From NCBI GenBank assembly GCA_963205295.1, contig CAUJIY010000062.1, positions 1 through 47,168 on the forward strand: a stretch of DNA of 47,168 nucleotides. The letters are read 5' to 3'. Source of the stretch: Pseudomonadota bacterium. GTDB taxonomy: Bacteria > Pseudomonadota > Gammaproteobacteria > Steroidobacterales > GCA-2729495. The notes under the pieces were generated by a model. It saw only the letters and a list, made by a program, of their open reading frames with translations. It ran no database searches and was not told the DNA's origin. Made by a program: the position numbers and the translations under genes. Positions 1 through 47,168 of the stretch are shown here, piece after piece (the first letter of the stretch is position 1; the number at the start of each line of letters is the position of its first letter).

Positions 1-2019
<2,019 letters not shown>

Positions 2020-2168
2020 CGCGCGTGTACCGGGTCCGCGGGCCGTCAGGGCACCGATTGTCGCACAGCGTCCGGGCAGTACGGGAATCCACGACCGCCC
2101 GGCGCGGCTGGATCGGTTATAAGATGCACTTCGTCAGCGCGATCGCGGCCGCGAGTGGAGGAGCCGAC

Positions 2169-2492
2169 GTGCCTTTTGTCGTCACCGAGAACTGCATCAA
2201 CTGCAAACACACGAGCTGCGCCGAGGTCTGCCCCGCTGACTGTTTCCGCGAAGGGCCGAACTTCCTGGTGATCGACCCGGAGCTGTGCATCGACTGCATC
2301 TTCTGCGTGCCGGCGTGCCCGGTTGGCGCCATCATGGAGGAGCGCGACGTGCCGGTTGCCCAGAAGGCGTTCGTGCGCCTCAATGCGGAGCTGGCTGCGG
2401 TCTGGCCGAAGATCACGGCACGGCGGGCGCCGCCGCCCGATGCGGAGGAGTGGGACGGCCTGCCGGGCAAGCTCAGGCTGCTGGAGCGCTAG
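2169..2492 (+). CDS. fdxA: 7Fe ferredoxin of the FdxA type
   Basis: Small cytoplasmic electron carrier with one [3Fe-4S] and one [4Fe-4S] cluster, 107 residues, the usual FdxA length. The GTG start at 2169 gives the classic N-terminus [13 protein letters not shown] and has GGAGGAG 5 nt upstream; the open frame extends further 5' but without family sequence. Cysteines at 9, 12, 17, 21, 25, 40, 43, 46 and 50 match the Azotobacter ferredoxin I pattern: 9, 17 and 50 would hold the 3Fe cluster, and 21, 40, 43 and 46 the 4Fe cluster. A TATAAG hexamer near 2117 could be its -10. It is divergent from nifJ, so reduction by pyruvate oxidoreductase is the simplest inference. Its stop overlaps the stop of the convergent downstream gene. 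Confidence 0.93.
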
Positions 2493-3082
2493 TTCCGGCT
2501 GGCGGGCCCGGGAGGTCCGCCGGTCCAGTGATCGGTCGAGAAGTTGCGCTGCGCGACCAGGCGTCCGGTTTCGTCGAACGCCTCCCAGAGCCCGTCGCGC
2601 CGACGGTTGGCAAAGCATCCGCGCTTCTTCAGCTGTCCGTTGGGATAGAAATATTCCCACAGGCCCTCGAGGCGGCCTTCCCGGTACTGGCCGCGCTCGG
2701 CAAGCCGCCCGCTCTCGTAGAACTGTTCGTACGGCCCGTCGCGCTCGCCGTCACGATACGTGGCCCGTTCCCACAACCGCCCGCCGTCGTAGTAGCGCTC
2801 GAACACGCCCTCGGGCCGGCCCTCCACCGAGTTGCCCTTGAGCTTCACATGCCCGGACTCGTAGTACAGGGTCCACGGGCCGTGGCGTTCGCCATTCCTG
2901 AACGAGCTTCGCAACGAGATCTGGCCGTTCTCGTGGTAGAACTCCCAGGGGCCCTCCTGCTTGCCGTTGAGGTAGTCACCCCGGCATTTGGACTGGCCGC
3001 TGCCATAGAACCGCTCCGCGGGTCCGTCCGGCGGCCGGAAGTGCTGGTAGACGGCCCTAACCACCATGATGAGCTTGATCAT
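2489..3082 (-). CDS. YwqK/MORN-type repeat protein, 7 repeats
   Basis: 197-residue protein made almost wholly of seven repeats with a strict 24-residue period, each of the form G-P/L-W/Y-E-x-(F/Y)-Y-x-x-G-(Q/R)-L. This is the MORN-like repeat of proteins annotated as YwqK family antitoxins. An ATG start at 3082 has AGGAG 8 nt upstream. There is no signal peptide or clear membrane span; the N-terminus ([15 protein letters not shown]) is mildly hydrophobic. It sits 15 bp behind a second, longer protein of the same design and is presumably cotranscribed with it. The family's molecular role is poorly known; MORN-like repeats often bind lipids or partner proteins. No toxin gene is adjacent, so the antitoxin label should not be taken literally. 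Confidence 0.85.
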
Positions 3083-3097
3083 GGGCGTGTCTCCTGC

Positions 3098-3877
3098 CTA
3101 TTCCGGGTGCAGCATCCCGTCCCGGTAGCTGCCTTTCTGCTCGAGGCGGCCGTCTTCGGCATAGAGCTCGTAAGGGCCTTCCGGAGATCCCGCCCGGCAG
3201 CTGCCGCGCGCACGCAACTGGCCATTGGCGTAATAGGCCTCGAAGGGTCCTTCCTGCTGGCCGTCCTGGTAGTGCTCGCGGGTCTTGAGCTGGCCGTTCG
3301 GGTGATAGGCCTCGAGCACGCCGGTCGGTTGCCCATCGGCATAGCGCGTGCGTTGCCGCAGTTGCCCGGTTTCGTAGAACTCCTCCCAGTCGCCGCTGCG
3401 CAGGCCGGCTGTGAAATGTCCGCGGGCATCTGCCTGGCCGTTGTCGAAAAACGACGTATAGGGGCCATCACGGCTGTCGTTGCGGTGGGTGCCGCGTGAG
3501 CGCAGCTCGCCGTTGGCGTGGAAGACCTCGAACGGACCCTGGCGTGTACCCTGCTGAAAACAGCCGTGGGAGCGCGGCTGTCCGTTTTCGTGGACCATCT
3601 CCCAGGGGCCTTCCTTGCGCCCCAGCTGGTAGTCCTGGCGCTCCAGCAGCTGGCCGTTGCGGTGAAACCACGTCTGCAGGCCATGCAGTTCGCCGTCCTG
3701 GTAATGGCCGCGGAACTCGACCTGGCCGTTCTCGTAGAACGACTCATACGGTCCGTCCCGCTGCCCCGCCTTGTTGGTGCCTCGTGCCCGCAGGCGCCCC
3801 TCCTCATCATGCATTTCATAGGGGCCGTCTGCGGGGATGTCGTCATCGGACGACCGGAACCAGGAGAGTATCTTCAC
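3098..3877 (-). CDS. YwqK/MORN-type repeat protein, 10 repeats
   Basis: 259-residue protein with ten consecutive 24-residue repeats (G-P-Y/F-E-x-F/Y-Y-x-N-G-Q-L-x-x-R-G pattern) starting near residue 18, with a short non-repeat N-terminus (MKILSWFRSSDDD). I chose the GTG at 3877 because AGGA lies 7 nt upstream; another in-frame GTG at 3910 would add 11 residues. It is the first gene of a two-gene unit with the seven-repeat paralogue 15 bp downstream, and the two probably arose by duplication. It reads away from nod across a shared intergenic region. Function is unknown; partner binding is the safest guess for such repeats. Confidence 0.83.
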   Translation of the reverse strand: MKILSWFRSSDDDIPADGPYEMHDEEGRLRARGTNKAGQRDGPYESFYENGQVEFRGHYQDGELHGLQTWFHRNGQLLERQDYQLGRKEGPWEMVHENGQPRSHGCFQQGTRQGPFEVFHANGELRSRGTHRNDSRDGPYTSFFDNGQADARGHFTAGLRSGDWEEFYETGQLRQRTRYADGQPTGVLEAYHPNGQLKTREHYQDGQQEGPFEAYYANGQLRARGSCRAGSPEGPYELYAEDGRLEQKGSYRDGMLHPE

Positions 3878-3999
3878 CGTCGTGTCCTGCTCGCGTCGCG
3901 GAAAAGCCACCGCTGGCCGGCGTGTTTTCGCCGAGCGGTGCGGGGATTTCGCCTCATGATAACGTCGTGAGACATCGTCACCAAAGCTGCGATTCGCTA

Positions 4000-4050
4000 G
4001 GTAGAAATACGTATTAGTCCACCGCGATTACCGTATATTAATAGCATGTG
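4000..4050 (+). promoter_or_regulatory. AT-rich nod leader with a 10-bp palindrome and -10-like TATATT
   Basis: In a strongly GC-rich window this stretch is clearly AT-rich. AATACGTATT at 4006-4015 is a perfect palindrome. TATATT at 4034-4039 resembles a -10 box, which would place the palindrome over the -35 position, where an operator or activator site would act. No good TTGACA-like -35 is present, and it is not a recognisable FNR box (TTGAT-N4-ATCAA). A role as binding site for an NO- or redox-responsive regulator is inference only. Confidence 0.4.
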
Positions 4051-4160
4051 GGGGATGGGAACTTATGCCACGTCTGCTCTTGGGCTCAGGCCCGGAGTGA
4101 CGATTTTCATCTCAGTCGTATCAAAACCTGCGCTCCCGAGACCGTTGTGAGGAACCCCAA

Positions 4161-6569
4161 ATGAGCACAAAAGCCGTCAGCAGTACCGGCAGCTCTAATC
4201 TGGCGATGTGGATGCTGAATAAGAAGAACTGGTTTGCCCAGTTCCTCGTCGTCGCCGCGATTAGCGTGGTCGGATTGATCTATCTTGGCCAGCAGACCTA
4301 TAGCGGCGCACCGCCGCTCGTCAACTTCGTATCCCCCACTGGCGAAGTGGTGGCATCCGAAGCCACCATCAAGCGCGGCAAGGAAGTCTTCCACCTCCGC
4401 GGCCTGATGGGCTATGGCTCATTCTGGGGTGATGGTGCGGACCGCGGTCCGGACTTCACCGCCGACGCCCTGCATCGCACCGTGGTCGCCATGCGCGAGT
4501 ACTACACGGACGAACTCAAGGCGAAGAACGGCACCGACACGCTCACGGCCTTCGAGAGCGACGCGATCGGCCAGCGCGTGATCCGCGAGCTGCACACCAA
4601 CACCTACGACGAGCAGGCTGGCCATATCGTGCTGACCGATGGACAGGTCTACGCTCTCGGCGTGCTGGACAAGCACTACGCGCGCATGTTCACCGACCCG
4701 ACCTACAAAGATCGCATGGATCCGATCGGTCAGGTGTCCGGCGAGGACAACCTCCGCGCCGTCTCCGCGTTCTTCTTCTGGGGCGGCTGGGTTGCTGCTG
4801 CCAACCGCCCGGGCGAGGTATACAGCTACACCCACAACTGGCCGTATGACCCCGAGGCTGGCAACTACGCCACCACGGCCACGATGGTGTGGACCTTCAT
4901 CTCCATCTTCGCGCTGTGGATCGGCATCATGGTGGTGCTGTACGTCTACGGCCAGATGAAGATGCAGCCGGTGGACCTGTTCGATACCCAGGGCGGTACC
5001 GGCGGCCACGCGCTGACGACCTCCGATCTCGAGAACGGCTACGTGCGTCCCACGCAGCGTTCGACCTACAAGTTCTTCGGGCTGGCTGTGGTGGTGTTCG
5101 GCATCCAGGTGCTCGCCGGCATCATCAGCGCGACGGACTTCCTGCGTCCCTTCGGCATCGATCTCAACAACCTGGTGCCGTTCACGGTCTCGCGCAGCTA
5201 CCACACGCTGCTGCAGATCTACTGGTTCTTCATGTGCTGGGTCGGTTACACGATCTTCTTCCTGCCCCGGCTCACGAAGGTTCCCAACGGGCAGAAGTTC
5301 CTGATAAACCTGCTGTTCGTGCTGGCGGTTGTCGTTGCGGTCGGTGCGGTGGGCGGTATCTATACCGGCCAGCGCGGCTGGCTCCCGAACGACGAGATCA
5401 GCTACTGGTTCGGCAGCCAGGGTTGGGAGTTCATCGAGCTCGGCCGCTTCTTCCAGCTGGTGCTGCTCGGTGCCTTCACGCTGTGGATCTACATCATCTT
5501 CCGCGGTGTGAAGCCCTGGCTCACCATGAAGAACGTCTGGTCCGTCCCCGCCTGGCTGCTCTGGGGCAGCGGCGTGATGGTCCTGTTCCTGTTCTTCAGC
5601 GTGCTGATGACGCCGAGTGACAACTTCGCCATCTCCGACTACTGGCGCTGGATGACGGTTCACATGTGGGTGGAGGTCACCTTCGAGGTGTTCACCACCG
5701 TCATCGTGGCCTACCTCCTGGTCCAGATGGGTCTGGTCACGCGCCTGATGGCAGAGCGGGTCATCTTCCTGGCCGTCATGCTGTTCTTCGTCACGGCGAT
5801 CAACGGCATCTCGCACAACTTCTACTGGATTGCCAAGCCGACCGGCATCATTGCGGTGGGCAGCGTGTTCTCCACCCTCCAGGTGTTGCCGCTGCTGCTG
5901 CTGACGCTGGACGCCTGGCAGATGCGCCAGGAAGGCGGTCGTGCCAACGAGTTCCGCGTCCAGGGCAAGCAGGCGCACGTCATGGAAGGCGTGTGGCTGT
6001 TCATCCTCGGCGTGAACTTCTGGAACGTGTTCGGTGCCGGCGTGTTCGGTTCGCTGATCACGCTGCCGCTCGTGAACTACTACGAGCACGCCACGTACAT
6101 GACCCTGAACCACGCGCACGCGGCGATGTTCGGCGTCAAGGGCAACGTGGCGCTGGCAGGCCTGCTGTTCTGCTGCCAGCACCTGTTCCAGAAGTCCGCC
6201 TGGAACGACAAGCTGGTGCGCACCTCGTTCTGGTCGCTCAACATCGGCGTCGGCCTGATGATGTTCCTCGACATGTTCCCGGTCGGGGTCTATCAGATCT
6301 GGCTGGTGCTGACCGAGGGCTTCTGGTACGCGCGCACGTCCGAGATCATCACGGGTCCGGTGTTCGTCACCCTGACGTACCTGCGCATGATCGGTGGCGC
6401 CCTGTTCGTCTTCGGTGGCCTGCTCCCGCTGATCTGGTTCGTGCTCTCGCGCGGCAACCGGCTGCAGCCGGAGGCCGATGTGGGCACGGACGAGTGGGCC
6501 CAGTACCAGAAGGAGTACGGCAAGGAAGCCGGCCGCGAGTGGGCGACTCAGGAGGAGCCCCGCGTCTGA
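4161..6569 (+). CDS. nod: Putative nitric oxide dismutase (Nod), divergent qNOR-family protein
   Basis: Integral inner-membrane protein of the quinol-type NO reductase family; 802 residues, with an ATG at 4161 preceded by GAGGAA. N-terminal anchor about 27-45, then a periplasmic cytochrome-c-like domain without CxxCH (FHLRGLMGYGSFWGDGADRG, 77-96), then a multi-span catalytic part. Conserved: H348 (SYHTLLQIYW), H501/E505/E509 (HMWVEVTFE), H552, and the heme-binding pair H651/H653 (LNHAHAAMFG). Altered: the FeB His-His is H552-N553 (GISHNFYW), and the active-site Glu expected in FSALE is Q574 (FSTLQVLPL). The spacings H501/E505/H552/N553/Q574 equal H508/E512/H559/H560/E581 of Geobacillus qNOR minus 7. 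His-to-Asn and Glu-to-Gln at these places are what is described for NO dismutase (2 NO to N2 + O2) in M. oxyfera and strain HdN1. The alternative is an unusual qNOR. Activity is inferred, not shown. Confidence 0.88.
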   Translation: MSTKAVSSTGSSNLAMWMLNKKNWFAQFLVVAAISVVGLIYLGQQTYSGAPPLVNFVSPTGEVVASEATIKRGKEVFHLRGLMGYGSFWGDGADRGPDFTADALHRTVVAMREYYTDELKAKNGTDTLTAFESDAIGQRVIRELHTNTYDEQAGHIVLTDGQVYALGVLDKHYARMFTDPTYKDRMDPIGQVSGEDNLRAVSAFFFWGGWVAAANRPGEVYSYTHNWPYDPEAGNYATTATMVWTFISIFALWIGIMVVLYVYGQMKMQPVDLFDTQGGTGGHALTTSDLENGYVRPTQRSTYKFFGLAVVVFGIQVLAGIISATDFLRPFGIDLNNLVPFTVSRSYHTLLQIYWFFMCWVGYTIFFLPRLTKVPNGQKFLINLLFVLAVVVAVGAVGGIYTGQRGWLPNDEISYWFGSQGWEFIELGRFFQLVLLGAFTLWIYIIFRGVKPWLTMKNVWSVPAWLLWGSGVMVLFLFFSVLMTPSDNFAISDYWRWMTVHMWVEVTFEVFTTVIVAYLLVQMGLVTRLMAERVIFLAVMLFFVTAINGISHNFYWIAKPTGIIAVGSVFSTLQVLPLLLLTLDAWQMRQEGGRANEFRVQGKQAHVMEGVWLFILGVNFWNVFGAGVFGSLITLPLVNYYEHATYMTLNHAHAAMFGVKGNVALAGLLFCCQHLFQKSAWNDKLVRTSFWSLNIGVGLMMFLDMFPVGVYQIWLVLTEGFWYARTSEIITGPVFVTLTYLRMIGGALFVFGGLLPLIWFVLSRGNRLQPEADVGTDEWAQYQKEYGKEAGREWATQEEPRV

Positions 6570-6584
6570 GGCCGCTGGCCTTGA

Positions 6585-6605
6585 CAGGTACTCGCTGAGT
6601 ACCTG
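6585..6605 (+). terminator. Perfect 9-bp hairpin just behind nod
   Basis: CAGGTACTC, loop GCT, GAGTACCTG form a perfect stem starting 15 nt after the nod stop codon. It is not followed by a T-run, so alone it is a poor intrinsic terminator. It may protect the 3' end of the mRNA or act with the larger hairpin that starts 8 nt later. Confidence 0.55.
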
Positions 6606-6613
6606 ACGAAAAA

Positions 6614-6667
6614 GGGCCCCGCCGGTTTATTCAACAACATTGAATAGGCTGGCGGGGCCCGACTTTT
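6614..6667 (+). terminator. Strong, probably bidirectional rho-independent terminator after nod
   Basis: GGGCCCCGCC (6614-6623) pairs with GGCGGGGCCC (6651-6660). A second inner pairing, ATTCAA with TTGAAT, lies in the loop. GACTTTTT follows, and GAAAAA precedes the stem, giving a T-run on the other strand as well. This separates nod from the downstream membrane-protein genes, making nod a monocistronic unit. Confidence 0.85.
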
Positions 6668-6798
6668 TCCGGGTTCGTTTTCCCGAATCCACACCGCCAT
6701 CAACGCCGACCGTGTCACCCTTCGTCACGGGCGCCACGCTGCGGTAGGATGCGCGTCACCCGCAGCACGCGGGGGCAGGCGCGGCAGGGCAGGGACAA

Positions 6799-7230
6799 AT
6801 GCTGAAACAACGGTGGCAGCGGTTACACAGCTGGCAGAAGTTCTGGCTGATGTTCGCGACGTTTTTCCTGGTCTCCATCTGTGCGGTCATCATCGCCGCC
6901 TGGCCGAAGGCTGACCCGGCGATCGTCGCGAACCTGCAGTCACCGGCCTGCAGTTCCTGGCGCGCCTTGCCGGACGGCAGCTGGCCGGACACCTATCCGG
7001 TCGAATCCGACCCGTGCCGTGCGCTGCGCCTGTTTGCCCTGGAGCAAAAGACCCCGCTCCACACGGAGGCGGACTACGAGGCCTATCTCATGCAGGCCGG
7101 GATCCGCACGACGTTGAGTTTCCTGGCGGTCTGGGCTGGATTTTTCACAGCGGTGTACCTGATCGGCTGGTCGACAGCGAAGGCTTCCGGTTGGGTTCTG
7201 CGCAAGCGTTCCCAACGCTCCGCATCCTGA
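6799..7230 (+). CDS. Small membrane protein, unknown family
   Basis: 143 residues, with an ATG at 6799 preceded by AGGGA. Predicted membrane spans are at about 15-34 and 100-123, with a loop of about 65 residues between them containing two cysteines (C51, C73) and several tryptophans and prolines; the loop is probably periplasmic and could carry a disulfide. The C-terminus is basic. I recognise no family. It opens a three-gene run of membrane proteins, 64 bp before the next, starting 139 bp after the nod terminator. Position suggests, but does not prove, a role connected with NO metabolism. Confidence 0.75.
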   Translation: MLKQRWQRLHSWQKFWLMFATFFLVSICAVIIAAWPKADPAIVANLQSPACSSWRALPDGSWPDTYPVESDPCRALRLFALEQKTPLHTEADYEAYLMQAGIRTTLSFLAVWAGFFTAVYLIGWSTAKASGWVLRKRSQRSAS

Positions 7231-7294
7231 TACCACCCGATGCAGGCGGCACGGTGGTGATACCTGGCTGGCGCCGGCCGCATCCCGGACATCC

Positions 7295-7651
7295 ATGATC
7301 TTCGCCATCACCATCGGTTTTTTCTGCGGCGCTTTCGTGGCCTTCCACGTGTCGCGCTGGCTCGTCGGGTACATGTCCCGGCGCATGGCCCGTGATGATC
7401 ACCAGCGCCGTTTCATGCGCTCCGTGGCCATCATCTTCGGCGCCATCTCGCTCGCACCGACCATTTTTTTCACGGTCATGGCCGGGGCGGTCATCAACCG
7501 CAGCGGTGCTGCGGATCTCGAGCTGCCGGGTTTCGGGGCCGCCGGCATTCCGGTGGCCCTGGCGCTCGCTCTCGTGGCCATGATCACCGTCATCGTCGCA
7601 ACCGCTGCCGTCGCCGGCGCAGCCTTCGGTTACCTGGCCGCCCGCAAGTGA
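7295..7651 (+). CDS. Small membrane protein, unknown family
   Basis: 118 residues with an ATG at 7295 and no strong ribosome-binding site. Hydrophobic segments lie at about 1-18, 43-65 and 82-114, with a basic cytoplasmic-type loop (SRRMARDDHQRRFMR) between the first two. Composition is dominated by A, V, I and G. No family recognised. It lies between a two-span protein and an NnrS-like protein in the same direction with 60-65 bp gaps, so all three may be one transcript. Confidence 0.7.
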   Translation: MIFAITIGFFCGAFVAFHVSRWLVGYMSRRMARDDHQRRFMRSVAIIFGAISLAPTIFFTVMAGAVINRSGAADLELPGFGAAGIPVALALALVAMITVIVATAAVAGAAFGYLAARK

Positions 7652-7712
7652 CATCGACAGCCGGTACCGGCAGGTCGCAATACCGGGTGCCGGAGCAAGC
7701 CAGGCCTGCCGC

Positions 7713-8798
7713 GTGAACCTCGCGGATCTCGCCAGCCGCCTGCCGTTGCTGCTTGCGGCCGTCGCCGCCCTGGTCGCGGGCATTGCCGTCGGACTGGCGC
7801 GCCTCGGTGTCGACCTGCCGGCTGCGGTTCCCTATATCGCCGACCACGGGATACTGATGGTGGCGGCATTTTTCGGTACGGTCATCGGTCTCGAGCGCGC
7901 TGTCGCCCTCGGGCGACCCTGGGCGCTGCTTGCTCCCGTCGGGGCGGCTGTTGGCGGGCTCGCGCTGCTGGCCCGGCTGCCCACAGCCTGGGTGACAGCT
8001 TTTTTCGTGGCTGGCGCCACCGGATTTCTCCTGGTCAGCATCGTCATCATGCGACGGCACCTGGTGCTGCACGCCGTGGTGCTCGCCATTGCTGCCGCGG
8101 CACTGCTGTGCGGCCACGTGCTCTGGCTGGCGGGTGCCGGGCCCGAGACCGCATTGCCCTGCTGGCTGGCGTTCCTCGCGCTGACGATCGCGGGAGAGCG
8201 CCTCGAGCTGACGCGCGTGCTGCCGCCGGCACCGGGGGCGCGGACCACGTTCCGGTTCATCCTCGGGGGCGTACTGGCCAGTGCTGCACTGGCGAGCTCG
8301 CCCTGGGTAGCGGGGCGGTCGCTGTTCGGGCTGGCGCTGGCTGCGCTCGCGCTCTGGCTGCTGCGCTTCGACGTCGCCCGGCGTACGGTGCGCGATCGTG
8401 GGCTGACGCGCTACATCGCCGTGTGCCTGCTCACCGGCTACGGCTGGCTTGCCCTGGCCGGGCTGCTCGGCGCTGGCGGCGGCTTTGCCGTCGGCGATCC
8501 CTGGCGCGATACCGCGCTGCACGCTTTCACGCTCGGCTTCGTCATCTCCATGGTCTTCGGGCATGCGCCGGTGATCGTGCCGGCCATCACCGGTGCCCGC
8601 GTCGCCTGGACAGGGCTGTTTTATCTTCCGTTCGGCGTGTTGCACGGGTCGCTGGCAGTGCGTGCCGCCGGTGTGCTGCTCGGTGACGTGACCCTCGTAC
8701 GCAGCGGTGCACTCGGCAACGCGCTCGCCATTGCGCTCTTCGCGGCGACGCTGGTGTCCGCGCTGCTGCGTGGCCGGTTCCACACCGGCCGGCGCTGA
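7713..8798 (+). CDS. Polytopic membrane protein resembling NnrS-type proteins
   Basis: 361 residues, GTG start at 7713, predicted 10-12 membrane helices. Conserved-looking histidines sit in or next to helices: DHGILMVAAFFGTVIGLERA near 47-66 and LHAFTLGFVISMVFGHAP near 271-288. The latter recalls the His-rich helix of NnrS, a heme- and copper-containing membrane protein associated with NO stress and denitrification. NnrS is usually about 400 residues, and I cannot confirm membership without a profile search. The location behind nod supports a link with NO handling. It may be cotranscribed with the two small membrane proteins upstream; glnE starts 50 bp downstream. Confidence 0.6.
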   Translation: MNLADLASRLPLLLAAVAALVAGIAVGLARLGVDLPAAVPYIADHGILMVAAFFGTVIGLERAVALGRPWALLAPVGAAVGGLALLARLPTAWVTAFFVAGATGFLLVSIVIMRRHLVLHAVVLAIAAAALLCGHVLWLAGAGPETALPCWLAFLALTIAGERLELTRVLPPAPGARTTFRFILGGVLASAALASSPWVAGRSLFGLALAALALWLLRFDVARRTVRDRGLTRYIAVCLLTGYGWLALAGLLGAGGGFAVGDPWRDTALHAFTLGFVISMVFGHAPVIVPAITGARVAWTGLFYLPFGVLHGSLAVRAAGVLLGDVTLVRSGALGNALAIALFAATLVSALLRGRFHTGRR

Positions 8799-8848
8799 CC
8801 CGGACGCGCCTGTCGGCCCCGGCGGCCGGGCTGCTAGGATGCGCGCCC

Positions 8849-11719
8849 ATGAGTCAGGCGCTGGCTGAGATTCCGGAGGCATTGCGCGACGCTGTGGCTG
8901 CGACGCTCGCGGCAGCAGACCCGGCCGGGGTGCTGCCGGCATTCCGGCGCGACCAGTTGCAGCGCACGGCCGCCGGCAGCCCGTACTGCGCCGAGGTGGT
9001 CAGCCGGTATCCAGGGCTACTTGCCCAGCTTCTCGACAGCGGGCGCCTCGACCGGCCGTCGGCGACGGGAGAGATCGCCCGCGAACTGCTGGCCGCCGCC
9101 CCGGTGACGCTGGCCGAGGCGGAGTTCATGCGTGAGCTGCGCCTGATGCGCCATCGGGAACTGCTGCGTGTCGTCTGGCGCGACGTATCCGGCAGCGCAT
9201 CCGTCACCGAGTCGCTGCGCGACCTGTCAGATCTGGCCGACGCGGCGATCGCAGCCGCCTGCGCCTGGGCGGACCGGACGCTCACCGGGCGTCACGGGAC
9301 CCCGCAACTCGCCGATGGCACACCCTGCGGACTTGGCATCCTCGGCATGGGCAAGCTGGGTGGCTACGAGCTCAACTTCTCGTCGGACGTCGACCTGGTG
9401 TTCGTGTTCTCCGAGATCGGCGAGACCAGCGGCCCCCGTCCCGTCAGCAACGAGGAATATTTCCGCGCGCTGGCGCAGAAGCTGGTCAGCCTGCTCAGCC
9501 AGAAGACAGCGGAAGGTTTCGTGTTCCGGGTCGACGTGCGGCTGCGGCCCTTCGGGGCGAGCGGGCCGCTGGCGGTCAGCCTGGCCGGACTCGAGACCTA
9601 TCTCATGCAACACGGCCGCGATTGGGAGCGCTACGCCTACATCAAGGCCAGGGTGGTCAACGCGTGGGCCGATGCGGACTACTTCTACCGCGACGTGGTC
9701 CGGCCGTTCGTGTACCGCCGCTACCTCGACTACGGCGTCTTCGCCTCGCTGCGGGAGATGAAGGCCATGATCGAGGCCGAGGTGCAGCGGCGCGAGTACC
9801 AGGCCAACATCAAGCTCGGGCCGGGCGGCATCCGCGAGGTCGAGTTCATCGTCCAGTCCTTCCAGCTGGTGCGCGGCGGCAGCATCGCCGACCTGCGCGG
9901 TCGCGAAATTCTCCAGGTGCTGCCGGCACTTGCGCGCCACGGCTGCCTGCCGGCCGCCGCCGTGACCGAGCTGACGCAGGCCTATCTCTTCCTCCGGCGC
10001 GTCGAAAACGCTATCCAGGCGCTCCAGGACCAGCAGACGCACACGCTTCCAGCCGATCCGCTCGAACGCCTCCGCGTCGCGTGTGCGCTCGGCTATCCCG
10101 CCTGGGAGCCGCTCGCTGCCGAACTGGAGCGCCAGCGGGCCACGGTCAGCCGCCATTTCCAGGACGTCGTATTCCGCGGCGAAGCGCCGGCGGCACAGGC
10201 CGCCGGCGGCCAACTGCGCGCTGTCTGGCGCGAGGAGGTTGGCGCCGAAGCGGCCGCCGGGCTGCTGGCCGGGGCGGGCTTCGACGACAGCGCGGCCGTG
10301 CTCGAGCGGCTACGCCAGCTGCGTGCGGCCGGAACCCTGCAGCGGCTCGACGAGATCGGCCGCCAGCGGCTCGATGCCCTGGTGCCGGTGGTGCTCGAAC
10401 TCGCCGGCCGCCAGCGCAACCCGGTGCTGGCGGTCCAGGGTGTGGCGCAGGTGATCGAGGCCATCGGCCGGCGTTCCGCCTACTTCGCGCTGCTCAACGA
10501 GAATCCGGCTGCGCGCGAGCGCCTGGTCGGGTTGTGCGCGATGAGCGACTTCCTCGCGGGCCAGGTGGCGGCACATCCGCTGCTGCTCGACGAGCTGCTC
10601 GACCAGCGCCTGTTCAATGCAGCACCGACGCGTGAGGAACTCGCCCAGGACCTGGAGCGGCGGCTGAGCGCCGTCGATCCCGACGACCAGGAGCGTTGCC
10701 TCGAGGCGCTGCGCAACTTCCGCCAGGCCGCGATGTTTCGCATCGCCGTTGCCGATCTCTCCGGGGTGCTGCCGCTGATGAAGGTGAGCGACCGGCTCAC
10801 CGAGACCGCCGAGCTCGTCCTCGCCGCCGCCGCGGCGCAGGCCTGGCGCGAGCTGGCGGCCCGGCACGGGCGCCCGCGCTGCGTGGTAGGCGGCGTGCCC
10901 CGCGATGCCGAGTTCGGCATTGCCGCCTACGGCAAGCTGGGTGGGCTCGAACTCGGCTATGGCTCGGACCTCGACCTGGTGTTCCTGCACGATTCGGCGG
11001 GGGACGAGCAGCAGACCGACGGGGAGAAGCCGCTCGACAACGCGGTGTTCTTCGGCCGCGTCGCCCGCCGCATCATCAACATCGCCACCATGCTCACGCC
11101 GGCCGGCCAGCTCTACGAGGTCGACACCCGGCTGCAGCCCGAGGGGCGCAAGGGTCTGCTGGTGTCGAGCCTCGTCGCGTTTGAGGCCTACCAACGCGAG
11201 GGCGCCTGGACCTGGGAGCACCAGGCCCTGCTGCGCAGTCGCGCGATCGCCGGCAGTCCGGCGATATGCCGGGCGTTCGAAGACATCCGCCGCCGCATCC
11301 TCACCGGCGGCGTGTCCCGGGAGAAGCTGCGTGCCGACGTGCTGGCCATGCGCGAGCGCATGCTCGCCGAGCTGGCGCAGGGCACGCCGGAGTCCTTCCA
11401 CATCAAGCACGATCCGGGCGGCGTCACTGACATCGAATTCATCGTCCAGTACCTGGTCCTGCGCGAGGCCAGACACCACCCGGAACTGGTGCGCTGGTCG
11501 GACAACATCCGCCAGCTGGAAGGGCTCGCCGCCGCCGGCGTGATCCCGGGCGAGACCGCAACCCTGCTCACCGACACCTACCGGGCCTGGCGCCAGCGGT
11601 TGCACCACCTGGCTCTCGCCGGGCAGCCGGGCTTCATGCCGCGGGCGGAGGCCGCCGCAGCGATCGCGGCCGTGCGCGCGGTGTGGACGGCGGTGTTCGC
11701 GGAGCAGGTGGGAGCATAG
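8849..11719 (+). CDS. glnE: Bifunctional glutamine synthetase adenylyltransferase/deadenylylase
   Basis: Cytoplasmic regulator that adds and removes AMP on glutamine synthetase in response to PII and glutamine. 956 residues, close to the E. coli enzyme. Two nucleotidyltransferase domains are visible, each with the family motif: GMGKLGGYELNFSSDVDLVF near 166-185 (deadenylylase half) and AYGKLGGLELGYGSDLDLVF near 692-711 (adenylylase half). Both keep the paired aspartates (S-D-x-D-L). The start ATG at 8849 lacks an obvious ribosome-binding site. The glnE-to-LPS-core order that follows is conserved in pseudomonads, where ilvE normally lies between; ilvE is absent here. Confidence 0.97.
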   Translation: MSQALAEIPEALRDAVAATLAAADPAGVLPAFRRDQLQRTAAGSPYCAEVVSRYPGLLAQLLDSGRLDRPSATGEIARELLAAAPVTLAEAEFMRELRLMRHRELLRVVWRDVSGSASVTESLRDLSDLADAAIAAACAWADRTLTGRHGTPQLADGTPCGLGILGMGKLGGYELNFSSDVDLVFVFSEIGETSGPRPVSNEEYFRALAQKLVSLLSQKTAEGFVFRVDVRLRPFGASGPLAVSLAGLETYLMQHGRDWERYAYIKARVVNAWADADYFYRDVVRPFVYRRYLDYGVFASLREMKAMIEAEVQRREYQANIKLGPGGIREVEFIVQSFQLVRGGSIADLRGREILQVLPALARHGCLPAAAVTELTQAYLFLRRVENAIQALQDQQTHTLPADPLERLRVACALGYPAWEPLAAELERQRATVSRHFQDVVFRGEAPAAQAAGGQLRAVWREEVGAEAAAGLLAGAGFDDSAAVLERLRQLRAAGTLQRLDEIGRQRLDALVPVVLELAGRQRNPVLAVQGVAQVIEAIGRRSAYFALLNENPAARERLVGLCAMSDFLAGQVAAHPLLLDELLDQRLFNAAPTREELAQDLERRLSAVDPDDQERCLEALRNFRQAAMFRIAVADLSGVLPLMKVSDRLTETAELVLAAAAAQAWRELAARHGRPRCVVGGVPRDAEFGIAAYGKLGGLELGYGSDLDLVFLHDSAGDEQQTDGEKPLDNAVFFGRVARRIINIATMLTPAGQLYEVDTRLQPEGRKGLLVSSLVAFEAYQREGAWTWEHQALLRSRAIAGSPAICRAFEDIRRRILTGGVSREKLRADVLAMRERMLAELAQGTPESFHIKHDPGGVTDIEFIVQYLVLREARHHPELVRWSDNIRQLEGLAAAGVIPGETATLLTDTYRAWRQRLHHLALAGQPGFMPRAEAAAAIAAVRAVWTAVFAEQVGA

Positions 11720-11787
11720 CGGCCAGCGCTGCCGCACCATTCGCCCGTATAATTCCGCGCCATCGCTGCCTCTGCCGGAGTTCCGCC

Positions 11788-11994
11788 GTGCCCAAGCTGG
11801 CTACCCGCAACGAATCCCTGATCCAGCCGAACGCCGAGCACCTCTACGACGTCACCCGCGCTGACCTGCCCCTGTCCTGCCCGATGCCCGGCATGTACCT
11901 GTGGAACTCGCATCCGCGGGTCTACCTGCCGATCGAAGCGACCGGTACGGCCCGGTGTCCCTACTGCAGTGCGATCTACAAGCTGGTGCGTTGA
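11788..11994 (+). CDS. CHCC zinc-finger domain protein
   Basis: 68-residue protein. GTG start at 11788 with GGAG 7 nt upstream; the longer open frame upstream overlaps glnE and is not family sequence. Cys, His and the C-terminal CPYC pair (LSCPMP, NSHPRVYLP, ARCPYCSAIYKLV) form the C-H-C-C zinc site of the zf-CHCC family, related to the NDUFS6 accessory protein of complex I. Such short proteins often sit next to LPS-core genes in gammaproteobacteria; their exact role is not established. Its TGA overlaps the TTG start of the next gene. Confidence 0.85.
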   Translation: MPKLATRNESLIQPNAEHLYDVTRADLPLSCPMPGMYLWNSHPRVYLPIEATGTARCPYCSAIYKLVR

Positions 11995-13031
11995 CCCTCG
12001 TCGCGCACATCAACCTCGCGCGCGGCTTTCGCGGCGGTGAGCGGCAGACGGAACTCCTGGTACGCGGGCTGGCCACCCGGGGGTGGCGGCAGCGGGCCGT
12101 GGTGCGCCGGGACGAGCCGCTCGCGGCGCGGCTCGCCGACGTGCCGGATCTCGACGTCGTTGCGGTGGCAGGCGGCGTCCTGCAGTCGTGGCGGGCCTTG
12201 CGCGGCGCGGGCCTGATCCACGTCCACGAAGCACGCGCGCTGCGGGCCGCCTGGCTCCAGGCGCTCACCAGCGGCGTGCCTTACCTCGTTACGCGTCGCG
12301 TCCAGCAGGGGCCGTCGCACCACGTGCTCAACCGCCTCATGTATCGCCGCGCCGCAGGCGTCGTTGTGCTGTCGCAGGCGATCGGTGCCTCGCTGCACGC
12401 GCTGGATCCGGGGCTGTCCTGGCAGGTCATCCCGAGTGCCCATGCCGAAATGCAGGCCGATCCGGCGCGCAGCGTGGCGCTGCGGGCACGCTTCGGGGCC
12501 ACGCTGCTGGTCGGGCATGTCGGTGCCCTGGTCGATGCGCACAAGGGCCAGCGGCAGATCGTCGCCGTCGCGCGGGAACTGGTACGGACAGCGCCCGACG
12601 TCGGCTTCGTGCTGGTCGGTTCCGGCCGCGACGAGGCCATGCTGCGCGAGACCGCCGCCGGGCTGCCCAACCTGCACTTTGCCGGGGAGGTGAGCGAGGT
12701 CGGCGACTATCTGGCCGCCTTCGACGTCTTTCTCTATCCTTCCCGTCACGAGGGGCTCGGATCGGTGCTGCTCGACGCCATGGCATTCGGGCTGCCGGTC
12801 GTCGCCACCCGTGTCGGCGGCATCCCGGAGGTCGTACCGGACGGCGAGGCGGGTTTTCTGTGTGCGGTCGACGACATCGCTGCACTGGCAGGCTCGATCA
12901 TGGCCCTGCGGGCCGACCCCGGCCTGCGCGGGCGCATCGGTGCTGCCAACCGTGAACGCGCGGCACATTACGCACCCCAGGCCATGACACAACGTTACAT
13001 CGACCTCTACCGGGAACTGGTCCCGGCGTGA
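11991..13031 (+). CDS. Family 4 (GT-B) glycosyltransferase, probably LPS core
   Basis: Transfers a sugar from a nucleotide donor, probably to lipid A-core at the inner-membrane face. 346 residues from TTG 11991, which overlaps the previous stop (TTGA) and gives LTLVAHINLARGFRGGERQT, a normal GT4 start; the longer frame upstream overlaps the zinc-finger gene. The glycine-rich acceptor loop (ARGFRGGERQTELL) is near the N-terminus. The C-terminal donor motif RHEGLGSVLLDAMAFGLPVV has the E-x7-E-type arrangement altered to E...D, followed by GGIPEVV. Acceptor and sugar cannot be told from sequence. It leads into hldD 16 bp downstream. Confidence 0.88.
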   Translation: MTLVAHINLARGFRGGERQTELLVRGLATRGWRQRAVVRRDEPLAARLADVPDLDVVAVAGGVLQSWRALRGAGLIHVHEARALRAAWLQALTSGVPYLVTRRVQQGPSHHVLNRLMYRRAAGVVVLSQAIGASLHALDPGLSWQVIPSAHAEMQADPARSVALRARFGATLLVGHVGALVDAHKGQRQIVAVARELVRTAPDVGFVLVGSGRDEAMLRETAAGLPNLHFAGEVSEVGDYLAAFDVFLYPSRHEGLGSVLLDAMAFGLPVVATRVGGIPEVVPDGEAGFLCAVDDIAALAGSIMALRADPGLRGRIGAANRERAAHYAPQAMTQRYIDLYRELVPA

Positions 13032-13047
13032 CCACGGCAGGCAGAGC

Positions 13048-14001
13048 ATGATCATCGTCACCGGCGGGGCCGGCTTCATCGGTTCGAACATCGTGCAGCG
13101 GCTGAACAGCGCCGGCATCACCGACATCATGGTGGTCGACGACCTCAGGGACGGGCACAAGGCCCTGAACCTTGCCAGCTGCCAGATCGCCGATTACATG
13201 GACTACGAGGATTTCCTGCGGCGGATCGTGGCCCGCAAGGACGTCGCCGCGAAGATTCTCGGCGTGCTGCACCAGGGTGCCTGCACCGTCACCACGGAGT
13301 GGGACGGCCGGTTGATGATGCGCCTGAACTACGAGTTCTCGAAGCACCTGCTGCATTACTGCCTCGAGCGCCGCATCCCGCTGGTCTATGCCTCCTCCGC
13401 ATCGGTGTACGGGGCGGGGCGCGAGTTTCGCGTGGCGCCGGAGTGCGAGCGCCCGATCAACGTCTACGCCTGGTCGAAGCTCGCCTTCGACCAGCACGTG
13501 CGCCGGGTGACCGGCACGGCCGGCACGCAGGTGGTCGGCCTGCGCTACTTCAACGTCTACGGCCCGGGCGAAGCTCACAAGGGTCCGATGGCGAGCGTCG
13601 TGTGGCACTTCCACCAGCAGCTGCGCCAGGGCGACGAGGTGCGCCTGTTCGACGGCAGCGGCGGCTACGGTCCAGGCGAGCAGCTGCGCGATTTCATCCA
13701 CGTCGACGACGTGGCCAGCGCCAACCTCTGGTTCCTCGAGCACGGCGGCCGGCGCGGCATCTTCAACCTCGGCACCGGCCGCGCGCGCAGCTTCAACGAC
13801 GTCGCCCGCGCCGTCATCGCCTGGCATGGCCGTGGCAGCATCCGCTACATTCCGTTCCCGGCTGCCCTCGCCGGGAGCTACCAGAGCTTCACGCAGGCGG
13901 ATCTGGCCACGCTGCGCCTGGCCGGATACCACGACGGGTTCGTCGACATCGAGGCGGGCGTGCGTAGCTACCTCGACGTGCTCGCGACCCAGGGCCTCTG
14001 A
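13048..14001 (+). CDS. hldD: ADP-L-glycero-D-manno-heptose 6-epimerase
   Basis: Converts ADP-D-glycero- to ADP-L-glycero-D-manno-heptose, the last step of heptose precursor synthesis for LPS inner core. 317 residues, matching the family length. N-terminal NADP-binding GGAGFIGSN (6-14), the SDR catalytic Tyr-Lys pair in NVYAWSKLAFD (Y140, K144), the substrate region RYFNVYGPGEAHKGPMASV, and FIHVDDVA near 230. The start is well set by MIIVTGGAGFIG. It stands between a glycosyltransferase and heptosyltransferase waaF, its metabolic consumer. Confidence 0.97.
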   Translation: MIIVTGGAGFIGSNIVQRLNSAGITDIMVVDDLRDGHKALNLASCQIADYMDYEDFLRRIVARKDVAAKILGVLHQGACTVTTEWDGRLMMRLNYEFSKHLLHYCLERRIPLVYASSASVYGAGREFRVAPECERPINVYAWSKLAFDQHVRRVTGTAGTQVVGLRYFNVYGPGEAHKGPMASVVWHFHQQLRQGDEVRLFDGSGGYGPGEQLRDFIHVDDVASANLWFLEHGGRRGIFNLGTGRARSFNDVARAVIAWHGRGSIRYIPFPAALAGSYQSFTQADLATLRLAGYHDGFVDIEAGVRSYLDVLATQGL

Positions 14002-14021
14002 ACGGCCTGACCGGCACCGCA

Positions 14022-15056
14022 ATGGGCGCGGGCAGCAGGGTGCTGGTCGTTGGTCCGGCCTGGGTCGGCGACATGGTCATGGCGCAGTCGCTGTTCCGGC
14101 TGCTGCACGAGCGTGAGCCGGGTATCACGCTCGATGTCGTCGGTCCGCCGTGGTCGCTGCCGCTGGTGGCGCGAATGCCCGAGGTGCGCCGCGGGATCGC
14201 GCTGGCCGTCGGACACGGCGAACTCGGCCTGGCGGCCCGCTGGCGCCTCGGGCGCGGGTTGCGGGCGGAGGGCTACGAGCGGGCCATCGTGCTGCCGCGC
14301 TCCTTCAAGGCCGCGCTGGTGCCGGTGCTGGCGCGCATCCCGGTGCGCACCGGCTATCGCACGGAGCTGCGCGGGCTCGTGCTCAACGATGCCCGCGAAC
14401 TCGACCGCGGGCGGCTGGACCAGACCGTCAAGCGCCTGCTCGCACTCGGCCTGCCGCCTGGCGCGCCGCTGCCCGAGCCGCCACCGCCTCGCCTGAGCAT
14501 CGATCTCGCCAACCGCAGTGCACTGCTCGCGCGCCACAGTCTCGGCGCCGGCCCGGCCGTGGCGCTCATGCCCGGGGCGGCCTATGGGCCGGCCAAGCAG
14601 TGGCCCCTGGCGTACTTCGGGGAACTGGCCCGCGACCTCGGCGCCCGCGGGACGCAGTGCTGGGTGCTCGGGTCGGCCGGCGAGTACGCGCTCGGCGAGG
14701 AGATCGCGCGCCTTGGCGGCGCGGGGGTGCACAACCTCTGCGGCCAGACGCGCCTGGAGGACACCGTCGACCTGCTGGCGGGGGTGCAGGCCGCCATCAC
14801 CAACGATTCCGGCCTGATGCACGTGGCGGCCGCTGCCGGTACCCATGTCGTAGCGCTCTACGGCTCGAGTTCGCCGGCCTTCACGCCGCCGCTCACGGCG
14901 CGGCGCACGATCCACTACCTGGCGCTCGAGTGCAGTCCGTGCTTCGCGCGGGAGTGCCCGCTCGGCCACCTGCGCTGCCTGCGCGGGATCACCCCTGCGC
15001 AGGTGCTGGCGGGGCCGGCGTTTGGCGCGTCGGATGGGGTGGGGGATCGCGGCTGA
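14022..15056 (+). CDS. waaF: LPS heptosyltransferase II
   Basis: GT9-family enzyme that adds the second heptose to the inner core of LPS at the cytoplasmic face of the inner membrane. 344 residues. Starts with VLVVGPAWVGDMVMAQSLF, the waaF-type acceptor loop with its aspartate. The C-terminal ADP-heptose domain shows ALMPGAAYGPAKQWP and TNDSGLMHVAAA, followed by ALYGSSSPAFTPP. The ATG at 14022 lies 20 bp after hldD. No waaC or waaG follows; the block ends in a pair of inverted repeats. Confidence 0.95.
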   Translation: MGAGSRVLVVGPAWVGDMVMAQSLFRLLHEREPGITLDVVGPPWSLPLVARMPEVRRGIALAVGHGELGLAARWRLGRGLRAEGYERAIVLPRSFKAALVPVLARIPVRTGYRTELRGLVLNDARELDRGRLDQTVKRLLALGLPPGAPLPEPPPPRLSIDLANRSALLARHSLGAGPAVALMPGAAYGPAKQWPLAYFGELARDLGARGTQCWVLGSAGEYALGEEIARLGGAGVHNLCGQTRLEDTVDLLAGVQAAITNDSGLMHVAAAAGTHVVALYGSSSPAFTPPLTARRTIHYLALECSPCFARECPLGHLRCLRGITPAQVLAGPAFGASDGVGDRG

Positions 15057-15071
15057 AGCTGTCCGCGCGGG

Positions 15072-15140
15072 TTGGGTCGGGGCCTGCGCCCCTCCCACGG
15101 GCACAACCTCTCCTGTAGGAGCGACGCAAATCGCGACCCC
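15072..15140. repeat. Inverted pair of REP-like elements
   Basis: GTCGGGGCCTGCGCCCCTC (about 15076-15094) and CTGTAGGAGCGACGCAAATC (about 15113-15132, running into GCGACCCC) are two copies of a GTAGGAGnGnCGCAAnnCnCGAC-type palindrome in opposite orientation. The same element occurs three times at 47072-47168. Such elements are common between genes in Xanthomonadales and related gammaproteobacteria. Confidence 0.8.
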
Positions 15141-15145
15141 TTGCC

Positions 15146-16066
15146 CTAGTGAATACGCCGCTGCGGCATGACGCTGGCGATGACGAACAGCAGTCCAAGC
15201 GCTCCGAGCAGCGCCAGCATGGTGCCTGGGTAGTCCCAGGGCCGCAGCCACACTTCCTCGTACCAGCCGTATTTCGGAAATATCTCCCCGAACGGTATCC
15301 ACAGGATGGCCTTGGTCGGGATCGCGTAGCGGATTGCCGCCATCACGCGCGTGTAGCGCACGAGGCGGGTGGCGAGGTACAGGCCCCAGACGGCGAGCGC
15401 GATGGCCACCACGTAGCCGGCGGTGCTGCCATAGCCGAGATAACGCGGATCGGCGAGGAACAGCGAAGCGCCGTAGCAGAACCAGGTCACGTACACCGTC
15501 TCGGCGAAGGTGATGCGGCAGAAATTGCGGCCCTGGCCGGAGCCCTGGCCGCCGAGGCCGAGGTGCAGGCGGCGCTGCAGCCAGAGAAAGGCGTTGCAGC
15601 GCGTGTCGCGGTTCAGCGCGAAGAACAGCAGCGTCACCACGCAGATGCCGAAGGAACCCTGGATGAAGAGCAGGTTGCTCGGCCAGCGGGTGCCCGCGGC
15701 GAGTTCGGGCATCGGCAGCCCGAGCGAAATCTCGTTGAAACGGAAAGCGTAGGCCGCCCACCCGGTCCAGAGCAGCAGCCCGCTCGCGAAGCCGATCAGC
15801 GTGCCGGCGACCTCCGTGTTGCGCCGGATGCCATGGACGAGGAGCAGCAGTGCGGCGATACCGATCGGCAGGTAGACGAGGGCCGGCGCCGTCGTCCGTG
15901 CGGCCTCGCGGGCCAGCATGGACAACGCGTGGGTGAGCGGCAGCGCGAGGAATACCGCAGCGAGCGCCAGGATCCCGACCAGTGGCGGGCGATACAGCCG
16001 GCTCGTGAGCGGCCCACCGGCCGCGGGCGGGGCGTTCCCGGGCGGTGCCGGGGCGGTGGCATTCAC
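15146..16066 (-). CDS. Polytopic membrane protein, unknown family
   Basis: 306 residues from a GTG at 16066, which has GAGGAG about 10 nt upstream and fits the start of protein-like sequence; the open frame continues upstream with low-complexity, non-family residues. About eight hydrophobic segments are visible, with a conserved-looking soluble C-terminal stretch (PKYGWYEEVWLRPWDYPG) before the last span. No family recognised. It lies between the LPS-core genes and an acyltransferase of lipid A type, on the same strand as the latter and 109 bp behind it, so an envelope role is plausible but unproven. Confidence 0.75.
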   Translation of the reverse strand: MNATAPAPPGNAPPAAGGPLTSRLYRPPLVGILALAAVFLALPLTHALSMLAREAARTTAPALVYLPIGIAALLLLVHGIRRNTEVAGTLIGFASGLLLWTGWAAYAFRFNEISLGLPMPELAAGTRWPSNLLFIQGSFGICVVTLLFFALNRDTRCNAFLWLQRRLHLGLGGQGSGQGRNFCRITFAETVYVTWFCYGASLFLADPRYLGYGSTAGYVVAIALAVWGLYLATRLVRYTRVMAAIRYAIPTKAILWIPFGEIFPKYGWYEEVWLRPWDYPGTMLALLGALGLLFVIASVMPQRRIH

Positions 16067-16175
16067 GTGGGCGTCACTCCTCAGCGCAGTCGGGCGATGA
16101 TAGGGCTGCAATCGCCGACGAGAAAGGGCCGGGACCGCCACCACGCGGCAGCATTGCTGCAGCTGGTTCGTGCCG

Positions 16176-17114
16176 TCAGCGGCTGGCGTAAGGGTCGGGG
16201 TAGCCCTGAGGCCGGCCCTTAAAACGGCGGTGGATCCAGTAGTACTCGTGCGGCGCCTCGCGGATCCAGCGCTCGATGATGGCGTTGACACGCAGGGCAT
16301 CGGCCGTCGGGTCACCCGTCGGAAAGTCCTCGAGCGGCGGCTCGAAGCGCAGGCGATAACCGCTGCCGTCGGGCAGGCGGTGCGCCACCAGCGGCACGAC
16401 CGGGGCGCCGGCGATGCGCGCGATGTGCGTGAGTGCCGCGTTGGTCATCGCCGGTTCGCCACAGAACGGCACCAGTACGCTGTACTGGCGCCGGTAGCTC
16501 TGGTCGGCCGCATACCACACGGAGGTACCGCGGGTGAGGCTGCGGATCATCGCCCGCATGCTCTCCTTCGGGATCAGCGTCGGCGTGATGTGGGTGCGGG
16601 CCCGGCGCAGGATCGCATCGACCATGGGGTTGCGGTTGGCGCGATACAGGCCGGCGATCTGCGGGCGCGTGAGCCGTACGGCACGCGCGGCGAACTCCAC
16701 GGGGGCGAAATGCGCGCTGAGTACGATGGCACCCTTGCCGTCACGCGTGGCCGCATCGAAGTGCTCCAGACCCTCGACCTGCACCAGGCGGCGCACCATC
16801 GCGGCGCTCGCCCACCAGGTCAGCCCGACCTCGATGAGCTGCATGCCGAGCGAGGCGAAGTGCTGGCGCAGCAGCCGGGCACGGCCCGGGGCATCGAGGT
16901 CGGGGAAGCACAGGCGCAGGTTGGTCGCTGCCACGGCACGCCGGCCGGGCATGACGAACCAGGCGAGCCTGCCGAGTCCACGGCCGGCGAGGCGCTGCAG
17001 GGGCCATGGCAGCAGCACCAGCAGCCGCAGCACCACCAGACCGATCCACAGGGGCCAGTAGCGCGGCTGCCAGAAGCGCAGCAGAGAATCGGTGGTGGGG
17101 GAGGCGGCGTTCAT
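16176..17114 (-). CDS. LpxL/HtrB-type lipid A biosynthesis acyltransferase
   Basis: Membrane-anchored lysophospholipid-acyltransferase-fold protein, probably adding a secondary acyl chain to lipid A. 312 residues from the ATG at 17114 (E. coli LpxL is 306); an in-frame ATG at 17129 would add five residues and neither start has a clear ribosome-binding site. An N-terminal hydrophobic helix (about 21-40) follows WQPRYWPLWIG, as in LpxL. The catalytic HX4E is in SAHFAPVEF (H135, E140). Further family sequence: ADQSYRR and a C-terminal EYYWIHRRFKGRP. It could be LpxL, LpxM or LpxP by sequence. Divergent from htpX. Confidence 0.9.
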   Translation of the reverse strand: MNAASPTTDSLLRFWQPRYWPLWIGLVVLRLLVLLPWPLQRLAGRGLGRLAWFVMPGRRAVAATNLRLCFPDLDAPGRARLLRQHFASLGMQLIEVGLTWWASAAMVRRLVQVEGLEHFDAATRDGKGAIVLSAHFAPVEFAARAVRLTRPQIAGLYRANRNPMVDAILRRARTHITPTLIPKESMRAMIRSLTRGTSVWYAADQSYRRQYSVLVPFCGEPAMTNAALTHIARIAGAPVVPLVAHRLPDGSGYRLRFEPPLEDFPTGDPTADALRVNAIIERWIREAPHEYYWIHRRFKGRPQGYPDPYASR

Positions 17115-17244
17115 GCGGCGAGGCATCATGCTAGGTGGCCGGTCGCCGTTGCGGAAGGGGTGGCGCTGCGCCTGAAGGGCATCTCCGGGGCGACCGGTCA
17201 GGCCGCAAGCGGCGGGTGCGCCCGGCCGCGGCTGGCCGGCGGGA

Positions 17245-17271
17245 CTTGAAAACGGCACGCCGACCCCGACT
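17245..17271 (+). promoter_or_regulatory. Heat-shock (sigma-32) type promoter for htpX
   Basis: CTTGAA (17245-17250), a 13-bp spacer, then CCCCGACT (17264-17271), close to the sigma-32 pattern CTTGAA-N13-15-CCCCATnT. It lies 34 bp before the htpX start. htpX is a heat- and envelope-stress gene in E. coli, so the match is sensible; the -10 deviates at two places. Confidence 0.5.
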
Positions 17272-17304
17272 AAGATAGGTGCCCCTGTACTGCCGAGGTG
17301 TCGT

Positions 17305-18183
17305 GTGAAAAGGATCTTCCTGCTGCTCGTGACCAACATCGCCGTGCTGGCCGTCCTGTCCGTGGTGGCACGGCTGCTCGGCGTCGACCGCGTGCTCGAC
17401 CAGCAGGGTGGCATCGACTTCCAGGCGCTGCTTGTCTTCTGCGCGGTGTTCGGTTTCGGCGGTGCGCTGATCTCGCTCGCGATGTCGAAGTGGATCGCCA
17501 AACGCAGCACCGGCGCCCGCGTGATCACCCAGCCGGCGAATGCCACCGAGACCTGGCTCTACAGCACCGTGCAGCGCCAGGCGCAGCAGGCCGGCATCGG
17601 CATGCCCGAGGTGGCGATCTACGACTCGCCGGACATGAACGCCTTCGCCACCGGCGCCCGGCGTGACAGCGCGCTGGTCGCCGTCAGTACCGGGCTGCTG
17701 CAGCGCATGGACCGACGCGAGGTCGAGGCCGTGCTTGGCCACGAGATTTCCCACGTCGCCAACGGCGACATGGTGACCCTCACCCTGATCCAGGGCGTGG
17801 TCAACACCTTCGTGCTGTTCCTGTCGCGGGTCATCGGCTACGTCGTGGATCGTGCGGTGTTCCGCTCCGAGCGTGACCACGGGCCGGGCTTTTTCATCAC
17901 CAGCCTGGTGGCCCAGCTCGTGCTCGGCGTGCTCGCCAGCATGATCGTCGCCTGGTTCTCGCGCCAGCGCGAATTCCGGGCCGATGCCGGCGGTGCCGGT
18001 CTCGCCGGGCGCGAGGGCATGATTGCGGCCCTCGAGTGCCTGAAGACCGCGCACGAGCCGCCGGCGCTGCCCGATTCCATGAAGGCCTTCGGCATCTCGG
18101 GCGGTGGCGTCGCGCGCCTGTTCGCGACACATCCGCCGCTCGACGAGCGCATCGCGGCGCTGCGCAACCCGCACGCGGGCTGA
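17305..18183 (+). CDS. htpX: Membrane zinc protease HtpX
   Basis: M48 metalloprotease of the inner membrane that degrades misfolded membrane proteins. 292 residues, the E. coli length. Two N-terminal spans (about 4-24 and 40-60), the zinc motif HEISH at 146-150 ([11 protein letters not shown]), two further spans around 155-215, and the third zinc ligand Glu in [13 protein letters not shown] start at 17305 with GAGG upstream gives the canonical [12 protein letters not shown]-terminus. Preceded by a heat-shock-like promoter. Confidence 0.97.
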
Positions 18184-18205
18184 GCAGCACCCCGCAGCGG
18201 GCGGC

Positions 18206-19564
18206 TCACTCGGTATCCGGGTCGCCCTCGGCGATGGTCGCGTCGCGGGCTGCCACGTCCCGGTCCCTGGCCGACTTGTCCTTGTCCGGCGCGCGCGCCA
18301 GCGCCACGGTACGGGCCGGCTGCGCCTCGGTGCCGAGGTGGAAGGCCGCGAAGCCCGGCATGACGATCTGGTTTACCGCCATGCCGATGACGCGCCCCGC
18401 GACCGGCGCGCGGATCAGGTTCTGTTCGTTGGTGATCGGATCGGTGACATTGCCGAGGATGTCACCCGGGCGCACCGTCTGTCCGAGGCGCACCGCCGAG
18501 GCCAGCACGCCGCCGTGATCGGCACGCACCCAGCGGGAACGGTAGTAGACCGGTTCCGGCTGTCCCAGCAGCGTCGCCTTGCGCGTCATGCCGAGCGCGG
18601 CCAGCAGGCGCCGGATTCCCGCCACCCCCTGCTCCACCTGCTTCGGCTGCAGTCGCAGCGGCTCGCCGGCTTCGAGGATCACCGCCGGGATGCCGGCGTC
18701 GGTCGCCGCGCGGCGCAGCGTCCCTGGCGAGGCCTCGCTGTTCAGCACCAGCATGCCGCCGAAGCCATGGGCGAGATTGGCCACCGGTTCGATCCCAAGG
18801 TCGGCCCGCACCTGCGGCAGATTGGTGCGGGCGAACGAGCCGGTGTGCAGGTCGACCAGCGCCGTGCAGCGGCGCAGGATGTTCTCGAACAGGGAATGCG
18901 CGATGCGTGCCGCCGAACTGCCCTGCGGGTTGCCGGGGAAGAAGCGGTTGAGGTCGCGCCGGTCCGGCAGGTAGCGGGCGCCGCGCCGGAAACCGTGGAT
19001 GTTGACGATCGGCACGCCGATCGCCGTGCCGGCGAGCGACTTCGGGTCGAGGTCCTGGAACACGCGGCGCACGATCTCGATGCCGTTCAGTTCGTCGCCA
19101 TGCACCGCTGCGGTGATGCACAGCACCGGTCCCGGCTTGCGCCCGTGTACCACCAGCACCGGTGTCTCGCTCGCCATGCCTTCGAAGATCTTGCTGGGCG
19201 ACCACATCAGCCGGGTGCTGGTGCCAGCCGGGATGTCGGTACCGAGGAGGGCGAATGCCGGGCCGCCCGCCGCGGCATCGGCAGCCGGCGCCTCCGGAGC
19301 CTGCGGCGATGCTGGAGGCGAGACCGGCATGGCGGCGCCGCCGAGCGCCGGTACCGGCACGTTCTCCGCGGTGTCAGGTGCAGCGACGGGTGCCTCGGGC
19401 GCTGCTGCGGCCGGCGGCGGCGCCGGTGCGGGACCGTCCTCGCCGGTGCAGGCCCCGAGCAGCAGGGCGAGGGCGAGCCAGGGCCCTGCTGCCAGGCGGT
19501 GCCACGCGCGACTGTGGGCTGCCGCAGGCGGTGGCGGTAGGGAAAACGACGCGTTCGCGGCCAT
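18206..19564 (-). CDS. Lipoprotein of the succinylglutamate desuccinylase/aspartoacylase (M14-like) family
   Basis: Zinc-dependent hydrolase-fold protein exported as a lipoprotein. From the ATG at 19564 (452 residues) the signal ends in LALALLLGAC, lipobox cysteine 39; an ATG at 19588 would add eight residues. A long Pro/Ala-rich linker (about 43-105) follows, then the catalytic domain: H155 and E158 in AVHGDELNG, the arginine motif RDLNRFFPG, and H240 in VDLHTGS, the expected zinc ligands. The C-terminal half contains a biotinyl/lipoyl-like beta domain (RAPVAGRVIGM), as in other members of this group. Substrate unknown; a periplasmic amide or peptide is likely. Confidence 0.85.
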   Translation of the reverse strand: MAANASFSLPPPPAAAHSRAWHRLAAGPWLALALLLGACTGEDGPAPAPPPAAAAPEAPVAAPDTAENVPVPALGGAAMPVSPPASPQAPEAPAADAAAGGPAFALLGTDIPAGTSTRLMWSPSKIFEGMASETPVLVVHGRKPGPVLCITAAVHGDELNGIEIVRRVFQDLDPKSLAGTAIGVPIVNIHGFRRGARYLPDRRDLNRFFPGNPQGSSAARIAHSLFENILRRCTALVDLHTGSFARTNLPQVRADLGIEPVANLAHGFGGMLVLNSEASPGTLRRAATDAGIPAVILEAGEPLRLQPKQVEQGVAGIRRLLAALGMTRKATLLGQPEPVYYRSRWVRADHGGVLASAVRLGQTVRPGDILGNVTDPITNEQNLIRAPVAGRVIGMAVNQIVMPGFAAFHLGTEAQPARTVALARAPDKDKSARDRDVAARDATIAEGDPDTE

Positions 19565-19874
19565 GGTGGATCGACAGCCCGTGGACATCGCGGCAGGTTA
19601 GCCGGTGGCGGGATCCGGTCGCGTGCCACAGTAGCAGTTTTGTCAAATTCGTTGAAGGCAGGCCGTGTTGCACGCCGTCGCTGCCGCCGGCGCTCGCGTC
19701 GGCGTGCCCGTGCACAGCGGCGGCCCGATTATGTGAATGGGTTCGCCCCTTGCGCCACCACGGTCCGCTACGCTTGCCGGTGCAGGACCAGCGCCGCCGG
19801 GCGACGTGCGACTGGCTTGCTTTCGAGGGTGTCATTGGCTTATGTATCGCCCCTCAACACGGCGCGGGTTGTCG

Positions 19875-21818
19875 ATGTCGTTGCTGTCCAGAGTGCTGCT
19901 GACCATCGGGGTCGGCGTCATGGCTATTGCCCCGGGGCTTGCCGCGGGCAGCGAGGCCCTGCCGCGTCCGGCCGAACTTGCACCCGAGATCGCGTTCTGG
20001 CGCCGCATCTTTGCCGAGTGCACCACCGAGCAGGGTCTGATCCACGACAACCGGCACCTCGGCGTGGTCTACGAGAAGCTCGATCTCTCGGGTGACGCCA
20101 ATCCAGCGCGCATCGCCCGGGTGGCGGAGACCACGCGCGGCCGCTACGAACGCATCCTGCGTACCCTCGGAACGGGCAAGCGCAGCGGGCTCAGCAGCGA
20201 GGAGGAGCGCGTGCTGGCGCTCTGGCCCGCGGACACCAGCAGCCGGGAACTGCGCGCGGCGGCCGAACGGGTCCGCTTCCAGCAGGGCCTTGCCGAGCGC
20301 TTCCACGCCGGCCTCGAGCGTTCCGGGCAGTGGCGCGAGCACATCATCGCCAGCCTGCGCCGTGCCGGCGTGCCCGAGGAACTGGTGGCTCTGCCACACG
20401 TGGAGTCCTCGTTCGATCCGAATGCGCGTTCCTTCGTCGGTGCGGCCGGCCTGTGGCAGTTCACCGGCGATACCGGGCGGCGTTTCATGCGCATCGACCA
20501 GGCGGTCGATGAGCGGCGCGATCCGTTCGCCTCGAGCGACGCTGCCGCCCAGCTGCTGCGCTACAATTACGGCGTGCTCGGCGCATGGCCGCTCGCCATC
20601 ACCGCCTACAATCACGGCACGGGCGGCATGCGCCGCGCGGCCGAGCGCCTCGGCACCACCGACATCACCGCCATTATCCGTCGCTACGACGGCCCGACCT
20701 TCGGCTTCGCCTCGCGCAACTTCTACGTCTCGTTCCTCGCCGCCCTCGAGATCGAGCAGGACCCGGAGCGGTTCTTCGGTCCCGTGCGCCGGCAGGAGCC
20801 GAGCAAGCAGCTCCTGGTCGAGCTGCCCGACTACATGCGGGTCGAGACCCTGGAGAAGGCCTTCGGTGTCTCGCGCTCGACCCTGCAGGCCTACAACCCG
20901 GCGTTGCTGCCGCCCGTCTGGGAGGGGGCGAAGTACGTGCCGCGCGGCTTCGTGCTGCGCCTGCCTGCCGGCGAGGTCATCGAGGCCCCGCCACAGCAGT
21001 TGCTGGCGCAGGTGCCGGCAACGGCCCGTTTTGCCGCGCAGGTTCCCGACAAGACGCACAAGGTGAAGCGTGGCGATACCCTTTCAGGAATCGCCCACCG
21101 CTATGGCACGACGGTGGCGAAGCTCGCCCAGGCCAATGGCATCAGGTCGGGCAGCCGCATCCGCGTCGGCCAGGTGCTGAAACTGCCGGGTCGACCCGGA
21201 GCACCGGCCCAGGTGACCGTGGCACGCGCCGCCGCGCCGGCGCCCGAGGTCGTGGCGCCCCCGGTGGTGAAGGAAACGGCCAACCTCCCTGCCGTGGTGA
21301 CTGCCGCAGCGGCGCGCGAATCGCAGGGCGATGCCGGCGGGCAGTCAGCCTCGCGCGCCGACCCGAGCAACTACCTTGTTGCCGACAACGATACCGTCGA
21401 GGTCCAGGCAGCCGAGACGCTCAGCCACTATGCCGACTGGCTCGAGGTCAATCCCGAGGAACTGCGCAAGGCAAACGGCTGGTCGCGCCAGCGTTCGCTG
21501 GTACTCGGTCAGCGGGTGCGCCTGGTGTTCGCGCGTGTGAACCGCGAGACCTTCCTGTCGCGCCGCGTCGCCTACCACCATGACCTGCAGGAAGCCTTCT
21601 TTACGCGTTACCGCATCGCCGATACCACCGAGCACCGGCTGCGCCGGGGCGAGTCGGTCTGGGTGCTCGCTTCTCAGAAGTACAAGGTGCCGGTCTGGCT
21701 GCTGCGCCAGTACAACCCGACACTCGACTTCGACCAGGTGCGCCCCGGTACCCGGGTGGTGTTTCCGCGCGTGGTGCGGGTGGCGGCAGTACCGGCAGCG
21801 ACGCCGGCGGCGGCCTGA
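19875..21818 (+). CDS. mltD: Membrane-bound lytic murein transglycosylase D with LysM repeats
   Basis: Cleaves peptidoglycan glycan strands to 1,6-anhydromuropeptides in the periplasm. ATG 19875 gives a signal sequence (MSLLSRVLLTIGVGVMAIAPGLAAG); the upstream open frame is not family-like. 647 residues. SLT catalytic domain: E177 in LPHVESSFDP, then GAAGLWQFT and AITAYNHGTGGM. A good LysM domain lies at about 395-438 (HKVKRGDTLSGIAHRYGTT), with two degenerate LysM-like units at about 500-547 and 590-640. No lipobox cysteine is present, unlike E. coli MltD. Immediately followed by another peptidoglycan enzyme candidate. Confidence 0.93.
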   Translation: MSLLSRVLLTIGVGVMAIAPGLAAGSEALPRPAELAPEIAFWRRIFAECTTEQGLIHDNRHLGVVYEKLDLSGDANPARIARVAETTRGRYERILRTLGTGKRSGLSSEEERVLALWPADTSSRELRAAAERVRFQQGLAERFHAGLERSGQWREHIIASLRRAGVPEELVALPHVESSFDPNARSFVGAAGLWQFTGDTGRRFMRIDQAVDERRDPFASSDAAAQLLRYNYGVLGAWPLAITAYNHGTGGMRRAAERLGTTDITAIIRRYDGPTFGFASRNFYVSFLAALEIEQDPERFFGPVRRQEPSKQLLVELPDYMRVETLEKAFGVSRSTLQAYNPALLPPVWEGAKYVPRGFVLRLPAGEVIEAPPQQLLAQVPATARFAAQVPDKTHKVKRGDTLSGIAHRYGTTVAKLAQANGIRSGSRIRVGQVLKLPGRPGAPAQVTVARAAAPAPEVVAPPVVKETANLPAVVTAAAARESQGDAGGQSASRADPSNYLVADNDTVEVQAAETLSHYADWLEVNPEELRKANGWSRQRSLVLGQRVRLVFARVNRETFLSRRVAYHHDLQEAFFTRYRIADTTEHRLRRGESVWVLASQKYKVPVWLLRQYNPTLDFDQVRPGTRVVFPRVVRVAAVPAATPAAA

Positions 21819-21822
21819 GGCC

Positions 21823-22347
21823 ATGCTCGCGCGGACGCAGCGCACGGCGCGCCTGGTGCTGGTGGCCTGGAGCCTGGCCCTGCTGCCGGCAGCCTGGGCC
21901 GATGCGGTGGCCACCGGCCTGCCGCGTGCCGACCGCATCGTGGTGCGCAAGGCCGAGCGCACGCTCGACCTCATGCGCGACGACACGGTGTTGCGCCGTT
22001 TCCGCGTAGCGCTCGGCCTCGAGCCGCAAGGCCACAAGACGCGGGAAGGCGACTTCCGCACGCCCGAGGGCCGCTACGCCCTGGTCGAGCGCAATACCGA
22101 CAGCGACTTCTTCCTCTCGATCCGCATTTCCTACCCGAACGACGCGGATCGCGCGCGCGCGCGGCGCAATGGTCATGCGCCCGGCAGCGCCATCATGATC
22201 CACGGCCAGCCGAACAGCCCGACGCACTCGCAGGAGTACTACCGGCGTGCCGACTGGACCAACGGCTGCATCGCGGTGTCCAACGCCGACATGGTCGACA
22301 TCTGGCTCATGACCACGCGCGGTACACCGATCGAGATCCTGCCATGA
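21823..22347 (+). CDS. L,D-transpeptidase (YkuD fold, YafK-like), exported
   Basis: 174 residues from ATG 21823, four bases after the mltD stop, with a signal sequence ending near AAWADA (27). The catalytic YkuD fold keeps H127 (IMIHGQP) and C149 in WTNGCIAV; the TNGC form in place of SHGC is typical of the YafK subgroup. In E. coli the YafK-type enzyme (DpaA) removes the Braun lipoprotein link rather than making cross-links, so hydrolase activity is possible. Tight spacing suggests cotranscription with mltD and ppnN. Confidence 0.9.
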   Translation: MLARTQRTARLVLVAWSLALLPAAWADAVATGLPRADRIVVRKAERTLDLMRDDTVLRRFRVALGLEPQGHKTREGDFRTPEGRYALVERNTDSDFFLSIRISYPNDADRARARRNGHAPGSAIMIHGQPNSPTHSQEYYRRADWTNGCIAVSNADMVDIWLMTTRGTPIEILP

Positions 22348-23732
22348 GCGCCGGACCGGCTGCGGGTCGCAGCGGCGAGACCCTGGTGCAGGTGATGCCC
22401 GAGGGCAGTCTCGAACTGCTCTCCCAGCACGAGGTCAACCGGCTGCGCAGCACCGGCGAGGGTGGGCAGCACGAGGTGCTGCGCCGCTGTGCGCTCGCCG
22501 TCCTCAACGTCGGTGGCCGGACCGACGATACGCGCGAGGTGCTGGAGAAGTACCGCGACTTCGAGGTGTTCATCGTCCAGCAGGACCGTGGCGTGAAGCT
22601 CGCCCTGCGCAATGCGCCGCCGGAGGCCTTCGTCGACGGGCGCATGGTCCGCGGCATTCGCGAACTGCTGTTCGCCGTGTTGCGTGACGTGGTCTACATC
22701 AATACCGAGGTCACCGGCGGCTCGCGGTTCGACCTCGGTACCAGCGACGGCATCACCAACGCGGTGTTCCACGTCCTGCGCAACGCCGGCACCCTGCGGG
22801 CCGGGGAACCCGATCTCGTGGTGTGCTGGGGCGGGCATGCCATCAGCCGCGAGGAGTACGATTACTCGAAGCAGGTCGGCTACGAGATCGGGCTGCGCGA
22901 GATGAACGTGTGCACGGGCTGCGGCGCCGGCGCCATGAAAGGCCCGATGAAGGGCGCGGCGGTCGGTCACGCCAAGCAGCGCACGGCCGACGGGCGCTAC
23001 ATCGGCATCACCGAGCCCGGCATCATCGCCGCCGAGTCGCCGAATCCGATCGTCAACCAGCTGGTCATCATGCCGGACATGGAGAAGCGGCTGGAGGCAT
23101 TCGTGCGCGTCGCCCACGCCATCGTGATCTTCCCGGGCGGAGTCGGCACGGCCGAGGAATTCCTGTTCCTGCTGGGCGTGCTGCTCGACCCGCGCAACCG
23201 CGACGTGCCACTGCCGGTGGTGCTGACCGGCCCGCCGGCGAGCGCCGCCTACTTCGCACAGATCGATGAGTTCATCGGTGCCACCCTCGGCCGCGAAGCC
23301 CAGCAGCGCTACCAGCTGAGCATCGGCGACCCGGCGGCCGTAGCTACCATCCTGCGCCAGGGCATGCGCCGCGTGCGCGATTTCCGCCACGCCCAGAACG
23401 ACGCCTATTACTTCAACTGGCGCCTGCACCTCGACATGGACTTCCAGCAACCCTTCCATGCCACGCACGAGAGCATGGCGGCGCTGGCCCTGTACCGCGA
23501 CCAGCCGCCGGCCCGCCTCGCCGCCGGCCTGCGCAAGGCCTTCTCCGGCCTCGTCACCGGCAACGTCAAGGACGACGGCATCCGCGCCATCGAGAGCCGC
23601 GGACCGTTCGAACTGTCCGGCGACCGCGAGGTCATGACGCGCCTCGATCGCCTGCTCGCCGCCTTCGTCGAGCAGGGCCGCATGAAGCTGCCAGGGCGCG
23701 CCTACCAGCCCTGCTATCGGCTCGTCGTCTGA
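22344..23732 (+). CDS. ppnN: Nucleotide 5'-monophosphate nucleosidase (LOG family)
   Basis: Splits purine and pyrimidine nucleoside monophosphates into base and ribose 5-phosphate; the E. coli enzyme is stimulated by (p)ppGpp. 462 residues versus 454 in E. coli. The start overlaps the preceding stop (ATGA). Core LOG motif PGGVGTAEEF at about 265-274, preceded by the conserved CTGCGAGAMKGPMKGA and VVCWGGHAIS. N- and C-terminal extensions outside the Rossmann core are present, as in PpnN rather than short LOG proteins. Confidence 0.95.
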   Translation: MSAGPAAGRSGETLVQVMPEGSLELLSQHEVNRLRSTGEGGQHEVLRRCALAVLNVGGRTDDTREVLEKYRDFEVFIVQQDRGVKLALRNAPPEAFVDGRMVRGIRELLFAVLRDVVYINTEVTGGSRFDLGTSDGITNAVFHVLRNAGTLRAGEPDLVVCWGGHAISREEYDYSKQVGYEIGLREMNVCTGCGAGAMKGPMKGAAVGHAKQRTADGRYIGITEPGIIAAESPNPIVNQLVIMPDMEKRLEAFVRVAHAIVIFPGGVGTAEEFLFLLGVLLDPRNRDVPLPVVLTGPPASAAYFAQIDEFIGATLGREAQQRYQLSIGDPAAVATILRQGMRRVRDFRHAQNDAYYFNWRLHLDMDFQQPFHATHESMAALALYRDQPPARLAAGLRKAFSGLVTGNVKDDGIRAIESRGPFELSGDREVMTRLDRLLAAFVEQGRMKLPGRAYQPCYRLVV

Positions 23733-23891
23733 GCCGCCACGGCGCGCCGCCGTCCGGCTGCGCTCGGCATCCCGAGGCGCAACGCGTCGCATAACGCAGT
23801 TGTTAAATCCGGGTGCCTGTGACCTGGTTCCTCGTGGCGCCGGCACCGGCTTCATAAAGTGTCCCCACCGTGGAGGTCCGGGGACGTCACC

Positions 23892-24176
23892 ATGAGCCAA
23901 TACAAGAACAATACGCTGGCCCCAGCCGCTGATCACCCGCTCGCCAACGGCGCCGACCGGGCGGAATACCAGTCCACGCTGCGCAATGGACGCATGCGCA
24001 ACCTGATTGCACCCGAGGGCCACGACGTGGGCGAGTGGGATTCCTACCGCCGCTGGCTGAACCGCGTGCAGTCACCCGACAAGCGCCGCACCGCGATGGA
24101 CCCGGCGCTGTACACCTGGAAGGGCTATCGCAACTGGTCCGAGAAGGTTCGCCGGGACTGGAAACAGGACGATTGA
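23892..24176 (+). CDS. Small hydrophilic protein, unknown
   Basis: 94 residues from the ATG at 23892 (MSQYKNNTLAP...). Charged, rich in Arg, Asp, Asn and Trp, with no signal peptide or membrane span; the C-terminus ends WSEKVRRDWKQDD. I recognise no family. It is separated from ppnN by 159 bp and followed by another small frame. Codon use and composition look like the neighbours, which supports it being real. Confidence 0.6.
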   Translation: MSQYKNNTLAPAADHPLANGADRAEYQSTLRNGRMRNLIAPEGHDVGEWDSYRRWLNRVQSPDKRRTAMDPALYTWKGYRNWSEKVRRDWKQDD

Positions 24177-24268
24177 AGACGACCGGTCCGGGCCGCACCG
24201 GCGCCTTGCCGTCGCGGGCCGCGGTGCGATCCATAACAACAACAAACATTCGCCACCAGCCGAAACAC

Positions 24269-24460
24269 ATGTCTGACAGGGACGATCAGGACGACCTCAT
24301 CAGGAACCCGGACACGCGCTCGCGCCGGGCCTGGATCAACCGCGCGCTCCAGGGCGTGCGGCGCCGGCTCGAAGCCGGCGAGGAAATGCCGCAGGCCGCC
24401 GAGGCCGAGCGACCGCCACAGCCGCACCTCTACGTGGTGCGCTCGAGCGGCAAGAACTGA
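24269..24460 (+). CDS. Very small hydrophilic protein, unknown
   Basis: 63 residues (MSDRDDQDDLIRNPDTRSRR...). Acidic N-terminus, arginine-rich middle (RRAWINRALQGVRRRLEAG), proline-rich end. No recognised domain. No strong ribosome-binding site before the ATG at 24269. It may be real because the frame lies in a gap with no better candidate, but support is weak. Confidence 0.45.
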   Translation: MSDRDDQDDLIRNPDTRSRRAWINRALQGVRRRLEAGEEMPQAAEAERPPQPHLYVVRSSGKN

Positions 24461-24467
24461 CGCCGGC

Positions 24468-24635
24468 ATGCGCGGCGGCGGCATGCAGCCCGAACGGGCC
24501 CTGCGCTGGCTCGACACCCTCGACGGGCTGGCCTGCGCCGCGCGCCTGGCCTGCGCCGGGTACTGGGGCCAGCGCCTGCGGGCGCTCGGCCTGCTCACGG
24601 CCCTGGTGCTGCTCGCCTTCACCCGCCTCGGCTGA
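24468..24635 (+). CDS. Possible 55-residue membrane peptide
   Basis: ATG at 24468, seven bases after the preceding small gene's stop, to TGA at 24635; a second ATG lies at 24483. The C-terminal half ([16 protein letters not shown]) could span the membrane. Only frame openness, a plausible hydrophobic helix and position support it. Confidence 0.3.
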
Positions 24636-24673
24636 CCTCCCTCCGGGGGAGCACGGCGCCGGCCCTGCCGGGC

Positions 24674-24702
24674 CTTGAAATCCGTCGACCGGATCCCTAT
24701 TT
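24674..24702 (+). promoter_or_regulatory. Heat-shock (sigma-32) promoter of htpG
   Basis: CTTGAA (24674-24679), a 15-bp spacer and CCCTATTT (24695-24702) closely match the sigma-32 consensus CTTGAA-N13-15-CCCCATTT. It lies about 70 bp before the htpG start codon, and htpG is a classic heat-shock regulon gene. Confidence 0.75.
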
Positions 24703-24775
24703 TTCTCCGTCCCTGACGGCGGCTGCGTGCTGCGCTGCCAGCCGCAGGGCGTATTGGCACCTGAACGGACACCAC

Positions 24776-26635
24776 ATGACCCAGCGGGAAACCCACGGCT
24801 TCCAGGCCGAGGTGAAGCAGCTGCTCCACCTCATGATCCACTCCCTCTACAGCAACCGCGAGATCTTCCTGCGCGAGCTGGTCTCCAATGCCTCGGATGC
24901 GGCCGACAAGCTGCGTTTCGAGGCGATCGCCCACCCGGAGTACCTGCAGGAAGGCGCTGATCTCGCCATCCGCATCGCGGCCGACCCGGCCGCCGGCACC
25001 CTGACCATCAGCGACAACGGCATCGGCATGTCGCGCGACGAGGTGGTGCAGCAGCTCGGCACCATCGCCCGCTCGGGCACGGCGGAGTTCCTGCGCCGCT
25101 TGAGCGGCAACGAGCGCGAGGACATGAACCTCATCGGCCAGTTCGGCGTGGGCTTCTACTCGGCCTTCACCGTCGCCGAACGGGTCGAGGTGCTCACCCG
25201 GCGTGCCGGGCTCCCCGCGAGCGAGGGCGTGCGCTGGGAATCGGCGGGCGACGGTGAATTCAGCGTCGAGACCGTCGATGAGCCCGCGCGCGGCACGCGC
25301 GTAACGCTGCACCTGCGCGAGGATGCCCGCGAGTTCGCCGAGGACCTGCGCCTGCGCACGCTGATCCGCAAGTACTCCGACCACATCGCCTTCCCGGTGC
25401 TGATGCGCAAGGCGGCGGACGGCGCGGATGGCGGTGAGGAGCCGGTCAACGCCGCGCGGGCGCTGTGGACGCGCCCGAAGGCGGAAATCAGCGATGCCGA
25501 GTACCAGGAGTTCTACCGGCACATCACGCACGACTTCGCCGAGCCGCTTGCCTGGAGCCACAACCGGGTGGAGGGCAAGCGCGTGTACACGAGCCTGCTC
25601 TACCTGCCGGGCCGCGCGCCCTACGACCTGTGGAACCGCGAGAAGCCGCGTGGGTTGAAGCTCTACGTCCGCCGGGTGTTCATCCTCGACGATGCGGCCC
25701 AGTTCCTGCCGCTGTACCTGCGCTTCATGCGCGGTGTCGTCGATGCCGATGGTCTCTCGCTCAACGTCTCCCGGGAGCTGCTGCAGCAGGACCCGGAGGT
25801 CGACGCCATCCGCGGCGGCCTGACGAAGCGCGCGCTCGACATGCTCGAGCGGCTCGCGGCCGACGAGCCGGCGAAGTACCGCAGCTTCTGGCAGGAGTTC
25901 GGCCGCGTGCTCAAGGAAGGTCCGGCCGAGGACCACGGCAATCGCGAACGGATCGCAAAGCTGCTGCGTTTCACCACGACGCGCAGCGCCAGCGAGGATC
26001 CTGACCGCAGCCTCGCCGACGTCGTCGCCGGCAAGGGCGAGGGCCAGAAATTCCTGTGGTTCATCACCGCCGACAGCCTCGCCGCCGCGCGCAGCAGCCC
26101 GCAGCTCGAGATCTTCCGCAAGCAGGGCGTGGAGGTGCTGCTCCTCGCCGATCCGATCGACGAGTGGCTCACCGGCCACCTCGGCGAGTTCGAGGGCCTC
26201 GAGTTCCGCGACGTGCGCCGCGGCGAGCTCGACCTCGCCGATGTCGGCGCCACGTCGGACGCCGGTGCCGCCGGCGAGCACGCGGCCCTGGTCGGGCGGC
26301 TGAAGCAGGTGCTCGGCGACGAGGTGCAGGACGTGCGCATCACCGAGCGGCTGACCGACTCGCCCGCCTGCCTCGCACTCGGTGATTTCGACATGGCGCC
26401 GCAGATGCGCCGCATCCTTGCCGCCTCCGGCCAGTCGGTTCCGGACGCCAGGCCGGTCCTCGAGATCAACCCGGCCCACGCGCTGGTGCAGCGCCTTGCC
26501 GGTGAAGCCGGGGAGAGTGCCTTCGACGACGTCGCCCGTGTCCTGCTCGACCAGGCCACGCTCGCCGAGGGCCGCCCGCTGCGCGACCCCGGCGCCTTCG
26601 TTCAGCGCCTCAACCGCCTGCTCACCGCGGGATGA
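24776..26635 (+). CDS. htpG: Molecular chaperone HtpG (Hsp90)
   Basis: Cytoplasmic ATP-dependent dimeric chaperone. 619 residues, close to the E. coli 624. N-terminal GHKL ATPase: [20 protein letters not shown] (Glu and Asn of the ATP site), [17 protein letters not shown]; middle domain with the catalytic Arg region ([12 protein letters not shown]); C-terminal dimerisation domain ending near LNRLLTAG. Monocistronic behind a sigma-32-type promoter. Confidence 0.98.
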
Positions 26636-26794
26636 GGTGCGTCGTCGACAGCGTGCGCGTCACGGGCGCCCCGTACCGGTCCTTGAATCAGCGCCCGTTG
26701 ATCAGCCGTTGGGTCCGGTCCGCCGTGCGTCGGTTACACTCACCGCTCGGCGCCGGTCGGGCGCATGCGGCCGCAGCCGCGGAGACGACGTTCG

Positions 26795-27061
26795 ATGAGT
26801 AGCGGGACGAAGGACGTGCAGGACCTCTCCGCGCCTGCCGGAGGGTCACGGCGCTGGAAACAGTTCCTGATGATCTGGGTCGTCATCTATCCGCTCGTGC
26901 TCTTTGTCCCGATGATCGTGAACCCGGGATTGCGCCACCTCGGCCTGCCGACGAACCGCTACCTGGATACCCTGGCGGTCGTGACCGCCATCGTGTTCCT
27001 GATGGTGTACCTGATCCTGCCGCTGGTCCACCGGCGCCTCGGTCACTGGCTTGCCCGATAG
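26795..27061 (+). CDS. Small two-span membrane protein, unknown
   Basis: 88 residues from the ATG at 26795, with GGAG 10 nt upstream. A hydrophilic N-terminus is followed by spans at about 25-44 (FLMIWVVIYPLVLFVPMIV) and 57-78, and a basic C-terminal tail (HRRLGHWLAR). The sequence recalls the membrane tail found in some antibiotic-biosynthesis-monooxygenase-like proteins, but here it stands alone. It lies 19 bp before a dehydrogenase gene and is probably cotranscribed with it. Confidence 0.75.
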   Translation: MSSGTKDVQDLSAPAGGSRRWKQFLMIWVVIYPLVLFVPMIVNPGLRHLGLPTNRYLDTLAVVTAIVFLMVYLILPLVHRRLGHWLAR

Positions 27062-27080
27062 ACCGGGCGAGGGAGATGAG

Positions 27081-28019
27081 ATGAAAGTCCTGTTTCACTA
27101 CGCAGCCGGACCGCGGCTGCGCGCGGAGGTCGCCGCGCAGTGCGGCGCAGGCATCAGCCTCGCGTATGCCCCGGAGGGTCCCGAGGAGCCGCTGTTCACC
27201 GAACTCGCCGATGCCGAGGCGATCTGGCACGTGTTGTGGCCGCTCACCGAGGCGGTCATCGCGCGCGCTCCGAAACTGCGCCTGATCCAGAAGATCGGCA
27301 TCGGCGTCAACACCATCGATCTCGCGGCCGCGCAACGCCGCGGCATCGCCGTGTGCAACATGCCGGGCACCAACAGCCGCGCGGTCGCCGAGATGACCTT
27401 GCTGCTGATGCTCAATACGCTGCGGCGCCAGTACGGCGTGGAACGCGCGCTGCGCGCCGGCCAGTGGGTCGTGGACGAGGCCACGCGCGAGTCCTTCGGG
27501 GAAATCGGCGGACGTACCGTCGGCATGGTCGGCTGCGGTGCCATTCCACAGATCCTCGCCCCGGTCCTCGAGGCCATGGGGGCCCGCGTCGTCTACACCG
27601 ACACCGAACCGAAAAGCGTTCCCTGGGAGTTCATGCCGCTCGACCAGCTGCTCGGTGCAGCCGATATCGTGACGCTGCACGTGCCGCTCGTCGACGCGAC
27701 CCTGAAGCTGATCGACCGCCAGCGCATCGCCCGCATGAAGCCCGGTGCGATCCTGATCAACACCGCGCGTGGGCCCCTGGTGGACGAGGCTGCGCTGTAC
27801 GAAGCGCTGACGAGCGGCCGGCTCGGCGGCGCAGGTCTCGACGTATTCGCCGACGAGCCGGTCCAGGCCGACAACCCGCTGCTGCAGCTGCCGAACGTGA
27901 CGGTGTCACCGCACCTGGCGTGGCTGACCCTGGAGACCTGGCGGCGCAGCATCGCCACCGCGCTGCGCAACGTGCAGGCCGTGCGCGACGGCACGCCGCT
28001 GGTCCACCGCGTGGTGTAA
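27081..28019 (+). CDS. D-isomer-specific 2-hydroxyacid dehydrogenase (phosphoglycerate dehydrogenase-like)
   Basis: NAD-dependent oxidoreductase of 312 residues; ATG 27081 with GAGGGAGATGAG directly upstream. Two Rossmann-type domains; catalytic triad R230 (NTARGPLVDE), E259 (FADEP) and H278 (SPHLAW). Adenine-ribose-binding D174 (VYTDTEP) points to NAD rather than NADP. Odd feature: the dinucleotide loop reads GCGAIP (151-156), with Pro where the third glycine of GxGxxG should be. No regulatory ACT domain, so not a full SerA. Substrate unknown; hydroxypyruvate, glyoxylate or a pathway-specific 2-hydroxyacid are options. Convergent with an rraA-like gene 18 bp away. Confidence 0.88.
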   Translation: MKVLFHYAAGPRLRAEVAAQCGAGISLAYAPEGPEEPLFTELADAEAIWHVLWPLTEAVIARAPKLRLIQKIGIGVNTIDLAAAQRRGIAVCNMPGTNSRAVAEMTLLLMLNTLRRQYGVERALRAGQWVVDEATRESFGEIGGRTVGMVGCGAIPQILAPVLEAMGARVVYTDTEPKSVPWEFMPLDQLLGAADIVTLHVPLVDATLKLIDRQRIARMKPGAILINTARGPLVDEAALYEALTSGRLGGAGLDVFADEPVQADNPLLQLPNVTVSPHLAWLTLETWRRSIATALRNVQAVRDGTPLVHRVV

Positions 28020-28037
28020 GCGCGGTTCGGCCGCGGC

Positions 28038-28721
28038 TCAGCGGCGCTCTTTGCGCCAGGCCTCGAAGGAAAAGTTCTCCGCCACGAAGTACTGGAGTCG
28101 TTTCGACTCCTTGTCGCGCACATCGGCACAGGCTCTGGCGACTTCGGCCGCAATGTCGACCGGCACGCGGGTCACGCCGTCGCCGTCGCAGACCAGGATG
28201 TCGCCCTGCAGGATGTGCAGGCCGGCGACGGTGACCGGTTCCCCCTGCGTGACGATGCCGAAGGGTCCGTGGCCCGGGGCGCGGCCCGTGGCCCAGAGGC
28301 CGATGCCCGACTCGTCGATGCCGGGTACGTCGCGCGCATTGCCGTCGACCACCGCGCCGACGGCGCCAAGCCGGCGCATGATGTACGCCATGCCGTCACC
28401 CATGATGGCGCCGCGGCGTGCTGGCATATCGATGTCCTGCAGCACGGCGATCACGGGCGCACCGACAGCGGCGACCGCATCGTAGAGCGCGTAGCGATCC
28501 ACGACGGGGCGGGCCGGCTTGTGCAGCGGCATCCAGGTGGACGTCACCGCATAACCGACCACGGTCCGCTGGCTCGCGGACATGTAGCGCAGCTCGGGTC
28601 CGGAATAGTCGTGCGTTTCCGGCACGTAGCCACGTACCACGACGGCCGCATTCTGCACGGTGGCGGAATCGAAGCTGGCCAGGGTCTCGAGGACGGCAGG
28701 ATCGACGGTGCTCAATGGCAT
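28038..28721 (-). CDS. RraA-like family protein (possible 4-hydroxy-4-methyl-2-oxoglutarate aldolase/decarboxylase)
   Basis: 227 residues. The HMG/CHA aldolase-RraA fold is indicated by GDGMAYIMRRLGAVGAVVDG and R130-D131 (NARD), the metal and substrate site, and by DILVCDGDGV in the C-terminal part. The usual Gly-Glu before the helix is Gly-Asp (108-109). Family members either cleave 4-hydroxy-4-methyl-2-oxoglutarate or oxaloacetate, or bind RNase E; in a catabolic neighbourhood the lyase role is more likely. Divergent from a VOC gene across 238 bp that contain a 12-bp palindrome. Confidence 0.85.
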   Translation of the reverse strand: MPLSTVDPAVLETLASFDSATVQNAAVVVRGYVPETHDYSGPELRYMSASQRTVVGYAVTSTWMPLHKPARPVVDRYALYDAVAAVGAPVIAVLQDIDMPARRGAIMGDGMAYIMRRLGAVGAVVDGNARDVPGIDESGIGLWATGRAPGHGPFGIVTQGEPVTVAGLHILQGDILVCDGDGVTRVPVDIAAEVARACADVRDKESKRLQYFVAENFSFEAWRKERR

Positions 28722-28769
28722 GGAATCACCCGTTGGGTAGGTCAGGGGTTGTGAAACAGGTCACGTTGG

Positions 28770-28796
28770 ACGATCTGCGGCAGCGCCGCAGATCGT
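28770..28796. promoter_or_regulatory. Perfect 12-bp inverted repeat between rraA-like and VOC genes
   Basis: ACGATCTGCGGC (28770-28781), spacer AGC, GCCGCAGATCGT (28785-28796). It lies 48 bp before the rraA-like start and 163 bp before the VOC start, with no T-run on either side, so an operator for a dimeric regulator fits better than a terminator. No regulator gene is adjacent. Confidence 0.5.
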
Positions 28797-28959
28797 GGCA
28801 GGTGTGCAACAGCCCGGGGCTGCCGACCGGCAGAACCAGCGACAGCCGGCGCACCGGCCGGCGCGACTGCAGGGCGACGAGACGGTATGGACTATTTTTC
28901 GAATCGGTGCCAAGATTGTCAAGCTTATTGACCAACTCAACCTATCGGAGAGACCTGAA

Positions 28960-29526
28960 ATGAGCGCACAGACCGCGACCCCCAAGGGACCCGCACCGAA
29001 GATTCTCAGCACCCATCACTCCGCCTACCGCTGTTTCGACGCCGAGGAAACCCGTCGTTTCTGGGAAGGCATCATGGGCATGGAACTTGCCGCGGCCCTG
29101 TCCTTCGACAAGATCTCGGGAACGGATATCAAGCTCGACTACATGCATCTGTTCTTCAAGATGGGCGACGGCAATTTCGTTGCCTTCTTCGATCTGCCGG
29201 ACCACATGCGGCCGGACCTGTTCAAGATCCGCAGCGGCTTTGTCCGCCACATCGCCTTCGAAGTGTCGACCGAGGCCGAGCTGGAGACCTTTGCCAAGCG
29301 CTGGCGCGATGCCGGTCTCAAGGTCGACTCGGATCTCGACCACAGCTTCGTCCGCTCGGTCTATACCTACGACCCGAACGGTATCCAGGTCGAGATCCTG
29401 TGGAAGGAGCCCCGGTACAACGAGATCCTGACGGCTGCCAAGGGGCAGGTAAACAAGAGCATGTCCGACTGGACCAACAAGACCAAGGCCCGCAAGGACG
29501 CCTACCGCAAGGAGCACGCTGCCTGA
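28960..29526 (+). CDS. VOC-family (glyoxalase/extradiol dioxygenase fold) protein
   Basis: 188 residues; ATG 28960 with GGAG 9 nt upstream. Paired beta-alpha-beta-beta-beta modules are visible, and likely metal ligands are H20 (THHSAYRC), H97 (VRHIAFEV) and E145 (GIQVEIL), the two-His-one-Glu set of type I extradiol dioxygenases and related enzymes. Closely similar to the convergent VOC protein encoded at 29642-30214, so the pair are paralogues. The C-terminal Lys/Arg-rich tail (TNKTKARKDAYRK) is typical of neither glyoxalase I nor FosA. Substrate unknown. Confidence 0.85.
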   Translation: MSAQTATPKGPAPKILSTHHSAYRCFDAEETRRFWEGIMGMELAAALSFDKISGTDIKLDYMHLFFKMGDGNFVAFFDLPDHMRPDLFKIRSGFVRHIAFEVSTEAELETFAKRWRDAGLKVDSDLDHSFVRSVYTYDPNGIQVEILWKEPRYNEILTAAKGQVNKSMSDWTNKTKARKDAYRKEHAA

Positions 29527-29541
29527 GTGCGGCTGGAACCG

Positions 29542-29567
29542 GCGGCGGTGCGCCAGTGCACCGCCGC
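29542..29567. terminator. GC-rich hairpin between convergent VOC genes
   Basis: GCGGCGGTGC (29542-29551), loop GCCAGT, GCACCGCCGC (29558-29567), a perfect 10-bp stem 15 bp after the plus-strand VOC stop. No clear T-run follows, so it may be a weak terminator or a transcript-end stabiliser. Confidence 0.5.
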
Positions 29568-29641
29568 GTTCCACTCAGAGGCATGGGTCGCCGACGGAGT
29601 TCCTGTCGGCGGCCCGTCCACTGATCTCGCCGGACCTGGTG

Positions 29642-30214
29642 CTACCTGCGGCGGCTGCGCCGGTCGATGGCAGCGGCGCCGAACCGGCGCTCCTTTTCCG
29701 CCCGCATGCGCTGCGACCACTCGGCGATGCTCGCGCGTGCCCGGGCCGGATCGGACATCTCCTCTTCCCAGGCACCCGTGCGGCAGGTGAGTTCGACCTG
29801 CAGGCCATTCGGATCGTACATGTAGACCGACTTCACGAACCCGTGATCGACCGGTCCGAGGCAGCTCACGCCGGCCTCGTTGATCTGCTTCTGCCAGGCC
29901 AGCAGCGATGCTTCATCCGGCACTTCCAGTGCCAGGTGACGATCGAAACTGTGCGCGCGCGCAAACTTGCTCTCGTCGGCGGTCTCCGGCTGGTCGAAGA
30001 AGGCGATCGTTTCGCCGTTCCCCAGCTGGAAGAACAGGTGCATGTAGGGGATGCGCTCGCCGGTTCCGGGAACGTCCTCGAAAACGGGGGCCGTCGCCAG
30101 CGGCAGACCGAGCACATCCTCGTAGAACCAGCGCGTCTGTTCGGCGTCACGGCAGCGGTAGGCGGCGTGGTTGATGCCGCGTGGACGTTCGAGGCTGGCT
30201 GACTTCTTCACCAC
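29642..30214 (-). CDS. VOC-family protein, paralogue of the 28960-29526 product
   Basis: 190 residues from a GTG at 30214 with GGAGG 9 nt upstream; an adjacent GTG at 30211 is also possible. Metal ligands are H16 (INHAAYRC), H93 (DRHLALEV) and E141 (GLQVEL). Shared stretches with the neighbour include YMHLFF and VKSVYMYDPNG, which set both within one VOC subfamily. It is the last gene of a minus-strand series behind an acyl-CoA ligase (126 bp gap). The substrate is unknown; an oxidative ring or side-chain cleavage or an isomerisation is possible. Confidence 0.85.
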   Translation of the reverse strand: MVKKSASLERPRGINHAAYRCRDAEQTRWFYEDVLGLPLATAPVFEDVPGTGERIPYMHLFFQLGNGETIAFFDQPETADESKFARAHSFDRHLALEVPDEASLLAWQKQINEAGVSCLGPVDHGFVKSVYMYDPNGLQVELTCRTGAWEEEMSDPARARASIAEWSQRMRAEKERRFGAAAIDRRSRRR

Positions 30215-30340
30215 CGTGGGGTTCCTCCAGTAAGGGTCGTTCCTGCGGACGACGTGCGGGACGCCATTGAACAACGGATGGCCGAAGCCCTGCAACCGCA
30301 CGGTAACCGGCTGCCTGGCGCACCGGCTGGATCGCGGGCC

Positions 30341-31894
30341 TCAGATCTTGCGCTTGCGACCAGCCCAGTATGGTTCACGCAGTTTCGCCTTGAGGATCTT
30401 GCCTGCGGCATTCATGGGCAGCGGCTGGGTGCGGACCTCGACCGAGCGCGGGCACTTGTATCCGGCGATGCGTTCACGGCAGAAGGCGGCAACCTCGTCC
30501 GGCGTGGCCGTCGTGCCGTCGCGCAGCGTGACGATGGCGTGCACGCTCTCGCCCCACTGCTCGCTCGGAATGCCGATCACCGCGCACTGCGCCACGGCAG
30601 GATGCCGCGAGACGACACCCTCGACCTCGGTGGAATAGACGTTCTCGCCGCCCGAGATGATCATGTCCTTGAGCCGGTCGGTGACGTAGATGAAGCCGGC
30701 AGCATCCATGTAGCCGGCGTCGCCGGTGTGCAGCCAGCCGTCGCGGATCACCTCGCGGGTCAGATCGGGGTTCTTCCAGTAGCCCTTCATGACGACCGGT
30801 CCGCGGATCACGATCTCGCCGACCGTGCCGCGCTCGACCTCGTGGTCCGTGGTATCGACGATCCTCGCCTCGCAGGTCGGCACCGCGCGGCCTGCGGCCC
30901 GCGTGCGGCCGGCATCGACGGCCGCCTGGGTGTGGTGCTCCGGCCCGAGGTACAGCGGCCCCGGGGCCTCCGTCATGCCGTAGGCCTGGGCGAAGCGCAG
31001 CTGCGGAAACCGGCTCCGCGCTTCCTCGAGGATCCGCGGCGGCATCGGTGAGGCAGCGTAGCCGAGCATGCGCAGGCTGGTCAGGTCGTAGGCGCCGACA
31101 TTCGGATGAAAGAGCATGCGCTCGAACATCACGGGCACCGACAGGCAGCAGGTCACCTTGTGCTCGTCGATGGCGCGCAGGGCGTCCTCGGGTTCGAACT
31201 TCGGCAGGATGACATGGGTGCCGGCCACCGCGGTCGTGACCAGCACGCCGAGGCAGGACAGGTGGAACATCGGCGTGACGTGCAGGTGCACCAGGTCCTG
31301 TTCGACACGCTCCGACACCAGGAACGTGAGGATGAAATGGAACAGGCTGTCGTGCGTGTGCATGCCGCCCTTCGGGACACCGGTCGTTCCGCCGGTGTAG
31401 AAGATGACGGCCAGGTCGTCCCCGCCGCGCCGTTCGTCCGGGATCGGTTCTGCGGCCGCAGCGGCCGCGGTGTAGGACACGGCCGCGCTCACGCCGGAGC
31501 GGTCCGCATCCATGACGATGGCGTGGCGCAGGCGCGGGATGCGCGCGCGCAGCGCGGTGACGATGTCGCGGAACTGCTCCTCGAAGACGAGGATCTCGGC
31601 TTCCGAGTGATCGACGATGTAGGCCAGCTCGTCGATCTGCAGCCGGAAGTTGACAGGGACGAGCACGCCCCCGGCCCACGGCACTGCGTACAGGCACTCG
31701 ACGAAGCGGTCGCTGTTCGTCGAGACGATCGCTACTTTCGTGTCGTGCCGGACGCCAAAGTGCCTGAGCATGCCGGCCGTCCTGGCGACCGTGGCGTGGA
31801 ATTCACGCCAGGTGCGGCGCAGCTGGCCGTACACGATGGCGAGACCATCCGGGTTGACCTGGACGGCGCGATGCAGGCTCTGGGTCAGTTCCAT
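30341..31894 (-). CDS. Acyl-CoA ligase (AMP-forming, ANL superfamily)
   Basis: Activates a carboxylic acid as its CoA thioester via an acyl-adenylate. 517 residues from ATG 31894 with GGAA upstream. P-loop-like motif YTGGTTGVPKG at 166-176, YGMTEA in the middle, GDAGYMDAAGF with the hinge region DRLKDMIISGGENVY, and catalytic K499 near the end (AAGKILKAKL). Substrate cannot be read from sequence; medium or aromatic acids are possible. Fourteen bp behind the DUF3604 gene, so part of the same operon. Confidence 0.92.
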   Translation of the reverse strand: MELTQSLHRAVQVNPDGLAIVYGQLRRTWREFHATVARTAGMLRHFGVRHDTKVAIVSTNSDRFVECLYAVPWAGGVLVPVNFRLQIDELAYIVDHSEAEILVFEEQFRDIVTALRARIPRLRHAIVMDADRSGVSAAVSYTAAAAAAEPIPDERRGGDDLAVIFYTGGTTGVPKGGMHTHDSLFHFILTFLVSERVEQDLVHLHVTPMFHLSCLGVLVTTAVAGTHVILPKFEPEDALRAIDEHKVTCCLSVPVMFERMLFHPNVGAYDLTSLRMLGYAASPMPPRILEEARSRFPQLRFAQAYGMTEAPGPLYLGPEHHTQAAVDAGRTRAAGRAVPTCEARIVDTTDHEVERGTVGEIVIRGPVVMKGYWKNPDLTREVIRDGWLHTGDAGYMDAAGFIYVTDRLKDMIISGGENVYSTEVEGVVSRHPAVAQCAVIGIPSEQWGESVHAIVTLRDGTTATPDEVAAFCRERIAGYKCPRSVEVRTQPLPMNAAGKILKAKLREPYWAGRKRKI

Positions 31895-31908
31895 CGGTGT
31901 TCCTTGCG

Positions 31909-33639
31909 TCAGGGCAGACGCCAGATCGGGGATGCCCAGGCGCGCTCGCGGATCATGCGGTCCTGCTCGGGCGTGCAGTCTCCCGCCGCCTGGCAGTCGT
32001 GCCTGGACCAGCGCGAGGTCGGGCGTTCGAGCACGCGTGCGTACCAGTAGGCGGGCCTCGAGGCATCGTAATCCGCATCGCGGAACACGGCGCAAACCGC
32101 CGGCGCGGGCAGCGCCCCGTCGATCGGCAACGTGAGCACCTGCTCCTCGATGCCGCGTGGGCCGAGGACGCCGCGCACGATCTCGATCCGCTCCAGCGGT
32201 TCACGGTCCATGAGCGCCTGGACCACGAACTGGGGCCGGAATCCCCGCTCTGCCGGCAGGGTTCCGCCCATCGGGATGGCGCTGTCGGGTACCGCACTCG
32301 TGCCGCACGGATCGGCCGTGGCAGCGGCCATGGCAAAGAAGCGCAGGACGATCCGCGGTCCGCTGGTGCCGTAGACCTCGCGGCGCTTGAGTGCGGCAAA
32401 GACGCTCGACCGCGTGTTCTCCTCCGCCCAGACCGCCACGAGTCCGCCCGGGCTCCGGGCCAGAGAGAGGGAGAGGCGTTTCGCCGGGTCGACTTCCCCG
32501 CCGAAATGGCCACGCCAGGAATCCTCGTCGACGGCACCCGCCGTGCCGCTGTGGGTGTCGGTGCCGGCGACGGCGCCGAGTTGCAGCGGGTTGAACTGCC
32601 GGCGTTGCTGCATCTCCAGGCCGCGCGCGAGCAGGGTGCGGTAGTAGGCCGACCGGAGCGTGTTCCAGGTCTTTTCGTCGGGGGCGCTCGCCCCAGGTAC
32701 CTTGAAGCGCGAGGGCAGGCTGAACTCGAACCCGCAGTCGCCGGTGTCGTCGGCGCCGAAAGCCGGCAGGCACTCGCTGGCGCCCTTGTGCTGGTAGATC
32801 TCGGCAAGGCGCTCGAAGCGGGCGCGCCGGCGCAGGCTGATCTCCGGCGCCGACTCGACGTCGAAGCCGCCACCTTCGGCGAGGTTCATGTTGTGCGGGA
32901 TGGCGACGACGTCGCAGCCGTCCTCCGGGCGGCAGTGTCGCTCGAGGCTCTCCCACATCACATCGACGGTCGGCTGGTCGACGGAATTGATGGGAAACGG
33001 CGGGACCTTGTCCGTGGCGTAGATCAGGTTGCGGTGCCAGTGCCGCATGTTCGGGGTGGCCGACCATTCGTTGCCGATGAATGCCGTGAACCGGCAGGGT
33101 TCATCGGCCTCGTTCGCGATCTTCTGCACGCGCAGCCACTGCGAACGGCGCGCCGCCTCGCAGCGCGCCTGGTCCCCGCTGCACACCGGCGCCGGCTTGC
33201 TGTGCTCGTCGGCGAACAGCGGTGCCACGAAGCGGCGGAATCCCGGGATCGCCGGGTCGTCGCTGCTGGTCTGGCGAAACTGTGCGCAGTAGTCGATGTC
33301 GCTGTAGAGCGGATCGGTGCACAGCCAGGTGACATCGAAATACTCGGCGTGGTCGGTGACGGCGGCGAAGTCGAGCGGACGGCGCAGGCGCACCCGCGTG
33401 CGCCGGTCGCTCAGCGTCAGTTCCTGGCCCCGGGCGAAGGCGAAGGCGTCCGCCGGGTCGACCCGGGTGCCTACTGCATACGCATCGATCGAATATGCCG
33501 TGTGAACGTGCAGGTCGCCGAACAGGACCTGCCGGGTGCCTGCGCCCGGATCCGGGCCCGGGCATGCGGCAAAGGCGGGCAGGGCCAGTGCGACACCGCC
33601 ACTGAGCAGCAGGGCGGGAAGGCGGTTTGTCGTGTTCAT
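31909..33639 (-). CDS. DUF3604 protein, PHP-like putative metallohydrolase, exported
   Basis: 576 residues with a signal peptide (cleavage near PAFAA, about 25). The PHP-type metal motifs GDLHVHTAYS (41-50) and VTDHAE (94-99), and later AIPHNMN, indicate a metal-dependent phosphoesterase/hydrolase-like fold in the periplasm. Multiple cysteines (several C pairs) suggest disulfides, consistent with export. The function of DUF3604 is not established; such genes recur next to HupE/UreJ-like, PPIase and TonB-receptor genes in aerobic gamma- and alphaproteobacteria. Confidence 0.88.
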   Translation of the reverse strand: MNTTNRLPALLLSGGVALALPAFAACPGPDPGAGTRQVLFGDLHVHTAYSIDAYAVGTRVDPADAFAFARGQELTLSDRRTRVRLRRPLDFAAVTDHAEYFDVTWLCTDPLYSDIDYCAQFRQTSSDDPAIPGFRRFVAPLFADEHSKPAPVCSGDQARCEAARRSQWLRVQKIANEADEPCRFTAFIGNEWSATPNMRHWHRNLIYATDKVPPFPINSVDQPTVDVMWESLERHCRPEDGCDVVAIPHNMNLAEGGGFDVESAPEISLRRRARFERLAEIYQHKGASECLPAFGADDTGDCGFEFSLPSRFKVPGASAPDEKTWNTLRSAYYRTLLARGLEMQQRRQFNPLQLGAVAGTDTHSGTAGAVDEDSWRGHFGGEVDPAKRLSLSLARSPGGLVAVWAEENTRSSVFAALKRREVYGTSGPRIVLRFFAMAAATADPCGTSAVPDSAIPMGGTLPAERGFRPQFVVQALMDREPLERIEIVRGVLGPRGIEEQVLTLPIDGALPAPAVCAVFRDADYDASRPAYWYARVLERPTSRWSRHDCQAAGDCTPEQDRMIRERAWASPIWRLP

Positions 33640-33643
33640 CGGC

Positions 33644-34612
33644 CTAGAACCTCTGCAGGCACCAGAAGACGCCGGCGCTGCCGGTCAGGAGCGCGGCGGA
33701 CCTCGCCACCGGCGTCATGCCGCCGGCCCAGACGCGCTGCACGGCACGCAGCAGGATCCAGCCGGCGAGGAGCAGGACGACCTGGCCGATCTCGACGCCG
33801 AGATTGAAAGCCGCGAGCGACACCGCCAGGCGCCCCGATGGCAGTCCGATCAGGTCGAGCCCCCCCGCGAAGCCCAGGCCGTGGATGAGGCCGAAGACCA
33901 GAGCCGTCCCCTGCAGGCGATGACCTGTTGCAGCGCCGGCAGCCTGGACCCGATAGAGCTCCCGCGCCGCGATGACCAGCGTCAGGGCGATCCCCAGCTC
34001 CGCGAGCGCGGGGTCGACCACGATCGTGCGGGTGGCCGCGAGCACGAGCGTGGCGCTGTGGCCGATCGTGAACAGGGTGGCGATGCGCACGAGCGCTCCC
34101 GGCCGCGGAGCGAGGAGCAGCAGTGCCAGCAGGAACAGCAGGTGGTCGGCACCGGCGAAGATGTGCGTGGTGCCGAGGGCCACGTATTCGGCGGCTCCCG
34201 CCAGTGCGGACCGGCTGCCAGCCTCCCACGGCACCTCGTAGCTGTCCGCGCCGGTGAGCAGCCGCGCCACCGGGGCCTGTCCGTCCTTGCCGACGGACAA
34301 GACCAGCTGGGTGTCGGGCGACAGCCCCGACAGCCGCAGCAGCGCCCGGCCGCCGGCGCCATCGCAGCGTACGGGGATTGCCGCGTCGGCAGCTGCGGGC
34401 AGCGCCGGGCTGGTGCACGGACCGCCGATCGACAGCTGCGGCAGGGGATCGGCGGCGGTCGAACGCCAGTGCACCTCCAGCACCTGGTCGTCGAGCGGTA
34501 CGATGCTGAGCTGCGCCAGACGCAGTCCGTGGGCCAGTGCTGCAACCGGCAGGAGCGACATGGCCCATGACAGGCACAGGATGGTACCGGCCAGCCTGTT
34601 CCGGCGCGTCAT
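33644..34612 (-). CDS. HupE/UreJ family membrane protein
   Basis: 322 residues with a signal sequence, a periplasmic domain of about 110 residues and then about six membrane spans. The membrane part starts with GTTHIFAGADHLLFLLALLL (H150, D156, H157) and contains TIGHSATLV (H185), the His/Asp pattern of the HupE/UreJ metal-transporter fold. Canonical HupE carries nickel; this longer type with an N-terminal extracytoplasmic domain has no proven substrate and could deliver a metal to the neighbouring DUF3604 protein (inference). Its ATG overlaps the PPIase stop. Confidence 0.88.
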   Translation of the reverse strand: MTRRNRLAGTILCLSWAMSLLPVAALAHGLRLAQLSIVPLDDQVLEVHWRSTAADPLPQLSIGGPCTSPALPAAADAAIPVRCDGAGGRALLRLSGLSPDTQLVLSVGKDGQAPVARLLTGADSYEVPWEAGSRSALAGAAEYVALGTTHIFAGADHLLFLLALLLLAPRPGALVRIATLFTIGHSATLVLAATRTIVVDPALAELGIALTLVIAARELYRVQAAGAATGHRLQGTALVFGLIHGLGFAGGLDLIGLPSGRLAVSLAAFNLGVEIGQVVLLLAGWILLRAVQRVWAGGMTPVARSAALLTGSAGVFWCLQRF

Positions 34613-35520
34613 GGCGGGTCCTGCTGCGCCAGCGTTGCCGCGGCCAGCGCCAGCCGACCTTCGGTGGTCGCCGGGTCACCCGGCTGCGATCCGGCGCGAT
34701 AGGTCCCGGCCAGCTGCCGCAGCAGCTCCTGCCGGGCGTGCTGGCGTACGCGTTGCGACCACAGCGCCACCAGCGTCGTGCGCTTTTCCTCGAACGTCGG
34801 CGTCCGTGCAGCGACATGCTCCCGGATCCAGACCAGGTGCGAGCCGAAGCGCGACGCCAGGGGACCGACCCAGGTTCCGGCGGGTGCGGCGGCAAGGGCC
34901 TGTGCAAACGCGGGGCCGAACTGCGCGGCGATCTCCGCTTCGCTCCACCGGTGGATTTCCGTTCCCAGCGCGAATGCCTCGCCGGCACCGCGCGGACAGC
35001 TGTCGGCCGGCGCCGGCTGGCCTGCGGCCGCCCCCGCAGGCCAGGGCGTGCGCGAGTAGGCGTGGCAGAAGGAGATGCGTGCCGGTTCGCTCCAGCGCGG
35101 CGTCATCTCGCGGTAGAGCGCCTGCAACCCGGCCACGTCCGGCACGCGGCCGGCGAGCTCGAGCTCCTCGGTGAGCAGCAGCAGCTTCTGCGCGAGGTGC
35201 CGCCGGATCACCAGGTCGTCACGATCGAGCCCGCGCCGCAACGCTTCGCGATAGAGCAGTTCATCGCCGAGCACGCGCACGTCGGCCTCCAGGCGTTGCT
35301 CTGCGGTGAGCGCCGGAGTGGCCAGGAAGGCGGCCATCTGCTCCTGTGCCTCCTCGACGCGCCAGTCCGGAATGACGACGCGGCGGGTGTCGAGCCACTG
35401 TCCGGCGGCGAACGCGAGGCTGCCGAGGACGACGAACTGCAGCAGCGGTTCACCGCTGGCGCGCCGCAGCAGGGCGGCGGCGCGCCGGAACCAGGATTGC
35501 CTGACGCCTTGCACCGGCAC
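34609..35520 (-). CDS. Membrane-anchored peptidyl-prolyl cis-trans isomerase (parvulin/PpiC-like)
   Basis: 303 residues, GTG start at 35520. One N-terminal span (about 27-42, LLQFVVLGSLAFAAG), then a SurA-like helical region (EQMAAFLATPALTAEQRLEADVR etc.) and a parvulin-type C-terminal part (FALGTEIHRWSEAEIAAQFG, GTWVGPLASRFGSHLVWI). Probably helps fold periplasmic or outer-membrane proteins such as the DUF3604 product or the TonB receptor. Overlaps the HupE-like gene by 4 bp. Confidence 0.85.
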   Translation of the reverse strand: MPVQGVRQSWFRRAAALLRRASGEPLLQFVVLGSLAFAAGQWLDTRRVVIPDWRVEEAQEQMAAFLATPALTAEQRLEADVRVLGDELLYREALRRGLDRDDLVIRRHLAQKLLLLTEELELAGRVPDVAGLQALYREMTPRWSEPARISFCHAYSRTPWPAGAAAGQPAPADSCPRGAGEAFALGTEIHRWSEAEIAAQFGPAFAQALAAAPAGTWVGPLASRFGSHLVWIREHVAARTPTFEEKRTTLVALWSQRVRQHARQELLRQLAGTYRAGSQPGDPATTEGRLALAAATLAQQDPP

Positions 35521-35544
35521 CCGAGCTCGGTCAGGCCACCCGGT

Positions 35545-36726
35545 TCAGCTCACGAACCGGTGGCGTTGCATCCAGTTGAAACACACCTCGGCGCCCTCGC
35601 GGGCCTTGTCGGGCTGGTTGAAGTAGTAGTGGTTGGCGCCCTGGATCGTCACCAGTTCCTTGTCGCCGTGGCGGATGGCGTCGTACAGCGCGTGGCCGTG
35701 GCTCGGCGGGCAGCCGTCGTCGGCGGAATTGGCGACGATCAGGATCGGCGCCTTGATGCGCGCCGCGCACTTCGGCCCGTTGGCATTGGAGTCGTCGTAG
35801 CTCCACTGCGAGAGCCAGCTGCGCAGCGAGCAGAACCGCGCCAGCCCGATCGGGCTCATATTGACGATGTGCGGCTCGCCGAGGAAGCACCAGCGCGGCT
35901 TGCGGTCGTTGGCGTCGAGTGCCGGGTCGAGCCAGCGCGGATCGGCCATGGTGCCCTGCACGACGAACGACAGTTCCTGGTTGGTCAGGCCGCGCGCACG
36001 GTAGTCGTCGAGCGTGCTGCGCACCCAGGCCGTGATGCGCCGGTTGCGCGCGATCTGGGCGGCACGGAAGCGTGCCACGAACTCGGGATCGTAGGGCGGT
36101 TGCGGACCCTTGGGGTCGTAGAGATCGAGCTCGCGGTCGCGTTTGGTGAAGTTCTGCTCGTCGGTGATTGCCGGGTCGAGCCATTCGGTGAAGGTCAGGT
36201 TGCGGGCCTTGTGCGCCGCGAGCAGCATCACCCCGTCCACCGGGATGAGTCCTGCCGCGGTCAGATCCGGCGGCTCCTGCGCTGGCGTGCACTTCACGCG
36301 CGGGTCCTCGGCTTCCGCCTGGTAGTACAGCGACAGCGAGCCGCCGCCGCTCCAGCCGCCGAGCAGGATCTTCTCGTAGCCGAGCCGCTCTTTGGCATCG
36401 CGTACACAAGCCGCCAGGTCGATCACGACCTTTTCCATGATCAGCGCGTAGTCGACGCCGCGGTAGCGGCTGCCGCAGACGATGACATCGACTCCTGTGC
36501 GCGCGAGCGCCAGCGGCATCGGCAGGTACTGGCCACCGCCGATCGGGTGCATGAAGATCACCACGGTCTTCGACTTCGTGCCTTTCGCCTTGAGCAGGTG
36601 CGCCTCGAGCACCACCCGGTCGATCTCGCCGGCATAGGTGTCCTTGAATCCCGCCTTCTCCTGGAACCTGATCAGGAACGGGATGCGGTCGTATTCCGGT
36701 TCTTTCTCTCTGCGGGTCTCGGCCAT
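35545..36726 (-). CDS. Alpha/beta-fold hydrolase
   Basis: 393 residues from ATG 36726 with AGGA 8 nt upstream. Nucleophile elbow GGWSGGGS (S126), oxyanion region MHPIGGG (60-65), and a C-terminal His in GANHYYF; a catalytic acid is likely in ANSADDGCPP. A large insertion between strand 6 and the C-terminal half forms a cap domain. No signal peptide, so cytoplasmic. It opens the minus-strand operon (24 bp before the PPIase gene), suggesting that an ester or amide substrate is hydrolysed before CoA activation. Divergent from the MetE-like gene. Confidence 0.9.
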   Translation of the reverse strand: MAETRREKEPEYDRIPFLIRFQEKAGFKDTYAGEIDRVVLEAHLLKAKGTKSKTVVIFMHPIGGGQYLPMPLALARTGVDVIVCGSRYRGVDYALIMEKVVIDLAACVRDAKERLGYEKILLGGWSGGGSLSLYYQAEAEDPRVKCTPAQEPPDLTAAGLIPVDGVMLLAAHKARNLTFTEWLDPAITDEQNFTKRDRELDLYDPKGPQPPYDPEFVARFRAAQIARNRRITAWVRSTLDDYRARGLTNQELSFVVQGTMADPRWLDPALDANDRKPRWCFLGEPHIVNMSPIGLARFCSLRSWLSQWSYDDSNANGPKCAARIKAPILIVANSADDGCPPSHGHALYDAIRHGDKELVTIQGANHYYFNQPDKAREGAEVCFNWMQRHRFVS

Positions 36727-37002
36727 GGTGGTGTCCTGCGGTTGGGCGGTGATGCCCGGGGATACCCGGGTGCGAATGTCAACGTAAGAGCGTATCTGGA
36801 TTCTAGTGACGGCCCGGCACCGTGGCAATGCGGAACACCAGAGGGCGTCGCCCCTGATCGACAGGCTTGACCGCTCCGCCGCGAGCTGGCGACACTCCAG
36901 TCCCGGTTCTCCGTCGACAGGATGTGATGGCTTGACCATCCGCAGCGTGCAAAGCGTGGTTGTCGGCCGGCAGCGGACAGCGGCACGCGGGGAGTGCCGG
37001 TG

Positions 37003-38097
37003 ATGGTGATACCGGCAGCCAGCCGTGCACCGTCCGGCGACCGGCTGGCGCAGTTGCCGCTGCTGCCCACGGCCCTGGTGGGGAGCCTGCCGCAGCCCGG
37101 CTGGCTCGTCGACCGCGATAACCTCGGCCACCGCGCTCCGCCGCGGGTGCCCGCCCGGGAACTCTGGCGCGTGCCACCGGAGTACCTCGCCGAAGCGCAG
37201 GACGATGCAACCCTGCTCGCCATCCGCGCTCAGGAACAGGCGGGTATCGACATCGTCGGCGACGGCGAAATGCGGCGCGAGAGCTACTCCAACGTATTCG
37301 CGACCGCCCTGGAAGGCATCGATGCGGCGAGACCGGGTTCGGTCCTCAACCGGCGCAACCAGCCGGAGGCGGTGCCCCGGGTCGTGGGGCCGATCCGGTG
37401 GCGCGAGCCGGTCATGGCGCACGACATCGCCTTCCTGCGTGCCAGCACCACGCGGCCGGTGAAGATCACGCTGCCCGGACCCTTCACCCTGGCGCAGCTC
37501 GCCCTCGACGAGCACTACCGGGACCCGGCCGCCCTCGCGCTGGCGTTCGCGGCGGCGGTCAACGACGAGATCCGTTTCCTGCACGCGGCCGGTGCGGACA
37601 TCGTGCAGCTCGACGAGCCCTACCTCGAGGCGCGTCCCGATGCGGCCAGGGCCTGGGGCGTCGAGGCCATCAACCGCGCCGTCGCCGGCGTCAGGGGCAC
37701 CACTGCGCTGCACATCTGCTTCGGTTACGGCCCGATCGACCGGGGCTACACCAAGCCGGGCGCCTACGCTTTTCTCGGTGGACTCGACTGTTGTGCGGTC
37801 GACATCGTCTCGATCGAAGCAGCCCAGCCGCGGCTCGATGTGGCGGTTCTGCGACAGCTGGGATCCAGGCGCGTCATGCTGGGCGTGCTCGACCTGGGAA
37901 CGCTCGCGGTCGAATCGCCGGACGAGATCTGCGGCCGGATCCGCCAGGCGCTGGCTGTCGTCGGCCCGCAGCGCCTGCTCATCGCTCCCGACTGCGGGAT
38001 GAAGTACCTGACGCGGGCGGCAGCCGCCGGGAAGATGGCGGCCATGGTCACGGCCGTGCGTCGCCTGCGCAGCGACCTTGGTTTCGATCGTCAATAA
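37003..38097 (+). CDS. MetE C-terminal-domain protein (cobalamin-independent methionine synthase-like)
   Basis: 364 residues from ATG 37003, with GGGGAG 8 nt upstream; a GTG at 36994 is also in frame. It contains only the catalytic TIM-barrel half of MetE. Zinc ligands H237 and C239 (LHICFGY), E272 (SIEAAQ) and C331 (PDCGMKYL) are all present, as are QLDEPYLEA (203-211) and the ITLPGPFTL motif. Such stand-alone cores transfer methyl or larger alkyl groups to a thiol and include the epoxyalkane:CoM transferase-type enzymes, so a catabolic thiol-transfer role is possible here, besides methionine synthesis. Confidence 0.87.
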   Translation: MVIPAASRAPSGDRLAQLPLLPTALVGSLPQPGWLVDRDNLGHRAPPRVPARELWRVPPEYLAEAQDDATLLAIRAQEQAGIDIVGDGEMRRESYSNVFATALEGIDAARPGSVLNRRNQPEAVPRVVGPIRWREPVMAHDIAFLRASTTRPVKITLPGPFTLAQLALDEHYRDPAALALAFAAAVNDEIRFLHAAGADIVQLDEPYLEARPDAARAWGVEAINRAVAGVRGTTALHICFGYGPIDRGYTKPGAYAFLGGLDCCAVDIVSIEAAQPRLDVAVLRQLGSRRVMLGVLDLGTLAVESPDEICGRIRQALAVVGPQRLLIAPDCGMKYLTRAAAAGKMAAMVTAVRRLRSDLGFDRQ

Positions 38098-38133
38098 TAT
38101 TGCGCAATTGGCAAACACGGTGTTAGAGTCCAC

Positions 38134-38159
38134 GCGTCGGCATAGAGGGATGCCGACGC
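38134..38159 (+). promoter_or_regulatory. Perfect 10-bp hairpin in the TonB-receptor leader
   Basis: GCGTCGGCAT (38134-38143), loop AGAGGG, ATGCCGACGC (38150-38159), 38 bp before the receptor start codon. No T-run. It may be an operator, an mRNA-stability element or a translation control hairpin. Confidence 0.45.
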
Positions 38160-38197
38160 AACAACGGTAACATCGACAGAATCCAGGGGGATCGGAC

Positions 38198-40669
38198 ATG
38201 ACCAAGGGGTCGAATCTGCAGGGCTGCAGCCTGCTGGCGGCAGGATGTGCGCTTCTGGTGCTGGGCAGTGGCGTCGGCAACGACGCGGTCGCCCAGGAGA
38301 AGAAAGCCGCGGCCACATTGGGCGAGATCATCGTCACCACGACCAAGCGTGAGGAAACGCTGCAGGACGTGCCGATCTCGGTCGGCGTCGTCACCGGTGA
38401 GCTCGTTCAGGAGTATGGCCTGAAGGACTTCACGGACGTACAGAACTACGTGCCGAACCTGGTCATCCAGGAAACCCTCGCCAGCTACCAGATCCGCATC
38501 CGCGGCCTCGGGTCAGGCGCGAGCCAGCTGTCGTTCGCGAGCGCGGTCGGCACCTTCGTGGACGGTGTCTACTGCGGCCGTCCGCGCTGCTTCCAGAACC
38601 CGCTGTTCGACATCGAGCGCATCGAGGTGGTGCGCGGTCCGCAGGGCGCGCTGTTCGGCAAGAACACCATCGCCGGTGCGGTGAGCACCATTTCGGCCGG
38701 TCCCACCAAGGACTTCGAAGGTGAGATCAGCGCCGGCACCGAGTTGTCCGAAGGCGGCTACAACGTCAGCGGTTTCTGGTCGGGCCCGATCAGCGACACG
38801 CTTGGCTTCCGCCTGGCAGGTGAGTACCAGGACCTCGACGGCTTCATCCACAACATCTCGACCGGCAAGGAAGAGCAGGGCGTGGAGTCCACGCTGGTCC
38901 GCGGCGTGCTGGACTGGGATCCGAGCGATACCGTGTCGGTGCGCTTCAAGGCCGAGCTGTCCGAGAAATTCATCGATGGTTACTCGGCCCAGCTGATCGG
39001 CTATGGCGGTTACGGCGTGCGCTACTTCCCCGGTGGCCCGCTGATCCCGTTCACCAAGCCCGAAAGTGTCGACGACGAGACCTCGACGAATACGATCTTC
39101 CCGGACGGCCAGTGGGACGATACCGACGCCCAGAACTACTCCCTGCAGGTCGACTGGGACATCGGTGATTACACGCTGACGTCGATCACCGGCCTCAGCA
39201 GCTTCGATTTCATCCGCCGGGTCACGGCGACGAGCTATGTCGAGCTCTTCGTCGACACCGAGATCTCCGAGAACTACGAGCAGTACAGCCAGGAGTTCCG
39301 CATCACCTCGCCGACGGGCGGGTTCTTCGACTACGTGGCTGGCGTGTACTATTCACAGGACAACTCGCGGATCCTCCAGCAGTCCCCGTTCATCCCGACG
39401 TTCACACCCGTCTTCGGTAGCGGGGATCCCGCCACCGATCCGGACCTGAAGAACTACACCGGCGGCGCACGTGCCTATCGGGGCGAGGGTGACACGATCT
39501 CGGCGTATGGCTCGGCGACGTTTCATTTCTTCGATGACCGGGCGCGGATGATCCTCGGCCTGCGCGTCGGCCAGGACACCCTCGACGGGCACTCGACCAA
39601 CACCAACTGGAGGTACAACCGGGCCACCAACACGATCAGCCCGATTCCGACCGACTTCACCTATATCCCGATCGGTGCGCTGAACCGGGAATTCGACGTC
39701 GCCGAAAATCGCGAGGAGCGCTATACCCTGCCGTCGATCAACTTCCAGGTCGACATCACCGACGATGTGATGGCCTATGCCTCGTATGCCGAGGGCTTCA
39801 AGAGCGGCGGCATGATCGCCAACGACGGGACCACCGGCAACAACATCCGGACCCAGGTCGACAACACGACGGTCCTTGGCGTGAGTTCCTGGGCCCAGAC
39901 CTATGCCGGCATGGATTTCATCACGGACCAGGATATTCTCGACGGCCTCTATCTGGAGGAAAACAACGGCATCTACGACTACAAGCCGGAGAAGGCCGAC
40001 GCCTACGAGCTTGGCGCCAAGATGAAGTTCCTGGGCGGCGCCCTGAACTGGAACATCGCACTCTACTACACGGAGTTCGAAGACCTGCAGACGTCCCAGT
40101 ACGACGGTGTGCGTTTCATCACCAAGAACGCCGCCGAGGCGACCAGCCAGGGTGTGGAGACCGACATCCAGTGGCTGGCGACCGACTACCTCACGCTGGG
40201 CCTCAATGCCGCCTACAACAAGGCCGAGTACGACAAGTACAAGAACACGTTCTGCAAGGTCATCGCGGAAGACGGCACCCAGGCGGACCCGAGCTGCATC
40301 AGCGGCCAGGGTGACCTCTCGGGCGAGCGGCTCGAGCGGGCGCCGGAGTGGACCGGTTCGTTCAGGATCGACTGGAACAGCCCGCTGACCGCGGGGACGC
40401 GCCTGAAGGTCAACGCTGCGGCCAACTACTCCGACGAGTACTACATCCAGGCCAACCTGTCGCCGCTGCACACGCAGGACGCGTTCACCAAGTACGACCT
40501 GCGCGTGGCCGTCGCCGACAGCGAGGACCTCTGGGAGCTGGCCCTGATCGGGCGCAACCTCAGCGACGAGCTGACGTTGCAGCACGCCTACACGGTGGCC
40601 CGCTACCATGCCAGCTCGGTTTCCACGCCGCGGTACATCACGCTGCAGGGCACCTGGAAGTTCCGGTAA
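38198..40669 (+). CDS. TonB-dependent outer-membrane receptor
   Basis: 823 residues with a signal peptide (cut near AVAQ, about 33). TonB-box-like region LGEIIVTTTKREETLQDVP, plug domain with PNLVIQ...IRIRGLGS and the hallmark ERIEVVRGPQGALFGKNT, then a 22-strand-type barrel ending in TLQGTWKFR with the terminal aromatic/Arg ending expected for BAM insertion. It belongs to the large group used by sphingomonads and related gammaproteobacteria for uptake of organic nutrients. Substrate unknown; the catabolic neighbours suggest the same compound. Monocistronic, with a terminator behind. Confidence 0.95.
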   Translation: MTKGSNLQGCSLLAAGCALLVLGSGVGNDAVAQEKKAAATLGEIIVTTTKREETLQDVPISVGVVTGELVQEYGLKDFTDVQNYVPNLVIQETLASYQIRIRGLGSGASQLSFASAVGTFVDGVYCGRPRCFQNPLFDIERIEVVRGPQGALFGKNTIAGAVSTISAGPTKDFEGEISAGTELSEGGYNVSGFWSGPISDTLGFRLAGEYQDLDGFIHNISTGKEEQGVESTLVRGVLDWDPSDTVSVRFKAELSEKFIDGYSAQLIGYGGYGVRYFPGGPLIPFTKPESVDDETSTNTIFPDGQWDDTDAQNYSLQVDWDIGDYTLTSITGLSSFDFIRRVTATSYVELFVDTEISENYEQYSQEFRITSPTGGFFDYVAGVYYSQDNSRILQQSPFIPTFTPVFGSGDPATDPDLKNYTGGARAYRGEGDTISAYGSATFHFFDDRARMILGLRVGQDTLDGHSTNTNWRYNRATNTISPIPTDFTYIPIGALNREFDVAENREERYTLPSINFQVDITDDVMAYASYAEGFKSGGMIANDGTTGNNIRTQVDNTTVLGVSSWAQTYAGMDFITDQDILDGLYLEENNGIYDYKPEKADAYELGAKMKFLGGALNWNIALYYTEFEDLQTSQYDGVRFITKNAAEATSQGVETDIQWLATDYLTLGLNAAYNKAEYDKYKNTFCKVIAEDGTQADPSCISGQGDLSGERLERAPEWTGSFRIDWNSPLTAGTRLKVNAAANYSDEYYIQANLSPLHTQDAFTKYDLRVAVADSEDLWELALIGRNLSDELTLQHAYTVARYHASSVSTPRYITLQGTWKFR

Positions 40670-40700
40670 CGCCGGGACCGACAGGTCCTGAAACTGAAAA

Positions 40701-40725
40701 GGGCGGGCTTCGGCCCGCCCTTTTT
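40701..40725 (+). terminator. Rho-independent terminator after the TonB receptor
   Basis: GGGCGGGC, loop TTCG, GCCCGCCC, then TTTTT: a textbook intrinsic terminator with a stable UUCG tetraloop. AAAA precedes it, so it may also work on the other strand. Confidence 0.95.
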
Positions 40726-40757
40726 CTTCTGCCGACATCGGGTCTGGAGAGATTGGG

Positions 40758-41738
40758 ATGAAAGCCCTCGTCTGCGCTGAATTCGGTCCGATCGGGCAAC
40801 TGCGGGTGCAGGACGTGGCACCGCCGGCCATCGGCGAGGGCACGGTCCGCATCCGGGTGCAGGCCTGCGGCATCAATTTTCCGGATGTCCTGCTGGTCCA
40901 GGGCAAGTACCAGGTGCGCCCGCCGCTGCCGTTCCATCCGGGTGGCGAGGTGGCCGGGACGATCAGCGAGATCGGGGCGGGCGTCACCGGCCTGCGCGTC
41001 GGCCAACGGGTGATGGCCACCATCTTCTGGGGCGGGCTCGCCGAGGAAGTCGTGGCCCCGGCCAAGGCCATTGTGCCGGTCCCGGATGAAATGGACATGC
41101 TGCGTGCGGCAGTCTTCCAGGGCGGCCATACCACCTCGTACTACGCGCTCAAGCAGCGCGGGGCGCTGAAAAGCGGCGAGACCCTGCTGGTGCTCGGTGC
41201 CGGTGGCGGTGTCGGCATGGCGGCCATGCAGATCGGCCGGGCGATGGGTGCCCGCGTGATCGGGGCGGTGAGCTCGGCCCGCAAGATCGAGGCCCTGCGC
41301 ACCGAGGGCTTCTCCGAGCTGATCGACTATGGCCAGGAAGACCTGCGCGAAGCGGTGCGCCGGCTCACCGGCGGCGAAGGTGTCGACGTGGTCTTCGACC
41401 CGGTGGGCGGAGAGCTGTTCGGCCAGGCCTGCCGCACGGCCCGGCGCTACGGGCGTATCCTCATCGTCGGCTTCGCCAGCGGCCAGATCGCGCAGTATGC
41501 GACCAACCTGGCCCTGCTCAAGGAGAACGCCGTCGTCGGCGTCAATTACATGTCGTTCTTCGAGCACGAGCGTGCGGCGGTCGAGCGCAACTTCGCCGAG
41601 CTCATGGAGTTCTACCGGCAGGGCACCATCCGCCCGCGTATCGACCGGGTCTTTACCCTCGACCAGGCAGTCGACGCGCTGGCTGCAGTCGCCGACCGTT
41701 CGGCGATCGGCAAGATCGTGGTTGCCATCCAGGACTGA
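40758..41738 (+). CDS. NADPH:quinone oxidoreductase-like medium-chain dehydrogenase
   Basis: 326 residues. N-terminal GroES-like domain (QVRPPLPFHPGGEVAGTISE) without the zinc ligands of alcohol dehydrogenases; cofactor domain with VLGAGGGVGMAAMQIG and a VVFDPVGGELF strand. Typical of QOR and the related zinc-free enoyl/acryloyl reductases, so it may reduce an enoyl-CoA or quinone. Leads a tight plus-strand series; the next start is 3 bp after its stop. Confidence 0.9.
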   Translation: MKALVCAEFGPIGQLRVQDVAPPAIGEGTVRIRVQACGINFPDVLLVQGKYQVRPPLPFHPGGEVAGTISEIGAGVTGLRVGQRVMATIFWGGLAEEVVAPAKAIVPVPDEMDMLRAAVFQGGHTTSYYALKQRGALKSGETLLVLGAGGGVGMAAMQIGRAMGARVIGAVSSARKIEALRTEGFSELIDYGQEDLREAVRRLTGGEGVDVVFDPVGGELFGQACRTARRYGRILIVGFASGQIAQYATNLALLKENAVVGVNYMSFFEHERAAVERNFAELMEFYRQGTIRPRIDRVFTLDQAVDALAAVADRSAIGKIVVAIQD

Positions 41739-41741
41739 GCG

Positions 41742-43316
41742 ATGAGCGGTGCCGACGTCTACACCGTCCGCCAGGCCATCGACGTGGTCTGCCGGTGGAA
41801 TGGCGCCACGGAGCTGATCATCGAGGAGGGTGTGCGCTACACCGGCGAGCGCCTGAACCGCGAGGCGCGCATGCTCGCCCAGGCGCTGCAGCACGCCGGC
41901 ATCGGGCGCGGTGACGTCGTCGCGTTCCTGGGTTCCGCGACCTGCCGCTTCTATGCCGCGTTCTTCGCTGCCCAGAAGCTCGGCTGCGTCACCTGCAACA
42001 TCAACGCGCGCGAACCGGCGGTCTTCATCCGCAGTACGCTGGCCGGCATCGGCGCGAAAGCCGTGATCTGTGCGGACGGTGTCTGCGCCACGGTTGTCGA
42101 AGCCATGGCGCAGCTGCCGGCCAGGCTGCCGGTGATTACGCTGGGTGACGCCCCGCTGCCGGGTGCCGATCTGGCCTACGGCACCGCGCTGGCGCGCTAT
42201 CCGGACGCAGAGCCGCCGGCCGAGGTATCTGCGGACGACCCGGCGATCATCATCCTGTCTTCCGGCTCGACCGGTACGCCCAAGGGGATCCTGCACAGCA
42301 ACGCGAATTTCGTGCGCTGGATGCGGTCGGCACCGGCGCTGTTCGGGCACGTCTCGCGCAGCACGCGCCTGCTGGTCATCGTCGGCACCTCGTTCGCGGC
42401 CTGGCCGTTTTCGACGATCTCGGTGCTGTACGCCGGCGGCAGCCTGGTGCTCATGGATGGCTTCACCCCGGAGGGATTCTGTGCCGCGATCGAACGCGAG
42501 AAGGCAACCATGGCAGGCCCGGTGCCGACCATGGTCCGCATGCTGGAGCCCGCGATCACCGCACGTTATGACCTGAGTTCCCTGCGCATGATGCTCTGTG
42601 CCGGCGAGCCGCCGTCACCGGCCGACATCGAACGCATGCGCTCGTGGGCGAACATCGACGTCCGCTGTCTGTACCTCGCCTCGGAGTCGGCGCCGGGCGC
42701 CGCGACGTACTGGGAACTGCGCGATCTGGAACTTTTCGGCAAGGGAGTGTGCGCCGGCAAGCCGGTGCCGGGGGCCGACCTGCGCGTCGTCGACCCGGAC
42801 GGTGGCATCGACGATCTGCGGCCGACCGGCGAGACCGGCGAGATCCTGTTGCGCGGCCCGACTCTCGCGACCGGCTACCTGAACAACCCGGAACTGACGG
42901 CGCGGCGCTTCGTCGACGGCTGGTGGCGGTCCGGCGACCTCGGCCACCTCGATGCCGACGGCTACCTGCACGTCGCCGGGCGCACCGACAACACCATCAA
43001 CAGCGGCGGCATCAAGGTGCAGGGCGAGGAAGTCGAGATCTGCCTGCTGGCGCACCCGGGTGTCGCGCAGGTCGCCGTGATCGGCGTCCGCGATCCGAAG
43101 TGGGGTTATCGCATCGAGGCCCATGTCGCGGTGACCGGCGGCACGTCGGAGGCGGAGCTGCGCGAGTTCTGTCGCGAGCGCCTGGCATCGTTCAAGCATC
43201 CCAAGACCTATGTGTTCCACGAAAAATTGCCGGTGGGGGCAACCGGCAAGCTGGACCGGGTGGCGCTGCGCCGGCTCTATTCCGCGGGCAGTCTCCCGCA
43301 AGGAGATTCGAAATGA
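41742..43316 (+). CDS. Acyl-CoA synthetase (AMP-forming)
   Basis: 524 residues. ANL superfamily motifs: ILSSGSTGTPKGILHSN (P-loop-like, about 171-187), ESAPGAATYWEL in the position of the YGxTE motif (degenerate), GDLGHLDADGY, GRTDNTINSGGIKVQGEEVE, and K503 (GATGKLDRVALRR). The replaced YGxTE block is unusual but the rest is intact. The stop overlaps the ATG of the enoyl-CoA hydratase gene (ATGA), so translation is probably coupled. Confidence 0.9.
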   Translation: MSGADVYTVRQAIDVVCRWNGATELIIEEGVRYTGERLNREARMLAQALQHAGIGRGDVVAFLGSATCRFYAAFFAAQKLGCVTCNINAREPAVFIRSTLAGIGAKAVICADGVCATVVEAMAQLPARLPVITLGDAPLPGADLAYGTALARYPDAEPPAEVSADDPAIIILSSGSTGTPKGILHSNANFVRWMRSAPALFGHVSRSTRLLVIVGTSFAAWPFSTISVLYAGGSLVLMDGFTPEGFCAAIEREKATMAGPVPTMVRMLEPAITARYDLSSLRMMLCAGEPPSPADIERMRSWANIDVRCLYLASESAPGAATYWELRDLELFGKGVCAGKPVPGADLRVVDPDGGIDDLRPTGETGEILLRGPTLATGYLNNPELTARRFVDGWWRSGDLGHLDADGYLHVAGRTDNTINSGGIKVQGEEVEICLLAHPGVAQVAVIGVRDPKWGYRIEAHVAVTGGTSEAELREFCRERLASFKHPKTYVFHEKLPVGATGKLDRVALRRLYSAGSLPQGDSK

Positions 43317-44080
43317 GTGTGGTGACGACGCAGCTCGACGGCCACGTGCTGCAGATCCGGATCGACAATCCGGTGAAGAAGAACGCGCTGACGATGGAAA
43401 TGTACGACGTCATGAGCGCCGCGCTGGAACGCGCCGAGGCCGACACGGCCGTGCGTGCCGTGGTCTTCAGCGGCGCCGGCGGCAACTTCTGTTCCGGCAA
43501 CGACGTTTCCGGCTTTCCCGCCGCCGGTTCCGGCTCGCAGGGGCCGAATCCGGTCATGCGCTTCGTCGAGGCGCTCGTCAACGCGAGTGTGCCGATCGTC
43601 GCAGCGGTGGAGGGTGTCGCTGCCGGCATCGGCGCCACCATGCTGCTGCATCTCGACGCCGTGGTGGCGGGCCCCGGCTCGAAGATCGTCTTGCCGTTCC
43701 TCAATCTCGCCCTGGTGCCCGAGGCGGGTTCCTCGCTCCTGCTGGTGCGCCTCCTCGGCTACACGCGCGCCGCGGAACTCGTGCTGCGCGCCGGGTCGGT
43801 CGACGGCAGCGAGGCCCACCGTCTCGGCATTGTCTCGCGGCTCGCCGAAGACGGCGCCGTCGGCCAGGTGGCGCTCGCAATCGCCGGCGAGTTCGCCGCG
43901 AAGCCACCGCAGGCGATGCGCCGGGCCAAGCGGCTGATGAAAGGCGATACCGCGGCGCTGCTGCAACGGATCCGCGAGGAGGAGCGCGGGGTGTTCCTCG
44001 GGCTGAATTCGGCCGAAGGCGCCGAGGCCCTGCAGGCATTCCGCGAGAAGCGCCGCCCCGATTTTTCACGAACGAGCTGA
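43313..44080 (+). CDS. Enoyl-CoA hydratase/isomerase family protein
   Basis: 255 residues, ATG 43313 with AAGGAG 7 nt upstream. Crotonase fold: oxyanion segments GGNFCSGNDVSGF and VEGVAAGIGATMLLHLDAVV. The catalytic acid position after the second segment reads NLALVPEAGSS, with Glu in the typical place. Acts on an unsaturated acyl-CoA made by the flanking ligases. Translationally coupled to the gene before it. Confidence 0.92.
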   Translation: MSVVTTQLDGHVLQIRIDNPVKKNALTMEMYDVMSAALERAEADTAVRAVVFSGAGGNFCSGNDVSGFPAAGSGSQGPNPVMRFVEALVNASVPIVAAVEGVAAGIGATMLLHLDAVVAGPGSKIVLPFLNLALVPEAGSSLLLVRLLGYTRAAELVLRAGSVDGSEAHRLGIVSRLAEDGAVGQVALAIAGEFAAKPPQAMRRAKRLMKGDTAALLQRIREEERGVFLGLNSAEGAEALQAFREKRRPDFSRTS

Positions 44081-44109
44081 GCGTTGGAGCCAGCAGGGGA
44101 ATGCAGACG

Positions 44110-45741
44110 ATGAGCACGACCACGACTCCTGCAGATCCGCCGACCCGCTTCGAGTTCACCGGCCCGCTGCTGCCGGACTTCGTGCGCCTGCACGCACGGT
44201 GGTATCCGCACAAGGCAGCCCTCATCGACGACCAGGTGACGCTCAGCTGGGCGGATCTCGACCGGCGCTCGAACGCGGTTGCCAACGGCCTGCGGGCGCT
44301 CGGCGTGGGCAAGGGCGACTCGGTCGCGATCCTGCTCGAGAGTTCCGTCGAATACGTCGAGATGCTCTACGGCACCTGGAAGGCGGGTGCCGTGACCGTA
44401 CCGCTGAACCTGGCGGTGAACGAGAGCGGCCTGCTGCTGATGCTCCAGGATGCCGCGGTGCGGGTCCTGTTCTGCAGCCCCGCGCAGCGGGAGCGGCTCG
44501 CGGCGCGGCTCGACGAGGCGACCTCGCTCCTGCCCGACGGGATCATCGTGCACGATGGCCCCACCGGCGGCTACGCCGGCTGGCGCGGGCGCCAGAGCCC
44601 GGCGCGCCCGGCGGTCGTGATCGGCGACGAGGATCCCTGCAACATCATCTACAGCTCGGGAACGACGGCCCTGCCCAAGGGCATCAAGCATGTGCACCGG
44701 CGCCGGATCCAGTCGATCCACGAACTCGCGCTCGCCCACCGCTACCACTACGGCGCGGTGTCGATCTGCGCGATCGGGCTGTATTCGAACACCGCCTGGG
44801 GCTCGCTCCTCTGTGCGCTGCTCGTCGGTGGCACCTGCATCATCCGCCAGCGGTTCGATCCGCCGGCATGGATCGAGGACGTCGAGCGCTACCGGGTCAC
44901 CCACACGATGATGGCGCCGGTGATGTTCCAGCGCGTGCTCGAGGCGCCGAACTTCCGGCCGGCTGCCGTGAGCTCGCTGCAGGCGGTCATTTCCGGCGGC
45001 GCACCCCTGTTCGAAGGCCTCAAGCGCCGGGTGATGGAGAACTTCCCCGGCTGCGCGGTGATCGAGCTCTACGGCCTGACCGAAGGCTTCATGACCACGC
45101 TCCAGCCGGAGGAAGCCGAAGGCAGGCTGGCCTCGGTCGGCAAGCCGGTGCGCGGCAACGACTACATCCTGCTCGACGATCACGACCAGGAGGTGCCCTG
45201 GGGCGGGTCCGGCGAGATCTGCGTGCGCAGCGTCCACTGGATGATCGGGTATCACAACCGCCCGGATGCAACGCGCGAGGCCAGCTTCACCGACCGCGAC
45301 GGCGTGCAGTGGCTGCGCACCGGCGACGTGGGGCGCACCGACCAGGACGGCTACCTCTACATCATCGACCGCAAGAAGGACATGATCCTGTCCGGAGCGC
45401 AGAACATCTATCCGGCCGACATCGAGGCGGTGATGCTCGAGCATCCGCTCGTGGGCGAGGTGGGGGTCATCGGCGTGCCCGACGAGCGCTGGGGCGAAAC
45501 CCCGGTCGCGATCATGGTGCTGCGCGCGGGCAGCCCCCCCGCGGAGGCGGGCACCGCCCAGGCGATCTGCGCGTGGACCAACGAGCGTGTCGGCAAGCGC
45601 CAGCGCATCCGCGAGGTGCGCATCGTCACGACCCTGCCGCGCAACCCGAACGGCAAGATCCTCAAGCGCGAGCTGCGCCGCGCCTATATCGCCGAAGCGC
45701 AGGCCGTGGCACGCGCCACGGGACCGAAGGAAAACCGGTAG
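44110..45741 (+). CDS. Acyl-CoA synthetase (AMP-forming), second in the cluster
   Basis: 543 residues from the ATG at 44110 (AGGGGA 9 nt upstream; an ATG at 44101 would add three residues). Motifs: YSSGTTALPKG (181-191), ELYGLTEGF, RTGDVGRTDQDGYLYIIDRKKD, and K516 (NPNGKILKRELRR). Full YGxTE motif, unlike the previous ligase. The two ligases differ enough to act on different acids or on successive intermediates. The 3' end overlaps the convergent MFS gene by 58 bp. Confidence 0.92.
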   Translation: MSTTTTPADPPTRFEFTGPLLPDFVRLHARWYPHKAALIDDQVTLSWADLDRRSNAVANGLRALGVGKGDSVAILLESSVEYVEMLYGTWKAGAVTVPLNLAVNESGLLLMLQDAAVRVLFCSPAQRERLAARLDEATSLLPDGIIVHDGPTGGYAGWRGRQSPARPAVVIGDEDPCNIIYSSGTTALPKGIKHVHRRRIQSIHELALAHRYHYGAVSICAIGLYSNTAWGSLLCALLVGGTCIIRQRFDPPAWIEDVERYRVTHTMMAPVMFQRVLEAPNFRPAAVSSLQAVISGGAPLFEGLKRRVMENFPGCAVIELYGLTEGFMTTLQPEEAEGRLASVGKPVRGNDYILLDDHDQEVPWGGSGEICVRSVHWMIGYHNRPDATREASFTDRDGVQWLRTGDVGRTDQDGYLYIIDRKKDMILSGAQNIYPADIEAVMLEHPLVGEVGVIGVPDERWGETPVAIMVLRAGSPPAEAGTAQAICAWTNERVGKRQRIREVRIVTTLPRNPNGKILKRELRRAYIAEAQAVARATGPKENR

Positions 45742-47015
45742 CAGGCTGCAGCCAGCACCAGGCCGACGGGCGAAATCACCGCGAGCGAATAGCGGATGCC
45801 GTCCGGCTGGGTGAACAGGGTGTCGGACAGCAGCGCCACGGCCGTCGATCCCACGCCGATGCCAATGAGGTTCACGACGAACAGGTAGAACGCCGACATC
45901 TGGCCGCGCAGCTCGCCGGGGACGAGTTCCTGCAGGGCAGCCCCGGCCGCAGCGATCGGCATGATCGAGAACATGTAGGCGAGCCCGAAGAGGGCCACGG
46001 CGACGAGCGGGTTCGACTGGAATCCCAGCAGGGCACCGGCAGGGATGCCGCAGAGCGTGGCGTACAGGCACAGTCGCAGGCGTCCCACGGTCCGCTCGCG
46101 CGCGAACTGGCGGTCCGACAGCCAGCCACCTCCGGTGAGGCCGAGCAGTCCGCCCACCAGCAGGGCGATACCCACCGCGAGCCCGGCCTCGGCGATCGAC
46201 CACTGGTAGGTGCGCACCAGCATGGCGGGCATCCACGACACGATGGCGAAGGCCGCCAGGTTGGAGCAGGCCACGCCGAGATGATGCCCGGCCAGCGCAC
46301 CGCGCCGGCTGGCTGCAAAGCGCAGCACCGCCGCGACGGGCACCGCCGGCGGGGCGACACCCGCGCGCTGGCCTTGCCGTGCGGGCTCGGGCAGCAGCCG
46401 CACTGCCAGGGCGACCAGCAGACCGGGCAGTCCCACGTAGAAAAACGTCAGCTGCCACGGGCGCACCTCGCCGAGCAGTGGCAGCAGTACCGCGTGCTGC
46501 CCGCTCGTGAAGTGCACGATGGCGCCGCCGAGCACCATGGCGATCCCGGCACCCAGTGCCGTGCCGAGGTTGTAGATGCCGAGCGCGAAGCCGAGCCGGC
46601 GGCTGTCGAAGATGTCGGCGAACAGCGAGTAGGCGGCGGGCGACAGCGTCGCCTCGCCGATGGCGACCCCGATGCGCGCGGTGAACAGCTGCCAGTAGGT
46701 CTGGGCGAGGCCGGAGACGGCGGTCATGACGCTCCAGAGCGCGATGCCGATCGCGGCGATCCGCACCCGGCTGTACCGGTCGATGGCGCGGCCGATCGGC
46801 AGGCCGACCAGGGTGTAGAACACCGCGAAAGCCAGGCCTTGCAGCAGGCTGATCTGGATGTCGGACAGCCCGAGGTCGCGCCGCAGCGGCTCGACCATCA
46901 GGCTGAGGATCATGCGGTCGATGAAGGAGAAGACGTAGGCGACGAAGAACAGCCCGACCACCAGACACTGTCGGGCAGTCCAGGCGGTCGCATCTGTGTC
47001 CTGTCCGTGGGTCAT
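45684..47015 (-). CDS. MFS transporter
   Basis: 443 residues, predicted 12 membrane spans with a central loop. Motif A-like GLPIGRAIDRYSRVR after helix 2 and DRQFARERTVGR after helix 8; FSFIDRMILSLMVEPLRRDLG in helix 1 is typical of the spinster-like/organic-acid MFS group. Likely imports the substrate or exports a product of the adjacent degradation genes. ATG 47015; the last 58 bp are antisense to the end of the acyl-CoA synthetase gene. Confidence 0.9.
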   Translation of the reverse strand: MTHGQDTDATAWTARQCLVVGLFFVAYVFSFIDRMILSLMVEPLRRDLGLSDIQISLLQGLAFAVFYTLVGLPIGRAIDRYSRVRIAAIGIALWSVMTAVSGLAQTYWQLFTARIGVAIGEATLSPAAYSLFADIFDSRRLGFALGIYNLGTALGAGIAMVLGGAIVHFTSGQHAVLLPLLGEVRPWQLTFFYVGLPGLLVALAVRLLPEPARQGQRAGVAPPAVPVAAVLRFAASRRGALAGHHLGVACSNLAAFAIVSWMPAMLVRTYQWSIAEAGLAVGIALLVGGLLGLTGGGWLSDRQFARERTVGRLRLCLYATLCGIPAGALLGFQSNPLVAVALFGLAYMFSIMPIAAAGAALQELVPGELRGQMSAFYLFVVNLIGIGVGSTAVALLSDTLFTQPDGIRYSLAVISPVGLVLAAACYRFSFGPVARATACASAI

Positions 47016-47071
47016 GGCTGTCTGGCCCGGACTTTATCGCACGCGTCGTGGCGCGGCTACCCGGGATGCCG

Positions 47072-47168
47072 CTGTAGGAGGGGCGCAAGCCCCGACCGGG
47101 GAGTCGCGACTGGCGTCGCTCCCACAGGACCGGAGGACCTCTCTCTTCTGTAGGAGGGGCGCAAGCCC
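47072..47168. repeat. Cluster of three REP-like palindromic elements
   Basis: CTGTAGGAGGGGCGCAAGCC (from 47072, running on to CCGAC at 47095), an inverted copy at 47103-47126 (GTCGCGACTGGCGTCGCTCC...), and a third forward copy from 47148 to the window end. Same family as the pair at 15072-15140. Confidence 0.85.

Follow-up and report, generated by a model that had tools for sequence, protein, structure and literature searches.

Does the gene at positions 4161..6569 of the forward strand of the window (the whole stretch of 47,168 nucleotides analysed here, from a member of the order Steroidobacterales) encode an NO reductase of the qNOR family, or a putative NO dismutase (Nod) that would convert NO to N2 and O2 and not to N2O? 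The reaction proposed for Nod is the dismutation of NO into N2 and O2 (PMC3413370). According to the available text of a 2026 report (PMC13386854), Nod has yet to be isolated and there are results that oppose its proposed role. The ability of Nod to make O2 from NO is debated; the genome described here carries a Nod and a canonical qNOR together. An earlier note on the same DNA had assigned it to a gammaproteobacterium, an origin that holds, and the gene to the Nod group. The occurrence of nod in gammaproteobacteria and in Steroidobacterales is already in print, with strain HdN1 as the classic gammaproteobacterial case (PMC3413370) and with nod reported from Steroidobacterales and many other Pseudomonadota (PMC13386854). 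The window gene is thus a new member of a family that is by now widespread, a study of one lake having reported it for 66 of 1,362 MAGs (PMC13386854).

Active-site residues

The nod ORF starts with an ATG, which is also the start in the nearest relative, L018 (94% identity), and its 802-aa product, which has no CxxCH motif, comprises a NorB cytochrome-c-like domain (residues 56-229) and a COX1 domain (residues 302-747). All nine residues singled out in the earlier note (H348, H501, E505, E509, H552, N553, Q574, H651 and H653) are found at the positions it gave, and the constant offset of 7 that it described relative to the Geobacillus qNOR (3ayf: H508, E512, H559, H560, E581) is seen in our alignment, where N553 and Q574 are matched with H560 and E581. 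The His552-Asn553 codons at the FeB site (5814..5819, forward strand), occupied by His-His in qNORs, read CAC and AAC, and the codon of Gln574, which takes the place of the catalytic Glu (5880..5882, forward strand), reads CAG. N553 and Q574 occur in 120/120 homologues (the best 120 of 2700 matches over the threshold), and the same Asn and Gln are present at all 80 genome loci collected (the best 80 of 446), so that neither a sequencing error nor a slip of the alignment can account for these two codons. The five His and two Glu residues that we checked are likewise kept throughout both sets. By record title, the 80 loci come from gamma-, alpha- and betaproteobacteria, Acidobacteria, Planctomycetota, Myxococcota or Deltaproteobacteria, Bdellovibrionales/Oligoflexia and Bacteroidota.

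Loss of the quinol site is a third mark, beyond those named in the earlier note. Residues H328, E332 and D746 of 3ayf, the last of which we take to belong to the quinol site, align with T325, R329 and G746 of the window protein (codons 325-329 at 5133..5147, forward strand), and F336 aligns with a gap. H328, E332 and F336 are named as quinol-site residues in PMC10286720, a study in which Thr and Arg occupy the first two of these positions in 55 of 88 environmental nod clones. Neither His at position 325 nor Glu at position 329 was found in any of the 120 homologues (the best 120 of 2700). Among the 80 loci (the best 80 of 446), position 325 is more variable (T 27, H 20, M 12, E 10, other 11), Glu at 329 does not occur and Asp at 746 occurs once, in L090. 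Loss of His328 is therefore not universal in the Nod family, given that 20 of the 80 loci have His at 325, whereas loss of Glu332 is universal among the 120 homologues and 80 loci examined.

Membership in the Nod family

The Nod family has been defined by Asn in place of one FeB His, Gln in place of Glu and the lack of a proper quinol-binding site (PMC3413370). The window protein has N553 for the coordinating FeB His, Q574 for the catalytic Glu, and T325, R329, G746 and the gap at F336 in place of a proper quinol site, and it keeps the remaining five His residues, the arrangement of membrane helices (in the predicted fold) and the hydrophilic domain devoid of heme c. It also groups with known Nods apart from qNORs. 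In the tree, 65 Nod rows are split from 10 qNOR rows with a support of 100 (SH-aLRT, quick method), the outgroup consisting of mutually related qNORs, close kin of the qNOR of this genome, with long branches that meet at the root. The window protein falls within a 17-row gammaproteobacterial clade that includes HdN1 (support 98 in the same tree). The tree was built with the HdN1 Nod and without that of M. oxyfera, and 16 of the 80 loci were omitted, namely, 11 Bacteroidota of L076-L097 and five near-duplicates, none of which has a MORN gene. Assignment to the canonical qNORs was considered and rejected because the His-His pair and Glu of the FeB site and the quinol-site pair H328/E332 are missing, and the tree also separates the two groups.

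An AlphaFold2 model of the window protein (26 sequences, mean pLDDT 75) had qNORs as its ten best PDB matches, with 3ayf at the top (TM-score 0.81). Residues 560-562 and 635-649, which are near the site in sequence, have pLDDT values below 50, and for this reason we make no claim on site geometry. Collectively, the window protein has a predicted qNOR fold with Asn for one FeB His, Gln for the catalytic Glu and other residues at the qNOR quinol site. The phylogeny and the structure model, both of which the earlier note had put forward as checks, place the protein in the Nod clade and give it a qNOR-like fold, so that Nod membership, supported by the residues, the quinol-site loss, the tree and the predicted fold, is as well established as sequence data allow.

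A conserved ferredoxin-MORN-nod block

Divergently from nod, and separated from it by 346 bases, lies a gene for a MORN-repeat (MORN_2) protein of 238 aa (3098..3814, reverse strand), followed by a gene for a second MORN_2 protein of 197 aa (2489..3082, reverse strand) and by a ferredoxin gene (2124..2492, forward strand) whose 122-aa product contains 4Fe-4S domains and DUF3470; all three are proposed accessory genes. Beyond them, a pyruvate:ferredoxin oxidoreductase (PFOR) gene is cut by the contig end (1-2019, reverse strand). Enzymes of the PFOR class are often O2-sensitive, and here one is encoded close to a gene predicted to make O2.

Across 91 nod loci of differing length (the best 80 of 446 plus 11 short ones, several of which are the same contigs), relatives of the MORN proteins were found at 26 and this ferredoxin at 16, followed by each of three small ORFs behind nod at 7, PFOR at 3, and GlnE and each of the four genes after it at 1. 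When neighbours within 6 kb were clustered, the MORN and the ferredoxin clusters were each present at 17 of 81 loci (the 80 and the window), and these 17 loci are exactly the 17 rows of the Nod clade that includes HdN1; within the stretch examined, neither gene was found at the other 64 of the 80 loci. The MORN genes are divergent from nod in the window and at the 16 further loci of the block. By repeat count, L032, L036 and HdN1 have one MORN ORF each, HdN1 showing two places by tblastn, and HdN1 is the only one of the 17 in which the ferredoxin gene is inverted. The block extends to HdN1 at 37-39% identity for MORN and 62% for the ferredoxin. At L018, PFOR, GlnE and sugar genes flank it as well.

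The distribution of these genes was followed in 396 sampled genomes of the order, 15 of which have nod at E <= 1e-180, a threshold at which pieces can be missed, as two were. Eight of the 10 genomes of the genus are among these carriers (a 5' piece was found in a ninth), as are 6 further genomes of the family and, with a distant copy (45%), one genome of another family, G262. The larger MORN protein was matched at E < 1e-49 in 18 genomes of the host family, 14 of which also gave a nod match (in G143 as a 3' piece on another contig). Of the other four, G191 and G131 show, beside MORN, a 5' piece of nod that is truncated by the contig end, and in G174 and G185 the contig leaves just 358 and 431 bases next to MORN, not enough for nod to be seen. 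Conversely, MORN is present in each of the 14 family members with nod, and at least 20 further family members listed lack a MORN match, none of them being a nod carrier; these include G077, which belongs to the same genus and is given as 100% complete. Within the host family, no testable exception to the joint occurrence of MORN and nod was found. Weaker MORN matches (E 7e-16 to 6e-33) in 11 genomes of other families, which gave no nod match, are probably other MORN proteins, and G262, the sole nod carrier outside the family, has no MORN match.

A search for the ferredoxin in 20 genomes of the family showed two copies in each of the four that have nod, one near nod (67-77% identity to that of the window) and one elsewhere (57-59%); of the 16 genomes without nod, 11 have one copy and five have two, with best identities of 51-63%. 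In a tree of 41 ferredoxins, 21 nod-side sequences are split from 20 others at 100/100, a bootstrap that had not settled; all 20 others come from the host family, and five of 29 matches that lacked a locus were omitted. Judged by identity and tree position, the nod-side ferredoxin is a separate paralogue in the host family. On gene co-occurrence alone, we propose that the ferredoxin and the MORN gene or genes are accessory to the gamma-type Nod. Co-occurrence is no proof of a joint MORN-nod function because adjacent genes are also lost together.

Downstream genes and upstream elements

The three small ORFs behind nod span 6799-8798 of the window, and the pair at 6799-7651 is found near nod, in varying places, in close relatives. 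For the third ORF (7713-8798), an identity as NnrS was considered and dropped because the match was below threshold (12.3 bits, cut-off 28). Its relatives lie 6-8 kb from nod at four Bacteroidota loci. At the Bacteroidota loci L076-L096, nod is flanked variously by genes that we labelled by eye as Rrf2-type regulators, NorB/NorC-like, OsmC-like and anaerobic ribonucleotide reductase genes.

An FNR-like box precedes nod at -91 to -101 in L019-L023, that is, in five of the six nearest relatives, and at -323 in HdN1. It is thus found at 6 of the 17 block loci, against 0.2 expected by shuffling, a post hoc count because the pattern was chosen after the alignment had been seen. The box is absent from the window, from L018 and from nine others of the 17.

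NO and O2 in the host genome

The host genome (2.97 Mb in 172 contigs, 94% complete, 2.3% contaminated) encodes six COX1-family proteins, which are an aa3 oxidase (CtaD, 706 bits, cut-off 671), a cbb3 oxidase (CcoN, 754 bits, cut-off 583), Nod, a qNOR and two NOR-like oxidases. The qNOR, on contig C145, is 33% identical to Nod and has the canonical His-His and Glu as well as the quinol-site residues, with H, E and D kept in the quinol columns. An Rrf2-like regulator, labelled by eye, adjoins its gene. In the two NOR-like oxidases, the Tyr position, read by eye, is occupied by Gln on C101 (GHSSQQI) and by Asn on C112 (GHTLVNL); a table in PMC8756737 gives Gln at this position as the mark of eNOR and Asn as that of sNOR or CuANOR. 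In two loci of the same genus, eNOR-type subunits II and I are encoded downstream of nod (L022:12202-14474 and L023:7097-9375, the Gln having been read in L022); in the genome studied here, a similar eNOR sits on the separate contig C101.

On the supply side, NarG (2162 bits, cut-off 1084) and the NirS family PF02239 (508 bits) were detected in the genome, and NirK remained below its cut-off. With TIGR04246, the NosZ search of the genome returned only CuA tails, this model being under its cut-off in all 14 controls too; with PF18764, 10 genomes of the same genus gave no match, but neither did the controls, which leaves the TIGR04246 search as the one that we rely on. From NarG, NirS and the set of NOR-type enzymes it follows that the cell likely makes NO from nitrate and has four candidate NO-removing enzymes, of which Nod alone is predicted to give N2. 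With NirS, NarG, aa3 and cbb3 present, both a supply of NO and users of O2 therefore likely exist.

Candidate oxygenases were sought in two families, and only a fatty-acid desaturase was found. The FA_desaturase family gave a single match that is acyl desaturase-like by its His boxes (HRDQAH, HRKHH and HNNHH) and unlike AlkB; a ring-hydroxylating dioxygenase was not found in the genome. A molybdenum enzyme encoded at the locus L015 (contig C142) scored 843 bits for the type II DMSO reductase family, short of the cut-off of 985, and in part matched ethylbenzene dehydrogenase; it is possibly an O2-independent hydroxylase.

Proposed function and alternatives

The explanation that best accounts for the whole of these observations, with a probability of about 0.7 in our estimate, is that the protein is a Nod-family membrane enzyme whose predicted reaction converts two NO to N2 and O2, without light, and not NO to N2O. 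The residue changes would fit dismutation, given that a proper quinol site is missing, the metal site is changed and the catalytic Glu is lost. In the scheme that we propose, NirS would make NO from nitrite, NO would bind at heme b3-FeB, and two NO would be disproportionated without outside electrons. Inside the cell, the O2 would then serve the cbb3 or aa3 oxidase and O2-dependent enzymes such as the acyl desaturase, the canonical qNOR would maintain the N2O route, and the ferredoxin and one or two MORN proteins may act as accessory factors in assembly, activation or regulation. The earlier note had proposed that the organism can make O2 and N2 from NO and run an intra-aerobic metabolism. Of this interpretation, the Nod membership is supported, and the production of O2 and N2 and the intra-aerobic metabolism are predictions.

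Several points count against this explanation: the opposing results in print (PMC13386854), the three other NOR-type enzymes of the genome, with which NO could be handled without dismutation, the two oxygenase-family searches that gave only an acyl desaturase, and the uneven loss of the quinol site across the family. A possibility that we take seriously, while holding it to be the less probable one, is that the role of the enzyme is NO detoxification and not O2 supply, with NO removed without spending reducing power and O2 as a by-product. Rrf2-type regulators (labelled by eye) near nod at 20 of 81 loci, NsrR next to nod in print (PMC13386854), the FNR-like box in five of the six nearest relatives, and the search of two oxygenase families that produced the desaturase and no other intra-aerobic candidate would all agree with such a role. 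However, a canonical qNOR and two further NOR-like enzymes are already available for it, the FNR-like box is missing from the window and from L018, and detoxification is itself compatible with the dismutation chemistry. Quite improbable in our judgement is an NO reductase that no longer uses quinol, draws its electrons from another donor such as the nod-side ferredoxin, and yields N2O: the qNOR-like fold and heme ligands and the separate ferredoxin paralogue that goes with this Nod clade are in line with it, but all 120 homologues (best 120 of 2700) and all 80 loci (best 80 of 446) differ from qNOR in the FeB ligand and in the catalytic Glu, and such a ferredoxin is missing from the stretch examined at 64 of the 80 loci. 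Moreover, ferredoxins are cytoplasmic and the c-like domain faces the periplasm, which also counts against this electron route.

The block itself can be read in two ways. The ferredoxin and MORN genes could be bystanders that persist through the vertical inheritance of a single locus, a reading to which we give about even odds: the block occurs in a single Nod clade, neighbouring genes are gained and lost jointly, and PFOR, GlnE and sugar genes also flank nod in the closest relative, L018. Yet among the 91 loci, which differ in length, MORN (26) and the ferredoxin (16) recur more often than each small ORF (7), PFOR (3) and GlnE (1), the block reaches HdN1 with MORN identities of 37-39% (62% for the ferredoxin), and each of the four nod genomes searched has a second ferredoxin in addition to the nod-side one. 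The more ambitious idea, that gamma-type Nods are a small system in which a dedicated ferredoxin and MORN proteins, encoded next to nod from this genus to HdN1 and missing along with it in relatives, assemble, prime or regulate the predicted O2-making enzyme, is offered tentatively and as the doubtful end of our proposals. If true, it would offer part of an explanation for the failure to isolate Nod and would provide a handle for active expression. A limited literature search, including the available text of PMC13386854, turned up no mention of MORN together with nod, and the conserved block is a new lead on what Nod may need. Cultivated nod holders exist (HdN1, Magnetovibrio blakemorei, Roseovarius amoyensis, Terasakiella brassicae, and Algoriphagus and Cecembia species), and direct tests are therefore possible.

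Comparison with known systems

With the canonical qNORs (Geobacillus 3ayf, Neisseria, Alcaligenes and the host's own on C145), the window Nod has the fold, the histidines and the NorB c-like domain in common, whereas the His-His pair, the Glu and the quinol site are retained only in the qNORs. The two Nods of 'Ca. Methylomirabilis oxyfera' (DAMO_2434 and DAMO_2437) share the family definition (PMC3413370), a likeness by description because their sequences are not among the loci compared; they are encoded near pMMO genes (PMC13386854), none of which are present in the 47,168-nt window. The closest counterpart is HdN1 (L050, P0096), whose Nod is 65% identical to that of the window, belongs to the same clade, has the same His-Asn pair and Gln, and likewise lacks the qNOR quinol pair, with W and K in its place. 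HdN1 is an alkane user, and its growth on hexadecane with nitrite, which would need O2, and on the C16 alcohol with N2O, which would not, is documented (PMC3413370). Its genome has genes for two or three monooxygenases (PMC3413370), whereas the sole FA_desaturase-family match of the genome described here is unlike AlkB. As in the window, a MORN gene and the ferredoxin gene adjoin nod in HdN1, the ferredoxin gene in the opposite orientation.
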